DNA of 62,127 nucleotides from assembly GCF_009711445.1 (NCBI RefSeq), contig NZ_SMMC01000213.1, positions 1 through 62,127 on the forward strand, read 5' to 3'. Position numbers and translations under genes: made by a program. The notes under the pieces were generated by a model, which worked only from the letters and a program-made list of their open reading frames with translations, was not told where the DNA came from and did not search any database. The DNA comes from Curvivirga aplysinae (GTDB taxonomy: Bacteria; Pseudomonadota; Alphaproteobacteria; UBA8366; Aestuariispiraceae). How positions within the stretch are numbered: position 1 is the stretch's first letter; every line of letters starts with the position of its first letter. Below are positions 1 to 62,127 of the stretch, one piece after another.

Positions 1-20
1 TTGCCAATCGGAGGATCACC

Positions 21-407
21 ATGGCTGTTGATATGAATATGCAAATCTTGATCGTCGACGATTATAAGACGATGCTGCGTATTATCCGCAACCTGCTTAA
101 GCAGTTGGGTTTTAACAATGTTGATGAAGCCACAGATGGAAGTGACGCATTGGCCAAGCTTCGTTCTAAGGATTATGGACTCGTAATTTCCGATTGGAAT
201 ATGGAGCCTATGACAGGTATTCAATTGCTTCGCGAAGTGCGTGCCGATGAGAAGATGCGCGATTTACCATTCATCATGATTACTGCTGAAAGTAAGACTG
301 AAAATGTGATTGCAGCGAAAGAAGCCGGCGTGTCTAACTATATCGTGAAGCCGTTTAACGCAGCGACATTAAAAACAAAACTAACAAGTGTGATTGGCAA
401 CTTCTAA
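21..407 (+). CDS. CheY-like single-domain response regulator
   Basis: This 128-residue protein is a stand-alone receiver domain with no output domain, the architecture of CheY. It shows the acidic pair D13-D14, the phospho-acceptor D58 in SDWNMEP, the conserved T88 and the K110-P111-F112 motif, so it should be phosphorylated by a histidine kinase and act by binding a partner, classically the flagellar switch protein FliM. The ATG at 21 is preceded by a good GGAGG ribosome site at about 10-14. A strong terminator follows, so it is transcribed apart from the MotB-like pair downstream. The location among flagellar genes supports a motility role. It could be any of the several CheY paralogues that alphaproteobacteria often carry, so I give no numbered symbol. 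Confidence 0.93.
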   Translation: MAVDMNMQILIVDDYKTMLRIIRNLLKQLGFNNVDEATDGSDALAKLRSKDYGLVISDWNMEPMTGIQLLREVRADEKMRDLPFIMITAESKTENVIAAKEAGVSNYIVKPFNAATLKTKLTSVIGNF

Positions 408-444
408 GTTTTACTTAGATTTACTTGTAAGTTATAAAAGATTG

Positions 445-478
445 AAGGCGTATATGTAAAAATATACGCCTTTTTCTT
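445..478 (+). terminator. Rho-independent terminator after cheY-like gene
   Basis: An 11-bp perfect stem (445-455 with 462-472, AAGGCGTATAT and its complement) with a short A-rich loop runs into a T-rich tract at 471-479. It lies 38 bases after the CheY-like stop codon and separates that gene from the next operon. Confidence 0.9.
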
Positions 479-575
479 TAGCTATTCTTGCTTTTTCCTT
501 TTTGCTTAACGCGAAACTGTGTATGATTCTTAACTGGATATTTAGATTTTGTAGAAGTTAAGGCACAGTTGAATA

Positions 576-1394
576 ATGGCAGGTGCACCTAAAGTTAAAG
601 GAAAGGATATGGGGCCAATCATGTTTTTGAGCCTCTTCTTGCTATTACTTGCCTTTTTTATACTCCTAAATACATTATCTACCTTTGAAGAAGCCAAAGC
701 GCGTAAGGTGATTAAGTCTGTTACCTCTACCTTCAAAACTGAGCTTATCAATGAAACCAAAGCGCAGATCATGATTTCTACAGTTGGTCCGGTACCAGAA
801 GCAAATCGTGTTATTAACGATGTAGAAAAGCTTTGGGTTACGGCTGTCCCAATTGCTGAAGTAGAAACACTGAGAGATGGTTCTGTTATGCAGATGACGG
901 TTCCCACACGTGAAATTTTTGTTGTCGGTGAAATTGCATTGCGGGCGGATCGTCTTGATCTTATCAGAGATACTGCAGCAATATTGGAAAAACCTTTTGA
1001 AGGCAATGTGTTGGAACTTCAATTTATGCTTGGCGTGGATTCTTTAGAACGATTGAAAACCACCTTGCCGAAAATTGTTGGGACTGAGGTAGACGAAACG
1101 GTAAACCCCGAAGAAATAAATTTGGATGAACCAGACGAAGATAATCGATCACTGGCATTCGCTCGAACTGGTGTTGTTGCTCAACAATTGATTACTGAAG
1201 GTGCACCAAAATCCGGTATTTCTATTGGCTTGATGCATGGAGATCCTAAAGTGGCTAGAATGCGCTTTTATGTACATCCAGAAAGTAGCGCATTTAATAC
1301 ATTTACGGATGAAGTTATTGATCAAACTTCTGCTCCTTTGATTCCAAATCCTTCAAACGTACAGTCGCCTGTTATTGGGGGCAGTGCACAATGA
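576..1394 (+). CDS. MotB-like N-terminal membrane protein lacking the ion-binding Asp
   Basis: This 272-residue protein has a short cytoplasmic N-terminus, a single membrane helix at about residues 13-33 and a large, probably periplasmic, C-terminal part. The helix and what follows (LLLLAFFILLNTLST) align by eye with the MotB-like neighbour downstream (ALLLAFFVMLFSMST). At the position of the neighbour's proton-binding D28 this protein has S19. I see no OmpA-type peptidoglycan-binding domain; the rest is charged, with an acidic stretch near residues 170-190. The gene overlaps the next by 4 bases (ATGA), so the two are translationally coupled and probably made together. Its start has only a weak, distant ribosome site. 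It may be a structural partner or modified stator subunit, but the function is unknown and the family assignment is an inference from the N-terminal match. Confidence 0.75.
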   Translation: MAGAPKVKGKDMGPIMFLSLFLLLLAFFILLNTLSTFEEAKARKVIKSVTSTFKTELINETKAQIMISTVGPVPEANRVINDVEKLWVTAVPIAEVETLRDGSVMQMTVPTREIFVVGEIALRADRLDLIRDTAAILEKPFEGNVLELQFMLGVDSLERLKTTLPKIVGTEVDETVNPEEINLDEPDEDNRSLAFARTGVVAQQLITEGAPKSGISIGLMHGDPKVARMRFYVHPESSAFNTFTDEVIDQTSAPLIPNPSNVQSPVIGGSAQ

Positions 1395-2113
1395 TAGACT
1401 TTAAAGGGCATGATCAAGGTAAGGATGATAGCGGTGTCGAAAAAGCGCCAGCTTGGTTATTAAGCTTTGCCGATGTGAGTGCGTTATTACTTGCTTTCTT
1501 TGTCATGCTTTTCTCCATGTCCACGTTGAAAACTGAAGAATATGAAAAGATTATTTCAAAGATTACTGTTAAAGAAAAACAGGAAGACCCCGTCCGAGAT
1601 TTAGCTCCGATTGCAAGTGAATCTATTCAGATGGCAGCAGTACTTCCTGCTGAAGCCCCAGAATATCTTGAGCGTATCTTAGCTGAAGCAATTGAAAGTG
1701 ATCCCGTTTTAGAAAAAGCTAGAATTACACTGTTAAACGGCCGTATTATTATGTCCTTACCCGCGGAAGAATTGTTTTTGCCCGGTAGTGCAATTATTAG
1801 CTCACGTGCGACCGCTGCGCTATTTAATCTATCAGGTGTTATGTCTCAATTTGGTAATCAAGTTGTGGTTGCTGGACATACTGACCCGACCCCCACACGG
1901 GCAGATATATATCCATCAAACTGGGAACTGTCATTGGCGAGGGCGCTTTCTGTTGCGTCATATTTGAAAGATGTTGGGTATCAGCAGGAATTAACAATTA
2001 TGGGACATGCGGATAGCCAATATGAATATTTAAATCAATCTATTCCAGAAGACCGTCGAAAAAAGCTTGCGCGGCGGGTGGACTTGGTTATTTATCCAGA
2101 GGCAGGAAGTTAA
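1391..2113 (+). CDS. MotB-family flagellar stator protein (OmpA/MotB)
   Basis: This 240-residue protein has the MotB layout: a short N-terminal tail, one membrane helix (about 21-44) in the context AWLLSFADVSALLLAFF with the candidate proton-binding aspartate D28, a linker, and an OmpA-like peptidoglycan-binding domain from about residue 120 to the end (VVVAGHTDPTP, NWELSLARA, GHADSQY, RRVDLVIYP). In known stators MotB pairs with MotA and anchors the ion channel to peptidoglycan. No motA lies next to it here; the upstream partner is instead the Asp-less MotB-like protein, with which it overlaps. It could be a second, specialised stator subunit rather than the main MotB, so I leave the symbol blank. 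Confidence 0.88.
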   Translation: MIDFKGHDQGKDDSGVEKAPAWLLSFADVSALLLAFFVMLFSMSTLKTEEYEKIISKITVKEKQEDPVRDLAPIASESIQMAAVLPAEAPEYLERILAEAIESDPVLEKARITLLNGRIIMSLPAEELFLPGSAIISSRATAALFNLSGVMSQFGNQVVVAGHTDPTPTRADIYPSNWELSLARALSVASYLKDVGYQQELTIMGHADSQYEYLNQSIPEDRRKKLARRVDLVIYPEAGS

Positions 2114-2174
2114 TGGATTTTTCTGTAATATATTGTAAGTTATGACTGATTCGTTAGTTTCGTTTGGGGAATAG

Positions 2175-5100
2175 ATGTCAGGTACGTTCAAAAAGATATT
2201 GCGTAACACGGTTTTACCGCTCGCTTTTTCTGCGCATTTTGTTGGTGGAAGTATGTCTGCTGCATCTGCGCAAGAAGTTGTGGGGTTAAGAGCATGGGCG
2301 CATACTGATTTTGGCCGCCTTGTATTTGACTGGCCTTCTAATGTGAATGTAACTACTGCGATTCAAGGGCAAACATTGGTTTTGTCCTTCTCGAAGCCCT
2401 TTGACGCTTCTTTGGCGCCAGTGGCGGAGCATTTATCAGGCTATCTTGGTCAAGGAAGTTTCTCTTCTGATAAATTGCGTCTGTCCTTCCCTTTGAGGCA
2501 AAGCTTAGCTGTTAGCCATTTTAAAAACGGCCAATCTATTGTTGTTGATCTAAAGCCTGCAACCCCAACATCCTCACAAGTAGCGGAAAATTCAGGGAAT
2601 ACCACATCTATCCGCGTGCGAGTTGGTGAACATGACAATTTTACACGTTTGGTATTTGATTGGCCGAATAATGTTACTTATAATGCTGATCTGACCGCTG
2701 GGCAGTTGGTTCTGTCTTTTGCCGCGGAAGCTGGGCTGAATCTTGCTCAACTTAGAGAACAATTACCTGACGGCTTCTCTGATTTAACATCTTCTAGTTC
2801 AAATGGAGGAACTCGTTTTGCTTTAACTGCACCAGCAGATACGGGGTTGAGGCATTTCAAATCAGGTAATAAGGTTGTTGTGGATTTGGTAAAGGGAGCT
2901 GGACAACCAGCAAGGTCTGCTCCAGAAACAGCTCCTGCACAGGTGCAGGCTGAGACTGAAGAACCTAACAATCAATCACCTGAAGTGTCCGTGCCCGATC
3001 CCGTTGAATCAGAAACAGTAGAGCTCCCTCCCGTGACGCCTGCACCAACAACAAGTGTGACACAAGCAGAAGTTAATGAGGTAGGAGAAGTCCAGGGAGA
3101 GCTGGACACCGCTCAGATTCAAAAAGAAGATGAAGCTCTGGCGAAAGCCGAAGCTGAAGGTTCTGTAACTTTATTGCGTCCAGATCAGGCGGAACTAGCT
3201 GCGCGTCTAGCTGAAAAGAAAAGGCAGGAAGCTCAAAAGCAATCTGGTCCTGCACCAGTTACTTTGTTATTCCCGTGGTCTGAAAATGTCGGCGCTGCGG
3301 TCTTTCGTCGTGGCGAAAATGTATGGATTGTTTTTGATAAACGAGCACCGGTTGATTTGGCTCCCCTACGCCAGCAAGGACAACCACTAATCACTCGTGT
3401 CGAGCAATTACCTGTTGGTGGCGCGACTGTTTTCAGACTAAAAACTCTTCCTGGTATTAATCCGATTGTTCAAAAAGAAGGTTTTGATTGGTTGCTTGAA
3501 TTCCGTCAGGGACCAATTTTACCGAGTATCCAAGCCACCATTCAGGCGGATGTGGATGGAGATATCGGCCCACATTTGAATTTCCCGTCTGATGAACCGG
3601 GTGTTTTAATTAATCTTCCGGATCCAGATATCGGAGATGTTTTACGGATCGCTACAATTAAAGAGCCTGGTATTGGGGTTCAGGGGCAACGAGCTTATCC
3701 TGAATTTACTCTTTTAGCTTCTGCACAGGGCGTTGTTGTGGAGATGTTAGGTGATGAAGTTTTCTTTGATCGAGAATTGGATGGTTTCCGTTTGTATAGT
3801 ACTGAAGGGTTACATATCTCAGCGATTTCTCCCGAAGCACCTGTTGCAGATATTTCTCAACTCTCTTCAAAGCGATTGTTTGATTTCGAAGAATGGTTGC
3901 GCGGTGGACCTGATAAGTATCAAAAGGATCGACAAGAATTAATAACGACAGTTCAAGATACAGACCCTGTCGACAAAAATGATGCGCGTTTTAAGCTTGC
4001 TGAATTTTATCTTGCTCATGGACGAGGCCCTGAAGCAAAAGGGGTGTTAGAAGTTATTGCACTAAATGATCAAACGATTGAGACACGTCCTGACTATCGC
4101 GCTATGTTGGGCGCCGCACATTTCTTGAATTGGGACTATGATTCAGCACGCCAAACTTTAAATGACCCGAGACTGGATGGATTTTCAGAGGCGTCAATAT
4201 GGCGTGGGGCAACGCTTGCGGAATTAGGTGAGTGGAAGCAAGCTGTTGATTATTTTAAAGCTGGTGACTCTCTTCTTTTACGGTATCCTTATCCGTTGAA
4301 AGCCACTTTAGCCATGTTGCGCATAGAAGCAGCTTTGGCGACCCGGGATTTGCGCTCCGCAGAAAACTGGTTAGATGAACTTGATAAAGGCAGGGACAAA
4401 TTAAGTCGTGGTCAACTTGCTGCCTTGCGTTACCATCAAGCGCGCATTGCGTTAACCAAAAATAATTTGGATCAAGCTCATGATATATGGAAAGACTTGG
4501 CTGCTGGCCCTGATCAATTTAATGCGGTGCGATCGCAATATGCTTTAGTTAATCATGGATTGAAGCAAGAAACACTCTCATTGGATGAAGCCATCGATAT
4601 ATTGGATAAATTGCGTTATCGTTGGCGTGGTGATAGTTTTGAGCTGGCGGTTTTACGCAGACTTTCTGAGCTTCATTTCGAGAATTTGGATTATAGAAAT
4701 GGTCTTAATATTATGAAGACCGTTGTGACATATTATCCGGAAACACCAATCGGTAAAGAAATGGCCGAGGAAATGGTGAATATATTCAAGCGTCTATATT
4801 TAGAGGGGGACGCGGATCTATTGCCACCTCTTAAAGCATTGGCAATTTACGATGAATTCCGTGAGCTGACGCCTTCTGGTCCAGATGGGGACGAGATGAT
4901 TGAAAAATTAGCAGATCGGTTGATTGCTGTTGATTTGTTGAATCGCGCAGCAGCCCTACTGGATCATCAGGTTAGGTTCCGTTTGCAAGGGGAAAATCGA
5001 GCTCGTGTCGGTGCTAAATTGGCTTTAGTTCATTTAATTGATGGTCAGGCAGAAGATGCTATTCGGGCATTGAATGCGTCGCAAAGCCCTCAACTCAACG

Positions 5101-5636
5101 AAGATTTAGAAGGGGACAGACGTCGTTTGCGTGCGAAAGCTGCTTTTGAATTGGGGGATTTACCAGAAGCAATCAAATTGCTTGCAGGGGATGTGTCAAA
5201 AGAAGCCGATATGTTGCGTCGGGATATGTTCTGGGCCGAAGAAAATTGGTCAGAGGTTTCGCGTGTTTTGCAAAGTTTAGCCGGGAATCCTCCGGACGAG
5301 GCAGAGCTTGGTCTTGATGACGAGAAAGCTGGTTACGTATTAAATTGGGCTGTTGCTCTGCGGTTGAACGAGGACGAAGATGGTTTGGCATTGCTCAATG
5401 AGTTATACGGGCCAGCGATGCAATTTAGTGCGTTAGCAAATGCTTATAACTTTATTGCGACGTCTGTAAATTCAGAACGCCCTGAAAAGCTGCAAGATAT
5501 GATCAGGCAACTGGCAAATAGTGATATGTTTAACGCGTTTGTGAACAACTATCGTGATAAGTTGTTAAGTCAGGATGATGATGAATATAGGCCAGAAGAT
5601 GAAGCGCCTCTTTCAGAAGTAGAGACGCCAGCATAA
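2175..5636 (+). CDS. Large exported protein with AMIN-like repeats and TPR-like helical region
   Basis: This 1153-residue protein begins with a signal peptide (hydrophobic stretch 12-30, likely cut after the ASA ending at residue 32). Two similar beta-rich units follow at about 36-128 and 143-240, each with a LVFDWP.NV motif and ending in a VVDL strand; a third, more diverged unit starts near 361 (TLLFPWSENV, VWIVFD). These resemble AMIN-type envelope-binding domains. Between the second and third units is an acidic, proline-rich linker and a short coiled-coil-like stretch (about 330-355). From about residue 600 to 1110 the sequence is alpha-helical with TPR-like spacing. It starts 61 bases after the MotB-like gene behind a GGGGAA ribosome site. 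A periplasmic scaffold near the flagellar motor is my inference; no enzyme motif is visible. Confidence 0.8.
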   Translation: MSGTFKKILRNTVLPLAFSAHFVGGSMSAASAQEVVGLRAWAHTDFGRLVFDWPSNVNVTTAIQGQTLVLSFSKPFDASLAPVAEHLSGYLGQGSFSSDKLRLSFPLRQSLAVSHFKNGQSIVVDLKPATPTSSQVAENSGNTTSIRVRVGEHDNFTRLVFDWPNNVTYNADLTAGQLVLSFAAEAGLNLAQLREQLPDGFSDLTSSSSNGGTRFALTAPADTGLRHFKSGNKVVVDLVKGAGQPARSAPETAPAQVQAETEEPNNQSPEVSVPDPVESETVELPPVTPAPTTSVTQAEVNEVGEVQGELDTAQIQKEDEALAKAEAEGSVTLLRPDQAELAARLAEKKRQEAQKQSGPAPVTLLFPWSENVGAAVFRRGENVWIVFDKRAPVDLAPLRQQGQPLITRVEQLPVGGATVFRLKTLPGINPIVQKEGFDWLLEFRQGPILPSIQATIQADVDGDIGPHLNFPSDEPGVLINLPDPDIGDVLRIATIKEPGIGVQGQRAYPEFTLLASAQGVVVEMLGDEVFFDRELDGFRLYSTEGLHISAISPEAPVADISQLSSKRLFDFEEWLRGGPDKYQKDRQELITTVQDTDPVDKNDARFKLAEFYLAHGRGPEAKGVLEVIALNDQTIETRPDYRAMLGAAHFLNWDYDSARQTLNDPRLDGFSEASIWRGATLAELGEWKQAVDYFKAGDSLLLRYPYPLKATLAMLRIEAALATRDLRSAENWLDELDKGRDKLSRGQLAALRYHQARIALTKNNLDQAHDIWKDLAAGPDQFNAVRSQYALVNHGLKQETLSLDEAIDILDKLRYRWRGDSFELAVLRRLSELHFENLDYRNGLNIMKTVVTYYPETPIGKEMAEEMVNIFKRLYLEGDADLLPPLKALAIYDEFRELTPSGPDGDEMIEKLADRLIAVDLLNRAAALLDHQVRFRLQGENRARVGAKLALVHLIDGQAEDAIRALNASQSPQLNEDLEGDRRRLRAKAAFELGDLPEAIKLLAGDVSKEADMLRRDMFWAEENWSEVSRVLQSLAGNPPDEAELGLDDEKAGYVLNWAVALRLNEDEDGLALLNELYGPAMQFSALANAYNFIATSVNSERPEKLQDMIRQLANSDMFNAFVNNYRDKLLSQDDDEYRPEDEAPLSEVETPA

Positions 5637-5652
5637 TGATAATTATCATGCC

Positions 5653-5678
5653 CCACAATTTACTATGTGGTTTTTTTT
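5653..5678 (+). terminator. Short terminator after the AMIN/TPR gene
   Basis: A 5-bp stem (CCACA at 5653-5657 with TGTGG at 5666-5670) is followed at once by eight T. It lies in the 40-base gap between two convergent genes; the T run overlaps the stop codon of fliP on the other strand. Confidence 0.65.
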
Positions 5679-6495
5679 ATGGGATAAAGCTTTGAACCAG
5701 GCTTCCTACAACAAGATACCAGCCATCAACCAAGACAAAGAAAATCAGTTTGAATGGAAGCGAAACCATGACCGGAGGGAGCATCATCATACCCATTGAC
5801 ATGAGGACTGATGCGACAACCATATCAATGACCAAAAATGGCACAAATAATAAGAAACCAATTTCAAACGCACGTTTTAATTCGGAGATCATAAATGCCG
5901 GTATGAGTGCGCGTAACGGAATATCTTTTGGGTCCTCTACTGCCTCAAATTTGCCTATATCCATAAAAAGCTGAAGATCTTGCTCTCTTACGTGACGTCG
6001 CATGAAGTCATGAAATGGCGCTACTGTTCTGGTAAATGCATCCTCTTCTGTAATTTGTTCTTCGATAAGTGGTGCAATCCCATTATCGTAAGCTTCTTCC
6101 AAGGCGGGTTGCATAATAAACAATGTCATAAACAAGGCGAGGCTAACTAATACCATATTAGGTGGTGTACCTTGCGTTCCCAATGCTGTCCTGAGTAGGG
6201 AAAGTACAATAACAAGACGTGTAAAGCTTGTAACCATAATCATAAGGGATGGCGCTAATGATAGCACCGTGATCATGGCGATTAGCTGTACAAAACGTCC
6301 GGTAACGGAGCCACCTTCGCCAATGTCGATATTTACGGACTGGGCTAGTGCTGTTCCATGGAAAAGGGCTGTAAGTGCAAATGTAAACAAACTTGCAGCT
6401 AAACTAAATGTCAATGCACTTTTCACTAAAGCAGTTTTATCTGTTTTACTTGCTTTCGGCGAGAACGAGGTTTTTACAATTTTTCCAATACTCAT
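5677..6495 (-). CDS. fliP: Flagellar biosynthesis protein FliP
   Basis: This is a 272-residue core protein of the flagellar type III export gate in the inner membrane, where FliP assembles with FliQ and FliR. The family signature is clear: SLAPSLMIMVTSFTRLVIVL, then RTALGTQGTPPNMVL, and near the C-terminus MGMMMLPPVMVSLPFKLIFF. There are four main membrane helices plus an N-terminal hydrophobic stretch (about 27-51) that looks like the cleavable signal typical of FliP. The start overlaps the fliO stop as ATGA, which fixes it. It is slightly longer than the usual 245 or so residues because of a charged N-terminal extension. It is the last gene of a minus-strand operon, while its partners fliQ and fliR lie in the divergent operon. 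Confidence 0.98.
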   Translation of the reverse strand: MSIGKIVKTSFSPKASKTDKTALVKSALTFSLAASLFTFALTALFHGTALAQSVNIDIGEGGSVTGRFVQLIAMITVLSLAPSLMIMVTSFTRLVIVLSLLRTALGTQGTPPNMVLVSLALFMTLFIMQPALEEAYDNGIAPLIEEQITEEDAFTRTVAPFHDFMRRHVREQDLQLFMDIGKFEAVEDPKDIPLRALIPAFMISELKRAFEIGFLLFVPFLVIDMVVASVLMSMGMMMLPPVMVSLPFKLIFFVLVDGWYLVVGSLVQSFIP

Positions 6496-6827
6496 GTCTC
6501 TGTGGCCTTAATTTCAGGGCGTCTAAATACCTTTGCAGAATCTGTATCTGCAATTGAAATATCTTTTTCTACAAGGACCGCGGTTTCTTGTCCGATTACC
6601 AAAACATGCTCCACATCATCACGTCTAACAATCATCATGCGCTGTTTTGGGCCAACAGGTAAGCTTTCAATTATTTGTAGGCGCCGTTTGGTAAGGGGGG
6701 TGTGTTGAAAACCCCATCCTTTTCCATATTTTCTGGCAAGGAATAAGGCGAGCAGAATTAGAGATAAAACAAAGATCAGTGCGACAATCATTCGAAGAAA
6801 ATCTGCGTACCCGATCACGCTATCCAT
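6492..6827 (-). CDS. fliO: FliO-like flagellar biosynthesis protein
   Basis: This 111-residue protein has one membrane helix at about residues 11-31 and a small cytoplasmic domain of the FliO type (RRLQIIESLPVGPKQRMMIVRRDDVEHVLVIG). FliO assists assembly of the FliP ring of the export gate. It lies directly upstream of fliP and overlaps it by 4 bases, the classic fliO-fliP order, which supports the call even though FliO proteins are short and diverse. Confidence 0.9.
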   Translation of the reverse strand: MDSVIGYADFLRMIVALIFVLSLILLALFLARKYGKGWGFQHTPLTKRRLQIIESLPVGPKQRMMIVRRDDVEHVLVIGQETAVLVEKDISIADTDSAKVFRRPEIKATET

Positions 6828-6866
6828 GCTTATCTGTCCGTCTCTTATAAAACTGTAATTTCAATG

Positions 6867-7187
6867 TTATTCTGGTGAAGTAACTTGTTCTGATGTTTGT
6901 TCATCATCGCTTTCCCGTAAACGACGAGCAATTTCCCCCATCTCCCAAGATAACTGGGATAATTCATCACGTAGTAAGTTCATTAATGGTTTGAGCTCTA
7001 TTGAATCCTCATCAGGTAAAGCGAGCACATCTGAAGAAAGTTGTGCTAATAACGCAGGATAACTCTCAAGAGCAGGAACCTCTCCTTTAGTCATACCAAT
7101 TCGGCTTGCTTCAATTTCGTCAAGCATATCATGAATTTTTTGTTCAACTTCAGCGCGTGACATCTGGTCACTCCAATCCCTATTCAA
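6867..7187 (-). CDS. Hypothetical small acidic helical protein in the fliOP operon
   Basis: This 106-residue protein is predicted soluble, acidic and almost wholly alpha-helical, with heptad-like leucines (for example LLAQLSSDVLAL and LMNLLRDELSQL). I recognise no domain. It sits between the FlhB C-domain protein and fliO on the same strand, 39 bases upstream of fliO, so it is likely co-transcribed with the export genes. A small flagellar chaperone or export regulator is possible, from context only. The reading frame is supported by its place in a compact operon. Confidence 0.7.
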   Translation of the reverse strand: MNRDWSDQMSRAEVEQKIHDMLDEIEASRIGMTKGEVPALESYPALLAQLSSDVLALPDEDSIELKPLMNLLRDELSQLSWEMGEIARRLRESDDEQTSEQVTSPE

Positions 7188-7194
7188 GAACGTA

Positions 7195-7254
7195 TAAAAA
7201 ACCTTTACCCAAACTATGAACTGATTCTTTATATATGAAAAGTGATAGTTTGGG
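7195..7254 (-). terminator. 10-bp inverted repeat between flagellar genes, possible weak terminator
   Basis: CCCAAACTAT at 7208-7217 and its exact complement ATAGTTTGGG at 7245-7254 are separated by 27 bases. Read on the minus strand, a T6 run follows a few bases after the stem (7195-7200). The element fills the 78-base gap between the FlhB-C-like gene and the next gene. It could attenuate transcription into the fliO-fliP genes, or be a protein-binding site. Confidence 0.45.
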
Positions 7255-7265
7255 TTGGAAAGTCT

Positions 7266-7601
7266 TTATGAACTTGGAATTTTAATGCCATTTTGTTCGT
7301 AAATAAACCGTAAGATTTCAGCAACCGCGATGAAGGCTTCTAATGGAATTTCATCCCCTACATCACTGGCTGTTAGGAGTGCTAATAAATCGGGATCTTT
7401 ATGGATTGGAATATCCGTTTCTTTGGCGAGGGCTATTATCTGCTCAGCAAGTTCACCTTGAGCTGAGGCAAGGATGGTTGGGGCGCCTTCCTTGTCTAAC
7501 GGATCGTATCCAAGTGCAACTGCTGATGAGGCCTCTTCTTCTAGAGGTTGTTTATCATTGCTGATTGAACCGGTATTATTTTGCCGTTTTGATAGTTTCA
7601 T
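7266..7601 (-). CDS. FlhB C-terminal-domain-like export switch protein
   Basis: This 111-residue protein matches the small cytoplasmic domain of FlhB that follows its autocleavage site. After a polar N-terminus (residues 1-25) comes ALGYDPLDKEGAPTILASAQ, GELAEQIIALAKETDIPI, and the final helix EILRFIYEQNG. It has no membrane helices and no NPTH cleavage motif, so it resembles the stand-alone FlhB-C paralogues found in some flagellated bacteria. A full-length flhB with NPTH is present at 10192. It begins a minus-strand operon leading to fliO and fliP, divergent from flgB. It could modulate the substrate-specificity switch of the export gate. Confidence 0.85.
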   Translation of the reverse strand: MKLSKRQNNTGSISNDKQPLEEEASSAVALGYDPLDKEGAPTILASAQGELAEQIIALAKETDIPIHKDPDLLALLTASDVGDEIPLEAFIAVAEILRFIYEQNGIKIPSS

Positions 7602-7662
7602 AATGTTAACCTTCGTTGTTTGGATAGTAGCATATCTTTGTAAAAAGGGAAGAATTTAAAAG

Positions 7663-7682
7663 TTGGCATTACTTTTGCTTTT
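7663..7682 (+). promoter_or_regulatory. Sigma-54 (RpoN) type promoter upstream of flgB
   Basis: TTGGCATTACTTTTGCTTTT has the -24 GG at 7665-7666 and the -12 GC at 7677-7678 with exactly ten bases between them, matching the RpoN pattern TGGCAC-N5-TTGCW except for the end of the -24 box. Transcription would start near 7690, giving a leader of about 70 bases before flgB. RpoN promoters for rod and hook genes are known in Caulobacter. Confidence 0.8.
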
Positions 7683-7762
7683 GTAATCCCGAGAGAAACT
7701 GAGAGATCAGTCCTAATCCAAAATGTGAGAGTGATGGTGGGATTGAAACTAGGAGAGAGAAA

Positions 7763-8161
7763 ATGACAATCGCGTCTTCTGCATTGGGTGGTATGATGAA
7801 AGAACGTTTGAACTGGAGTGTTCAACGTCAATCTTTGATCGCTGAAAATATCGCCAATGCCAATACCCCTGAATATGCTGCTAAAGATTTGAAAGCATTA
7901 ACTTTCAAAGAAACTTTGAGCGAGAAAAAAGTAGGTTTGAAGATGACGCATGAAGCGCATTTCAATACACCAAATGGCAGTGTTGGGGATTATGACGCGA
8001 AGGCCAGTAAGTCTGGATATGAGATTTCTCCTGATGGGAACCGTGTGGTTTTAGAAGAGCAGATGATGAAGATGAACCGTACAAACGGTATGCATGCAAC
8101 AGCAACCAATCTTTTGAAAAAATACAACACAATGTACCGCATTGCCCTTAAAGGGCAGTAA
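7763..8161 (+). CDS. flgB: Flagellar proximal rod protein FlgB
   Basis: This 132-residue rod subunit has the N-terminal helix and the rod/hook family motif ENIANANTPEY at about residues 28-38, and a C-terminal amphipathic helix ending in NTMYRIALKG. FlgB assembles with FlgC and FlgF in the proximal rod after export through the flagellar gate. It is the first gene of the operon flgB-flgC-fliE-fliQ-fliR-flhB-cckA behind a sigma-54 promoter. The start has a GGAGAG ribosome site. Confidence 0.97.
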   Translation: MTIASSALGGMMKERLNWSVQRQSLIAENIANANTPEYAAKDLKALTFKETLSEKKVGLKMTHEAHFNTPNGSVGDYDAKASKSGYEISPDGNRVVLEEQMMKMNRTNGMHATATNLLKKYNTMYRIALKGQ

Positions 8162-8184
8162 GTGGCTAGGTAAGGAGAGAGATT

Positions 8185-8595
8185 ATGAATGATTTAGCTA
8201 ATTCCTTTTTTATTGCTGGCGCAGGTATGCGAGTGCAAGGTGCGCGTCTACGTGTGATTTCTGAAAACTTGGCAAATAAAGACTCAACAGCTCAGACCCC
8301 TGGTGGGGATCCATATCGTCGCAAAACGATTACATTTAAAAATGAGTTGGATAAAGCTCTTGGTGCAGATTTGGTGACGGTTAACAAAATTGGTGAAGAT
8401 ATGTCAGACTTTAGTTTGGAATATGATCCAGGCCATCCGGCAGCAAATGAAGATGGATATTACAAACGCCCTAATATCAACGGTTTAATTGAAATGATGG
8501 ATATGCGCGAAGCGCAACGTTCTTATGAGGCGAATTTAAGTGTGATCCGAGCGACAAAAACGATGGTGAATAATACGATTAACCTATTGAAATAA
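8185..8595 (+). CDS. flgC: Flagellar proximal rod protein FlgC
   Basis: This 136-residue rod subunit has the family motif ISENLANKDS at about residues 25-34, the PYRRKTI segment, the YKRPNINGLIEMMDMREAQR block and a C-terminal helix. FlgC pairs with FlgB in the proximal rod. It lies 23 bases after flgB with a GGAGAG ribosome site. Confidence 0.98.
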   Translation: MNDLANSFFIAGAGMRVQGARLRVISENLANKDSTAQTPGGDPYRRKTITFKNELDKALGADLVTVNKIGEDMSDFSLEYDPGHPAANEDGYYKRPNINGLIEMMDMREAQRSYEANLSVIRATKTMVNNTINLLK

Positions 8596-8710
8596 AGGTT
8601 AGAGTAAGGTAAAATAAGTTATGTAGTGATGGAAGTAGTCGGCTTGGCTGGTGAAATAGGGGTGAGAGCCTACCCATTATCTATTTGGAAACTTGCCATA
8701 GGAGAGAGTG

Positions 8711-9043
8711 ATGGCAAATATCTCTGCAGCACAAGCGGCAGCCGCTTATCGTACCAATGCTTTGAAGACCATCAATGATGCGTCTGCCATGAAGCCTAGT
8801 GACTTATCTGGTTCCAATGAAACAGGTAGTGATTTTTTGGGTATGGTTAAAGGTGCTGCGGAAACTGCAATCGACGCTAACCGACATGCTGAGCAAGTTT
8901 CTAAAGATGCGATGACCGGAAAAGCGGATTTGACTGATGTTGTGACAGCAGTAGCCTCCGCTGAGCAAACATTACAGACCGTTGTGACTGTGCGCGACAA
9001 AGTGATTAGTGCCTATCAAGAAATTTTAAAAATGCCAATCTAG
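8711..9043 (+). CDS. fliE: Flagellar hook-basal body protein FliE
   Basis: This protein of about 110 residues joins the rod to the MS ring and export gate. It has the FliE-type C-terminal block (DLTDVVTAVASAEQTLQTVV, then VRDKVISAYQEILKMPI). The ATG at 8711 is preferred over the GTG at 8708 because the AGGAGA ribosome site at 8700-8705 is well spaced only for the ATG. The 115-base gap after flgC holds no gene. Confidence 0.95.
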   Translation: MANISAAQAAAAYRTNALKTINDASAMKPSDLSGSNETGSDFLGMVKGAAETAIDANRHAEQVSKDAMTGKADLTDVVTAVASAEQTLQTVVTVRDKVISAYQEILKMPI

Positions 9044-9099
9044 GCATTTCTTACCTACTAAAATCTGCAGGAAAAATTATAGGATTGGTGAAGCTTTAA

Positions 9100-9366
9100 A
9101 TGACAGAACAGGAAGTTCTTGATTTTGCCCGCGAGGCGATTTTCCTTCTGTTGAAGCTTGGTTTGCCAGTTATGTTGATTGGGCTTGCGGTTGGCTTGGT
9201 CGTTGCGATTTTTCAATCACTGACCCAAATCCAAGAAATGGGTCTTACATTTGTTCCCAAAATTGTTACTGTATTTTTGGCTTTACTAGTACTCTTGCCA
9301 TGGATGTTGCAGTTACTGCAGGATTTTATGGCTGCTGTTGGTCATAGAATAATCGGCATTGGTTAA
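9100..9366 (+). CDS. fliQ: Flagellar biosynthesis protein FliQ
   Basis: This 88-residue export gate subunit has two membrane helices and the family motif VGLVVAIFQSLTQIQEMGLT followed by FVPKIV. FliQ packs around the FliP/FliR core of the gate. It stands in the standard order fliE-fliQ-fliR-flhB. Confidence 0.98.
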   Translation: MTEQEVLDFAREAIFLLLKLGLPVMLIGLAVGLVVAIFQSLTQIQEMGLTFVPKIVTVFLALLVLLPWMLQLLQDFMAAVGHRIIGIG

Positions 9367-9420
9367 CAGGTCGCTATCTTTTACTAGCATTAAGCAGTAA
9401 GAATCTGCTAATTCAATTTC

Positions 9421-10185
9421 ATGTATGATATTTTGGTTCCTCAAGAATTTTTTGCTTATGCGTTGGTATTTGCACGAATTGGTGCTGTGCTGATGCAAAT
9501 GCCGGCAATTGGGGAGACTTATATTAGTCCGCGTATTCGATTAATGTTTGGTATGATGTTAACACTGGTTGTGACGCCTGTTGTAAGAGATGGTTTACCA
9601 ACGATGCCGGATAGCGTTCTGTTGATACTTCTTTTATTGCTCGCTGAAATACTAATTGGAGTATTTATTGGTAGCATTATGAGGATTGTACTTTTGACAA
9701 TGGCCACCACCGGTGCTGTGATGTCTTTTGTATCAGGTTTTGCTGCCGCACAGGCTTTTAACCCGATGTTGCAAGGCCAAGGTGCTTTGCATACTGTGGT
9801 GCTTACCCTGACAGCTACAGCCGTAATATTAGCTACGGATACACATCATCTTTTAATTATGGCAACAGTAGATAGTTACCAATTATTTATTCCTGGCGAT
9901 GTGCCGATACTTGAAGATTTCTCACAGACTATCGCACGTACGGTCGCTCGGAGCTTTGTTATCGGTGTGCAATTTGCGTCGCCCTTTTTATTGGGGGCGA
10001 TCATTTATAACTCCTTACTTGGTTTGTTAGCGCGTTTGATGCCTAATTTGCAGATATTTTTTGTCGCTATGCCGTTGCAGATTTTATTAGGAATTATCCT
10101 TTTTGCGTTGGTTCTCTCTTCGGTTATACTTTGGTTTATGCGTTATTTTACAGAAACAATCGCCCCTTTTGTTGTAGTGAGTTAA
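9421..10185 (+). CDS. fliR: Flagellar biosynthesis protein FliR
   Basis: This 254-residue inner-membrane gate subunit has about six helices. Recognisable FliR segments are FARIGAVLMQMPAIGE near the N-terminus, the AEILIGVFIG segment, GAVMSFVSGFAAAQAFNP, and the C-terminal RLMPNLQIFFVAMPLQIL. FliR completes the FliP-FliQ-FliR export channel. It is followed almost at once by flhB. Confidence 0.98.
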   Translation: MYDILVPQEFFAYALVFARIGAVLMQMPAIGETYISPRIRLMFGMMLTLVVTPVVRDGLPTMPDSVLLILLLLLAEILIGVFIGSIMRIVLLTMATTGAVMSFVSGFAAAQAFNPMLQGQGALHTVVLTLTATAVILATDTHHLLIMATVDSYQLFIPGDVPILEDFSQTIARTVARSFVIGVQFASPFLLGAIIYNSLLGLLARLMPNLQIFFVAMPLQILLGIILFALVLSSVILWFMRYFTETIAPFVVVS

Positions 10186-10191
10186 AATGTC

Positions 10192-11298
10192 ATGGCTGAT
10201 GGTGATGATGGTGAAAAGTCGGAAGAGCCCACCGCGCGCAAACTTCAAAAGGCGCGAGAAAAGGGGACTGTGGCAAATAGTAAAGAGTTAACTACATGGT
10301 TAATGTTGTTAGGGGTTGCTCTTATAATTGGTGCATCTGGACCTTATGTAGCTGGCGCGATCCGTGATAAGTTGGTGGTTTTTATTGCTCAGGCACATCA
10401 AGTTCCCTTTCATAGTACCGATCTTAAAGATTTTCTATTTGATATAGTTGGCAGTGTTTTACTTATTGTTATCTGGCCAATTCTTGGATTTTTAATCTTG
10501 GCTGTGATGGGTAACGTTGGTCAATTTGGGCTCATGATTTCAGTTGAAAGTATTAAGCCAAAGTTGAGTAAGCTTGATCCTATTAAAGGGGCTAAAAAAT
10601 ATTTTAATGCCAAACAACTCGTTGAATTTGTCAAAAATATTGTGAAGCTGGTTGTTATTGGTTCTGCTGGTGTGATCACCTTGATTCCGGATTTAGGAGT
10701 GTTACAAGCTATGCCTGGGATCGATGTGGCCTTCTTGCCGCAGGAAATTTATATTCTACTTTTAAAAGTCATGTCCGTTGTTCTTTTGATTTTATTTGTG
10801 ATTGCGATTGGTGATTTAGTTTTCCAGCGGTATCAACATAAAAAACAACTTCGAATGACAAAACAAGAAGTGAAAGAGGAATTCAAAAACATCGAGGGTG
10901 ATCCGCAGGTAAAAGGCCGTATTCGTCAAATTCGTATGCAACGTGCTGCTGAACGAATGATGCAGGCAGTGCCACAGGCGGATGTTGTGGTAACCAATCC
11001 GACGCATTTTGCAATTGCATTAGCTTATGATCAAGATTCGATGGATGCGCCAAAAGTTTTGGCAAAGGGACAAGACATCATTGCGGCTCGCATTCGTGAA
11101 ATTGCCGAAGAAAATGAAATTCCGATGGTAGAAAATCCACCTCTAGCTCGTGCTTTATATGCAACGGCAGAAGTAGATGAATACATACCGGAAGAGCATT
11201 ATAAACCAGTGGCAGAAGTAATTTCCTACGTTTATAACTTGCGTTCACGCGGTAAGACAAAGGGGCGAATGGGAAAAGCTGAACAAGCGAGATTATAA
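10192..11298 (+). CDS. flhB: Flagellar biosynthesis protein FlhB
   Basis: This 368-residue switch protein of the flagellar export gate has the N-terminal family motif GEKSEEPTARKLQKAREKG, four membrane helices (about 36-58, 84-108, 143-166, 183-212) and a cytoplasmic domain with the autocleavage site N269-P270-T271-H272. Cleavage there switches export from rod/hook to filament substrates. The stop codon overlaps the cckA start (TAATG at 11296-11300), so cckA is translationally coupled to it. Confidence 0.98.
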   Translation: MADGDDGEKSEEPTARKLQKAREKGTVANSKELTTWLMLLGVALIIGASGPYVAGAIRDKLVVFIAQAHQVPFHSTDLKDFLFDIVGSVLLIVIWPILGFLILAVMGNVGQFGLMISVESIKPKLSKLDPIKGAKKYFNAKQLVEFVKNIVKLVVIGSAGVITLIPDLGVLQAMPGIDVAFLPQEIYILLLKVMSVVLLILFVIAIGDLVFQRYQHKKQLRMTKQEVKEEFKNIEGDPQVKGRIRQIRMQRAAERMMQAVPQADVVVTNPTHFAIALAYDQDSMDAPKVLAKGQDIIAARIREIAEENEIPMVENPPLARALYATAEVDEYIPEEHYKPVAEVISYVYNLRSRGKTKGRMGKAEQARL

Positions 11299-13487
11299 TG
11301 AGGCGCCTCTTATCGAAAGCTGAAAATATGCGGCCAATCAAGCATTCTTTTTGGCATGACTTAGTAGCGTTGGTAGGAGTCATTTTCTTATGTCTAGCGG
11401 TTGCATTTCTCTTATATCAGGAAAATACAAATAGTTCTGTAATATTCGTTTTAATTGCAGCTCTTTTTCTGGGGAGCATCTTTTTCTTGATTAAGCTCCG
11501 ACGTGTGACGCGTGAGCTAGCACGTACTCAATGCGAGTTACTTCTGCATAACAAACAAGAAGAATTCTTTGAATTCTCTTTTGCATTGGAAAATGCAAAT
11601 GGACAGCTTGAATTTGCAAATGAACGGTTTAGAAAGTTATTTTTCTCTAAAGCCAAAATGCCAATGAATGGCACTCCAAAATATGGGCATCGACCGTTAG
11701 AGTTGCTTGAAACGGGTAGTTTATATGATCTTGAACTTAACTCGGTAAAGGTTGAGACGCTCAAAAAGATATTAGATGTTGATGGTGAATTAGAGTTCTT
11801 ATTTCAATTTCCTAAGCAGCCCAATACTGCAAGATTAAGAATATATGTTTCCCCTTTCGATGATCGAGGAACCCTAATTTGGTCTTGTTTGCCGGAAACA
11901 AAAGAATCTAAGGAGTATCATCGTTCTCGAAAACGATTAAATTTCCTTAATGAGTTTATGGAAAATGCACCTTTTGGTCTTTTTAGTTGCGATCAAAATT
12001 TCATTCTACAGGAAGTAAATCCTAGTGCCCAAGAGGCTTTGGGGAAGGCTTATTCTAGAGGTGAAAGCTTTATAGATGCATTTCATATAGAAGATCAGGA
12101 GAAGTTGCAGAATTATCTGAAACAATTTTTTGGAGATGAGAATGTCCCCGCACATAGTATCGATGTGCGTATGAAAAACAGTATGGAAACTGTTTTTTCT
12201 GTGAATGTATTACGTTCGGGACCCCGTCAGAAAGCTGATGCGGAATTGCTTGTAAGTATGACTGATATTACAGAAAGAATGCGTCTAGAAAGTCAGTTCA
12301 CCCAATCACAAAAAATGCAAGCTGTCGGCCAATTAGCTGGAGGTGTCGCACATGATTTTAACAATATGCTGACAGCCATTATTGGTTTTTGTGATTTATT
12401 ACTTCTACGTCATCGTCCTGGGGATGCATCTTTTGTGGATACGATGCAAATTAAACAAAATGCCAATCGTGCAGCAGGCTTGGTACGACAGTTATTGGCC
12501 TTCTCCAGACGTGAGAAAGTTGAACCTAGAAATTTAAATATCGTTGATATCTTCTCCGAAATATCTTCGCTCCTGAACCGACTTATTGGTGATAATATTG
12601 AATTGGATGTTTTGCATGGTCGAGACTTAGGGCGAGTAAAATTTGATCATGTACAGTTTGAGCAAATGATTATTAATCTAGCTGTAAATGCCAGAGATGC
12701 GATGCCTCAGGGAGGGCGTCTTTCAATTCAAACGGATCAATTTATAAGCAAAAAGCCTTATCCGATACGTGATGAAATAATGCCTGCTGGAGAATATGTT
12801 AGTATTAGTGTTACGGATACTGGAACTGGAATAACCAAGGAAAATCTCAATAAGATTTTTGATCCCTTTTTCACAACTAAGGATGTCGGTGAAGGAACTG
12901 GTCTCGGTTTATCTATGGTCTTTGGCGCAGTACGGCAGTCGAAAGGGTATATCTATGTACATAGTTTGGGCGAAAATAGAGGAACAACCTTTGTTATTTA
13001 TTTACCAAAGATAGATGTATCAGAAGAGGAATTGGATGACGCTCTTTCAGAAGATATTACCGAGCAGGATAATACGGGGGGCGGGTCTATTTTATTGGTA
13101 GAAGATGAAGATGCTGTGCGTTTGTTCGCGGCACGGGCATTACGTTCAAAAGGGTACCGTGTGACAGAAGCACGTTCTGGTGAAGTTGCCCTTACTTTAT
13201 TGGAAGAGCGAGAAGAAAAGTTTGACTTGCTTGTAACTGATATGATGATGCCAAAAGTGAGCGGAGTTGAAGTCATTCATGCAACACGCCAACAATTTCC
13301 CGAAATTCCGGTTATTTGTATATCTGGTTATACCAGAGAGACCGTCGCAGCAGACTTATCCAATTTATCACATATCTATTTTCTACCTAAACCATTCAGC
13401 TTGAAGCAATTGGCCACACGGGTAAAGGAGGCTGTCGATTCGGTTGAAACAGCGGATGATGATTACAAGAATTTACCTCTTGGATAA
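11298..13487 (+). CDS. cckA: Hybrid sensor histidine kinase CckA
   Basis: This 729-residue membrane kinase has two membrane helices (about 22-40 and 48-66), two PAS-like regions (about 90-200 and 215-325), a HisKA domain with phospho-acceptor H352 in GGVAHDFNN, an HATPase domain (N box near 460-468, DTGTG at 507-511, GEGTGLGL at 531-538) and a C-terminal receiver with phospho-acceptor D648. The stretches [25 protein letters not shown] and [10 protein letters not shown] are those of CckA, which phosphorylates ChpT and through it the master regulator CtrA and CpdR. Its overlap with flhB is notable: the kinase is made with the export gate, tying motility gene expression to the CtrA relay. I see no ChpT or CtrA gene in the window. 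Confidence 0.95.
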
Positions 13488-13513
13488 AAAAGAACAGATT
13501 CTTATTTGGAATC

Positions 13514-13628
13514 TTTAATGAGAACATCCAGTAAATAATCTGCATTATTAACGAGAACATATTTCTATAATATTGAAAAATAATGATATTTAATGAGAAT
13601 AAAAAAAGAACTTGCTTAATGAGAACAT
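13514..13628 (+). repeat. Four direct repeats (TTAATGAGAACAT) in the recA leader
   Basis: Near-identical copies lie at 13514-13527, 13548-13560, 13589-13600 and 13616-13628, with consensus TTAAtGAGAAcAT. The third ends GAGAAT rather than GAGAAC. They fill the region between cckA and recA. GAAC is the half-site of the alphaproteobacterial LexA box, but these copies are spaced 26-42 bases apart instead of the known N7 arrangement. They may be an SOS-type operator of unusual layout. Confidence 0.7.
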
Positions 13629-13698
13629 TTGCGGCACATTGCGTTTAGATGAAGCCCGTTGCAACAGGGGAAAGCCTATGAGAAAAGGGAATGAAGCA

Positions 13699-14799
13699 AT
13701 GTCGCAACCGCAATTACGTTTAGTGGATAAAGATACTATGGATAAGCAAAAAGCATTAGAAGCTGCGCTGAGTCAGATTGAGCGCTCTTTTGGTAAAGGT
13801 TCCGTGATGAAATTGGGCCAGCAGCAACATTTGGATGTTGAGGCAATTTCTACAGGCTCCCTCGGGTTGGATATCGCATTAGGGATTGGTGGCCTTCCTA
13901 AAGGACGTATCATTGAGGTTTTCGGTCCTGAAAGTTCGGGTAAGACAACATTGGCGTTACATTGTGTTGCGGAAGCTCAAAAAGCTGGTGGTACTTGTGC
14001 TTTTGTTGATGCGGAACATGCGCTGGATCCTGCTTATGCAAAGAAACTGGGTGTTGATGTTGATGAGTTATTAATCTCTCAACCTGATGCAGGTGAGCAA
14101 GCGCTGGAAATTGCGGACACGTTGGTGCGTTCTGGTGCGATTGATGTCTTGGTCGTTGATTCCGTTGCTGCATTGGTGCCGCGTGCAGAATTAGAAGGGG
14201 AGATGGGGGATACCCATGTTGGTCTCCAAGCGCGTTTGATGTCTCAAGCGCTTCGTAAATTAACAGGGTCCATTAATCGTTCCAATTGTATGGTGATCTT
14301 CATCAACCAGATTCGTATGAAAATTGGTGTGATGTTTGGTAATCCTGAAACCACAACAGGTGGTAATGCGTTGAAATTCTATGCATCCGTACGTTTGGAT
14401 ATTCGTCGTATTGGTCAGGTCAAAGATCGTGATGATGTGACAGGTAACCAGACAAGGGTTAAAGTCGTTAAAAACAAAGTGGCACCGCCATTCCGGGTGG
14501 TTGAATTTGACATCATGTATGGAGAAGGTATCTCGAAAATGGGGGAAATTCTCGATCTTGGTGTGAATGCAGGTATCGTTGATAAATCTGGTGCTTGGTT
14601 CTCCTATAATGGACAACGTATAGGCCAAGGTCGTGAAAATGCGAAAAATTTCTTGCGTGAGAACATGGAAATGACCAACGAGATTGAGCATAAAGTACGT
14701 GAGAATGCAGGTATTCTAGACAGTGCGATGTTGGAAGGGCCATCTGATTCAGAGAAAGCAGATGCAAACTTGAACCCGGATGATGATCCAACAAAATAA
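13699..14799 (+). CDS. recA: Recombinase RecA
   Basis: This RecA of about 366 residues promotes homologous strand exchange and LexA self-cleavage. The Walker A motif GPESSGKT, the MAW-like [16 protein letters not shown] segment, the Walker [10 protein letters not shown], and the loop 2 region with [20 protein letters not shown] are all intact, and the tail is acidic as usual. I prefer the ATG at 13699 ([12 protein letters not shown]), with AAGGGA eight bases before it. A start at 13678, with AGGGGA upstream, is also possible and would add seven residues. The longer open frame reaching 13612 runs through the upstream repeats and is not needed. A strong terminator follows. Confidence 0.98.
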
Positions 14800-14824
14800 A
14801 TCAAGTATGATCTAACAAAGTTTT

Positions 14825-14860
14825 AAGCCCTGTATGTGAAAACTGCAGGGCTTTTTCTTT
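14825..14860 (+). terminator. Rho-independent terminator after recA
   Basis: An 8-bp stem (14825-14832 with 14846-14853, AAGCCCTG and its complement) runs into a T-rich tail at 14852-14860, about 25 bases after the recA stop. Confidence 0.92.
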
Positions 14861-15074
14861 GAGTGATATAGATACGGTCGTTTGTTAAAGCTTACAAATT
14901 TGTCATAGTTTAAAAAAAAATGTTTTTTAGGCGTTGATTGAGATCGAAAAGTGTCTTTTTTCTTGCTTGTCCGCGCTAGATCAGTATCAAACTACTTAAC
15001 CAATTTACTAGGCAAATTTGTCAGAGTGATAGAGCTCTATATTTGAAAATAAGATTTTTGAGTCAGGTAGAAAA

Positions 15075-17732
15075 ATGACAACAGCTAATGACATTCGTTC
15101 AACCTTTTTGAATTACTTTGAAAAGAATGAACATGCAGTGGTGGATTCCTCTCCACTGGTACCACGTAATGATCCGACATTGATGTTTACCAATGCCGGA
15201 ATGGTGCAGTTTAAGAATGTCTTTACAGGCGCGGAAACACGCGACTACAAACGTGCGACAACGTCTCAAAAATGTGTGCGCGCAGGTGGTAAGCATAACG
15301 ATCTAGAAAATGTGGGCTATACAGCACGCCATCATACTTTCTTTGAAATGTTGGGGAATTTCTCCTTCGGTGATTATTTCAAAGACCAAGCAATTGAGAT
15401 GGCGTGGAACCTCGTAACTAAAGGTTTCGATATTCCACAAGATAAGTTGTTAGTCACTGTCTATTCCGAAGATGAAGAAGCAGCCGGATTATGGCGTAAG
15501 ATTGCAGGTTTGTCTGATGACAAAATCATTCGTATCCCAACATCCGACAATTTCTGGCAAATGGGCGACACAGGTCCATGCGGTCCATGTACCGAGATTT
15601 TCTACGATCATGGTGATCATATCTGGGGTGGCCCTCCAGGAAGTCCAGAAGAGGATGGCGATCGCTTTATCGAAATCTGGAATCTGGTCTTTATGCAATA
15701 TGAACAGATTGAACCGGGTAACCGTGTTGATCTACCAAATCCATCTATTGATACGGGTATGGGGCTGGAGCGTATCGCTGCTCTGTTACAAGGCAAGCAT
15801 AACAACTATGACATCGATATCTTCCGTGCGATCATTGAAACATGTGCGGATTTGACAGGCGTAGATGCAGATGGTGATCAAGCTGCTTCCCATAAAGTTA
15901 TCGCCGATCACTTACGTGCCTCTTCCTTCTTGATTGCGGATGGCGTATTGCCTTCAAATGAAGGCAGAGGTTATGTCTTACGCCGGATTATGCGCCGTGC
16001 AATGCGTCATGCATATTTGCTAGGGGCACGTGATCCATTGGTACACAAATTAGTACCATCCCTAATTTCTAAAATGGGCGGTCATTTTGGCGAATTAAAA
16101 CGTGCGGAATCCTTGATCACCGAGACCTTAAAACTAGAAGAGCAGCGTTTCGGCCGTACATTGGAAAAAGGTTTGCGTTTACTAGAAGGTGAAACAGACA
16201 AGCTGGGCGGTAAAGAAGCCCTTCGTGGCGATGTGGCTTTCACTTTATATGACACATATGGGTTCCCATTGGATTTGACCCAAGATATTCTTCGTGGTCA
16301 GGGACGCACTGTTGATCAAGCTGGTTTTGATGCGGCTATGGCTGAGCAGAAAGCTAAGGCCCGTGCTGCTTGGGCTGGATCCGGTGATCAAACAACAGAA
16401 ACAGTGTGGTTCGAAGTTAAAGAAGAAACGGGTGCAAGTGAATTTTTGGGTTATGAAACCGAACGTGCCGAAGGTGTTGTTTCTGCGATTGTTGCGGATG
16501 GCAAACCTGTGCTGGAAGCAAAACAGGGTGATAAAGTTAGCTTATTGGCAAACCAAACACCATTTTATGGAGAATCTGGTGGTCAGATGGGCGATATGGG
16601 GATCATTATATCGGCTGAAGGTGCGGAATTTAAAGTTTCCGATACTTTGAAGAAAGTAGATGGCTTGCATGTTCATGTTGGTGAAGTGACCAAAGGTGAC
16701 TTCAAAATTGGCGAAAGCCTCGACATGTTAGTTGATGGTGATCGTCGTACGAAATTAAAAGCAAATCATTCCGTAACTCATTTAGCACATGAAGCATTAA
16801 GACGTGTTTTAGGTGATCATGTAACTCAGAAAGGTTCGTTGGTCGCGGCTGAGGGAATGCGTTTTGACTTTGCGCATCAAAAAGCAATGACTGCGGAAGA
16901 AATTTCCGAAGTTGAAAATATCGTTAACCGTCAAATTCGGGAAAATTCCTCTGTTGCAACCCGTCAAATGACACCGGATGCGGCTATTGAAGAAGGCGCG
17001 ATGGCATTGTTCGGTGAGAAATACGGCGAAGAAGTTCGTGTGGTTTCCATGGGGAGCTCAGATACTGAAACAAAGTCTGGTGTTTATTCAACAGAACTTT
17101 GTGGTGGTACACATGTTGAGCGGACTGGTGATATTGGTTTCTTTAAAATTTCCAATGAAACGGCAGTTGCAGCAGGGGTGCGTCGTATCGAATGTCTAAC
17201 CGGGCAGGCGGCGATGGATTATGTGAATTCACATGATGCGAAGCTAGGTGAAATGGCAGCAGTCTTGAAAGCTAAACCATTAGATGTTGCTGATCGTGTT
17301 TATAACTTGATTGAAGAACGGAAAAAGTTAGAGAAGGAAGTTGCTGATCTTCGCCAGAAACTGGCTGTAAGCGGTGGTGGTTCTTCTAACAAACAAGAAG
17401 CTAAGGACGTAAATGGCGTTAATTATCTTGGACGTGTACTTTCTGACATTCCGGCAAAAGAACTAAAGCCATTAGTCGATGCGATGAAAAAAGAGATTAA
17501 GTCTGGTGTTATTGCTGCCGTGTCGGTTTCTGAGGGTAAGGGCTCTATTGTGGTTGGCGTAACGGATGATCTGACTGAAAAGTTTTCGGCGGTAGACCTT
17601 GTACGTCTTGGTTCAGCTGCAATGGGCGGTAAAGGCGGCGGTGGTCGTCCTGATATGGCGCAAGCTGGTGGACCAGATGGAAATGCTGCTGATGCTGCTG
17701 TTTCCGCGATTGAGGCTGGATTAGTAGGTTAA
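15075..17732 (+). CDS. alaS: Alanyl-tRNA synthetase
   Basis: This 885-residue enzyme charges tRNA-Ala. The order is a class II catalytic domain (motif 1 near [12 protein letters not shown], motif 2 [17 protein letters not shown], motif 3 [13 protein letters not shown]), a helical tRNA-binding region, an editing domain with the zinc-binding [11 protein letters not shown] and CGGTHV motifs, a coiled coil (about 745-775) and a glycine-rich C-Ala domain ([17 protein letters not shown]). Length and motifs are normal. It is flanked by its own terminator and a 214-base upstream spacer. The start has a modest AGG ribosome site at about 15066. Confidence 0.99.
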
Positions 17733-17759
17733 CTACTTTTCATCGGATAAATTAAGATG

Positions 17760-17796
17760 AACCGGGAATAAGAAGAACTATTCCCGGTTTTTCTTT
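17760..17796 (+). terminator. Rho-independent terminator after alaS
   Basis: An 11-bp perfect stem (AACCGGGAATA at 17760-17770 with its complement at 17779-17789), an 8-base loop and a T-rich tail. Confidence 0.95.
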
Positions 17797-17844
17797 AAGG
17801 GAATTTGGTTGCACGAATTCCTGATTATTCTATGATCGTTACCT

Positions 17845-19020
17845 ATGAGTATATTACGTAAAAGATTGTTTTTATTACTGGAAGGTTGGGGGCAAGCCAG
17901 TCTTACAGGGCGAATTATTGATGCTATTCTGATTTCATTGATTTTAGTGAATATTGCGGCCTTAACACTTTCTTCAGTTCACAGTTGGGCGCTGAAATAT
18001 CAGACCATGTGGGTTGCGATTGAGATATTCTCCGTAATAGTGTTTAGCGCGGAATATTTAGCTCGCATATGGGTTTGTGTGGAGAACCCTGAAAATATTG
18101 ACCTTCCTTCGTGGAAGGCGCGCCTTAAATGTATTTTTAAGCCAATTATGATTGTCGATCTTGTGGCGATCCTTCCTTTATATTTCTTTTTGTTTGGTTT
18201 TGTTGGTTTGGCAGATATGCGTTATCTGCGTATTTTCCGTGTTTTGCGTATTATGAAACTGGTTCGTTATTCCCCAGCTATGCAGATCATGGGAACAGTA
18301 TTACATGCGGAGAAGCGTGCCATATTCTCTGCTCTTATGATCGGGCTTGTCGTTTTATTTTTGGCATCCTCGGTTATTTATGCTGTGGAAGGGCATATTC
18401 AACCGGAAGCTTTTGGCTCTATACCTTCATCCATGTGGTGGGCCATGGCAACATTGACCACTGTCGGATATGGGGATGTAACGCCGATCACACTAACAGG
18501 TAAAATTGTCGGTGGGTTTGTAATGCTTATGGGGATCGGGGTTTTTGGTCTCTGGGCGGGTATTATGGCATCTGGTTTTTCTGAAGAATTACGTCGTCGG
18601 GGTTTTCAGGTGCAATGGCAAATGATTGCGCAAAATCCAATCTTTGCAAGCCTATCTGCCAAAGAAGTGTTAGAAGTCTCTCGAGAAGTGAAGCCAGTTA
18701 CACTACAGTCAAATTATTTGATCCTTCGTAAAAATGTAAAAGCGGATCGCGTGTTTTTTGTCGTATCTGGTCATGTGGAAGCCGAGTTACCTAAAGGAAC
18801 AGAAATTCTTAAAAATGGGGATTACTTTGGTGAACTTGGAATTTTACATGGAGGATTAACCTCAACCACCTTTGTAACATTAGATGAAGTACAACTTCTG
18901 GAAATGGGACGACGTAGTTTTGAAGAATTGCTGGCACGTCATCCACAAGTAAAAGAGAAGATATTAGAAAAGGCCTACAACCGACGTCACTGGTTTGATG
19001 AGGAAATTTCCGAGATTTAG
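17845..19020 (+). CDS. Voltage-sensor potassium channel with cyclic-nucleotide-binding domain
   Basis: This 391-residue protein has six membrane helices. The S4 segment has positive residues every third place (R126, R129, R132, R135, K138, R141). A pore loop with selectivity filter TTVGYGD at 205-211 and S6 follow, then a cytoplasmic cyclic-nucleotide-binding fold from about 262 to 375. The layout is that of the bacterial channel MloK1. In the phosphate-binding cassette (GELGILHGGLTST, 329-341) the arginine that normally holds the cyclic phosphate is replaced by T339, so the ligand may differ or be absent. It is probably a single-gene unit after the alaS terminator. The start at 17845 has little visible ribosome site. 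Confidence 0.92.
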   Translation: MSILRKRLFLLLEGWGQASLTGRIIDAILISLILVNIAALTLSSVHSWALKYQTMWVAIEIFSVIVFSAEYLARIWVCVENPENIDLPSWKARLKCIFKPIMIVDLVAILPLYFFLFGFVGLADMRYLRIFRVLRIMKLVRYSPAMQIMGTVLHAEKRAIFSALMIGLVVLFLASSVIYAVEGHIQPEAFGSIPSSMWWAMATLTTVGYGDVTPITLTGKIVGGFVMLMGIGVFGLWAGIMASGFSEELRRRGFQVQWQMIAQNPIFASLSAKEVLEVSREVKPVTLQSNYLILRKNVKADRVFFVVSGHVEAELPKGTEILKNGDYFGELGILHGGLTSTTFVTLDEVQLLEMGRRSFEELLARHPQVKEKILEKAYNRRHWFDEEISEI

Positions 19021-19090
19021 CCTCTTGTCCAATCGCTTGGGACTGACTAGGTTTCATACAAGATAAGTTTATTGGACGGGAGTATATGCC

Positions 19091-19936
19091 ATGCGTTTTG
19101 AGGGGACAGACTCTTATGTGGCAACTGATGATTTAACCATTGCTGTAAATGCCGCGATTACCTTGCAACGCCCTTTATTAGTTAAAGGTGAACCTGGTAC
19201 TGGTAAAACAGTATTGGCGCAGGAAGTTGCTAAGAGTTTAGGACGCCCATTAATTGAATGGGGTATAAAATCAACAACGCGTGCGCAGCAAGGTCTTTAC
19301 GAATATGACGCGGTTAGTCGACTACGCGATAGCCAACTAGGTGACGATAAAGTTCACGATATTTCTAATTACATTGTCAAAGGCAAGCTTTGGGAAGCTT
19401 TCGAGGCGGATCAGGCTCCGATTTTGTTAATTGACGAAATTGACAAAGCTGATATCGAATTCCCAAACGATTTGTTGCAAGAATTGGATCGAATGGAGTT
19501 TTATGTCTATGAAACCAAGCAAATGGTGAAGGCAACTAATCGCCCCGTCGTGATCATCACATCAAATAATGAAAAAGAACTGCCAGATGCATTTTTACGT
19601 CGTTGTTTCTTCCATTATATTCAATTCCCTGATCGTGAAACCATGCAAGATATTGTTGAGGTTCATTATCCCGATATTAAGAAAAACTTGCTGAAGGAAG
19701 CCCTCGGGATGTTTTATGATATTCGTGAGGTGCAAGGGCTTAAGAAACGTCCTTCTACATCAGAATTATTGGATTGGATTAAGCTGTTATTGGCAGAAGA
19801 TATCTCTGCAGAAGCATTACGAGAAACAGATACGAGTAAAGCTATACCGCCTATGCATGGGGCTTTGCTAAAGAATGAACAAGATGTTCATATCTTTGAA
19901 CGTCTTGCGTTTATGGCGCGTCGACAACAACGCTAG
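19091..19936 (+). CDS. MoxR-family AAA+ ATPase
   Basis: This 281-residue ATPase has Walker A GEPGTGKT (about 36-43), Walker B LLIDEID and sensor 1 VIITSNNEKELPDAFLRRC. MoxR ATPases act as chaperones for maturation of metal enzymes or complexes and are usually followed by a von Willebrand factor A (CoxE-like) gene. Here no such gene follows: the next gene is sppA on the other strand, after a bidirectional terminator. The start ATG at 19091 has a GGGAG site a few bases upstream. Confidence 0.93.
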   Translation: MRFEGTDSYVATDDLTIAVNAAITLQRPLLVKGEPGTGKTVLAQEVAKSLGRPLIEWGIKSTTRAQQGLYEYDAVSRLRDSQLGDDKVHDISNYIVKGKLWEAFEADQAPILLIDEIDKADIEFPNDLLQELDRMEFYVYETKQMVKATNRPVVIITSNNEKELPDAFLRRCFFHYIQFPDRETMQDIVEVHYPDIKKNLLKEALGMFYDIREVQGLKKRPSTSELLDWIKLLLAEDISAEALRETDTSKAIPPMHGALLKNEQDVHIFERLAFMARRQQR

Positions 19937-19945
19937 TAATTGAAA

Positions 19946-19975
19946 AAGCCTCCGAAGATAATCGGAGGCTTCTTT
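19946..19975. terminator. Bidirectional terminator between the moxR-like gene and sppA
   Basis: A 10-bp perfect stem (AAGCCTCCGA at 19946-19955 with its complement at 19962-19971) is flanked by A-rich sequence on the left and T-rich sequence on the right, so it can end transcription from both converging genes. Confidence 0.92.
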
Positions 19976-19976
19976 G

Positions 19977-21776
19977 TTAATCACTGATTTTCATTATCGG
20001 CATTGTCAGTAGGCCATGTGATGTAAACTGGTCTCTGACCTGTAATACCCAATCAGGAATTTGTCTTTCAATAAAATGATCACTGACCTGCACTGAAATG
20101 TAACGTAATGGGTCATCTGAGGACAGAATTGCTTCGATTTGTTCCACAGGTGTTGGTTGTTTTGGGAAAACTTGCAGATTTAATGCGGCATCTTTTTCAG
20201 TTTCCAAAGCGATACGGGCAGCATTTAAGGCTTCATTATAACCACCTAGCTCATCAACTAATTTAATATCTACAGCTTCACGCCCTGTCCATATACGACC
20301 ACGCGCTGCTGCATCGATTTCTGTTGCATCAAGACCACGATCCTGTGCAGCTTTACCAGAAAAGTCTGTGTAGACGAAATCGAGGCTTTCTTGAAATTTG
20401 GCTTTCTGAGATGGGGTGAACTCGCTGATCATGCTCCACATTCCTGCTTGTGGACCCGTTTCCACGCGCTCCCAGTTAACACCCAGATTATCCCAAAGCT
20501 TTTTCGTTGCAACCTTGCCTGCATAAACACCAATTGAACCCGTTAATGTACCTGGTTGTGCCACAATATAATCCGCACCCATGGAAACAAAGTAACCACC
20601 ACTTGCCGCATTGTCCCCCATCGACACAATAACCGGTATTCCGGCTTCTTTGAGTTTTAGAACTTCCCGTCTGACCATATCGGATTGCGCATAAGCCCCA
20701 CCAGGGCTGCTCACACGAAATAGAACAGCGTCGACACTGCTATCTTCACGGGCATTGGCAAGGGCTTTAGAAACTGTATAGGGAGAGAAAGTCTCATCGG
20801 TATAATAGCCAGGACCATAATCTTCGCCCGTGATTGGGCCTATGCCTTGAACAACTGCAATAGTATAGGATTTGTTGTTTTCTTCCTCATCCGTTTCTTC
20901 GATTTCAAGATTGGTTGCCAGCATGTAGTAGGAAACAGAAATAGTGTGAGATTCTGTATCTTCAGGAAGATAGTCGATTAAGTCTTCAAATTCGTCCCAA
21001 TAGGCGAGACGATCTACGAGCCCTAATTCTAAAGATTGTTGTGGAAGGTAAGGAGAATTCAAAACAAGTTGATCAATGTCTTCGGCGATGTTTTGACGAC
21101 TTGTTGTCATACCCGTTGCCAATTGTTTATGCCAGTCATCCAATAAGCCTTGAAGGGAGGCACGAACAGGTTCTGTCATTTGACTTCGAATGAAAGGATC
21201 TGCACCACCTTTATATTCATGGCGTTGTTCCATTTCTGCGGTGATGTCAATTTTTTCTAATGCATCGGCGAAATAGGGGATTTCCATTGCCATGCCGCTC
21301 ACACCGACACCACCTGTCGGGTTAAGCCAGATTTCTGAGAAACCTGTCGCTAAATAATAACTCAGCATACCGCCGCCCATTGCACCTAAATCTTCCGCAT
21401 AGACATAGGTTTTCTTACCACTTTCGTTTTGAAAATCGATAAGGGCATTTCTTAACTCTTGGGTTTGGGCAATGCCCATAATACTTCCACTGATTTCCGC
21501 GGCAATGGCAATAATGCGATCATCGGTTTTTGCACGTTCAATTGCTTGTAGATGGTCAAGGAAACTGGCCTGATCATATTGTTCGAACAGGTTACCACTT
21601 CCTGCACGTTCTGGAATCGGACGATCTAAATCCAGCCATAGGACGGCATTTGGTTCAACAGAAGCGATTTCTTTCTTTAAGTTAAATGCAAGGCTGATTC
21701 CAAAGACGATCATGATCAACATTGGGAAGCCAAGAACAGCCATAAACCAAAGAAGAATTTTACCGAAAAGTCGCAT
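19977..21776 (-). CDS. sppA: Signal peptide peptidase SppA, 67K type
   Basis: This 599-residue membrane-bound serine protease degrades cleaved signal peptides. It has an N-terminal membrane anchor (about 7-31) and two peptidase S49 repeats. The catalytic lysine is K189 in HEYKGGADPF in the first repeat, and the catalytic serine is S392 in DNAASGGYFVSMGAD in the second, preceded by RVSSPGGAYAQSD. The long form with both halves matches Escherichia coli SppA (about 618 residues). It is transcribed away from the MoxR gene. Confidence 0.96.
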   Translation of the reverse strand: MRLFGKILLWFMAVLGFPMLIMIVFGISLAFNLKKEIASVEPNAVLWLDLDRPIPERAGSGNLFEQYDQASFLDHLQAIERAKTDDRIIAIAAEISGSIMGIAQTQELRNALIDFQNESGKKTYVYAEDLGAMGGGMLSYYLATGFSEIWLNPTGGVGVSGMAMEIPYFADALEKIDITAEMEQRHEYKGGADPFIRSQMTEPVRASLQGLLDDWHKQLATGMTTSRQNIAEDIDQLVLNSPYLPQQSLELGLVDRLAYWDEFEDLIDYLPEDTESHTISVSYYMLATNLEIEETDEEENNKSYTIAVVQGIGPITGEDYGPGYYTDETFSPYTVSKALANAREDSSVDAVLFRVSSPGGAYAQSDMVRREVLKLKEAGIPVIVSMGDNAASGGYFVSMGADYIVAQPGTLTGSIGVYAGKVATKKLWDNLGVNWERVETGPQAGMWSMISEFTPSQKAKFQESLDFVYTDFSGKAAQDRGLDATEIDAAARGRIWTGREAVDIKLVDELGGYNEALNAARIALETEKDAALNLQVFPKQPTPVEQIEAILSSDDPLRYISVQVSDHFIERQIPDWVLQVRDQFTSHGLLTMPIMKISD

Positions 21777-21805
21777 TTATTTATCCTGTTAATAGAGGCG
21801 TTAAG

Positions 21806-22378
21806 TTAACGATCCAAGCTGTGATACTCTTTATTCGGCATCATTTCTGTCGCATGTGCCATTCGATTGGTATAATTGAAGAAACTAATGGTTTCACAAA
21901 TATCAAAATAATCAGACTCATTAAAACCAGCGTCGCGTAATTTTTGGCGATCTTCGTCTTCAAAGACACCGGGTGTTTCTGTCAATTTCCATGCAAAATC
22001 TAACATGGCTTTATGACGCTCTGATAATGGCGCGATCCGATAATTCATCACCATCATTTCCCCTAATTCCGGATCACCTGATAATTGTCTAACCGCTTGT
22101 CCATGGGCAACAAGGCAGTAGTAACAACGATTACAGCTACTCACGACAACTGCGATCATCTCGCGTTCTAGTTTGGAAAGGCCACTTTCTTCCAGCATGA
22201 TCTCATTATACATATCCATAAATTTACGAAGACGATTAGGTTTATAGGCATATACCTGTAAAACATTTGGGATCAGTCCAAGTTTTTCTTCACAAATCTT
22301 GAAATATTTTTGGATGTCTGGATCAAGGGCGGAAATATCCGGATCAGGTAGAATAGATAATATATCTTTTTGTGGCAT
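21806..22378 (-). CDS. AhpD-like peroxidase-related protein (carboxymuconolactone decarboxylase fold)
   Basis: This 190-residue protein has the AhpD-type redox motif CxxCxxxH (C85, C88, H92 in RCYYCLVAHG) after the helix GLSKLEREMIAVVVS, and a C-terminal tail ending in TNRMAHATEMMPNKEYH, as in the peroxidase-related subfamily. Members reduce peroxides or act as thiol carriers; the exact substrate is not readable. It lies between sppA and tlyA on the same strand, with short gaps. Confidence 0.88.
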   Translation of the reverse strand: MPQKDILSILPDPDISALDPDIQKYFKICEEKLGLIPNVLQVYAYKPNRLRKFMDMYNEIMLEESGLSKLEREMIAVVVSSCNRCYYCLVAHGQAVRQLSGDPELGEMMVMNYRIAPLSERHKAMLDFAWKLTETPGVFEDEDRQKLRDAGFNESDYFDICETISFFNYTNRMAHATEMMPNKEYHSLDR

Positions 22379-22430
22379 GTGAACTTCCCCAACGCATTCA
22401 TTTTCATATGTATTAGAGATAATGTAGGGA

Positions 22431-23213
22431 TTACTTCTTATGAGCGCAAATTAGAAATTCAACATTTCCTTGTGGGCCTGTGATCGGACTTTCAGTGATA
22501 CCTTCGACTTCCCAATTTTCAAGGCTGGAAACCCATTGATGGATTTCATCACAGACCTTTTTATGAAGTTCAGGATCCCGAACGACGCCACCTTTGCCAA
22601 CTTCGCCTTTACCAACCTGAAATTGAGGTTTGATAAGGGCCGCTAGAAAGGCACCACTGCGGGTGAGGCCCATAGTAGCAGGTAGTACTTTTTCCAATCC
22701 AATGAAGCTTGCATCGCAGACAACTGCATCAATTTCATCAGGGATATCATCACGGGTGAGGTGGCGGGCATTGGTGCTTTCCATAACCACCACCCGATCA
22801 TCACTGCGCAATTTCCAGCTTAATTGACCACGACCGACATCGACCGCATATACTTTCTTGGCGCCATTTGCCAATAACACATCGGTAAACCCACCTGTAG
22901 AACAACCCACATCAATACAGATACGATCCTTTACATCCAGATTAAATTCACTGATGGCTTTATCAAGTTTAACCCCCCCACGACTAACCCAGGGATGGTC
23001 TTGTCCACGCACTTCTAGGGGCTTGTCTTCAGCTACCTTGTCGCCGGGTTTGGCGATTTTTTGCTCCCCACTGAAAACCTTACCTGCCATGATCAAGGCT
23101 TGTGCCTTACTTTTGGTTTCGACGAGACCACGATCTACCAATAGCTGATCAATACGTTCTTTCTTTACCTTTAGTGGGCGCGGACCTGTGTTTGGTTTTG
23201 GGGATTTAGCCAT
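22431..23213 (-). CDS. tlyA: TlyA-family rRNA 2'-O-methyltransferase (S4 + FtsJ-like domain)
   Basis: This 260-residue protein has an S4 RNA-binding domain (about 19-70: RIDQLLVDRGLVETKSKAQ) and a methyltransferase domain with SAM motif DVGCSTGGFTD (101-111) and catalytic-type residues K83 and D169-region IDAVVCDASFIGLEKVLP. TlyA proteins methylate ribose in 16S and/or 23S rRNA; some were first described as haemolysins. The ATG at 23213 is chosen because it starts MAKSPKP and overlaps the end of the upstream MATE gene by 8 bases; a longer frame to 23261 would lie inside that gene. Confidence 0.93.
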   Translation of the reverse strand: MAKSPKPNTGPRPLKVKKERIDQLLVDRGLVETKSKAQALIMAGKVFSGEQKIAKPGDKVAEDKPLEVRGQDHPWVSRGGVKLDKAISEFNLDVKDRICIDVGCSTGGFTDVLLANGAKKVYAVDVGRGQLSWKLRSDDRVVVMESTNARHLTRDDIPDEIDAVVCDASFIGLEKVLPATMGLTRSGAFLAALIKPQFQVGKGEVGKGGVVRDPELHKKVCDEIHQWVSSLENWEVEGITESPITGPQGNVEFLICAHKK

Positions 23214-24654
23214 GAGAGTCTTCGTTACTTGCAAGCTGTTGTTGGTGATCAAGTCTAGCATCGCTTCGGATCAGATACCAGAAACGCAGAAGATTTACGA
23301 CAGCGGAACTGCAAAGTCCAATAAACAATCCTAGCCAGAATCCTGGCACTCCCATGTCCAATTCAAAAGCCAATATCCACGCTACAGAGAAGCCAAGCCC
23401 CCAATAGCAGAAAATGGAGGCAAACATTGGGAGTTTTGTATCGTTTAATGCTGCTAAACATCCTGCGATAGAAAGTTGAATTCCGTCAGGAATTTGTGAT
23501 AAAGCAGCAATTAGCATAACGCTAGCAGCGATTAAGAGCACTTCGTCTGCTTGTTCTGTGCTTGGATCGAGAATAAACTCTGAAATCTCGGTTGAAAAAA
23601 TGACGACAATCAGGGCAGCTGTAATTGTAAAAGTCAAAGTAGCAAATGCGCCGACCCAACCATTCTGTTTCGCTTGGACATAGTTTCTTGCTCCGAACTC
23701 ATATCCTACCCTGCTGGTTGTCGCATCCGCGATTCCCAAGCTAATCATATATGTAGTTCCCAAAATTACCATGATGATTGTATTTGCAGCAAGTTCGATT
23801 ACACCAAGCCAACCAATAAGTATTGCTGAAACAGTGAAAACAGATTCTTCAAGAGTAAGGCGTATGGACATAGGCGTACCTAACTTGAAGAGGTTAATGA
23901 ATATTCCCCAGTCAGGACGCCAAAAATTTTTAAAAATCTGATATTCCGCAAATGGCTGCTTAATGGAAACCGTTATAGCTGCGGCTATAAAAATCAAGGT
24001 TGATACAATTGTCGTTGCAATTCCTGCCCCTTCAATATCAAGAGGAGGAATACCTAAACCACCAAAGATCAATAAATAATCTAATCCTGCGTTTAAGGGG
24101 ACTGCCGACCAAACTATAATTGCAGCCATTTTGGCTTGTTGCATCCCAACAAAAAAGCAACGTAACGATACAAATGCCACAGCAGGCAAAAAGCTCCACA
24201 TCAAATAGTCTGTATATCGCCCTGCGGTAATAGCCAGACTTTCTTCCTGTCCGAGAATAAGAAAGATTTCCTGCATAAACCATAAAGGGAGCATAAAAAA
24301 TATTGAGCATAAGATGGCTATCCAGATGGATTGTCGTACAGTACGACGTATCATCCGCTGATTTTGCTGTCCTCTGAACTGACTAATCAACGAATTTGAG
24401 GCAAGAATAATCCCAATGGAAATCATAAAGTAAATGTAATAGATATGAGCGGATAAACTAGCAGACGCTAATTCCGTTGGGCCTAATTGTCCGATGAAAA
24501 TCACATCTGTTGTGCCCATTGCCATCTGCCCAAGCAAACTTAGGCAGATAGGTAACGCGACTTTCCAAGTTTCTATGTAATTCGCCCATATCCCGGTTTT
24601 ATGGGTGACTTGTCCCTCTTCGACCTGATTGAGGAAGTGGTTATCTTGGCTCAT
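23206..24654 (-). CDS. MATE-family multidrug efflux transporter (second of tandem pair)
   Basis: This 482-residue protein has about twelve membrane helices in two homologous halves, with the MATE hallmarks ALPICLSLLGQMAMGTTDVIFIGQLG near the start and GTPMSIRLTLEESVFTVSAILIGWLG in the second half. It exports cationic drugs or metabolites in exchange for H+ or Na+. It overlaps the upstream MATE gene by 14 bases and tlyA by 8, so the three are probably one operon. The two MATE proteins are clearly paralogues and probably arose by tandem duplication. Confidence 0.95.
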   Translation of the reverse strand: MSQDNHFLNQVEEGQVTHKTGIWANYIETWKVALPICLSLLGQMAMGTTDVIFIGQLGPTELASASLSAHIYYIYFMISIGIILASNSLISQFRGQQNQRMIRRTVRQSIWIAILCSIFFMLPLWFMQEIFLILGQEESLAITAGRYTDYLMWSFLPAVAFVSLRCFFVGMQQAKMAAIIVWSAVPLNAGLDYLLIFGGLGIPPLDIEGAGIATTIVSTLIFIAAAITVSIKQPFAEYQIFKNFWRPDWGIFINLFKLGTPMSIRLTLEESVFTVSAILIGWLGVIELAANTIIMVILGTTYMISLGIADATTSRVGYEFGARNYVQAKQNGWVGAFATLTFTITAALIVVIFSTEISEFILDPSTEQADEVLLIAASVMLIAALSQIPDGIQLSIAGCLAALNDTKLPMFASIFCYWGLGFSVAWILAFELDMGVPGFWLGLFIGLCSSAVVNLLRFWYLIRSDARLDHQQQLASNEDSHG

Positions 24655-26044
24655 AGCTAATCTTTCGCATCATATATTGAAAACGTAAATACAGGAAGAA
24701 TGCCGTGAGTAAGACGCCTGTAAGCAGCCCGTACCAGATCCCGATGACACCAAGGTTGAAGTGGTGGGATAAAAGATACGCTGTAGTTGTGCCGACGATT
24801 GTATAGGTCAAAATGAAAGTGTAAAGCGGAACTTTCATATCGGAGATTCCATGCAAGCTTCCTTTAAGGGCAAGCTGCCCCGCATCCGCAATTTCAAAGA
24901 TCATTCCGATAATCGCAATCTTGACCGCAAGCGCCAAAACAAGTTCTGCATTTGGCAAGCTATCGTCCATAAATGCAGATGTAATGGGTCCTGCAAAAAT
25001 CAAGACAAATACGAAGGCGAGGGAAGAGCACAGTAAGGCGAGAGACAGGCCCGCATAGCCTGCGATCTGAACTCCCATAAAGTTTTTACGGCCAAAGTTA
25101 TTGCCTACCCGGCTGGTGGTCGCGTCACTAATACCCATGCTGAACATGTAGATAATATTGATGATGGCCATGCCGATGGAATGGGCTGCAGCTTCCACAG
25201 CGCCTAAACGCCCAGCTAATAGCACAGACACTGAATACATCGCTTGTTCTAAAAGCATCCCACCGCCAATAGGCAAGCCCATGCGATAGATTTTTACATA
25301 AAGCTCCCAATCTGGTCGCCAAATGCGGCTGAAAACATGATAGCGGCGATAAGGAAGCCGTGTGAGGATGATACTTGCGGTGATAAGCAACATTAACGTG
25401 GTAACCAATGTACTGGAAATACCAGCACCCGCCAGACCAAGTTCCGGTGCGCCCAGATTACCAAAAATTAGGCAGTAATTGAAAAACGCATTTGCGGCAA
25501 TACCGATCAAGGTGACATACAGGATCGGTTTTGGACGCCCCAACGCAACCGTGAAATATACTAATGCATCAAAAATTAAACCCGGAATCATCATCCACAT
25601 ATAGGTATGCATATATTCCTTGGCAGGTGCGATTAAGGATTCGGTTTGCCCGGTTACCTCAAATATAAATTCTGTATGCCATAAAATGAATAGGGCAGGT
25701 GCAGATACCGTCAGGGCAACCCATATACCTTGGCGTACAGCGCGACGTGCAGTGCGTGCTTGTCCGGCACCAATAGCTTGTGAGGCCACTGGTGTGATCG
25801 CCATAATGGTGCCAGTTAGTAATAAATACAGGGTATAGAAAATACTGATTGAAATCGCAGAAGCAGCGAGTGCTTCCGCACTTAATTGTCCAATCATCAA
25901 GACATCAGTGGTTCCAATGGCCATATGTCCCAGATGTCCAAGACATAAGGGGAAAGCAATCTTGAAAAGTTTGCGATATTCTTCTTTGGCTTTGCCGATC
26001 ACGATTGGATCTTTTTGAATCAACCGAAGTAGCATTTTCGTCAT
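24641..26044 (-). CDS. MATE-family multidrug efflux transporter (first of tandem pair)
   Basis: This 467-residue protein has about twelve membrane helices. The first-half motif is FPLCLGHLGHMAIGTTDVLMIGQLS, and the second half has MGLPIGGGMLLEQAMYSVSVLLAGRLG. Both MATE genes keep the signature DATTSRVG near the same relative place. The overlap with the second MATE gene suggests coordinated synthesis. The tandem arrangement could mean overlapping substrates or a heteromeric unit, but MATE proteins are known to work as single polypeptides. Confidence 0.95.
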   Translation of the reverse strand: MTKMLLRLIQKDPIVIGKAKEEYRKLFKIAFPLCLGHLGHMAIGTTDVLMIGQLSAEALAASAISISIFYTLYLLLTGTIMAITPVASQAIGAGQARTARRAVRQGIWVALTVSAPALFILWHTEFIFEVTGQTESLIAPAKEYMHTYMWMMIPGLIFDALVYFTVALGRPKPILYVTLIGIAANAFFNYCLIFGNLGAPELGLAGAGISSTLVTTLMLLITASIILTRLPYRRYHVFSRIWRPDWELYVKIYRMGLPIGGGMLLEQAMYSVSVLLAGRLGAVEAAAHSIGMAIINIIYMFSMGISDATTSRVGNNFGRKNFMGVQIAGYAGLSLALLCSSLAFVFVLIFAGPITSAFMDDSLPNAELVLALAVKIAIIGMIFEIADAGQLALKGSLHGISDMKVPLYTFILTYTIVGTTTAYLLSHHFNLGVIGIWYGLLTGVLLTAFFLYLRFQYMMRKISYEPR

Positions 26045-26166
26045 CCTGAAAAGAGTTATTAATTGTTCGTTTAATAAGCTTGTAACAAATTTTTATCTTT
26101 CACGAAAGATACCTTTCGCGTCAATAGATGTCGGAAAACGGCAAAATTTAAGAAAAATTGAAGTTT

Positions 26167-26562
26167 CTAGGTGGTTTTCTCGCGTTTACGGCTAGGACGG
26201 GTCACAATATAAATCCCAACAGAAGTCATGATTATGCCCGCAGAAATCAATCCATAAAATGGAATTTCCAGATAAAGCATAATTAACATGCTACCTGTCA
26301 TGGCTGTGACTGCCCAGATTTTTCCCCAGATCGGGATGACTCTATGCTGGTCCCAATCCTGTAAAAGTGGGCCATAAGTTTTATGAGTATAGAGCCAATG
26401 ATGAAAACGTTCTGAACTTTTGGAAAACCCCCATAATGCCACGATTAGAAATGGCACGGTTGGCATGATAGGTAGAAAAGCACCTATCACACCAAGACTC
26501 AGCGCTACCCACCCAATGATGAGATATATCCAACGAAGGGTGTGATGGGAGAGCTTTACCAT
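26167..26562 (-). CDS. DUF454 (YbaN-like) inner-membrane protein
   Basis: This 131-residue protein matches the DUF454/YbaN family: GVIGAFLPIMPTVPFLIVAL, a WGFSKSSERFHHWL segment, YGPLLQDWDQHRVIP, and then two more membrane helices. Family function is unknown. It stands 16 bases downstream of the dxs stop region on the same strand, so it is probably co-transcribed with dxs. The 122-base gap after it holds small overlapping hairpins (26095-26118) but no clear terminator. Confidence 0.9.
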   Translation of the reverse strand: MVKLSHHTLRWIYLIIGWVALSLGVIGAFLPIMPTVPFLIVALWGFSKSSERFHHWLYTHKTYGPLLQDWDQHRVIPIWGKIWAVTAMTGSMLIMLYLEIPFYGLISAGIIMTSVGIYIVTRPSRKREKTT

Positions 26563-26578
26563 AAGCGTGTATGATTTC

Positions 26579-28516
26579 CTATTCTAAAAGACCTGCGGGA
26601 CTATTTCGGATATTGTGTCCCATATTGTCTTTGCCAAGGGCATCAAGGATCGTTTTTTGAATACCATTTGCATCTAAACCCGCATCTGCAAGTTGCTTTT
26701 CCGGCTTTTCATGATCTTGGAATATATCTGGCATAAATAGATTCCGGATTTTTAATCCCTGAGTTAGGTCATTGCGCACCACATAATCCATGACTTGAGT
26801 AGAGAAGCCGCCAATGGAACCTTCTTCTACAGTTACCAAGAGATCATGTTCAGATGCGAGCTTATGAACCAGTTCCGTATCTACAGGCTTTGCAAAACGT
26901 GCGTCAGCAACAGTACAGTTAATACCCATATTTACCAGATTATCTGCGGCTTTCAAGGAATCTGCCAAGCGTGTGTCAATTGAGAGGATAGCGATAGATT
27001 TACCTTCACGGATGATACGGCCTTTACCAATTTCTAATGCTTCAGGTTTTTCTGGTAACTCCGCACCAATACCTTCACCACGTGGATAGCGAACCGCAGA
27101 AGGGCAATGATCGATATCGGCAGCTGTGGCAATCATATTTGCCAATTCGGCTTCATCACTTGGCGCCATGACAATCATATTCGGTAGGCTTGCCAAGAAA
27201 GTAATATCAAAAGCACCACAATGTGTTGATCCATCAGCCCCTACAAAGCCTGCACGGTCAATCGCGAAACGAACGGGAAGGTTTTGAATGGCAACATCAT
27301 GTACAATTTGATCATATCCACGTTGCAAGAAGGTAGAATAAATTGCGGCAAAGGGTTTAAAACCTTCACATGCCATACCTGCTGCAAATGTCACTGCATG
27401 TTGTTCGGCAATGCCTACGTCAAAACAACGATCTGGATGGGCCGCATCAAAAATATTTAAGCCCGTGCCGGATGGCATGGCAGCATTGACCGCAACAATC
27501 TTGTCATCGTGCTTAGCAAGTTCTGTTAAAGTTTCTCCAAAGACTTTTGTATATGTCGGTGCCTTTGGTTGGGATTTAACCTGTGTCCCTGTAACAATAT
27601 CAAATTTAGAAACACCATGATATTTGTCAGATGCCTGTTCCGCAGGTTGATACCCTTTTCCTTTCTGGGTGATCACATGAATCAAGAAAGGACCACGTTC
27701 TGCTTCTTCGCGTGCATTTTTAAGAACTGGAATCAAATGATCCATATTATGCCCATCAATTGGGCCGATATAATAAAAACCAAGTTCTTCAAATAGGGTG
27801 CCACCTTGAACCATGCCGCGGGCGAATTCCTCTGCGCGCGCAGCTGCTTTTTCCATTGGGTCCGGGAATTTTGTCGCAATTTTTTTCATGATATCGCGCA
27901 AGGACAAATAAGATTTGGAAGAAAGCAGTTTGGTTAAATAGGCACTCATTGCCCCAACAGGTGGTGCAATAGACATTTCATTGTCGTTCAGGATAACGGT
28001 CAGATTGGATTTTAAGGCCCCTGCATTATTCATAGCTTCAAATGCCATCCCTGCAGAAATGGAACCATCCCCAATCACAGAAACCACATGATTGTCACTT
28101 TCCGCAAGATCACGGGCAACAGCCATACCAAGACCAGCAGAAATGGATGTGGAACTATGACCAGCACCAAATGGATCATATTCACTTTCTTTACGCTTAG
28201 TAAAGCCGCTTAAGCCTTCTCCTTGGCGCATAGTCAACATCTTATCACGGCGACCGGTCAGGATTTTATGAGGATAGCATTGATGACCCACATCCCAGAT
28301 CAAACGATCATCCGGCGTGTTGAAGATATAATGTAAGGCCGTTGTTAATTCTACAACACCTAAGCCAGCCCCTAAATGACCACCTGTATGTGATACAGAT
28401 TGGATCATGTCCTGACGTACTTCATCTGCAACTTGTTGTAACTGGTTTTCATCCAGTTTACGCAAGTCGCTTGGGACATTAATCTGGTCTAACAGTGGTG
28501 TATCTTTGATCACCAT
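26579..28516 (-). CDS. dxs: 1-deoxy-D-xylulose-5-phosphate synthase
   Basis: This 645-residue thiamine-diphosphate enzyme makes the first intermediate of the MEP isoprenoid pathway from pyruvate and glyceraldehyde 3-phosphate. It shows the DXS motifs [17 protein letters not shown], the TPP-binding [18 protein letters not shown], the [10 protein letters not shown] segment, and the transketolase C-terminal part with [15 protein letters not shown]. Length is normal (about 630-650). It lies 57 bases after ispA, with a GAGGAG ribosome site; the two belong to one isoprenoid operon with xseB. Confidence 0.98.
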
Positions 28517-28573
28517 GAAAGGGGCTCCTCAACTTATCCTGTCGGATAAAAATCCTGTGTATTATACGCGTTT

Positions 28574-29502
28574 TTAGTTGCGACGGTTTACGATAAATCT
28601 TGCAACTTCACGCAGCAAATCAGCCTTATGATCGAAGTCAGACAAATGGTCAACCGCTTGTTCGGCTAAAAGTGCTGCTTGGGCCTTGGCACGATCCACA
28701 CCAAGAAGCGATACGAAAGTCTCTTTACCACGATCCGCGTCCTTGCCTACTTTCTTTCCGGTTTCTTCTTCGGTACTTTCCACATCCAGTAAATCATCTG
28801 CGATTTGGAAGGCTAAACCAAGGTCATGTGCATAACCACGTAAGGCATCTCGTTGGGCTTTGCTCCTTGGCCAAGGATTGCACCACCTTGACATGCAACC
28901 TCGATTAAGCATCCGGTTTTAAGGCGCTGTAATCTTGTAATGCCATTTAGATCTAATGTTGTTTCCTCTGCTTCCAGATCAATCATTTGACCACCCACCA
29001 TACCATGAGGGCCAGCTGCTTTTGCCAAGGCTGCAACCCATTCACAGCGGATTGTCGGATTGGCATGAGTTTCTTCATGTGAAGACAGTTCAAACGCCAT
29101 TGTGAGAAGAGCGTCTCCTGCCAGAATAGCTGTGGCTTCGTCATAGGCTTTATGAACTGTTGGTTGGCCTCGACGTAAGTCGTCATCATCCATCGCTGGA
29201 AGGTCGTCATGGATCAATGAATAGCAATGGATCATTTCAAGGGCAGTGGCAGCACGTAAGGCAGAGGCTTCTGAAACACAAAACAGATTAGCTGTTTGCA
29301 TAAGCAAGAAGGGGCGTAATCGTTTTCCGCCATTCAAACTACCATGGCGCATTGCCTGGATAAGTTTGGGTTCTGAGATAACACTATCTTCAGGTTGTTC
29401 TATTTGAAGATGTTTGCTGATTTCTGTTTCAATCTTGTCAGCCACATCTGTCATAGCTGTATTTAGAGAGATAGAAAAATCCTGATTCATATTCGGGGCC
29501 AT
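28574..29502 (-). pseudogene. ispA: Farnesyl/geranyl diphosphate synthase, interrupted by a frameshift
   Basis: Two overlapping frames together make one polyprenyl synthase of about 309 residues. The first part has KLIQAMRHGSLNGGKRLRP and the first Asp-rich motif DDLPAMDDDDLRRG, and runs to about GGAILGQG. The second part continues with SKAQRDALRGYAHDLGLAFQIADDLLD, which holds the second Asp-rich motif DDLLD. The frame changes near 28861-28870 (minus strand CCAAGGAGCA); adding one base there restores a continuous reading frame. The downstream half keeps well-conserved residues without stops, so the break is recent or a sequencing error. The enzyme condenses IPP with DMAPP and is usually needed for growth. 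It sits between xseB and dxs in the expected order. Confidence 0.85.
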
Positions 29503-29542
29503 TGAGGCTACCTCTATGTTCTATTTAGTAACGGGAATAGGC

Positions 29543-29794
29543 TTAATCTAGCTGCATTTCAGTAGCACTGGCACTGCCATCTGGATTTAAACTGATTTTC
29601 TCTACACGCAAGCGTGCTTCAGAAAGCTTCTCCTCACAATGCTTCTTTAACTCCGTACCTCGTTCATAAGATGCGATCGACATTTCTAGGGGAATGTCAC
29701 CACTTTCCAGACCTGTTACAATAGTCTCCAATTCCCGAAGGGCAGTTTCAAAACTCATATTGGAGATAGGTTGTTTTTCTTGGGTCTCTGACAT
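29543..29794 (-). CDS. xseB: Exodeoxyribonuclease VII small subunit
   Basis: This 83-residue protein matches XseB (FETALRELETIVTGLESGDIPLEMSIASYERGTELKKHCEEKLSEA), the small subunit that with XseA forms a single-strand-specific exonuclease. It is the first gene of the xseB-ispA-dxs group, an arrangement widespread in proteobacteria. It is divergent from the histone-deacetylase-family gene, with a 150-base gap that should hold both promoters. Confidence 0.96.
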   Translation of the reverse strand: MSETQEKQPISNMSFETALRELETIVTGLESGDIPLEMSIASYERGTELKKHCEEKLSEARLRVEKISLNPDGSASATEMQLD

Positions 29795-29946
29795 GATGCA
29801 GGTCCTTAAAGTTTACTTATGCTTAAATATTTCATGAATTGAGATGTATTTTATCCTTTATGCAAGGGACAGCCAAGCTATAAGAATGGAGAAAACAAGT
29901 TTTCTTTGTGATAACAAGTGCTCAGGTAGAGGGAAGGTGTTTAAAC

Positions 29947-30876
29947 ATGACTTTATTATTCACACATGAAAGTTGCATTTTGCATGACATGGGCGCTGGG
30001 CATCCAGAACAGCCAGCGCGTTTGGTATCTGTTCTAAAAGGTCTAGAAGCTGATGAGTTTAAATCGCTGAATCGAAAAGTAGCGCCGTTAGCAACGAAAG
30101 ATCAGTTGGCACTGATACATCCTAAAGAGCATATTGACTCAATTCTAAATGCAGTGCCCCAAGATGGATTAATATCTATTGACGGAGATACTTCACTATG
30201 CCCGCATTCTGGAGAAGCCGCCATGCGTGCAGCGGGTGCGGTGGTGGCGGCAGTCGACACTATTATTCATGCTAAGGAAGATCAGACAGCGTTTTGTGCG
30301 ACTCGTCCACCTGGGCATCATGCGGAACCAAACAAATCTATGGGCTTTTGTCTTTTTAATTCCGTTGCAATTGGGGCTGCATATGCACGCGAAGCTTATG
30401 GCATTAAGAAATGTGCCGTGATTGATTTTGATGTTCATCATGGAAATGGAACCGAAGCCTGTTTTTGGAATGATCCGGATTTTTTATACCTGTCTACGCA
30501 TCAATCGCCCCTTTATCCAGGAACGGGTGCTGAACATGATCATGGTGCATATAATAATATAGTGAATTTTCCCTTACCTGCTTATGCGGATGGAGAAAAA
30601 ATACGTATTGCTTTCAAAGAAAAAATCATGCCTGCCCTTGAAAAATACGATCCGGACCTTTTATTTATCTCAGCTGGGTTTGATGCACATCGAGATGATC
30701 CTTTGGCCAATATGATTTTGGAAGATGAGGATTATGCATGGATGACTGCTGAATTTGTTGCATTCGCACGGGATATAAGTAATTGTCCGATCATCTCAAC
30801 TTTGGAAGGTGGGTATGATCTGGAAGCCTTACCTCGTTCAGTTCAGGCTCATGTAAGAGAATTGCAAGCTTATTGA
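29947..30876 (+). CDS. Histone deacetylase-family protein (acetylpolyamine/acetoin-utilisation type)
   Basis: This 309-residue zinc amidohydrolase has the complete active site: RPPGHHAEPNKSMGFC with the tandem histidines, the metal ligands in DFDVHHGNGT, and SAGFDAHRDDPL. Bacterial members remove acetyl groups from polyamines or other small molecules or from proteins; substrate cannot be told here. The ATG at 29947 is chosen because GAGGGAAGG lies just upstream and it begins at the usual point (TLLFTHESCILHDMG); the longer frame starting at a GTG at 29908 adds residues not typical of the family. Confidence 0.92.
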   Translation: MTLLFTHESCILHDMGAGHPEQPARLVSVLKGLEADEFKSLNRKVAPLATKDQLALIHPKEHIDSILNAVPQDGLISIDGDTSLCPHSGEAAMRAAGAVVAAVDTIIHAKEDQTAFCATRPPGHHAEPNKSMGFCLFNSVAIGAAYAREAYGIKKCAVIDFDVHHGNGTEACFWNDPDFLYLSTHQSPLYPGTGAEHDHGAYNNIVNFPLPAYADGEKIRIAFKEKIMPALEKYDPDLLFISAGFDAHRDDPLANMILEDEDYAWMTAEFVAFARDISNCPIISTLEGGYDLEALPRSVQAHVRELQAY

Positions 30877-30912
30877 TATGGATGAGCTATTTGTCATCAG
30901 GGGATTAATGAC

Positions 30913-32049
30913 ATGAAGAATATTTTAAAGATTGTTGGTGCGGCAGTATTAGGTCTTGCTTTGATAGGCCCGCTACAATCTGTATGGGCGCAAGGTCAGC
31001 AAGCTGCATTGGTTGGTGTCGATGAAGTGCAGGGGGAGCCTCTAGGGCAAACTATCCCTGTATTGGGTCGATTGGTTGCACAACAACGTTCGCAAGTTGC
31101 AGCCTTGGTCGATGGGCCGATTGAAAAAATGGATGTTCAAATAGGCGATCGCGTTGTCAAAGGAGACACGTTGGTTGTTTTAGATGATCGCCGTATTCGT
31201 CAATCACGTAACCTGCAAGCGGCGATGTTACAGCAAGCAAAAGCGAGCTTAAAAGCAGCTCTTGATCAAAAAGCCCTGACTGAACAAGAATTAGCACGAT
31301 TGGAACGTTTACAATCTTCAGCAGCATTCTCCCCAGCTCGTCTTGAAGATAAGCAGTTAGAATTGGCACGTTTTACGTCTCAAGTTTCTGTAGCCGAAGC
31401 AGAAGTAGCTGCGGCACAAGTAAATTTATCTTTAGCTGAGATCGATCTAGCCCGCACTGTGATTAAAGCACCGTTTAATGGTGTTGTAACTGAAAAGAAT
31501 ACCGAGGTTGGATCTTATGTAAGTCAAGGTAATGCTGTTTTGTCGTTGATCAACCATGAAGATCTAGAAGTAGAGGCAGATGTGCCATCCAATCGTTTGA
31601 TTGGCCTGGAAAACGGTCGATTGATTAACGTAGACTTGTCAGGGCAAAATTACGATGCAATCGTGCGTGCTGTGGTACCAGATGAAAATGTACTTACCCG
31701 TACACGTGCGGTTCGTTTTACCTTGGGTGCAGATGATAATGCACTTGAAAATTTAGCGGCGGGCCAATCCGTGACAGTATATATTCCTGTTGGATCAACA
31801 CGTCAGGTAATGACCGTTCATAAGGATGCACTTATTGCCAAAGGTGAAGGTTATATCGCCTATGTGGTTGAAAATGGGGTTGCTAATATTCGTCCTGTAA
31901 CAGTTGGGGATGCTGTTGGACAGCGTTTTGAAGTTATGACTGGCCTTAAAGCAGGTGATATTGTTGTCATACGTGGGAATGAACGTTTATTCCCGGGACA
32001 AGCGGTACAATATCCAAATATGCCAAAAGCGGAGGAAAGCGGCAGCTAA
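30913..32049 (+). CDS. RND efflux periplasmic adaptor (membrane fusion protein)
   Basis: This 378-residue protein has a signal peptide (likely cut after WA at residue 26), a split lipoyl/barrel-sandwich domain (GPIEKMDVQIGDRVVKGDTL and IKAPFNGVVTEKNTEVGSYV), a coiled-coil hairpin between them (about 95-175) and a C-terminal beta-barrel with GLKAGDIVVIRGNERLFPG. It links an inner-membrane RND pump to an outer-membrane channel. The pump gene follows after 67 bases. No outer-membrane TolC-type gene is adjacent, so a shared one is likely used. Confidence 0.95.
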   Translation: MKNILKIVGAAVLGLALIGPLQSVWAQGQQAALVGVDEVQGEPLGQTIPVLGRLVAQQRSQVAALVDGPIEKMDVQIGDRVVKGDTLVVLDDRRIRQSRNLQAAMLQQAKASLKAALDQKALTEQELARLERLQSSAAFSPARLEDKQLELARFTSQVSVAEAEVAAAQVNLSLAEIDLARTVIKAPFNGVVTEKNTEVGSYVSQGNAVLSLINHEDLEVEADVPSNRLIGLENGRLINVDLSGQNYDAIVRAVVPDENVLTRTRAVRFTLGADDNALENLAAGQSVTVYIPVGSTRQVMTVHKDALIAKGEGYIAYVVENGVANIRPVTVGDAVGQRFEVMTGLKAGDIVVIRGNERLFPGQAVQYPNMPKAEESGS

Positions 32050-32116
32050 CTATGCCGCTTTAAATTAATTCGTCTCGCATATTTGATATATTACAAAGCC
32101 GGGAAGGGCTTGGAAC

Positions 32117-35100
32117 ATGAATTTAATCCGTATTTCTATTGAACGACCTGTCGCCGTCATCGCAGCCGTATTAATGGCTGTGATGTTTGGATTCGTGGCC
32201 TTGAACACGATTCCGATCCAGTTAACACCAGATATCACACGCCCGGTGATTACCATCCGAACTGACTGGCCCGGGGCTGCGCCTGCAGAAGTAGAACGTG
32301 AAATCATCAATGAGCAAGAAGATGTGTTAAAAGGTCTTGAAGGCCTGGAAAGCATGGAAAGTAGTGCATCCACGGGACGTGGTAGTGTGACACTTGAATT
32401 TAAAGTCGGGCAGGATATGTCTCGTGCTTTGCTTTTAACCGCAAACCGTCTTGATCGTGTTTCAAGTTATCCTTCAGAAGCGAATGAGCCGACTTTACGG
32501 ACGGCAGGTAGTGAAGATAATCCTATCGCTTGGTTCCGTGTTGTTCGAACCGAAGGGAACGACCGTCCGGTGGGGGAATATCGTGATTTTGTCGTTGATG
32601 TTGTCCAAGAACGCATTGAACGTGTGAACGGTGTTGGCGAAGTGAATGTGTATGGCGGTGGGGAACGCGAAATGCGCGTTGAAATCGAACCGACCCTGCT
32701 TGCACAACATAATCTTACGATTTCCGAAGTTCTGTCCACTTTGCGCGCGGCAAATGCTTCTATTACTGGCGGTATCGTAGAAGAAGGTAAGCGTCGCTAT
32801 GTTGTGCGCACGGATAATGAATTTGTTTCTCTTGAGCAGGTACGTGATGTCGTTCTACGAACAGAACAAGATGTAACGACAGGGCGTATGGCCCGTATCA
32901 CTGTCGGTGATATCGCCAATGTATATTTCTCATATAAACGTTCCACATCAGATATCCGATCCTCCGGTATTGATGCGATTGCGGTGAATGCCACCCGTGA
33001 AACAGGTGCCAATGTGATTGAGGTAATGGAAGAAATTCGTCTTGCTGTAGCCGAACTTAATGCAGGTGTTTTAGTTGGTGAAAAACTAACAATGGAACAG
33101 CTTTATGACGAAACTGTCTATATTGATTCTGCTATTGAACTGGTTATTCAGAATATCTGGGTTGGAGGTGTTCTAGCTGCCATTATTTTATTGATATTCT
33201 TACGTAGTTTACGTGCGACCTTGGTTGTGGGATTGGCTATTCCTGTATCTGTGATTGCGTCCTTTGTTGCTATGGCCTTTATGGGGCGCTCGCTTAATGT
33301 GGTAAGTTTAGCGGGTATTGCTTTTGCTGTTGGTATGGTGGTGGATGCGGCGATTGTCGTTCTTGAGAATATCTATCGTTTACGACAAGAAGGGAAGCCG
33401 ATTTCACAAGCCGCCTATGAAGGTGCCGCGCAGGTTTGGGGTGCTATTTTCGTCTCTGCGATGACGACTGTTCTTGTCTTCATTCCTATAATGATCATGG
33501 AATTAGAGGTTGGTCAGCTATTCCGTGATATTGCTGTGGCGCTTTCTGTATCTGTGATGTTGTCCTTACTTGTTTCCATCACTGTTATTCCGGCTTTGGC
33601 AAATCGCTTGTTGCGTCATGATGTGAATGATCCTAATCGCAAGATTATCAAATTGCCATTTGTCGATGGTTTTGGGCGCATGTTCATGTCCGCAGTGACT
33701 AAGCTTACAAATGGTGTCGTCAATAGCCGTAAACTTGCCCTGACATTGGTGATTGGTGTAACTGTCATTAGTTCAGCAATTACCTTGGCATTGATTCCAA
33801 AACTTGAATATCTACCAACCGGTAACCGAAATTTCGTCTTTGGTATGTTATTTCCACCTCCGGGCTATAATTTAGAAACGATGAATGAGATCGCATCTGA
33901 GGTCGAAAGTAAGGTTAAACCACTGTGGGCATCTGTATCAGGTCCTGAATCTGAAGAAGGACAACCTCCGAAAATTGAAAATTTCTTTTTCGTTGCATTG
34001 ACCAATCGTACTTTTATGGGCGCAAGTGCGATGGATCAACAACGTGCGGGGGAACTTATTCCCGTTCTGACGAAACCAATATTTAGCGAACCGGGTATGT
34101 TTGGTTTCTTTACGCAGCCATCTATTTTTGGCCGTGGGGTTGGTGGATCTCGTTCGGTTGATTTAGATATTTCTGGTCCTAGTCTGGAAGATGTGATTAC
34201 CACTGCCCAACGTGCTGCAATGAAGGTTGGCGCGATTTTACCGCGTAATGAAGGAAATCAGATGCGTCCGATTCCGGGATTAGAATTTGGTGAACCTGAA
34301 ATCCGTTTGACGCCTGACCCAGTGCGATTGGCTGATAACGGTGTATCTGCAAATGAGTTAGGTATTACTGTCGATGCTTTTAATGATGGTCTTCGAATTG
34401 ATGAGATTACGGTCGATGGTAAATTGATTGATCTAACTCTGACAGGGCCTGAAGAATATAATAAGGCAACACAGGATATTAATGCATTACCTGTTGTGAC
34501 AGAAAGTGGCACCATTTTGCCTGCGGCGTCATTAGCTGATATTCGTGTAACTTCAGGACCCACAGAAATTCGTCACACTGAACGTGTACGCACAGTCACT
34601 CTACAGATTCGCCCCAATGATTTTATCCCGTTAGAAGTGGCACTGGAAATGTTGGAAGGGCAAGTTATGAATCCTCTGATTGAGGAAGGTGTCCCAAATG
34701 GGATCAATCTACAGTTAACAGGTACGGCAGAAAAATTGAATGAAACATGGAGTGAAATGAAAGGTAGCTTGTTGATTGCTCTGATCATCGTTTTCCTTGT
34801 TATGGCGGTTCTATTCGAAAGTTTTCTTTATCCATTGATCATTATGTTGGCGGTGCCTTTAGCGACAGCGGGTGGTTTGGTTGGATTCCAGTTGCTCGCG
34901 ACATGGAAGTTCCAGACATTTAATATGTTAACGCTTTTGGGTTTTGTGATTTTGATCGGCATTGTAGTGAATAATGCGATTTTATTAGTACATCAAACCT
35001 TGCATCATATCCGTGAAGAAGGGATGGAAGCAGGAAAAGCTGTGGTCGAAGCGACAACGAATCGAATTCGTCCAATCTTCATGTCTACTCTCACGTCTGT

Positions 35101-35272
35101 GGTTGGTATGTTACCGCTTGTTTTATTCCCAGGTGCAGGTTCTGAGATATATAGTGGTCTTGGTTCGGTTGTTGTCGGTGGCTTGGCATTATCTGCAATC
35201 TTAACTTTAGCGATAGTTCCACCACTATTAGCATTGCTTGTTGCCTCCTTGGAAAATAGATCGAAAAGTTAA
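32117..35272 (+). CDS. RND-family efflux transporter permease (AcrB-like)
   Basis: This 1051-residue pump has twelve membrane helices and two large periplasmic loops. The N-terminus (SIERPVAVIAAVLMAVMFGF) and the segment GIAFAVGMVVDAAIVVLENI are typical of the hydrophobe/amphiphile exporter family. In the helix 4 motif it keeps the first proton-relay aspartate (D410) but has alanine at the position of the second Asp of AcrB, as in several RND subgroups. Substrate is unknown. It works with the adaptor upstream; the ArsR gene downstream is a candidate regulator by position only. Confidence 0.95.
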   Translation: MNLIRISIERPVAVIAAVLMAVMFGFVALNTIPIQLTPDITRPVITIRTDWPGAAPAEVEREIINEQEDVLKGLEGLESMESSASTGRGSVTLEFKVGQDMSRALLLTANRLDRVSSYPSEANEPTLRTAGSEDNPIAWFRVVRTEGNDRPVGEYRDFVVDVVQERIERVNGVGEVNVYGGGEREMRVEIEPTLLAQHNLTISEVLSTLRAANASITGGIVEEGKRRYVVRTDNEFVSLEQVRDVVLRTEQDVTTGRMARITVGDIANVYFSYKRSTSDIRSSGIDAIAVNATRETGANVIEVMEEIRLAVAELNAGVLVGEKLTMEQLYDETVYIDSAIELVIQNIWVGGVLAAIILLIFLRSLRATLVVGLAIPVSVIASFVAMAFMGRSLNVVSLAGIAFAVGMVVDAAIVVLENIYRLRQEGKPISQAAYEGAAQVWGAIFVSAMTTVLVFIPIMIMELEVGQLFRDIAVALSVSVMLSLLVSITVIPALANRLLRHDVNDPNRKIIKLPFVDGFGRMFMSAVTKLTNGVVNSRKLALTLVIGVTVISSAITLALIPKLEYLPTGNRNFVFGMLFPPPGYNLETMNEIASEVESKVKPLWASVSGPESEEGQPPKIENFFFVALTNRTFMGASAMDQQRAGELIPVLTKPIFSEPGMFGFFTQPSIFGRGVGGSRSVDLDISGPSLEDVITTAQRAAMKVGAILPRNEGNQMRPIPGLEFGEPEIRLTPDPVRLADNGVSANELGITVDAFNDGLRIDEITVDGKLIDLTLTGPEEYNKATQDINALPVVTESGTILPAASLADIRVTSGPTEIRHTERVRTVTLQIRPNDFIPLEVALEMLEGQVMNPLIEEGVPNGINLQLTGTAEKLNETWSEMKGSLLIALIIVFLVMAVLFESFLYPLIIMLAVPLATAGGLVGFQLLATWKFQTFNMLTLLGFVILIGIVVNNAILLVHQTLHHIREEGMEAGKAVVEATTNRIRPIFMSTLTSVVGMLPLVLFPGAGSEIYSGLGSVVVGGLALSAILTLAIVPPLLALLVASLENRSKS

Positions 35273-35290
35273 CATGATCTTAGCAAGTGG

Positions 35291-35305
35291 TTAACGAATT
35301 GTTAA
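35291..35305. promoter_or_regulatory. CtrA-like box TTAA-N7-TTAA upstream of arsR-like gene
   Basis: TTAACGAATTGTTAA matches the CtrA recognition pattern TTAA-N7-TTAA exactly and is also a palindrome. It lies 19 bases after the RND stop and about 180 bases before the ArsR-family start. A chance match is possible in AT-rich spacer DNA. Confidence 0.45.
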
Positions 35306-35316
35306 TATATAAGCTG

Positions 35317-35360
35317 GCATTTTATGTAAGGTATTATAGTACCTCAACTAGATAAAATGC
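35317..35360. repeat. Nested inverted repeat between RND pump and arsR-like gene
   Basis: GCATTTTAT at 35317-35325 pairs with ATAAAATGC at 35352-35360, and inside it AGGTA at 35329-35333 pairs with TACCT at 35340-35344 around a 6-base loop. No T run follows, so it is not a standard terminator. It may be a regulator-binding site or a stabilising 3' structure for the RND transcript. Confidence 0.55.
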
Positions 35361-35482
35361 TGTCAAAAATATGGCGGTTTTCTGGGGGAAAGTCATTTTC
35401 TTTGCCATTGCATATTGCTAATATGCGTGCAAGAGGATGGACCTCATCTTCGTTTAAATAATTCAACTAAAAGGTGAAATTA

Positions 35483-35794
35483 ATGTCCCCACAAGCTTTG
35501 GAACCTCGTGTTCAAGAAGCAAGCACATTGCTGAAAGCTATGAGCAATGAAAAACGCTTATTGATTCTTTGCCATTTGCTTAATTCCGAATTGTCTGTTG
35601 GCGCATTGGAAAAACTAGTTAGTTTAAGCCAGTCTGCACTATCTCAACATTTGGCACGTTTGCGTCGTGATGGTTTTGTTCAAACACGTCGCGAAGCACA
35701 AACAATTTACTATTCTATTAAGGGTGAGCAGACTAAGACTATTATCTCTGCGTTAAGCAATATTTTCGCAGATGAAATGGTGTTAGCTGCATAA
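35483..35794 (+). CDS. ArsR-family transcriptional regulator
   Basis: This 103-residue winged-helix protein has the ArsR fold: LLKAMSNEKRLLILCHLLNSELSVGALEKL, then the recognition helix LSQSALSQHLARLRRDGFV and the wing TRREAQTIYYSI. It has only one cysteine (in LCHLL) and no CVC metal motif, so it is not a classic arsenic or cadmium sensor, and it lacks the cysteine pair of the BigR/SqrR persulphide sensors. The ATG at 35483 with AAAGG upstream is preferred to the GTG at 35474. The gene follows the RND pump and is followed by a terminator at 35935. Confidence 0.92.
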   Translation: MSPQALEPRVQEASTLLKAMSNEKRLLILCHLLNSELSVGALEKLVSLSQSALSQHLARLRRDGFVQTRREAQTIYYSIKGEQTKTIISALSNIFADEMVLAA

Positions 35795-36180
35795 GGCTGC
35801 GAATTTATACCTGAGGGGTATCAGGAATTTAATTAAGTGGTAAAAATCAGAATGCTTAGATGGATCGATATGGGGAAGGTGATCTCATCTTAATAAGCAG
35901 GATTTTATAGGCATTTGGTTAATAGTGATTTTTTAAAAGGACACTGCAATTATGCAGCGTCCTTTTATTTTATTATTAAACAATTTCGGAAAAAGTGATA
36001 AAATAATTTTTCGTTTGATGCGGATGTTCTTGCAATTCAAGAGGATAAATCGCATTCTATTTAGAGAAAAGAACAGGATTGTTTCTGTTGATTGGTGAAA
36101 TTTACTCAACTGTTATTGGGGAACTTCGCGCAAATTGCGGATGAGATAGGCAGAAACTAACGCTTGAGAGGCTTGTTAAT
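35795..36180. other. 386-base gap between arsR-like and DUF2336 genes
   Basis: No gene is seen. The gap holds a short CCTGA/TCAGG hairpin (35810-35825), the strong terminator at 35935, AT-rich DNA at 35970-36110 that probably contains the promoter of the DUF2336 gene, and a small CGCAAATTGCG palindrome near 36129-36139. Confidence 0.6.
35935..35972 (+). terminator. Rho-independent terminator downstream of arsR-like gene
   Basis: AAAAGGAC at 35935-35942 pairs with GTCCTTTT at 35959-35966. After one A/C mismatch, CTGCA pairs with TGCAG around an ATTA loop. The T-rich tail is at 35963-35972. It lies 140 bases after the stop. Confidence 0.88.
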
Positions 36181-37296
36181 ATGGGCACAACATTATCTGC
36201 TGCTGATGTACAACGTTTAATGACGGATCCTTCTGCGGAGACTCGAACTGAGACCGCGGCAAAAGTAGCATCTAGTTTCCAAGACGGAAGTCTGGGTGAA
36301 GTAGAACAAAAACTCGCCAGTGAGATTTTTCGTGTATTAGCAAAAGATGCAGAAGAACGTGTGCGTCAGGCCCTCTCCCAGAATTTGAAAAATGCAGCGG
36401 GCGTTCCTGCTGATGTTGCTGTTACTTTAGCCAAGGATATTAGTGATAAGGTTGCCTTACCAATTATTCAATTTTCTGAAGCCTTAAGCGAAGATGACCT
36501 GATTGATATCGTACGTACTCAGGCGCCACAACGTCAGGTCGCTGTTGCTTCTCGTGAAGACGTGACGGATGGTGTTGCGCATGTTTTGGTTGATGAAGCT
36601 GATAAAACAGCTGTTGTGGCACTTGTGTCTAATGAGCGCGTTAATTTATCTGAAGGCGTCTTGGACAAAGTTGTGGAAACCTATGGTGAAGACGAAGATG
36701 TACAACGTCCATTGGTTCATCGCCCAACATTACCAATCACAATTACAGAAAAACTTGTAAGTAAGTTAACAGACGAATTAAAAGATTATCTGGTTCAACA
36801 TCACGAGTTATCTGAAGAAACAGCTACTGATTTAGTCTTACAAGCTCGGGAGCGTGCAACCATTGGCCTTGCTGCCACATATAACGATGAAACGGATGTA
36901 GAGGCCTTGGTGAGACAGCTTCATAATAATGGTCGGTTAACACCTTCTATTGTATTTCGATCTTTATGCGTTGGAGATCTTGTGTTTTTCGAAAATGCTT
37001 TGGCGATTATGGCTGATGTACCTTTACAAAATGCACGTATCCTCATTCATGATGAAGGTGATTTAGGGTTCAAGTCCCTTTATGCAAAAGGGGGATTGCC
37101 ATCTAGTCTCCTACCTGCCTTCCGTACAGGTGTTTCTTTAGCCCGTGATAACGAGAAAGAACGCACAGATGCAGATTTAGAGCAGCAAACGCGTTCGATG
37201 TTGGAGCATATTTTAACCGCACATGAAGATGTTATCGGTCGATATGGTGAGGAAAACGTTGATTACTTGTTAAACAAGTTTAATCAGGTTGCTTAG
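36181..37296 (+). CDS. DUF2336 domain-containing protein
   Basis: This 371-residue soluble, helix-rich protein has HEAT-like repeats typical of the alphaproteobacterial DUF2336 family (SAETRTETAAKVASSF, LASEIFRVLAKDAEERVRQALSQNLKNA, then LPIIQFSEALSEDDLIDIV). Family function is not established. The start is ATG at 36181 behind a GAGAGG ribosome site. It stands alone between two spacers and precedes the HtrA gene by 93 bases. Confidence 0.9.
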   Translation: MGTTLSAADVQRLMTDPSAETRTETAAKVASSFQDGSLGEVEQKLASEIFRVLAKDAEERVRQALSQNLKNAAGVPADVAVTLAKDISDKVALPIIQFSEALSEDDLIDIVRTQAPQRQVAVASREDVTDGVAHVLVDEADKTAVVALVSNERVNLSEGVLDKVVETYGEDEDVQRPLVHRPTLPITITEKLVSKLTDELKDYLVQHHELSEETATDLVLQARERATIGLAATYNDETDVEALVRQLHNNGRLTPSIVFRSLCVGDLVFFENALAIMADVPLQNARILIHDEGDLGFKSLYAKGGLPSSLLPAFRTGVSLARDNEKERTDADLEQQTRSMLEHILTAHEDVIGRYGEENVDYLLNKFNQVA

Positions 37297-37389
37297 TTTT
37301 TATCGAAAAAAATAAAATAGAGAATGAGACGGCGATTTTCTAATGAAGTCGCCTTGTTTCTGACATATATCTCCCTAATATAAAGTCTT

Positions 37390-38874
37390 ATGAAGATTAT
37401 GATGAATATATTCCGACCTAAAATTCAAAAACTAGGTTTCGGTAAGCACACTGTTAGCAGCGTTGCTGCTGCATTGGCTTTTGTAGTTTCTGTGTCCGTA
37501 AACCCTTTTTCGGTTGAACCTGCACAGGCAGAAGAAACGAAGATAACTCCCGAAAGCCAAATGCAAATGCAATTATCGTTTGCGCCATTGGTAAAAGAAG
37601 CTGCGCCTGCAGTTGTGAATATCTATACCAAGAAAGTTGTTGAGAGTCGTCAAGGTGCTTCCCTCTTTAATGACCCATTCTTTCAAAAGTTTTTTGGTAA
37701 TCGTTTCAATTTAGGTGGCAAGAAAAAGAAAGTAGAAAACTCCTTAGGATCGGGTGTGATTGTAAAAGACAATGGTGTTGTTGTTACAAACAATCATGTG
37801 ATTGCGGGGGCGACTGAAATCCGCGTGGTCTTGTCTGATCGTCGAGAATTTGATGCAAAGGTTATTTTAGCTGATGATCGTACAGATTTAGCCGTACTAG
37901 AACTTGAGAAAGTGAAAGAAAAATTACCTGCTTTAACTTTTGGTGATTCAGATGCGCTGGAAGTTGGGGATCTTGTGTTAGCAATTGGTAATCCATTTGG
38001 TGTCGGCCAAACAGTGACATCAGGTATCGTTTCTGGGTTGGCCCGTACAGCTGTAAGTGTGTCAGACTTCCGCTCCTTTATTCAAACTGATGCCGCGATT
38101 AATCCTGGAAATTCTGGTGGCGCCTTGATGTCTATGAATGGTGAAGTTGTCGGTATTAACACCGCTATTTTTTCAAAGACAGGTGGTAGTGTTGGAATCG
38201 GTTTCGCTATTCCTGCAACAATGGTTGAAGCTGTTGTGGATAGCGCAATTACGGGTGAGCCATTATTACGCCCATGGCTTGGATTTAATGGTCGCGATGT
38301 GACAAGTGAAATTGCAGATGCGTTAGGCATGGATCGTCCCGGCGGTGTGCTTGTTGAAGATATCTTTGAAGGTAGTCCGGCTAAGAAAGCTGGCGTGCAG
38401 CCGGGGGATGTGATTTTGTCAGTTGAAGATTACGACGTTGAAGACGGGCAAGTTTTACGTTTCCGATTGGCAACACGCGGTATTGGCGGTACGGCGAAGG
38501 TGTCATTGCTGCGTGGTGGTGAGATAAAAGAAGTGTCTTTTGATTTGATTGCCCCACCTGAAACACCTGCACGTGATGAATTTATTGTTGAAGGGCATTC
38601 TCCATTAGCCGGTCTACGTCTTTATAATTTATCACCGGCTGTTGCTGAAGAATTATATATGCCAAGCAATGCAAAAGGTGTCGTTGTGTCTGGTGTCATT
38701 AAACGCTCACCAGCTGCGCGTCTTGGGATGAAAAACCGTGATCGTATCCTAGCTATTAACGGTCAGGATACGCCAATGGTTCAAGATATACGTGATGCGC
38801 TTGAAACAGATGGCGGGGAATGGCATGTGGTGATTGAACGTAATGGCCGTAAACATGTAATTGAGGTGCGTTAA
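37390..38874 (+). CDS. DegP/HtrA (Do-type) periplasmic serine protease
   Basis: This 494-residue protease has an N-terminal signal sequence (hydrophobic stretch about 22-40, AQA cleavage near 47), a trypsin-like domain with catalytic triad H136 (TNNHVIAGA), D166 (DDRTDLAVLE) and S242 (NPGNSGGALMS), and two PDZ domains (about 285-380 and 400-490). It degrades or chaperones misfolded envelope proteins. ATG at 37390 has no clear ribosome site; the ATG codons at 37399 or 37402 are alternatives. rarA follows after 5 bases and is probably co-transcribed. Confidence 0.95.
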   Translation: MKIMMNIFRPKIQKLGFGKHTVSSVAAALAFVVSVSVNPFSVEPAQAEETKITPESQMQMQLSFAPLVKEAAPAVVNIYTKKVVESRQGASLFNDPFFQKFFGNRFNLGGKKKKVENSLGSGVIVKDNGVVVTNNHVIAGATEIRVVLSDRREFDAKVILADDRTDLAVLELEKVKEKLPALTFGDSDALEVGDLVLAIGNPFGVGQTVTSGIVSGLARTAVSVSDFRSFIQTDAAINPGNSGGALMSMNGEVVGINTAIFSKTGGSVGIGFAIPATMVEAVVDSAITGEPLLRPWLGFNGRDVTSEIADALGMDRPGGVLVEDIFEGSPAKKAGVQPGDVILSVEDYDVEDGQVLRFRLATRGIGGTAKVSLLRGGEIKEVSFDLIAPPETPARDEFIVEGHSPLAGLRLYNLSPAVAEELYMPSNAKGVVVSGVIKRSPAARLGMKNRDRILAINGQDTPMVQDIRDALETDGGEWHVVIERNGRKHVIEVR

Positions 38875-38879
38875 AGATT

Positions 38880-40196
38880 ATGGCTGGGGGCGTAACAGGA
38901 TTTGAAAATAGTCTGTTTGGTGCGGATGCTCCGCGTCCATTGGCAGATCGTTTGCGTCCCAAAACCATTGATGATGTTGTGGGGCAAGACCATCTTTTAG
39001 GTCCAGAAGGCAGTATTCGACGTTTCCTTGATCAAGGACGTTTAACATCTTTGATTTTATGGGGTACACCCGGATGCGGTAAAACCACAATTGCACGCCT
39101 ACTAGCTGATCACACGGATTTGGCTTTTGAACCTTTAAGTGCGATATTTTCCGGCGTTGCAGACCTACGTAAAGTATTTGACCGAGCAGAATCCCGTCGA
39201 ATGCAAGGGCAAGGCACTTGTCTTTTTGTGGACGAGATTCATCGATTTAACAAAGCACAGCAAGATAGCTTTTTGCCTTACGTTGAAAACGGCACAATCA
39301 TTCTTGTCGGGGCAACGACAGAAAATCCAAGCTTTGAACTAAATGCGGCTTTACTATCCCGGTGTCAGGTTTTTGTCCTGAACCGCTTGGAACATGACGC
39401 GTTTGAAACTATGCTTCAACGTGCAGAAGAAGAGGAAGATCGAAAACTACCTCTCACACAGGAAGCGCGTTGGGCTCTGATGGATATGGCGGATGGGGAT
39501 GGCCGCTATTTATTAAACATGGCAGAAGCGCTTTATGCACTTGGCACATCTAACGAAATGGACGTGGAAGAACTAGGGCGTGTGGTGCAAAAACGCCTGC
39601 CGGTATATGATAAAGGCCAAGATAGTCATTATAACTTGGTCTCTGCACTCCATAAGGCTGTGCGTGGGTCTGATGTAGATGCCGCTCTTTATTGGTTAGG
39701 GCGCATGCTGGAAGGCGGTGAAGATCCCAACTTTATTGCGCGCCGCCTATTGGTTATGTCTTATGAAGATATTGGGATGGCAGACCCGAATGCAGCCGTT
39801 CAAGCGTTAAATGCGTGGCAAACATTTGAACGGTTGGGTAATCCTGAGGGGCAAATGGCTTTATCTCAAGCTGTTGTCTATTTAGCCACTGCGCCAAAAT
39901 CAAATGCCCAATATAAATCCCTGAAAGCCGCGAAAGGTTTAGCGAAAGAAACTGGTTCTTTGCCGCCACCGAAACATATTTTGAATGCGCCCACAAAGAT
40001 GATGCGCGAGATGGGATATGGGGTTGGATATCAATATGACCATGACTCAGAAGATGGATTTTCTGGGCAAAACTTCTTTCCAGAAAATTTGGCACGTGAG
40101 AAACTATATCAGCCTGTTGAGCGAGGTTTTGAACGAGACGTAAATAAACGCCTGGAATATTGGGAAGGCTTGCGCAAAAAACGCAATAAGATATAA
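38880..40196 (+). CDS. rarA: Replication-associated recombination protein RarA (MgsA)
   Basis: This 438-residue AAA+ ATPase of the RarA/MgsA/WRNIP1 family acts at stalled replication forks. It has Walker A GTPGCGKTT, Walker B LFVDEIHRFNKAQQD, sensor 1 VGATTENPSFELNAALLSRC, and the C-terminal family region HKAVRGSDVDAALYWLGRMLEGGEDP. Length is normal. It sits between htrA and crcB with very short gaps. Confidence 0.97.
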   Translation: MAGGVTGFENSLFGADAPRPLADRLRPKTIDDVVGQDHLLGPEGSIRRFLDQGRLTSLILWGTPGCGKTTIARLLADHTDLAFEPLSAIFSGVADLRKVFDRAESRRMQGQGTCLFVDEIHRFNKAQQDSFLPYVENGTIILVGATTENPSFELNAALLSRCQVFVLNRLEHDAFETMLQRAEEEEDRKLPLTQEARWALMDMADGDGRYLLNMAEALYALGTSNEMDVEELGRVVQKRLPVYDKGQDSHYNLVSALHKAVRGSDVDAALYWLGRMLEGGEDPNFIARRLLVMSYEDIGMADPNAAVQALNAWQTFERLGNPEGQMALSQAVVYLATAPKSNAQYKSLKAAKGLAKETGSLPPPKHILNAPTKMMREMGYGVGYQYDHDSEDGFSGQNFFPENLAREKLYQPVERGFERDVNKRLEYWEGLRKKRNKI

Positions 40197-40205
40197 CCTA
40201 TTCTT

Positions 40206-40583
40206 ATGAATATGATTTTAGCAATTGCTGCGGGGGGTGCCGTTGGGGCATTGGCTCGTCATTTTTTTGCTCATTGGATAAATAGCCAAATGGCTGGTCA
40301 TTTCCCGTGGGGCATTATGCTATGTAATATTCTGGGAGCGTTTTTAATGGGGGCATTGATTGAGATGTCTGCAATGCATTGGTCTTTATCACAGGAATTT
40401 CGTGCTTTTCTCGTTGTTGGAATCTTAGGAAGCTTTACTACCTTTTCCACATTCGCATTAGATACCGTTTTATTGATGCAAAGAGGTCAGTCTTTCATGA
40501 TGATCTTATATGTGGGTGTTTCTGTCGCCGGCGCAATTATAGCGCTGATGCTTGCGATGATGTTCGTAAGACAGTTTACATAG
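40206..40583 (+). CDS. crcB: Fluoride channel CrcB/FluC
   Basis: This 125-residue, four-helix membrane protein is of the CrcB/FluC family, which exports fluoride as an antiparallel dimer. It has the GGAVGALARHF start, the NILGAFLMGAL segment and the GSFTTFSTFALD pore motif. It follows rarA after 9 bases, which leaves no room for a fluoride riboswitch, so it is probably made constitutively with rarA. Confidence 0.96.
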   Translation: MNMILAIAAGGAVGALARHFFAHWINSQMAGHFPWGIMLCNILGAFLMGALIEMSAMHWSLSQEFRAFLVVGILGSFTTFSTFALDTVLLMQRGQSFMMILYVGVSVAGAIIALMLAMMFVRQFT

Positions 40584-40670
40584 TTTATTATGGGTGATGA
40601 CTTGAAAAAGTCATATAAATCCGTCAAAAGAAACGCTTGAAATTAACGCTTGATTGAATAGGAAAATAGG

Positions 40671-41681
40671 ATGAGCGGTGTACAAACACGTAGTGTCAAA
40701 GACAAAGATGAAGGCCTGCGATTAGACCGTTGGTTTAAAACTTATTTTCCAGGATTACCTTTCGGTCAGTTACAGAAGATTGTTCGTAAAGGACAGGTGC
40801 GTGTGGATGGTAAGCGTGCTAAAACGAATCAACGCCTTGAAGTTGGGCAGGAAATTCGTATCCCGCCACTGGATGATAATGCGACAGTCGATCCGGCAAA
40901 ATCAGGTAAACCGCGTGGTCCGAAACCTTTAAGCGATGCAGATATTAAATTTGTACAAAGCTTGGTTATTTTTAAAAATAACGATGTCATTGCTATTAAC
41001 AAACCGGCCGGCCTTGCTGTGCAAGGGGGAACCAAGACAGAGCGCCATTTAGATGGCATGTTAGAAGCTTTACAATATGAAGCAGATGAAAAGCCACGTC
41101 TTGTGCATCGGTTAGACCGTGATACGTCAGGTGTATTATTATTAGCACGTAATCGTGCATCCGCTACCACGATTGGACGTGCATTCAAACATCGTACTAC
41201 TCGTAAAATATATTGGGCAATTGTTGTTGGTATTCCTGATCCAGAAGAAGGGCGTTGCACCCACCCACTGGGTAAGCTAGGTGGAAAAGGCGGTGAACGT
41301 GTTGTTGTGGATGAAGAAAACGGTAAAAATGCTGTCACTGAATTTATGACAATGGAACGGGCAGGCCGTCGTTTGGCATTGGTCGCTTTATGGCCAAAAA
41401 CGGGGCGTACGCATCAGTTACGTGCCCATATGGCTGCAATTGGTACGCCAATTCTTGGCGATGGTAAATATGGCGGACGTGAAGCATTTGTTGATAGCGA
41501 GGATATTGCTAAACAAATGCATTTACATGCACGTGAATTACAATTGCCAGATGAGAAAAACAACAAAATGGGGCCAGCCATAAAGGCGACTTTGCCAGAT
41601 TATTTCTTAAAGACCTTAAAGGGAATTGGTTTCGAATATGAAGACTGGCTTAACCAAGATCCATTTGAAGATTTAGAATAG
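40671..41681 (+). CDS. RluA-family pseudouridine synthase (RluC-like)
   Basis: This 336-residue enzyme isomerises uridine in 23S rRNA. It has an N-terminal S4 domain (about 15-65: LRLDRWFKTYFPGLPFGQLQKIVRKGQVRVDG) and a catalytic domain with active-site D149 in LVHRLDRDTSG, plus KTGRTHQLRAHMAAIG. The arrangement resembles RluC, which modifies three helix-bearing sites in 23S rRNA, but RluD is not excluded. The start is behind a good AGGA ribosome site. Confidence 0.95.
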   Translation: MSGVQTRSVKDKDEGLRLDRWFKTYFPGLPFGQLQKIVRKGQVRVDGKRAKTNQRLEVGQEIRIPPLDDNATVDPAKSGKPRGPKPLSDADIKFVQSLVIFKNNDVIAINKPAGLAVQGGTKTERHLDGMLEALQYEADEKPRLVHRLDRDTSGVLLLARNRASATTIGRAFKHRTTRKIYWAIVVGIPDPEEGRCTHPLGKLGGKGGERVVVDEENGKNAVTEFMTMERAGRRLALVALWPKTGRTHQLRAHMAAIGTPILGDGKYGGREAFVDSEDIAKQMHLHARELQLPDEKNNKMGPAIKATLPDYFLKTLKGIGFEYEDWLNQDPFEDLE

Positions 41682-41703
41682 ATAAAGTGAATATGTGATC
41701 GGG

Positions 41704-42375
41704 ATGGATAGACCTAAATTAGTGATTTTTGACTGTGATGGTACTTTAACTGACTCCCAATCACGCATTGTGACAGCAACATGCTATGCTTTTCTACAAG
41801 AAGGGTTTGAAGAACCTTCTCGCAAAGATATTTGTCATCAAGTTGGCCTTCCTTTAATGCAAATGATGTATAATCTATGTCAGAAAGACGATATGGATTT
41901 GCTGCATCGCATGGTCGAAAATTATAAAAAAGCGGTTTATGAGGTTAAGTTACCCGGTACGCAGATGTCCCCGCTCTTTCCAGATTGCCGAAAAACCTTA
42001 ACGAAGCTTTACGATAAAGGTTATTTCCTAGGAATAGCGACCGGAATGGGGCGAAGAGGGTTAGAAAGAACAGTAAAAGATCATGGTATTGATCATTTAT
42101 TCACGACTTTAAAATCAGCCGATGATGGCCCAGGGAAACCAAATCCGGATATTTTATTGGATTCTATGTTGGAATGTGGTGTTGAGGCTAGCGATACGGT
42201 TATGATTGGTGATACAGTTTATGATATTGAAGCAGGCGTTAATGCGAGGGCGATTTCGATTGGTGTCGACTGGGGATATCATGCACCGGAAATGCTATTG
42301 CAGGCTGGGTCATATAAAGTAATTTCCAGCTTTAATGATTTACCTGAATTGTTAGATGAGGTTTTTATTAGATAG
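41704..42375 (+). CDS. HAD-superfamily hydrolase (phosphoglycolate phosphatase-like)
   Basis: This protein of about 223 residues has the HAD motifs: DCDGTLTDS near the N-terminus (nucleophile and acid Asp), a lysine-containing GKPNPDILLD, and the acidic MIGDTVYDIEAG. It has a cap domain between motifs 1 and 2. In alphaproteobacteria this gene often follows the pseudouridine synthase, as here. A GTG start at 41695 would add three residues; neither start has an ideal ribosome site. The next gene begins directly at its stop (TAGATG). Confidence 0.93.
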   Translation: MDRPKLVIFDCDGTLTDSQSRIVTATCYAFLQEGFEEPSRKDICHQVGLPLMQMMYNLCQKDDMDLLHRMVENYKKAVYEVKLPGTQMSPLFPDCRKTLTKLYDKGYFLGIATGMGRRGLERTVKDHGIDHLFTTLKSADDGPGKPNPDILLDSMLECGVEASDTVMIGDTVYDIEAGVNARAISIGVDWGYHAPEMLLQAGSYKVISSFNDLPELLDEVFIR

Positions 42376-45213
42376 ATGCGTATGGTAGCGAAAGTTATAG
42401 CAGCATTATTTTCCGGCATAGCAATTTTAAGCGCTGTGGCACTTTTGGTTTTGTTCAGTATTGATTTTAATGAACATAAAGCTTTCGTTGAAGAACAGGT
42501 AAAAGATCTTACGGGCCGAGATTTAGTTATCCATGGTGAATTAGATGTCTCGTTATCTTTATTTACACCAAGGTTACGTGTGAGCGATGTTGAGTTTCTA
42601 AATGCACCATGGGCAAATGAGCCCGTAATGCTTGAGGTAGGGGAGCTTGAAATTGATCTTGATTTAAGTCGATTGCCTTTTGATAGATTGCTTGAAGTGA
42701 ATCATATCAAGATTAATGATGCGACTTTGCATATCCAGCGTGACGACTATGGGCAATTAAACTTTCCTTCTACAGAAGAGGCCCCAGTATCTAAACACAC
42801 AGATAATACTATTCCGATCGTATCTGAGCGCGGCCTTAAACCTAAAGAGCCAATAATCTTGCCTATTATCCATGCGGCAGAAATAAATAGGCTAAAAGTT
42901 ACATACGCGGATACTCAAGAACCTGAAAAGCGTATCTTTAATTTATATAATCTGACTGTTACAGAAAGTAAGAATGTCGGAAAGCGAAGCATCTCTCTTG
43001 AGGGGGATGCATCTAGTATCCCCTTCTTTGTAGAAGGGGAGACAGGAAGCTTTAGTGAGCTTTTTGACGAAGAATTATTTTGGCCTTTTACATTGACCGG
43101 AGATGTCGCTGGAGTTCAGCTAGATTTAAATGGAAATCTTCAAAACCCACGGAAAGCTGCTGGTGCGAATGCTGATATCTTTATTATGTCCAATGATATT
43201 AGTAAGTTTTCTGCTTTGTCTCATATCTTTGGTGGGTTTGATGTGCCCGACCTTGGCAGCACTGAATTATCCGCAACCTTGAAGGCCGATGAACAGGGGC
43301 GATTAGCTGCTCAAAATTTATATTGGTCCGTAAATAAATCAGGAAAGCATCGTGTGGTTATCGACGGTGCCGTTGATGATATCATTGCCCTGAATGGAAT
43401 TCATGTTTCTACACAGGCTGAAATTCAATCCATTAATGAGTTTATTCGATTGCTGGTAACTGATTTTGATTATCCTGAATTAGGGCAGCTTGCAGTTGAT
43501 ACTAAGTTAAGTGGTGGTCTTGAAAATAAAATCACTCTTTCGGATATAACTGCGACTTTAATTAAGAAGAATCATTATTCAGCAAAGTTAACTGGTGATG
43601 TCGGTGATGTTTTAAAGCAATCCGATATAAAAATCGTCACGGAAGCAAGTGTTTCTGACATTTCGGAATTATCCAGCTATCTTAATTATCCAATTCCGAG
43701 TTTGGGGCATGGAAGTATTTCTGCAAAAATTAATGGAGATTATCCCGCTAATCTCAATCTAAACGCATTTGATTTGCATGTTAAATCTGGTCAAAAAGTG
43801 GATGCAAAATTAACAGGCTCTATTCAGAATTTGTTGTCTGAGCGTGAGATGAATTTGGATTATAATCTAAAATTGGCTGATGTATCACAGACCGCCCAAA
43901 AATTTGGATTGAAATTACCCGGATGGAAAAATGTGAAACTGGAAGGTGATCTTTCATCGATGAAAGATGAGTATTTTGATGTGAAGAATTTCATGCTTCA
44001 AGTTCAAGATTCAGATATTTCAGGACATGTGCAAATTTCACTTAAGAAAGATGTTCCGGAAATAAACGCGGTTCTTTCAAGTCAGCGTATTGTTATGGGT
44101 GATTTACGTAAATCGCAGGCCCATAAATTAAAAACTGCTGCCAAATCTCGTGAAACTGTGGAAAGCCATCAAGAAACTACATCTCATTTGGGACGAAAAT
44201 ATACTGAAAATAGAGTGGATTTCAAAGAACCAACCAAGCCAAGAGTGAAATTATACAGACTATCAAAAGCTGAAATTGATCTCTCAAAGTTAAAATCAGC
44301 GAATGTTAATCTAGATGTCTCCATAAATAAATTGGTTGAAGGTGATCTTGCGATTAGCCCCTTAAATGTGAAAGCATCTTTGATAAACGGCAATCTTAAG
44401 ACACAAAAACTTGAGCTTGGAGATGGAGACGGTCATCTTGCGGAAGGATATATGAACTTTGATACTTCCTCCGGTCAAATCGATACGGATATCGTTTTAA
44501 AGGCCAAAGAATTTAATGTGGATGCTTTGCTTAGCGTGGTTGGTTATACGAAATTAATCAATGGTGATGTGCAAGTTAGTCTAGATTTAAAAACCAAAGG
44601 GAAGTCCCCTCAACAACTTGCCTCTAATATGCAAGGTCATGTGCAAATGGCGATGGCCAATGGTGTGATGAATGCGGATTCAATCACTAAATATTTTGGT
44701 GCTGGCGCAGCTGTTTTTACTGAGCTTTTTACTGGCGGGCAAGCTGATGATGGTGTGAAGATTTACTGTTTCATTGCCGATTACCCCATCGAACAAGGGA
44801 TTATGAAAACGAAAAGTTTACTTTTTGATTCAAGCGTTTCAACAATTACATCAACGGGAACAGTTGATCTGGGGGAAGAGGAGATTGATCTGGTAGTAAC
44901 ACCTCAAGGGGATATCTTGGGGATTGGTGCCGCATTGCCTGTCATCGTTAGTGGCGATTTTAGGAAGTTTAATGTTTATCCTGATCCTGCAGGAACTGTG
45001 GCCTCTTTGACTGGGACAGTCTTATCCGGCGTCTTATTTCCTTTCTCTGTTGCGGGAAGTGTTCTTCCTCTCAATCATAAAGATTCACCTTGTACAGGTG
45101 CAAATGCCAAGGCGAAAACTCGTGAAGCAGAGCGTGGCGAAAGTATTATCAATGATTTGGGAACCAAAGCCATTGAAGGAATTTTTAATATTCTTGGTGG
45201 GCAGCAAGATTGA
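42376..45213 (+). CDS. AsmA-family protein
   Basis: This 945-residue protein has one N-terminal membrane anchor (about 5-28) and a long beta-rich periplasmic part. The N-terminal AsmA block is clear (LTGRDLVIHGELDVSLSLFTPRLRVSDVEFLNAPWA), as is the C-terminal AsmA_2 block (VSLDLKTKGKSPQQLASNMQGHVQMAMANGVM). AsmA-like proteins are thought to move lipids across the envelope. The start codon touches the stop of the HAD gene, so the two are coupled. The C-terminal end carries a predicted hydrophobic stretch near SGVLFPFSVAGSVLP. Confidence 0.92.
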   Translation: MRMVAKVIAALFSGIAILSAVALLVLFSIDFNEHKAFVEEQVKDLTGRDLVIHGELDVSLSLFTPRLRVSDVEFLNAPWANEPVMLEVGELEIDLDLSRLPFDRLLEVNHIKINDATLHIQRDDYGQLNFPSTEEAPVSKHTDNTIPIVSERGLKPKEPIILPIIHAAEINRLKVTYADTQEPEKRIFNLYNLTVTESKNVGKRSISLEGDASSIPFFVEGETGSFSELFDEELFWPFTLTGDVAGVQLDLNGNLQNPRKAAGANADIFIMSNDISKFSALSHIFGGFDVPDLGSTELSATLKADEQGRLAAQNLYWSVNKSGKHRVVIDGAVDDIIALNGIHVSTQAEIQSINEFIRLLVTDFDYPELGQLAVDTKLSGGLENKITLSDITATLIKKNHYSAKLTGDVGDVLKQSDIKIVTEASVSDISELSSYLNYPIPSLGHGSISAKINGDYPANLNLNAFDLHVKSGQKVDAKLTGSIQNLLSEREMNLDYNLKLADVSQTAQKFGLKLPGWKNVKLEGDLSSMKDEYFDVKNFMLQVQDSDISGHVQISLKKDVPEINAVLSSQRIVMGDLRKSQAHKLKTAAKSRETVESHQETTSHLGRKYTENRVDFKEPTKPRVKLYRLSKAEIDLSKLKSANVNLDVSINKLVEGDLAISPLNVKASLINGNLKTQKLELGDGDGHLAEGYMNFDTSSGQIDTDIVLKAKEFNVDALLSVVGYTKLINGDVQVSLDLKTKGKSPQQLASNMQGHVQMAMANGVMNADSITKYFGAGAAVFTELFTGGQADDGVKIYCFIADYPIEQGIMKTKSLLFDSSVSTITSTGTVDLGEEEIDLVVTPQGDILGIGAALPVIVSGDFRKFNVYPDPAGTVASLTGTVLSGVLFPFSVAGSVLPLNHKDSPCTGANAKAKTREAERGESIINDLGTKAIEGIFNILGGQQD

Positions 45214-45284
45214 TTCTTTGGTGCCCTCGTGGCATATCCTCCGCCAAGAAGTTCAATCCTTGTTGGTTATGTGGAAAATAGCAG

Positions 45285-45983
45285 ATGAAACGCTTTTATA
45301 AGAATGCAGGTATTGCTGAATCTGGCGATAACTTTGTTGTGCAGTTAGATGGACGATCTATCAAAACGAAATCCAAAGTCACACTTGAAGTGCCATCAGC
45401 TGCTTTAGCTGAAATCATTGCCGAAGAATGGAATGCACAAGGTGAAGAAGTTGATCCAACTTCAATGCCGATTATGACCCTTGCAAATACGACGGTTGAT
45501 CGTGTGATGCCATCGCATAAAGAGATCGCGGATATGCTGGCAGAATATGGTGGTAACGATCTATTGTGTTATCGCGCGGAACCCACTCAGGAAGAATTGG
45601 TGCGTAAGCAGCAAGATCAATGGAATCCATGGATCGATTGGGCAATGCGTGAGTTGGATGCACCTTTGAAAGTTACCACTGGTATTATGCATGTGGAGCA
45701 AGATGAAAAAGCTGTTTCTGCGCTGGCGAAGCTTGTACATGCGACAACTGCTTTTGAACTAACCGCCTTACATGAATTTACGACAATGTCTGGATCACTT
45801 GTTCTAGGGCTTGCGGTATTGCGTGAAGAGCTCCCTGCTGCTGAGGCGTTGAAATTAGGCCTTCTAGATGAGCTTCATCAAGCTGAATTATGGGGGGAAG
45901 ATTTCGAAGCACAGGATCGTCGCGAAAAATATCATCGTGAAATGACCCAAGCAGAAACTTTTCTTAAAGCTTTACGCGCCTGA
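45285..45983 (+). CDS. ATP12-family F1-ATPase assembly chaperone
   Basis: This 232-residue protein matches the ATP12 family (MKRFYKNAGI start, VQLDGRSIKTKSKVTLEVPSAALAEIIAEEWNAQGEEVDP, and GSLVLGLAVLREELPAAEA). In mitochondria ATP12 binds the F1 alpha subunit; alphaproteobacterial members are thought to do the same. Its presence is one of the class markers in this window. No ribosome site is very strong, and the gene is 71 bases after the AsmA gene. Confidence 0.94.
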   Translation: MKRFYKNAGIAESGDNFVVQLDGRSIKTKSKVTLEVPSAALAEIIAEEWNAQGEEVDPTSMPIMTLANTTVDRVMPSHKEIADMLAEYGGNDLLCYRAEPTQEELVRKQQDQWNPWIDWAMRELDAPLKVTTGIMHVEQDEKAVSALAKLVHATTAFELTALHEFTTMSGSLVLGLAVLREELPAAEALKLGLLDELHQAELWGEDFEAQDRREKYHREMTQAETFLKALRA

Positions 45984-46070
45984 TTTAAATTAATCTTGAA
46001 ATAAAATTATAACATTATTTGGTTTCGACTGATTTGTATCATTGTTGAAGCCATTGTTTTTGCGTATTTT

Positions 46071-46099
46071 TTGTACCATTCGCTAGCGTATGGTATGCT
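46071..46099 (+). promoter_or_regulatory. Candidate sigma-70 promoter for pccB-pccA
   Basis: A -35-like TTGTAC (46071-46076) and a -10-like TATGCT (46094-46099) are separated by exactly 17 bases. The spacer is filled by the first palindromic operator. The -35 is a weak match (TTG only), so regulated activity is plausible. Confidence 0.5.
46076..46093. promoter_or_regulatory. Palindromic operator 1 (between -35 and -10)
   Basis: CCATTCGCTAGCGTATGG is palindromic except for one pair. A near-identical copy lies 62 bases downstream. Its position across the promoter spacer suits a repressor that blocks RNA polymerase. Confidence 0.65.
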
Positions 46100-46137
46100 T
46101 TTTCTTGCGCGATGCATTTTCTTGCTATATCTATTTT

Positions 46138-46155
46138 CCATACGGTAGCGTATGG
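46138..46155. promoter_or_regulatory. Palindromic operator 2 (in the leader)
   Basis: CCATACGGTAGCGTATGG matches operator 1 at 16 of 18 positions and is palindromic except for one pair. The 62-base distance from operator 1 is close to six helical turns, which would place bound dimers on the same face of the DNA and permit looping. Confidence 0.65.
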
Positions 46156-46309
46156 TGGCGTGTGTGGTTAAAGAAGTGATCGGTGTTATAGTCCTTTTTT
46201 AATTATGTGAGGCGGGTAGGAAAACGGGTGTAATCCATACCTAATAGTCATGATTTGAAATGCAAGATATTTGCGGTGTGAGTAACTAAAACAACAAAGG
46301 GTAAGCTTG

Positions 46310-47842
46310 ATGAAAGATATTATCCATGCCTTGGAAGAAAAACGGGACCAAGCCCGATTAGGCGGTGGGCAGCGTCGTATTGATGCGCAGCATAGCAAGG
46401 GGAAACTGACTGCGCGAGAACGGATTGATCTGTTTCTTGATGAAGGGTCTTTTGAAGAATGGGACATGTTCGTCGAACATGACTGTACCGATTTTGGCAT
46501 GGAAGAAAACAAAATGCCGGGGGATGGTGTTGTAACTGGATATGGCACTGTAAATGGCCGTCAGGTATTTGTTTTCTCTCAAGATTTTACCGTATTTGGT
46601 GGGTCTCTTTCGGCGGCGCATGCACGTAAAATTGTCAAGGTGATGGAACAGGCTATGAAAGTCGGCGTTCCTGTGATCGGCCTGAATGATTCTGGTGGTG
46701 CACGTATTCAGGAAGGTGTGGCATCGCTGGCTGGTTATGCGGATGTCTTCCAACAGAATGTATTGGCATCTGGCGTGATCCCGCAAATTTCCATGATCAT
46801 GGGACCTTGCGCTGGTGGGGCGGTTTATTCTCCTGCAATTACTGATTATATCTTTATGGTGAAAGATAGTTCTTACATGTTTGTGACAGGTCCGGAAGTT
46901 GTAAAAACCGTGACCAACGAAGAAGTTACACAGGAAGAACTTGGCGGTGCAATTACCCATACAACCAAATCCGGTGTTGCGGATAAAGCGTTTGAAAATG
47001 ATGTGGAAGCCATTGGCCAGCTGCGTCGTTTCTTAAGTTTCTTGCCAAGTAACAATCGTGAGAAAGCGCCAAGTAAGCCGACATCTGACCCGGCCAATCG
47101 CGTGGAAATGTCTTTGGATACGTTGGTTCCGGAAAACCCGAACAAACCCTATGATATGAAAGAGCTGATCCATAAAATGGTGGATGAAGGTGATTTCTTT
47201 GAAGTCCAACCTGAATATGCAGCCAATATCATTTGTGGCTATGCCCGTGTCGAAGGGCAAACAGTTGGTATCGTTGCCAACCAGCCAATGGTCTTGGCAG
47301 GATGTCTGGATATTGCGAGTTCTATTAAGGCCGCACGTTTTATCCGTTTTTGTGACAGTTTCAACATCCCAATCTTAACCTTGGTTGACGTACCGGGCTT
47401 CTTACCGGGCACGTCCCAAGAATATGGCGGTATCATTAAACATGGCGCCAAGCTTCTTTATGCATATGCCGAAGCAACGGTACCAAAGGTAACCTTGATT
47501 ACTCGCAAAGCCTATGGTGGGGCTTATGACGTGATGGCGTCTAAACATCTACGTGGGGATGTGAATTACGCTTGGCCGTCTGCGGAAATCGCGGTGATGG
47601 GTGCGAAAGGGGCGGTTGAGATTATCTTCCGTGCAGATCGTGATAATCCTAAAAAAATCGCAGAAAAAGAACAGGAATATAAAGATAAGTTTGCCAATCC
47701 ATTCGTGGCAGGCTCACTGGGCTTTATTGACGATGTGATCCGTCCGCATAACACACGTCCACGTATTGCACGTGCATTGCGTATGTTACGCACTAAGAAA
47801 CTTGAAAATCCGTGGCGCAAGCACGGCAATATCCCGCTTTAA
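46310..47842 (+). CDS. pccB: Propionyl-CoA carboxylase beta subunit
   Basis: This 510-residue carboxyltransferase subunit moves CO2 from biotin to propionyl-CoA, giving methylmalonyl-CoA. Family features are clear: [20 protein letters not shown], the oxyanion-type [21 protein letters not shown], and [25 protein letters not shown] with AYGGAYDVM. Propionyl-CoA carboxylase is more likely than a general acyl-CoA carboxylase, but specificity cannot be proved by eye. The ATG at 46310 with AAAGGG upstream is chosen over a TTG at 46307. pccA follows after 21 bases. Confidence 0.93.
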
Positions 47843-47863
47843 GTTTTAGGAGGATTTAGAAAA

Positions 47864-49864
47864 ATGTTTAAGAAAATTCTCATTGCGAACCGCGGCGAAA
47901 TTGCTTGTCGCGTGATTAAAACAGCCAAGAAAATGGGCATTAAAACTGTGGCGGTTTATTCCGATGCAGATGATGGTGCCTTGCATATGCGTATGGCGGA
48001 TGAAGCTGTGCATATTGGCCCTGCGGCGTCGGCGGAAAGCTATCTTGTGATCGACAAGATTTTGGATGCGATCAAACAAACAGGCGCCGAAGCTGTCCAT
48101 CCGGGCTATGGTTTCTTGTCCGAAAATAAGCTCTTTGCCGAAGCGTTGGAAAAAGCAGGCGTTGCTTTTATTGGGCCACCTAAAGGCGCGATCGAAGCCA
48201 TGGGTGACAAGATCGAATCCAAGAAACTGGCGATCAATGCAGGTGTAAGTTCTGTCCCCGGTCATGTGGAAGCAATCGACGATCCAGAAGAAGCCGTAAA
48301 AATTGCTAACGGCATTGGTTATCCGGTGATGTTGAAGGCCTCTGCTGGTGGTGGCGGTAAAGGTATGCGCCTTGCCTGGAATGATGATGAATGCCGCGAA
48401 GGCCTTGTATCTGCGATGAATGAAGGCCGTGCCTCTTTCGGGGATGATCGTGTGTTTATTGAAAAATTCATTGAACAACCACGCCATATTGAAATTCAGG
48501 TCATGGCAGATAAACACGGCAATACCCTCTATTTTGGAGAACGTGAATGTTCTATTCAACGTCGTCATCAAAAAGTATTGGAAGAAGCCCCATCTCCATT
48601 CTTGGATGAAGCTACCCGTGAAGCCATGGGGGAACAGGCTGTGGCCTTGGCGAAGGAAGTTGATTACTGCTCCGCCGGTACTGTGGAATTCATCGTGGAT
48701 AAGGATAAAAACTTCTATTTTCTAGAAATGAATACACGTTTGCAGGTGGAACATCCGGTTACCGAGCTTATCACAGGTTATGATCTGGTCGAATTGATGA
48801 TCCGTGTGGCAAATGATGAAAAACTGCCAATGAAGCAGGAAGATGTGAAATTGACAGGCTGGGCCCTTGAAGCGCGTCTTTATGCGGAAGACCCAGAACG
48901 TGGCTTCCTGCCATCCACCGGTCGTCTGGTTCAATATACAGCCCCGGAAGAAATCGAAGGCAAAGTTCGTGTGGATACGGGTGTTGAAGAAGGTGCTGAA
49001 ATTTCCATGTTCTATGACCCGATGATTGCCAAATTGGTCACCGGGGGTAAGGATCGCAAGGAAGCTTTTGATAATATGCAGCAAGCCTTGGACCTGTATC
49101 ATGTACGTGGTCTTAGTCATAACCTTGGTTTCTTGAACCAGCTTTGTGGGGATGAAGACATCCGTGCAGGGAATATGACCACCAACTTTATCGGGGATCA
49201 TTATCCAGACGGCATGACGGAAGCGTTATTAGCCCCTAAGAACCCAAAACTTTTTGCAGCCGTGGCGTCTATGATCCATATGCGTGAATTGGAAGAAGAA
49301 CAAGGCTTATCCGGCCGTGCCACACCTGCGGAGCCGTTTAAGAAGGGTAAGTTTAATGCCTTCTTGGGTGAAAAGGATAAGATCGAGTATAAGATCAAAA
49401 TCAAAAAACGTTCTGATACTCATGTGACGGTGAAAGTGGATCGTGAAGAGTTTGAAATTGAGTCTAGCTGGAGCCCGATTGAGCCGATTGTGAAGACAAT
49501 GGTGAATGATGCCCCCGTGGTGATGCAGCTCGATACATCCGAAGGCGGCAGTATCCTGTCCCATGACGGCGCGCGTATTCGGGTACAACTGATCGAACGT
49601 CGCTTGGCACATCTCTTACGCTTGATGCCGTATAAGGAGCCACCTGATCTTTCCAAATTCCTGCTGTCCCCAATGCCGGGCTTGTTGGTCCGTCTTTCTG
49701 TCAAAGAAGGTGACCAAGTGAAAGCTGGTAGTGAACTTGCAGTGGTAGAAGCCATGAAAATGGAAAATATCCTGCGCGCTGAACAGGATGTCACCATCAA
49801 AGCGGTTTATGCAGAAGATGGCGATAACCTCGCCGTTGACCAAAAAATCGTAGAGTTTGAATAA
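47864..49864 (+). CDS. pccA: Propionyl-CoA carboxylase alpha subunit (biotin carboxylase + BCCP)
   Basis: This 666-residue subunit has a biotin carboxylase domain (MFKKILIANRGEIACRVI start; ATP loop KASAGGGGKGMR; EMNTRLQVEHPVTE), a linking BT domain that contacts the beta subunit, and a C-terminal biotin carrier domain with biotinylated K632 in EAMKMEN. It charges its biotin with bicarbonate using ATP. It stands 21 bases after pccB behind a strong TAGGAGG ribosome site and ends with a terminator, so pccB-pccA is a two-gene operon. The GC-rich, well-conserved coding suggests core metabolism. Confidence 0.96.
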   Translation: MFKKILIANRGEIACRVIKTAKKMGIKTVAVYSDADDGALHMRMADEAVHIGPAASAESYLVIDKILDAIKQTGAEAVHPGYGFLSENKLFAEALEKAGVAFIGPPKGAIEAMGDKIESKKLAINAGVSSVPGHVEAIDDPEEAVKIANGIGYPVMLKASAGGGGKGMRLAWNDDECREGLVSAMNEGRASFGDDRVFIEKFIEQPRHIEIQVMADKHGNTLYFGERECSIQRRHQKVLEEAPSPFLDEATREAMGEQAVALAKEVDYCSAGTVEFIVDKDKNFYFLEMNTRLQVEHPVTELITGYDLVELMIRVANDEKLPMKQEDVKLTGWALEARLYAEDPERGFLPSTGRLVQYTAPEEIEGKVRVDTGVEEGAEISMFYDPMIAKLVTGGKDRKEAFDNMQQALDLYHVRGLSHNLGFLNQLCGDEDIRAGNMTTNFIGDHYPDGMTEALLAPKNPKLFAAVASMIHMRELEEEQGLSGRATPAEPFKKGKFNAFLGEKDKIEYKIKIKKRSDTHVTVKVDREEFEIESSWSPIEPIVKTMVNDAPVVMQLDTSEGGSILSHDGARIRVQLIERRLAHLLRLMPYKEPPDLSKFLLSPMPGLLVRLSVKEGDQVKAGSELAVVEAMKMENILRAEQDVTIKAVYAEDGDNLAVDQKIVEFE

Positions 49865-49882
49865 ACTCTAAACTATAAGTTT

Positions 49883-49914
49883 AAAGGCGGTCCTTTATAG
49901 GCCGCCTTTTTCTT
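49883..49914 (+). terminator. Rho-independent terminator after pccA
   Basis: An 8-bp stem (AAAGGCGG at 49883-49890 with its complement at 49902-49909), with a further CCT/AGG pairing inside the loop, runs into a T-rich tail. Confidence 0.93.
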
Positions 49915-49928
49915 AGGCGAGGTTCACT

Positions 49929-50207
49929 ATGACTAAATCAGTTCTCACACGTATCGAAGGCAAAGTGCAGGGCGTCTGGTATCGAAACTGGACAGTGGAA
50001 AATGCCAAGGAACTCGGCTTAAACGGCTGGGTGCGAAATCGGGTGGATAGCTCCGTTGAGGCCCTGTTTTCAGGGGATGACTCAATTGTTGATGAAATGC
50101 TTAAGCGCTGTGAGGATGGCCCTCAGTTGGCGCGGGTCACTGCTGTCTTGGTTGAAGCTTGTGAAGCTCCTAAGGATGCTGGGTTCCATAAACTTCCAAC
50201 AATGTAA
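49929..50207 (+). CDS. acyP: Acylphosphatase
   Basis: This 92-residue enzyme hydrolyses acyl phosphates. The signature GKVQGVWYR carries the phosphate-binding R19, and the catalytic N37 lies in GWVRN. Length and motifs are typical. It starts just after the pccA terminator. Confidence 0.95.
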   Translation: MTKSVLTRIEGKVQGVWYRNWTVENAKELGLNGWVRNRVDSSVEALFSGDDSIVDEMLKRCEDGPQLARVTAVLVEACEAPKDAGFHKLPTM

Positions 50208-50226
50208 AAGTATATACGGGGGAAAT

Positions 50227-51168
50227 ATGTTTTATAGAAAAATAATAGTTTTATTTGCCGTTATTTTCTTATTATCGGGCTGTAAAGAAAATTTTAGATT
50301 GCTTTTGATTGATATAGGTTTGTGGAATTGGGCACCAATATCGATGAGTGAGCCAAGTGTTTTTTATGATAAATATTACACCTCTTCCTCTGGGAAAACT
50401 TGGGTTAGACTAACATGGTTAGCTGAAAGAGCCATTTTGCAAAATGATATCCAATTACCATTTATGGATGATGGGTTTTTAATCGCAGAAATATCCTATG
50501 ATAAAAAAGAAATCATTAAAGTCGATAAAGTAAGAACAAATGCGCTATCAATTGAAGATAAAGTAAATTTCGAGAACTCCTTGAATCAATCTTTGAAGAT
50601 TTTTATTACCAGTAAAAACAATTTACCAGAGAAACTCCCAAAGCGTTTTAATATTAACATTCCAATTGCCTCAAAAACTGCTGCCAGCGAAGCACGCGCT
50701 ACTCTCATAGATATGATGTTTAAGAGATGTATTGAACCCATTTCAAGTGGGGAAGTTGCTGATACTGCTGATATGTCGGAATTATGGGAAGAGGATTGGT
50801 TGCGAGATGTGAACCAGATTAAATGGAGTGATAAATCTTTCCCAATTCATTTAACTGTTTTGGAGAGAAGTTATCAGCAATCGGTTTATAATGGATGCTC
50901 TGTTCATGATCCTTATGATGATTGGTTTAGCTATTTTAAGAAAGGTGATTTTAGAAAAATCTGGGCGTTATGGGTAGATGAGCAACTTAAAAATGGTAAA
51001 ATTATAACTTTGAATGGTTGCGACGATAATATGCAGAAATATCGTTTTAATGAAAAAACTCCCCAAGGTTTATACACATATGTGGCCTTTTTTGAATATG
51101 CAGATCAAGGAGGAGATTTCTTTATATCAATGGCGGATAAAGAGAAGCAAATCAACTGCAAAGGATAA
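50227..51168 (+). CDS. Hypothetical lipoprotein
   Basis: This 313-residue protein starts with a lipoprotein signal: hydrophobic stretch 6-16 and lipobox LLSGC with C19 as the lipidated cysteine. I recognise no domain. The mature part is polar, with several cysteines in the second half (MFKRCIEP, YNGCSVHD, LNGCDDN). ATG at 50227 is chosen because GGGGG lies 4 bases upstream; a longer frame to 50056 would run through the acylphosphatase gene. Its base composition appears more AT-rich than the pcc genes. It is the first of a small cluster of AT-rich unknown genes to 51597, which may have been acquired. Confidence 0.75.
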   Translation: MFYRKIIVLFAVIFLLSGCKENFRLLLIDIGLWNWAPISMSEPSVFYDKYYTSSSGKTWVRLTWLAERAILQNDIQLPFMDDGFLIAEISYDKKEIIKVDKVRTNALSIEDKVNFENSLNQSLKIFITSKNNLPEKLPKRFNINIPIASKTAASEARATLIDMMFKRCIEPISSGEVADTADMSELWEEDWLRDVNQIKWSDKSFPIHLTVLERSYQQSVYNGCSVHDPYDDWFSYFKKGDFRKIWALWVDEQLKNGKIITLNGCDDNMQKYRFNEKTPQGLYTYVAFFEYADQGGDFFISMADKEKQINCKG

Positions 51169-51191
51169 GACTGATTGGGGGTGGTAATAAA

Positions 51192-51290
51192 ATGAAAAGA
51201 GCAATTTTTATAATTTTACTAGGCGTTTTGTTCTACGAGAAAGCTGATAGAGATGCTGTGCCTTTGGGAAGAGTTCCCGCGCGAAGATAG
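51192..51290 (+). CDS. Possible very small membrane or exported peptide (may be a broken gene)
   Basis: A 32-codon frame (MKRAIFIILLGVLFYEK start) has a signal-like hydrophobic N-terminus and follows a GGGGGTGG ribosome-like stretch. In the next frame, coding-like sequence continues from about 51223 to a stop at 51327 (ending FEELYRDGKL). Removing one base in GGCGTTTTG would join the two into one 46-residue product. It may be a degraded gene or chance. Confidence 0.3.
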   Translation: MKRAIFIILLGVLFYEKADRDAVPLGRVPARR

Positions 51291-51396
51291 TTTGTTTGAA
51301 GAGTTATATCGTGACGGTAAGTTGTAAATATGCTCAATCTCTTATGATCAAATAATTCTTATGATACAAGATAGTCTTATAGTTTCTGAGGGCGTT

Positions 51397-51597
51397 ATGC
51401 GATTTTTTTTAATTCTTATTTCTTTGGCGATAACTTGGTCTGTTGCTGCTCATTATAGTGAAACCAAATGGAGTTATTTAGTGGCATTCGCGGTAAGCTT
51501 ATTCACCTTAAAATTTCTTATGTTTTATCCGCAAAAAACCAAAGGACCAAATGCGACGCAATCTATTGCTGATGCTGAATTATCGCGTGATGATTAA
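51397..51597 (+). CDS. Hypothetical two-helix membrane protein
   Basis: This 66-residue protein has two membrane helices (FFLILISLAITWSVAAHY and WSYLVAFAVSLFTLKFLMFY) and a polar tail. The ATG at 51397 has GAGGG upstream; the longer frame from 51361 has no ribosome site. I recognise no family. It ends the AT-rich cluster that begins at 50227. Confidence 0.5.
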   Translation: MRFFLILISLAITWSVAAHYSETKWSYLVAFAVSLFTLKFLMFYPQKTKGPNATQSIADAELSRDD

Positions 51598-51632
51598 TAG
51601 CGACCTCATAAGGTTTTATCCCTCACATTCTT

Positions 51633-52391
51633 TTAAAACCCATAATATTGTAGGATTTCTTGATAGGCACCTGATGCGTGTAGCTTTACGAGACCTCGAT
51701 TAAAGCTTTCTGTGATCGCAATATGACCTTTATGTTTGCGGGAAACGGCAAGATGAAGCTGGTTTTGATCGACGGGCTGATCAATGAAATCAAGCTGTTG
51801 GAAGAATGTAGATGGCATCTGGGTGCGTAAAAAATGCAGCATTACAAATTTGTCTGTGACAAATGCATCTGCCCGTTTGTGAAAAACTTGGTTGGTGCCG
51901 AATTTATAGTTGCTGACGGAATGGATGTTTAAGCCCTGATTTTTAAGAATACTTTCAACATGGGAACTATTTAGCGTGACAATTCTATATTGTTGTAAAT
52001 CGGATAAAGCTTCAAAGCTAATTTCATTATCCCGCCGTTTAAACAGGACAGATATTTCATCTCCGATAGGTTCGGTGAAACTGGCCCATATTTCTCGTTC
52101 CGGATTTTTATTGGCTAGATATAACGCATCTAATTGTCCTGACTGAACCATTTTCACAGCCCTTGCCCAAGGTAATATCGTTAATTTTACCTTATAGCCT
52201 TCATAGGCCAATGCGCGCTCAGCAATTTGCCATGCCCAACCGTTACCGGGTAGATCTTCACTGACATAGGGGCTGAATTCCAATGTGGTGATACGAACAG
52301 TTTTATCCGCGCCGAATGCGAAATGGTAAGGCAGGAAAATTAAGATACAGAATACAAATCTTAAATCGCGTAGAAACAACAGAATCTCCAT
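51633..52391 (-). CDS. Orphan periplasmic solute-binding protein (family 3)
   Basis: This 252-residue exported protein has a signal sequence (about 11-27, cleavage near FGA) and a bilobed binding-protein fold of the SBP_bac_3 type (VRITTLEFSPYVSEDLPGNGWAWQIAERALAYEGYKVKLTILPWARAVKMVQSGQLDAL, written here in spaced parts: residues about 32-91). No ABC permease or ATPase gene is adjacent that matches it, so it may be a lone sensor or an incomplete transporter. Ligand is unknown. Confidence 0.8.
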   Translation of the reverse strand: MEILLFLRDLRFVFCILIFLPYHFAFGADKTVRITTLEFSPYVSEDLPGNGWAWQIAERALAYEGYKVKLTILPWARAVKMVQSGQLDALYLANKNPEREIWASFTEPIGDEISVLFKRRDNEISFEALSDLQQYRIVTLNSSHVESILKNQGLNIHSVSNYKFGTNQVFHKRADAFVTDKFVMLHFLRTQMPSTFFQQLDFIDQPVDQNQLHLAVSRKHKGHIAITESFNRGLVKLHASGAYQEILQYYGF

Positions 52392-52513
52392 CTGATTTCT
52401 GTTAGTTTACTTAAAAACAAATTAGGTTTCTACTTATTCAAACTTGAATTTAGATATGTTTAGACACCAAAAATTAGAATCTTTAATACATCTATACTTC
52501 TATAGACACTAAG

Positions 52514-53230
52514 TTAGTTTCCCAAATAGTCTTTAACCGAAGGAGATTGAGTATTGGTATTTAAGATATCTTCCGGTTTTCCAAATTCTTCGATTCTCCC
52601 CTCTTTGATATAGGCGACTTGATCTGCGAAGCCGAGGCTGTCCATCGGGCTATGGGTAGAATAGATCACGGTGAGGTTTAAATCTTCTTGGGCCTGTTTG
52701 ATCAGGCGCATCATGTTTTTAGACAGGCTAGGATCAAGAGCACTAAAGGGTTCATCTAGTAAAAGAAGTGGTTTATGACGCACCAAGGCGCGGGCTAAGG
52801 CGACGCGCTGGCGTTGGCCGCCTGATAAAGTGGCAGGTAAACGTTCTCCCATATTATCCAATCCCACATGGGAAAGGGCGTTTGCTACATTTTCCTGATC
52901 TTTTTTAGATAGCTTTAAGCCCGGATCAATACCAATCGCCACATTTTGGGTAATGCTAAGATGTGGGAAAAGATTGTGATGTTGAAACAACATGGTGATC
53001 GGGCGTTCACTTGGCGCAAGGGGAATAAGATCATTACCTTGAAAAGAGAGTGTGCCTTGGTGAGGGGATAAGAAACCTGCGATTAAGTCTAACAAGGTTG
53101 TTTTACCGCCGCCACTTGGGCCGATCAGGGCAAGGATGTCACCTTGTTTTAAGTTGAAGTCATAGCGAAGCGTTAAATCTTTATAGTTATATTGAATATC
53201 GGAAAGGATCAGGCCTGTTTGTTGTATCAT
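52514..53230 (-). CDS. thiQ: Thiamine ABC transporter ATP-binding protein ThiQ
   Basis: This 238-residue ABC ATPase has Walker A GPSGGGKTT, signature LSGGQRQR, Walker B LLLLDEPFSALD and the switch H in STHS. It powers thiamine uptake with ThiP and ThiB. It overlaps thiP by 4 bases. The order thiB-thiP-thiQ behind a TPP riboswitch makes the thiamine role certain rather than iron or other oligoelements. Confidence 0.96.
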   Translation of the reverse strand: MIQQTGLILSDIQYNYKDLTLRYDFNLKQGDILALIGPSGGGKTTLLDLIAGFLSPHQGTLSFQGNDLIPLAPSERPITMLFQHHNLFPHLSITQNVAIGIDPGLKLSKKDQENVANALSHVGLDNMGERLPATLSGGQRQRVALARALVRHKPLLLLDEPFSALDPSLSKNMMRLIKQAQEDLNLTVIYSTHSPMDSLGFADQVAYIKEGRIEEFGKPEDILNTNTQSPSVKDYLGN

Positions 53231-54849
53231 TGGGTTTGTCCTTTCGGTCCACCAATCAGGCGTTCCAATATAATAAATAAGAGATAGCAGGTTAGAATTA
53301 GGATCAAGGCCGCAAAACTTGCCTCATGTAACCGATAGGACCCAATTGCCCGATAGATATAGAGCGGCAGGGTGGAAAAATCCTGACTACCAAATAGGGC
53401 GATAATCCCGAAATCCCCGATCGATAAGGTGGTCGCATAGGCCATGGCAAGACCAATGGGTTTTCGAAGTAGTGAAAAATCTATCATGCGAAAACGGGTC
53501 CATCCTTGAATGCCCATACTGATACAAAGAGGTTGGGTTTCCTGAAACCGTTGTTGAAAGGCAGGAATTAAAATCCGCAAAGCAAAGGGTAAAGACATTA
53601 ATGCGTTAATCAGGATCACTAAAAATGGTCCGATCTGATCTAAACTCGCATAATTGGAAAGCACAATGAATAACCCTGTCGCCAAGGCAAAGGGGGAAAA
53701 GACTAGAATGAGTGCCCCGATGGTTTCAACAAAACTGCGTATGGATCTGTTTTGGATATGGCGTAATCCCAAACATAAACTGACCGCCAAAAGGATAGAG
53801 AGACTTCCGGCAGAAAGCGATATACCTAGGCTGATCAACCCTGCATTTAGAAGCGCTGGTTTACTCAAATAATTCCATTCAAAATGATAGAGCGCTTTTG
53901 CAATAACGGAAAACAAAGGCGGAAACACCAATAACAGGATCAAGGCAAGGCTGACCCAACCGAAGAGGCGTGCCATCCAGCTTTTGTTCTGTAGGAATTT
54001 TAAAATGCTTTCCTGTCCGGTTTGATAGGAAATCTCTGTTTCACTTTGTTTGCCAAAACGTACAAGAATAAAGCTTAAAATCGCACAGATCGCCAATTGT
54101 AATCCGGATAAGGTGACGGCACGGGCCATATCAAAATCAAAATGAAGGGCTTGGTAGATAGCCACTTCTAATGTGGTCGCCTTTGGTCCACCTCCAAGGG
54201 ACAGGATAATGGCAAAGCTTGTGAAACATAACATAAAGATCAAGGCTGCCAAGCCGGGTAGAGCTGATCGCAAGGCAGGTAATTCAACTAATCTGAATCG
54301 CTGCCAAGGCGTGAAATTCAACTGGATCGCAGATCGCCATTGTTCTTGTGGGATGTCATTCAGGCGGGATAACAAGCTGCGCACTGCCAGTGGCGTGTTG
54401 AAAAAGACATGGGCCAAAAGGATACCGAATAATCCATAAAGATAACCTTTGGTTTCAATGCCAAGGCTTCGCATCATCCAGACAATATAGCCGGAATTCC
54501 CATGTACCTGAATAATCCCGAGGATGGCCACAATGACCGGCATGACAAGGCAGAGACCAAAATAGGTCAGGATGATCCTTTTACCGGGAAAATTATGGTA
54601 ATAGAAAAATCGTGCTAACGGGATCGCAAATAGAAGGCTTAATCCCGTGGAAAGAGCAGCTTGCCATAAGGTGAAAACCAATACCCTTTTGATATAGCGA
54701 CTTTGTAAAACATCGAAGAAATTATAGCTTTCAGCCTGTAAGGCTAAATGAAAAAAAGCGGTCCCCAAAATCGTGATCAATATGCCAATGGATATCAGCA
54801 GTAAGATTGTATCACTGCCAAATTTGGAGTTGTTATAAAAGATACGCAT
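53227..54849 (-). CDS. thiP: Thiamine ABC transporter permease ThiP
   Basis: This 540-residue permease has about twelve membrane helices in two homologous halves, each with an EAA-type loop (WRSAIQLNFTPWQRFRLVELPALR and PLCISMGIQGWTRFRMIDFSLLRKP) that contacts ThiQ. It starts 34 bases after the thiB stop. Iron permeases of the FbpB type are similar, but operon and riboswitch argue for thiamine. Confidence 0.95.
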   Translation of the reverse strand: MRIFYNNSKFGSDTILLLISIGILITILGTAFFHLALQAESYNFFDVLQSRYIKRVLVFTLWQAALSTGLSLLFAIPLARFFYYHNFPGKRIILTYFGLCLVMPVIVAILGIIQVHGNSGYIVWMMRSLGIETKGYLYGLFGILLAHVFFNTPLAVRSLLSRLNDIPQEQWRSAIQLNFTPWQRFRLVELPALRSALPGLAALIFMLCFTSFAIILSLGGGPKATTLEVAIYQALHFDFDMARAVTLSGLQLAICAILSFILVRFGKQSETEISYQTGQESILKFLQNKSWMARLFGWVSLALILLLVFPPLFSVIAKALYHFEWNYLSKPALLNAGLISLGISLSAGSLSILLAVSLCLGLRHIQNRSIRSFVETIGALILVFSPFALATGLFIVLSNYASLDQIGPFLVILINALMSLPFALRILIPAFQQRFQETQPLCISMGIQGWTRFRMIDFSLLRKPIGLAMAYATTLSIGDFGIIALFGSQDFSTLPLYIYRAIGSYRLHEASFAALILILTCYLLFIILERLIGGPKGQTQ

Positions 54850-54883
54850 TTCAGGGACGCTTTGAAGGACTTAAACCGCTGGC

Positions 54884-55894
54884 TTATTGGCTAACGGCTT
54901 CCAACCATTCATCAACCCAGTCACTGTTATTCTTTGCCACATCTTCTGATGAGATAGACAAAGAGGTTTCTGGATAATGGATTTTATCTTTGGCAAAAGC
55001 TGCTGGTAATTCCCCCGCAGCCGCCACAGGCAACATCCAGTTTGTGGTTGGGATGATGGATTGGAATTTATCAGATACCATAAAGTTCAGGAATTGATCT
55101 GCCAAAGCGGGATTAGGCGCGTTTTTCAATTTTGCGGCCACTTCGATTTGTTCATAATGGCCTTCGCTGAAGGGCGCAGATTTATATTTAAATTCGCCTT
55201 CTGCTTCCATGTGATAGGCAGGTGAAGTGGTATAGCTCAACACCATATCTGCTTCCCCTTCCAGGAACATCCCGTACGCTTCGGACCAGCCTTTTGTGGT
55301 GGTAACAATTTTCTTGGATAGTTTTTCCCACGCTTCGCCTGCTTGGTCGCCATATACGGATTTTACCCAAAGCAATAAACCAAGGCCCGGGGAAGACGTA
55401 CGCGGATCTTGGATCACGATAGATACATCTGCATCTTCCACTAATGACTTTAAGCTTGTCGGTGGGGTTGTTTTGCTTGAATCATACACAAAAGCAAAAT
55501 GGCCATAATCAAACGGAACAAAAGTTGTGTCACTCCATCCATTAGGCAAGCTGAGTTTGGAAAGATCTGTGGCACTTTCGATAAAAAGTTCGGTGTTTTT
55601 TGCACGGGAAATTAGATTTTGATCAAGGCCAAGAACTATATCCGCTTTGCTGTTTGATCCTTCAAGACGTAAACGACTTAAAAGGCCAACCGCGTCTTCG
55701 GTAGCAACCCATTGTAAGTCACATCCGCATTCTGCTTCAAACGCTTTTTCCACTTGTGGACCCGGCCCCCAATCGGAGGTGAAGGAATCGTAAGTATAAA
55801 CGGTGAGGACATTGTCATTGGCATTTGCCAAAGCAGGGGCCAAAGCCAATACGGCAACGGCAAGAGATTTCTTAAATGTTTGAGATAAGCTCAT
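54884..55894 (-). CDS. thiB: Thiamine-binding periplasmic protein ThiB
   Basis: This 336-residue protein has a signal peptide (cleavage after ALANA at about residue 25) and the thiamine-binding family pattern (LTVYTYDSFTSDWGPGPQVEKAFEAECGCDLQWV near the N-terminus, residues about 30-63; VPFDYGHFAFVYDS). The ATG at 55894 is chosen because GGAG sits 6 bases before it; the ATG at 55906 overlaps that ribosome site. A TPP riboswitch lies upstream at 55995-56090. Confidence 0.96.
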   Translation of the reverse strand: MSLSQTFKKSLAVAVLALAPALANANDNVLTVYTYDSFTSDWGPGPQVEKAFEAECGCDLQWVATEDAVGLLSRLRLEGSNSKADIVLGLDQNLISRAKNTELFIESATDLSKLSLPNGWSDTTFVPFDYGHFAFVYDSSKTTPPTSLKSLVEDADVSIVIQDPRTSSPGLGLLLWVKSVYGDQAGEAWEKLSKKIVTTTKGWSEAYGMFLEGEADMVLSYTTSPAYHMEAEGEFKYKSAPFSEGHYEQIEVAAKLKNAPNPALADQFLNFMVSDKFQSIIPTTNWMLPVAAAGELPAAFAKDKIHYPETSLSISSEDVAKNNSDWVDEWLEAVSQ

Positions 55895-55994
55895 TTCGCG
55901 CTCCATTAAGGTTCCTGTTTAAAGGACCCAATTTGGTTAATGGGTAGCGGCGGTCTTGTATGAAATTTTCAGAATTTGAAAAACTCTGTGATTT

Positions 55995-56090
55995 CCTCAA
56001 TCCCTCCGCCGGAATTACCCGGTTCAGGTTCAGCGGGTTTTCGAAGAAAGTTTTCGAATCTCAGCTTGCAAAGCACCCCGTTGAGATCAG
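55995..56090 (-). ncRNA. TPP riboswitch (THI element)
   Basis: Read on the minus strand, the conserved TPP aptamer parts appear in order: GGGGTGC, GCTGAGA, ACCCGCTGAACCTGAACCGG and GTAATTCCGGCGGAGGGA. Between GCTGAGA and ACCCGC a 22-base hairpin (TTCGAAAA with its near complement) forms a modest P3a extension. Roughly 100 bases downstream lies the thiB start, with GGGTCCT and AGGAACC able to pair close to the ribosome site, consistent with translational or termination control by thiamine pyrophosphate. Confidence 0.95.
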
Positions 56091-56118
56091 CAGAATTTAT
56101 GCGGTTTTAACGTGAGAA

Positions 56119-56802
56119 TCAAGATGCCTCAGGATCAAAACTCGCTTCGAATGTGGATTTTAAAGCCATATCCAGATCATGCATGGTTACGGGCAATCCC
56201 AAGTCAACCAAAGAGGTCACGCCTAGTTTCTCATCCCCGATGCCGCATGGTACAATCCCGCCAAAATGGGACAGGTCCGGTTCCACATTGATGGAGATAC
56301 CATGAAAAGTGACCCATTTACGAAGGCGCACACCAATGGCGGCAATTTTGTCTTCATAACCATTGCCACGATCTACCCAAATGCCAACACGGCCTTCGCG
56401 TGTTTCACCAACCACATTGAACTCTTCAAGTGCGTTTTTGACCCATTCTTCCAGATGGGCGACAAACCAGCGTACATCGGGATTGCGCTTTTTTAGATTC
56501 AACATCACATAAGCGATTCGTTGACCCGGACCATGATAGGTATATTGTCCACCACGCCCCACGTCATATACTGGAAAACGATCGGGGGTGAGTAGGTCTT
56601 CACGCTTCGCGCTGGTGCCTGCGGTGTAAAGAGGGGGATGTTCCAGAAACCAGATGCATTCCGGCGCTTTACCTGCCTGAATATCGGCCACCCGTTGTTC
56701 CATAAAGGCGGTGGCGGTTTCATAGTCTACATAGCCGTCTTTGCCATCCAGCCCGTATTTCCATTCGATTTCTTTGTTTAGATCGCTAAAATTTTCAGTC
56801 AT
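56119..56802 (-). CDS. lipB: Octanoyltransferase LipB
   Basis: This 227-residue enzyme transfers octanoyl groups from acyl-carrier protein to lipoyl domains, the first step of lipoate attachment. The active-site cysteine is C186 in [18 protein letters not shown], and the catalytic lysine is K152 in [19 protein letters not shown]. The [19 protein letters not shown] segment is typical. It stands alone between the TPP riboswitch and tRNA-Leu. Confidence 0.97.
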
Positions 56803-56925
56803 GACAGCATATATAGGAAGAATGGGCTTGATTAGCCAGCCCCCTTTTGTTATTCACCACCCGTCTCAAGGATTTGGGACTTCTACCAAGCCTGATAGAA
56901 TTATTTCTAACAAGGCAAATGCGAT

Positions 56926-57013
56926 GCGGTCGTGGCGGAATTGGTAGACGCGCAGCGTTGAGGTCGCTGTGGGTTAATAGCCCGTGGAAGTTCGAGTCTT
57001 CTCGACCGCACCA
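56926..57013 (+). tRNA. tRNA-Leu (GAG anticodon)
   Basis: An 88-base class II tRNA: acceptor GCGGTCG (56926-56932) pairs with CGACCGC (57003-57009), discriminator A, encoded CCA at 57011-57013. The anticodon arm CAGCG-TTGAGGT-CGCTG has anticodon GAG, reading CUC and CUU leucine codons. The long variable arm (GGG/CCC) and T arm (GGAAG with TTCGAGT) are intact. Confidence 0.97.
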
Positions 57014-57031
57014 TAACTCTAAAGAGTTCAA

Positions 57032-57068
57032 GAACCCCGTTCAGTTATCTGAAGCAGGGTTTTCTTTT
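57032..57068 (+). terminator. Terminator after tRNA-Leu
   Basis: AACCC (57033-57037) pairs with GGGTT (57057-57061), and inside it TTCAG pairs with CTGAA around a TTAT loop; a T-rich tail follows. It overlaps the last codons of the convergent gene at 57041. Confidence 0.85.
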
Positions 57069-57430
57069 AGTTTTTTATGTAAAAACTCCATGACCGAAGC
57101 AACAATCATTGCAAACCAGTTCCCGATGTGAAGATAAAACAAAATACCATAGAAAACTAGCCCACTTTTACTCTTGGGCAACATTTTGAAATCGTCGAAG
57201 GGATATTGGATTATAACATGCAATATTAATATAATTAGTATCCCTAATCCAATATAGGGCCAGCGCATCCAAGGAATTGATGCAGCTAAGATATACATGC
57301 TAAATGTAATGTATGTAGAGATACGATCTAGGTTAGAAAAAAACACAGGAGAAGCGATCAAAATGCAGCAAGAAATAATTATTATTGCTACAATTGGTAC
57401 TCGAAGTAATTTCTCAAAACGCTCGATCAT
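57041..57430 (-). CDS. Hypothetical four-helix membrane protein
   Basis: This 129-residue protein has about four membrane helices (roughly residues 9-29, 38-52, 58-76, 90-110) and no domain I recognise. Its last codons run into the terminator of tRNA-Leu on the other strand. It sits downstream of the DUF4197 gene on the same strand with a 27-base gap, so the two may be co-transcribed. AT-rich and possibly strain-specific. Confidence 0.6.
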   Translation of the reverse strand: MIERFEKLLRVPIVAIIIISCCILIASPVFFSNLDRISTYITFSMYILAASIPWMRWPYIGLGILIILILHVIIQYPFDDFKMLPKSKSGLVFYGILFYLHIGNWFAMIVASVMEFLHKKLKENPASDN

Positions 57431-57457
57431 CCAAGATTTCCTGAATATATGTTAAAC

Positions 57458-58237
57458 TTATTGCCCAAAAAGTTTGAGCAAAATATCTTTTCCATATTGG
57501 GCAGGATTTTCGCGAATGGCGGCTTCTTCTATAGCTAGGTAATGAAATAAACCTTCCAAAGCTAAATCTGTGGCGTGGTCCGTCAAGTCGGCTTTTAGAT
57601 CAGGCATAAAGGGAATTGTGTCATATTCACCGAGTAGCTGATCATAGGCTTGGATCGCGCCAACATCCTGAAGGCTTTGATCAATAACGGGGGAGATGGT
57701 TTGTTTGAGATCAGATGTGGAAACTTTACGAAAATAAGATGTGGCCGCATCTTGGGGACCTTCATAGATCGCCTTAGCATCTTCAAAACTCATATCCTGA
57801 ATAGCTTTTAAGACCAGATCACGCGCTTTAGGCATGGCTGCTTCGGCCCCTCTATTGAGGCGCAATTCAATATCATCGGCCATAGAAGACAGGCCGAATT
57901 GACTTAATGTGGATTGAACAGCTGTAAGTTCTTTGGGGAGTGGGATATGAATCTTGGGGTCCCCATTAAAGCCATCCGCGGCACCTAGCTGTCCTACCAC
58001 CGTTTGAACCCCAACATTTAAGGCTTCTTTAAGTCCTTCGATAACTTCTTCATTGGATAAAAGACCTGCAACGCCGCTACTACCTGAGTTTTCACTTTCG
58101 GTTACGCCCGTTTCTGTAATCACATCTTGCAATTTATCCAACCAGCTCGAAGCTTCAGCTTTGGAGTTATTCAATATTGTAAGGGCGGGTAACATCATCA
58201 AAATGGAAAGGGCTGAAACGGAACGATTTCTTAGCAT
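57458..58237 (-). CDS. DUF4197 domain-containing protein
   Basis: This 259-residue exported protein has a signal peptide (about 1-29) and the DUF4197 pattern: EVIEGLKEALNVGVQTVV, then KIHIPLPKEL, LNRGAEAAMPKARDLVLKAI and DLALEGLFHYLAIEEAAIRENPA. Family function is not known. Start ATG at 58237. Confidence 0.88.
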   Translation of the reverse strand: MLRNRSVSALSILMMLPALTILNNSKAEASSWLDKLQDVITETGVTESENSGSSGVAGLLSNEEVIEGLKEALNVGVQTVVGQLGAADGFNGDPKIHIPLPKELTAVQSTLSQFGLSSMADDIELRLNRGAEAAMPKARDLVLKAIQDMSFEDAKAIYEGPQDAATSYFRKVSTSDLKQTISPVIDQSLQDVGAIQAYDQLLGEYDTIPFMPDLKADLTDHATDLALEGLFHYLAIEEAAIRENPAQYGKDILLKLFGQ

Positions 58238-58488
58238 AGTGAACTCTGACCTTCGGAAATATGCGTTGCAAGGTTTGTGAAAGGAAGTTTAAACATATTG
58301 CGATGTTTTTCCTAACAGTTTTCATTACATAAATTGCGGATCAATTTATTTGATAGAAATGTTAGAAATCACAACATGAAACTCTCGTTATTATTGAGAT
58401 TTCAAGTGTCTGAAAAATTAAAGCCTATTCTATTGATAATAGTAGGTTAATCATGTAATGGGAACGGAGGCTTCAAAAGGGGGAAATT

Positions 58489-58890
58489 ATGAAATCTGTT
58501 TTTATTAAGATATCACTCTTATTTTTTGCGATTGTATTTATCGCAGCTTGTCAAACTTCATCTTTTAGTAAAGACCAGCCACTTAAACTTAATTATTATA
58601 CGGCTAAAAATTTTGAATCGTTCATTGAAAGAAAAGATACAACTTTATTTTTCGTAGATACATATGGTGATCGGTCATATTACTATTATTGCCCGCATAC
58701 AGCCTGTTCGGACACACTCAGGAATTCTGGGAATTATGCGTGTGAAAGATATCATAGTAAATACAATGTTGAATGTGGTCTACTCGCGACAAAATATGGT
58801 ATACAATGGAAAAATGCAGGCAATTTTATGCCGTTTAAATCTGAGACCGTTTTTCAGAAATATGGCAGTTATTTCTACGATGAAGATTGA
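58489..58890 (+). CDS. Hypothetical lipoprotein
   Basis: This 133-residue protein starts with a lipoprotein signal (lipobox FIAAC, C21). The mature part has several cysteines and tyrosines (YYYYCPHTACSD) and no family I recognise. A GGGGGAAA ribosome site precedes the ATG. It stands 20 bases before the VF530 gene. Confidence 0.7.
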   Translation: MKSVFIKISLLFFAIVFIAACQTSSFSKDQPLKLNYYTAKNFESFIERKDTTLFFVDTYGDRSYYYYCPHTACSDTLRNSGNYACERYHSKYNVECGLLATKYGIQWKNAGNFMPFKSETVFQKYGSYFYDED

Positions 58891-58909
58891 GATTATCTTG
58901 GTTTAAGCG

Positions 58910-59134
58910 ATGACTAACCAACAACCAAATAACCCGCTACATGGGATTAAACTTGAAACAATTGTGACTGAACTTGTGGAGCATTATGGCTGGGACGGGT
59001 TAGGGAAGCGGATCAATATCAACTGTTTTAAGTTTGATTGTTCTGTGAAGTCGTCTTTGAAGTTTTTACGAAAAACTCAATGGGCGAGAGATAAGGTTGA
59101 AAACCTTTATATTTCGACATTTTGCAAAAAATAA
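58910..59134 (+). CDS. VF530-family (DUF2132) small protein
   Basis: This 74-residue protein matches the VF530/DUF2132 family: [34 protein letters not shown] and [19 protein letters not shown] Vibrio fischeri member has a DNA-binding-like fold in structural work, but the role is unsettled. High match makes the call firm. Confidence 0.92.
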
Positions 59135-59180
59135 GCCCCGCAAATACGAGGCCTAGGTCTGAGAATATCTAAAACAGCAC

Positions 59181-59636
59181 TTAATTTACTTTATCGATTT
59201 CATGTTGGGCACGAAGGCCAACAGCGATGCGGTTCCAGATATTAATGGTGCCCACAGCCACAGTCAGCTTTGCGATTTCTTCATCGGAAAAATGTGGCTT
59301 TAACAATTCATAGTCAGAATCTGGTGCCCCTGTTTGAGCTACATTGGTGAGGGATTCTGTCCATGCTAAAACCGCACGCTCCTTATCACTGTAAACCGGG
59401 CTTTCACGCCAAACGGAAATCAAGGATAACCATTGATCGCCAAAGCCATGTTTGCGTGCTTCTTTCATATGCATATCAATGCAATAGGCACAGCCATTGA
59501 TTTGGGAAGCGCGAATTTTCAGCAGATGTAAAATACCTTTTTCAATGCCGGATCTTTGCGAGACGAATTCTTCCAATCCCAATACAGCTTGAAATGCTTC
59601 TGGTGAAGCCGTGATATAATCCATTCTTTGTTCCAT
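59181..59636 (-). CDS. AhpD-like alkylhydroperoxidase / carboxymuconolactone decarboxylase-fold protein
   Basis: This 151-residue protein has the AhpD motif with C49, C52 and H56 (INGCAYCIDMHMKEA) and the ALAWTESLTN-like helix. It probably reduces peroxides through its CxxC pair. It lies 27 bases downstream of an Rrf2-type regulator, in the same direction, a pairing seen in many bacteria, so it is likely under that regulator. Confidence 0.9.
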   Translation of the reverse strand: MEQRMDYITASPEAFQAVLGLEEFVSQRSGIEKGILHLLKIRASQINGCAYCIDMHMKEARKHGFGDQWLSLISVWRESPVYSDKERAVLAWTESLTNVAQTGAPDSDYELLKPHFSDEEIAKLTVAVGTINIWNRIAVGLRAQHEIDKVN

Positions 59637-59663
59637 GAGTTTATCCTTTCTTTAATCCTTACA

Positions 59664-60164
59664 TTAAGATTTTAAGGGGCGTTGATTTGCTTCCAAGAAG
59701 GCACATCCCTGCGCCTGTAAGCTGCCGTCATCTTCTGCCATCACTTGATCCAGAAGGCTTGCAATGGTGACTTTGTCCAATTCTGTGCGATAGGCCCATT
59801 CGGCTTTCAACATGGCGGCATTAATTTGGCAGGGGGCCTTGTAATATTCTTTGGGAAGGGGATTCGGTCCTTTTTGCCGGATTTCCTTGCAACGAAAGGC
59901 AGGGGCGCGACCTTCAACTGCGAGTACAACATCTAACAAGCTGATCTTATCTGTCGGACGTGCCAGACTATAGCCTCCTTTCGGACCGGGAACTGTATTT
60001 AAAATACCTTCCCGGGAAAGTGCTTGAAGATGTTTTAACAGATAGCTAGTTGAAACACCGTGATATTCCGCCAAAGCCGCCGCAGATAGCACATAGCCAT
60101 CTTCGACTGTTCCTAGCATTGCCACTGCATGTATGGCCTGTTCAACACCATCACCTAATTTCAT
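59664..60164 (-). CDS. Rrf2-family transcriptional regulator
   Basis: This 166-residue regulator has the Rrf2 winged helix (AIHAVAMLGTVEDGYVLSAAALAEYHGVSTSYLLKHLQALSREGIL, residues about 10-54; GPKGGYSLARP). It has C92 and C112 but not the three-cysteine cluster of IscR/NsrR, so the iron-sulphur cluster, if any, would be atypical. It probably controls its own operon with the AhpD-like gene. Confidence 0.92.
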   Translation of the reverse strand: MKLGDGVEQAIHAVAMLGTVEDGYVLSAAALAEYHGVSTSYLLKHLQALSREGILNTVPGPKGGYSLARPTDKISLLDVVLAVEGRAPAFRCKEIRQKGPNPLPKEYYKAPCQINAAMLKAEWAYRTELDKVTIASLLDQVMAEDDGSLQAQGCAFLEANQRPLKS

Positions 60165-60253
60165 TTTATGATCTCCTCTTAATCATGGATAAAATATATC
60201 CATGATTATTTTTTTAAATCAAGAGCTATCTGAATATTAATTTTCTGGTGAAG

Positions 60254-60769
60254 TTAAACTCGGTTGAGAAATTCTAATAAATCTTCATCTGACAAGGTTT
60301 CCAGATCGACAATCGCTTGATAGGGGTCACCTGTTAAACCAAGGATTTGGGCAAAGGCAGGTTCTGTTTTAATGCCTTGCTGTTTAAGGTTGATCACTTT
60401 TTTTCTTAAGCTTGGTCTTAAAGAAAGTAATCTTTGTTCAACATGAAAATGACGAACACCCCATTGATAACATACAGGGATATTCTGGCAGAAGATTTCA
60501 AATTCCCATTCATAGGCATGGAAGGAGGTCAGAACTGTCGGAACCTGATTTCGGATATATCTATGGCTTTGAAACTGTTTTAAATGTCCAAGATGATCAT
60601 TGAGATGAGCTTGAAATCCATCTAAATCCTTAGTGTAACAAGCAATATCAATATCGCTGAGTTCTATTTCAATATCTAACGGAGGTGTTCCGATAACAGC
60701 CGGCGTGAATTCTTTTAGGATTTCCAATAAATTGAGTCGTGAGAGAGCCGTTTGGTAATTTGACTTCAT
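60254..60769 (-). CDS. DUF4269 domain-containing protein
   Basis: This 171-residue protein matches DUF4269: the acidic ELSDIDIACYTKDLDGF, then TSFHAYEWEFEIFCQNIPV and FHVEQRLLSLRPSLRKKVINLKQQGIKTEPAFAQILGLTGDPYQA. The DID motif and overall pattern hint at a nucleotidyltransferase-like fold, but the function is unknown. Confidence 0.88.
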   Translation of the reverse strand: MKSNYQTALSRLNLLEILKEFTPAVIGTPPLDIEIELSDIDIACYTKDLDGFQAHLNDHLGHLKQFQSHRYIRNQVPTVLTSFHAYEWEFEIFCQNIPVCYQWGVRHFHVEQRLLSLRPSLRKKVINLKQQGIKTEPAFAQILGLTGDPYQAIVDLETLSDEDLLEFLNRV

Positions 60770-60808
60770 TCTAGATAAGCAGCTTTCATCTAACAGTGAG
60801 CCCTTCGG

Positions 60809-61354
60809 CTAGATAGTATAATATTCTTCATGTGTGAAAGCACTGTTTTTTCCTAGGATTGCTTCTGCCATATCAGGAATTCCATGAAAGAATGTATATC
60901 CAATAATGTATTTAACTTTGCCGTCATGATTAGCAAGCGGAAGAGAAAGTCGTTCATATTGTACTGGATAATCACAGGTTGGAAGATAGCGGTAACCATG
61001 ATGGAGAGCAACGGTGTTTTCGTCCGTGATTTTATTTAAAAACGTGATCATTGTGTCTAGCATTTCACCAGAGAAAAAGTCATGGATATAAGTCCCTGCG
61101 ATACCTGTCCCAAAATTTTCTATGATATGATCGCCTGCTAAACGATAGATGTATTCCTCACCTGAAACTCTTTTGATTATCCAGATATAAGGGGTGAATT
61201 TGATAAAGGAAATTGGGTCAATATCTGTGCGTTGAGGTAAGCGGTTTTCGCGTTCATAAATTTCTGACCAATGGTTTAAAAGAACGCGCGCTCCTTCATT
61301 TTCAATTTTTGTTAGCAAGCGGGGCTTGCTGCATTTCCAATCATCATTTGGCAA
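60809..61354 (-). CDS. PAS_5-type PAS domain protein (1 of 2)
   Basis: This 181-residue protein is a stand-alone PAS-like sensor of the PAS_5 kind common in alphaproteobacteria. The core YIYRLAGDHIIENFGTGIAG is followed by the outer strands and IIGYTFFHG near the end. There is no output domain. It is adjacent to, and probably a paralogue of, the next gene (61406). Ligand and partner are unknown. Confidence 0.8.
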   Translation of the reverse strand: MPNDDWKCSKPRLLTKIENEGARVLLNHWSEIYERENRLPQRTDIDPISFIKFTPYIWIIKRVSGEEYIYRLAGDHIIENFGTGIAGTYIHDFFSGEMLDTMITFLNKITDENTVALHHGYRYLPTCDYPVQYERLSLPLANHDGKVKYIIGYTFFHGIPDMAEAILGKNSAFTHEEYYTI

Positions 61355-61405
61355 GTAAACTCACTTTCCTTTAATGATCCATCTGCCTTAAAACTATGCC
61401 TATTC

Positions 61406-61939
61406 TTAAGTAAGCTGGATGGCTCCTAATATATAATTTGCTCGCCCCTCTTTATCTAGCAGAGGGCAATCAACGGATTCGTATCCGCGTGTATGCTTTC
61501 CAAGCATATGAATATTGCCGACACAGAAATGGCAATTTTCTTTTTCTAGAACCTGATCATAATATCTAATTAGATCGTTGAAATTGTCTTCATGGTTTTC
61601 ATGAATATCTCTATATTTCACGGTTCGATTATGTGTTTCTCTTCCTGTGATCGTATTTACATCTTCACCACATACAACGAATTTATAGACGCCATTAGCA
61701 ATGCGGTGAGCTAAGTAAATATTTGAAGCATGCCTTAGGTGGTTAATTATTTGAAAGTCTTGTTTATATGGGATGTTGCCTTTGTAGCTTGACCACCAAT
61801 TATAAATGCTCTTTGTGCAACGCAACGTTAAATCACTTTTTGCATGAACCTCAAATACGTTTGCGGAGGCATGGAAATCTTCGACATTCTGAAGAAAGTC
61901 TTCCTCCATTGCTATGGACATTTTTGCAGCTGAATACAT
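61406..61939 (-). CDS. PAS_5-type PAS domain protein (2 of 2)
   Basis: This 177-residue protein has a pattern similar to the neighbour at 60809 (YKFVVCGEDVNTITGRETHN core; CPLLDKEGRANYILGAIQL at the end), indicating a diverged PAS_5 protein. It contains five cysteines. The start could be ATG at 61939 or the internal ATG at 61921; no ribosome site decides clearly. It is followed by 51 bases and the next PAS gene. Confidence 0.7.
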   Translation of the reverse strand: MYSAAKMSIAMEEDFLQNVEDFHASANVFEVHAKSDLTLRCTKSIYNWWSSYKGNIPYKQDFQIINHLRHASNIYLAHRIANGVYKFVVCGEDVNTITGRETHNRTVKYRDIHENHEDNFNDLIRYYDQVLEKENCHFCVGNIHMLGKHTRGYESVDCPLLDKEGRANYILGAIQLT

Positions 61940-62052
61940 ATCTCTAAATCGACTTGCTCTTCTCGGTTAAAAAAATGCTATTTTTATAGCGACCCAGATC
62001 AAAAGGCCTCTTCTGGCATTTTTTCGTATCTTAAGCAAAATGCCTTTATTAT

Positions 62053-62077
62053 TAAAAAGATAGACCCAGCGGGTCTA
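62053..62077 (-). terminator. Terminator of a minus-strand gene beyond the window end
   Basis: TAGACCC (62061-62067) pairs with GGGTCTA (62071-62077) around a 3-base loop. On the minus strand a TCTTTTT run follows directly. It probably ends a gene lying beyond 62127. The rest of 61940-62127 holds no gene and should contain the promoter of the PAS gene at 61406. Confidence 0.75.
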
Positions 62078-62127
62078 ACCGTATAAATATTGATTAGGTA
62101 AATGGTATCTAAACATTACTAATAAAA

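What the first reader, a model, noticed from the sequence alone, without database searches (positions are those of the whole stretch)
46071..46155. Duplicated 18-bp palindrome controlling the propionyl-CoA carboxylase operon
CCATTCGCTAGCGTATGG and CCATACGGTAGCGTATGG (16/18 identical) lie 62 bases apart, about six helical turns. The first fills exactly the 17-base spacer between a -35 and -10 candidate. This is the pattern of a dimeric repressor with possible looping, and does not match the TTTGCAA-type site I know for PccR. The regulator is not encoded next door.
Basis: partly seen in the sequence, partly recalled or inferred. Interest (0 to 1): 0.6.

Follow-up and report, generated by a model that had tools for sequence, protein, structure and literature searches.

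The report
Operator pair of a TetR regulon
Two matching DNA palindromes in front of the propionyl-CoA carboxylase genes belong to a small set of nearly identical sites that mark only the genes for breaking down propionate and valine plus one TetR-type repressor gene elsewhere in the genome, which is therefore very probably the protein that binds them.

Summary
The two palindromes are real (46076-46093 and 46138-46155, 16/18 identical, 62 bp apart) and not chance. In the 3.56-Mb genome the motif MMATACGSNNSCGTATGK, one mismatch allowed, occurs at seven places only: pccBA (2), an isobutyryl-CoA dehydrogenase / 3-hydroxyisobutyryl-CoA hydrolase / mmsB operon (2), mmsA (1), and the promoter of an unlinked TetR gene (2). 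Two related genera repeat the pattern: 27 of 27 sites in three genomes lie at this pathway, tetR, one bioB or one short-chain dehydrogenase gene. The motif also marks the promoters of that TetR's homologues: 62 of 78 loci across Proteobacteria and cyanobacteria, against 3 copies in the other 576 kb. Four more distant MAGs of the same TetR clade carry an exact copy upstream of a methylmalonyl-CoA-mutase-like gene. Best explanation: a TetR repressor encoded on another contig holds the pcc promoter down from paired operators until an intermediate of the pathway accumulates. Binding, sign and ligand are inferred, not shown. The exact 17-bp-spacer geometry is peculiar to this genome; looping is weakly supported. 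It works like actinobacterial PccD, but in Alphaproteobacteria, with a different operator, where PccR would be expected.

The parts
46076..46093 (.). Operator site 1, CCATTCGCTAGCGTATGG
   Evidence: aligned with sites upstream of pccB in two other genera
46138..46155 (.). Operator site 2, CCATACGGTAGCGTATGG
   Evidence: aligned with sites upstream of pccB in two other genera
46071..46099 (+). Candidate promoter TTGTAC-17-TATGCT; the TATGCT lies in a block conserved in three genera, the TTGTAC does not
   Evidence: weak consensus match, not experimentally mapped
46088..46097 (+). GTATGGTATG, a 5-base duplication that is absent in the two relatives
46093..46109 (+). GTATGCTTTTTCTTGCG, conserved as GTATGYTTTWTCTTGCG in three genera; probable -10 and start region
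46310..47842 (+). pccB, propionyl-CoA carboxylase beta subunit (510 aa)
   Evidence: nearest solved relative 3n6r_B, E 2.4e-260
47864..49864 (+). pccA, propionyl-CoA carboxylase alpha subunit (666 aa)
   Evidence: nearest solved relative 3n6r_A, E 5.2e-240

Best explanation
The two palindromes are operators for a TetR-family dimer encoded elsewhere in the genome (contig C176, 222 aa, start at 19721, divergent from an acyl-CoA-ligase / liv-type ABC-transporter cluster). The regulator controls its own gene and the route that makes and removes propionyl-CoA: valine breakdown (isobutyryl-CoA dehydrogenase, 3-hydroxyisobutyryl-CoA hydrolase, mmsB, mmsA) and propionyl-CoA carboxylase here, plus propionate-CoA ligase and methylmalonyl-CoA mutase in related genera. 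Shown: the sites, their restriction to these promoters, their conservation, and the tie of the motif to this TetR subfamily. Inferred: direct binding; repression (site 1 abuts or overlaps the likely pcc promoter and TetR proteins are mostly repressors); a helping role of site 2, in the probable leader, by cooperative binding, roadblock or looping; release by an acyl-CoA or acid of the pathway, such as propionyl-CoA, methylmalonyl-CoA or isobutyryl-CoA.
For: Own genome: 7 sites, all at four promoters, one of them the tetR gene; control 1 (genes). Sister genera: 9 and 11 sites, all at the same pathway, tetR, bioB or one dehydrogenase gene. pccB pair kept at 62, 65 and 66 bp in three genera. The motif stands next to tetR in 62 of 78 homologous loci from Proteobacteria and cyanobacteria, 3 copies elsewhere in 576 kb. 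Four distant MAGs carry an exact copy upstream of a mutase-like gene, and in two of them tetR lies beside valine-pathway genes. The genomes with pathway sites are one supported TetR clade (98/88); its sister clade has sites at tetR only. The recognition-helix stretch TKGSFYWHFKDR is invariant in 8 orthologues.
Against: No binding, expression or start-site data. The window's genome has no site upstream of its prpE, and none in the 142 bp available upstream of mcm, so the regulon is not the same in all genera. The acyl-CoA ligase / liv cluster next to tetR suggests that the ancestral target was another process. Sixteen of 78 homologous loci have no near-perfect site.
Confidence: 0.82

Rival explanations
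1. The sites are operators of this pathway regulon, but another unlinked dimeric protein binds them, and the tetR gene is only one of its targets.
For: Binding by the TetR has not been shown; the window's genome also has other regulators, including two ScfR-family loci.
Against: The motif follows the promoters of this TetR subfamily across phyla, in 10 sampled genomes as the only exact copy in the genome, and tracks the TetR clade at the target genes.
Confidence: 0.09
2. PccR-type (ScfR) control governs the operon and the palindromes are incidental.
For: PccR activates the operon in Rhodobacter (PMC10370305) and ScfR-family loci exist in this genome.
Against: No TTTGCAA/TTGCAAA within 600 bp of pccB; the palindromes are conserved and confined to the pathway.
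Confidence: 0.04
3. The repeats act in RNA: the two arms (46075-46093 and 46138-46156, 89% complementary) form a hairpin in the leader, an attenuator or riboswitch.
For: Complementary arms with a 44-nt loop.
Against: Complementarity follows from each site being a palindrome; single sites occur at other promoters, at differing distances and even over the start codon of tetR; no Rfam family matched here.
Confidence: 0.03

Closest known systems
PccD (TetR family) of Saccharopolyspora erythraea and Mycolicibacterium
   Same: A TetR-family protein that represses the propionyl-CoA carboxylase genes; relieved by methylmalonic acid in S. erythraea (PMC10933834, PMC11596240)
   Different: Actinobacteria; reported site (T/A)TGACG(G/C)TG(T/C)TG(T/A), unlike CATACGNNNNCGTATG; sequence kinship was not tested
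PccR (ScfR family) of Rhodobacter
   Same: Regulates propionyl-CoA carboxylase / methylmalonyl-CoA pathway in Alphaproteobacteria (PMC10370305)
LiuR (MerR) and LiuQ (TetR) of Proteobacteria
   Same: Regulators of branched-chain amino acid utilisation; LiuQ is a TetR protein (PMC5343134)
   Different: LiuR is of another family; LiuQ is reported as confined to betaproteobacteria; its motif was not available here
AibR (Myxococcus) and BkaR (Mycobacterium)
   Same: TetR fold: Z 14.8, rmsd 3.5, 175 aligned and Z 14.0, rmsd 4.0, 174 aligned; AibR was solved with isovaleryl-CoA
   Different: 15-18% identity and scores tied with many unrelated TetR proteins, so no special kinship is shown

Membership tests
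TetR family of regulators (the C176 protein) | N-terminal TetR_N DNA-binding domain | tested here: met
   PF00440, 43.8 bits against a cut-off of 24
TetR family of regulators (the C176 protein) | All-helical TetR fold | tested here: met
   Model of the A. insulae orthologue (69% identical), pLDDT 88.8; 2np5_A Z 16.4, rmsd 3.1, 176 aligned
TetR family of regulators (the C176 protein) | Binds a palindromic operator and controls its own gene | tested here: inconclusive
   Palindromes at its own promoter here and in 62 of 78 homologous loci; binding itself not testable here
PccR / ScfR control of pcc | TTTGCAA-type site upstream of pccB | tested here: not met
   None within 600 bp
PccD-type regulator | Operator of the PccD type upstream of pcc | tested here: not met
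   The sites here are CATACGNNNNCGTATG; the PccD site reported in PMC10933834 differs
PccD-type regulator | Represses pcc; relieved by methylmalonate | not testable with these tools
   Needs protein and expression experiments
LiuQ | Orthology to LiuQ and possession of its motif | not tested
   LiuQ sequence and motif not in the held library

The most novel reading that the evidence does not exclude
An undescribed TetR-family regulator of propionyl-CoA supply and removal in Alphaproteobacteria, which arose when a widespread TetR that elsewhere appears to watch mainly its own promoter acquired copies of its operator at the propionate, valine and mutase genes, and in one genus at bioB, which makes the cofactor of the carboxylase.
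Probability: 0.6. Interest if true: 0.6.

Novelty: new member of a known kind. Interest (0 to 1): 0.5.

Why it matters
It gives a regulator, a DNA motif and a testable set of targets to a central carbon route (propionyl-CoA and valine) in marine Alphaproteobacteria whose pcc promoter lacks the recognised PccR site. It also offers a traceable case of regulon growth: the operator stays at the regulator's own promoter in a sister clade, while one clade carries it at a whole pathway.

Tried and rejected
PccR-type sites upstream of pccB: none. C113:71439, a one-mismatch match of the looser pattern CCATACGNNNNCGTATGG, lies inside an NtrC-like ORF and was set aside as chance; the two-mismatch matches have no pathway context, and the count at up to 3 mismatches (90) does not exceed its control (104). 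The sigma-70 scans did not settle the promoter. Fold comparison did not single out a ligand class: FadR, AibR, BkaR and drug-binding TetR proteins tie. Exact motif strings are in no held paper, and searches for a TetR regulon of this pathway in Alphaproteobacteria found none; the library holds open-licence papers only, and Kazakov et al. 2009 (LiuR/LiuQ motifs) is not held. A class-wide sample gave close orthologues only within the window's family (4 of 386 genomes, the window's included), apart from the four MAGs.

Full report
Observation. They are the only near-perfect 18-bp palindromes of the 326-bp region between an ATP12-family gene and pccB; none of 5000 Markov shuffles gave two similar ones. 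The operon downstream is propionyl-CoA carboxylase: the nearest solved relatives of the two subunits are 3n6r chains B and A.

Genome scan. With up to three mismatches to CCATACGCTAGCGTATGG the genome has six places. A pattern fitted to all sites found so far, MMATACGSNNSCGTATGK with one mismatch allowed, has seven (control one): two at pccBA, two at C156:19275/19322, one at C158:43730 and two at C176:19649/19693. C156 is an operon of an acyl-CoA dehydrogenase whose closest solved relative is human ACAD8 (isobutyryl-CoA dehydrogenase; E 2e-154 against 8e-103 for the next), a 3-hydroxyisobutyryl-CoA hydrolase (PRK05617, over cut-off) and a 3-hydroxyisobutyrate dehydrogenase (TIGR01692, over cut-off). 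C158 is methylmalonate-semialdehyde dehydrogenase (TIGR01722, over cut-off). These are steps of valine breakdown, which ends in propionyl-CoA. C176 is the promoter of a 222-aa TetR gene, divergent from an AMP-binding acyl-CoA ligase and a liv-type ABC transporter.

Relatives. It has nine sites and G002, another genus, eleven. Every one lies at tetR, pccBA, the acyl-CoA dehydrogenase operon, mmsA (G002), a propionate-CoA-ligase-like gene (best match PRK10524, below its cut-off), methylmalonyl-CoA mutase (PRK09426, over cut-off), bioB (G001) or a short-chain dehydrogenase gene (G002); one G002 site lies 76 bp inside the dehydrogenase gene. Upstream of pccB the pair is kept at 62, 65 and 66 bp in the three genera, and no site with up to two mismatches exists in the other eleven genomes of the family.

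Which protein. The motif marks the promoters of this TetR's homologues far beyond the family: of 78 loci from a scan of GTDB genomes, 62 have a site with at most one mismatch within 350 bp upstream of (or just inside) tetR, against three in the remaining 576 kb; exact copies are 32 against none. In the ten sampled distant genomes G047-G056 the only exact copy in the genome is the one at tetR. In the four MAGs nearest to the window's TetR the exact copy that is not at tetR stands about 80-120 bp upstream of a gene resembling the methylmalonyl-CoA mutase small subunit (TIGR00642 matched, below its cut-off, in the one tested), and two of the four have tetR beside valine-pathway genes. In the tree the window's TetR, G001, G002 and these four MAGs form one clade (98/88); the sister clade, in the same family as the window, keeps sites at tetR only.

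Mechanism. The alignment with relatives shows GTATGYTTTWTCTTGCG conserved at the right end of site 1. So the spacer is a peculiarity of this genome, while contact of site 1 with a probable -10 is shared. A TetR dimer there would block RNA polymerase, and site 2 would lie some 30-50 bases into the message. In several other promoters of the set the best sigma-70-like pair also overlaps a site, for instance TTGACA-17-TATGGT at the C156 operon; this is partly built in, because the palindrome's end resembles a -10. Repression, ligand and start site remain inference. Helical phasing of paired sites is marginal.

Comparison. It works like PccD of actinobacteria, a TetR repressor of pcc relieved by methylmalonic acid, and fills the role PccR has in Rhodobacter, but the operator differs from that of PccD and the PccR-type site is missing. 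It is filed under neither. The C176 protein is a TetR-family member by domain and fold. Overall: a new member of a known kind, a TetR catabolic regulon with its own motif, in a lineage where none was found described in the held literature.

Noticed in passing
tetR loci L112-L183, genomes G047-G056: A TetR subfamily spread over Alpha-, Beta- and Gammaproteobacteria and cyanobacteria keeps CATACGNNNNCGTATG at its own promoter; in ten sampled genomes that is the only exact copy, so these look like regulators of little beyond themselves or a neighbour. Their function is open.
   Followed up: partly
window 55984-56090, - strand: TPP riboswitch (RF00059, 77.8 bits) upstream of a binding-protein / permease / ATPase operon (52514-55906, - strand) that looks like a thiamine ABC transporter.
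   Followed up: no
L047 and L053 upstream of pccB; window 45285-45983: An ATP12-family chaperone-like gene precedes pccBA in all three genera (57-59% identity to the window's), conserved neighbourhood on the upstream side of the operators.
   Followed up: no
G013:C1:663736-667361: One family member has a second, 72%-identical pccB copy about 1.6 kb from an ScfR-family gene, which looks like a separate PccR-type unit.
   Followed up: no
L045:3448-3463 (G001 bioB): In A. insulae an exact operator copy lies upstream of bioB, followed by genes that read as bioF, bioD and bioA; this would tie biotin supply to the biotin-dependent carboxylase.
   Followed up: partly
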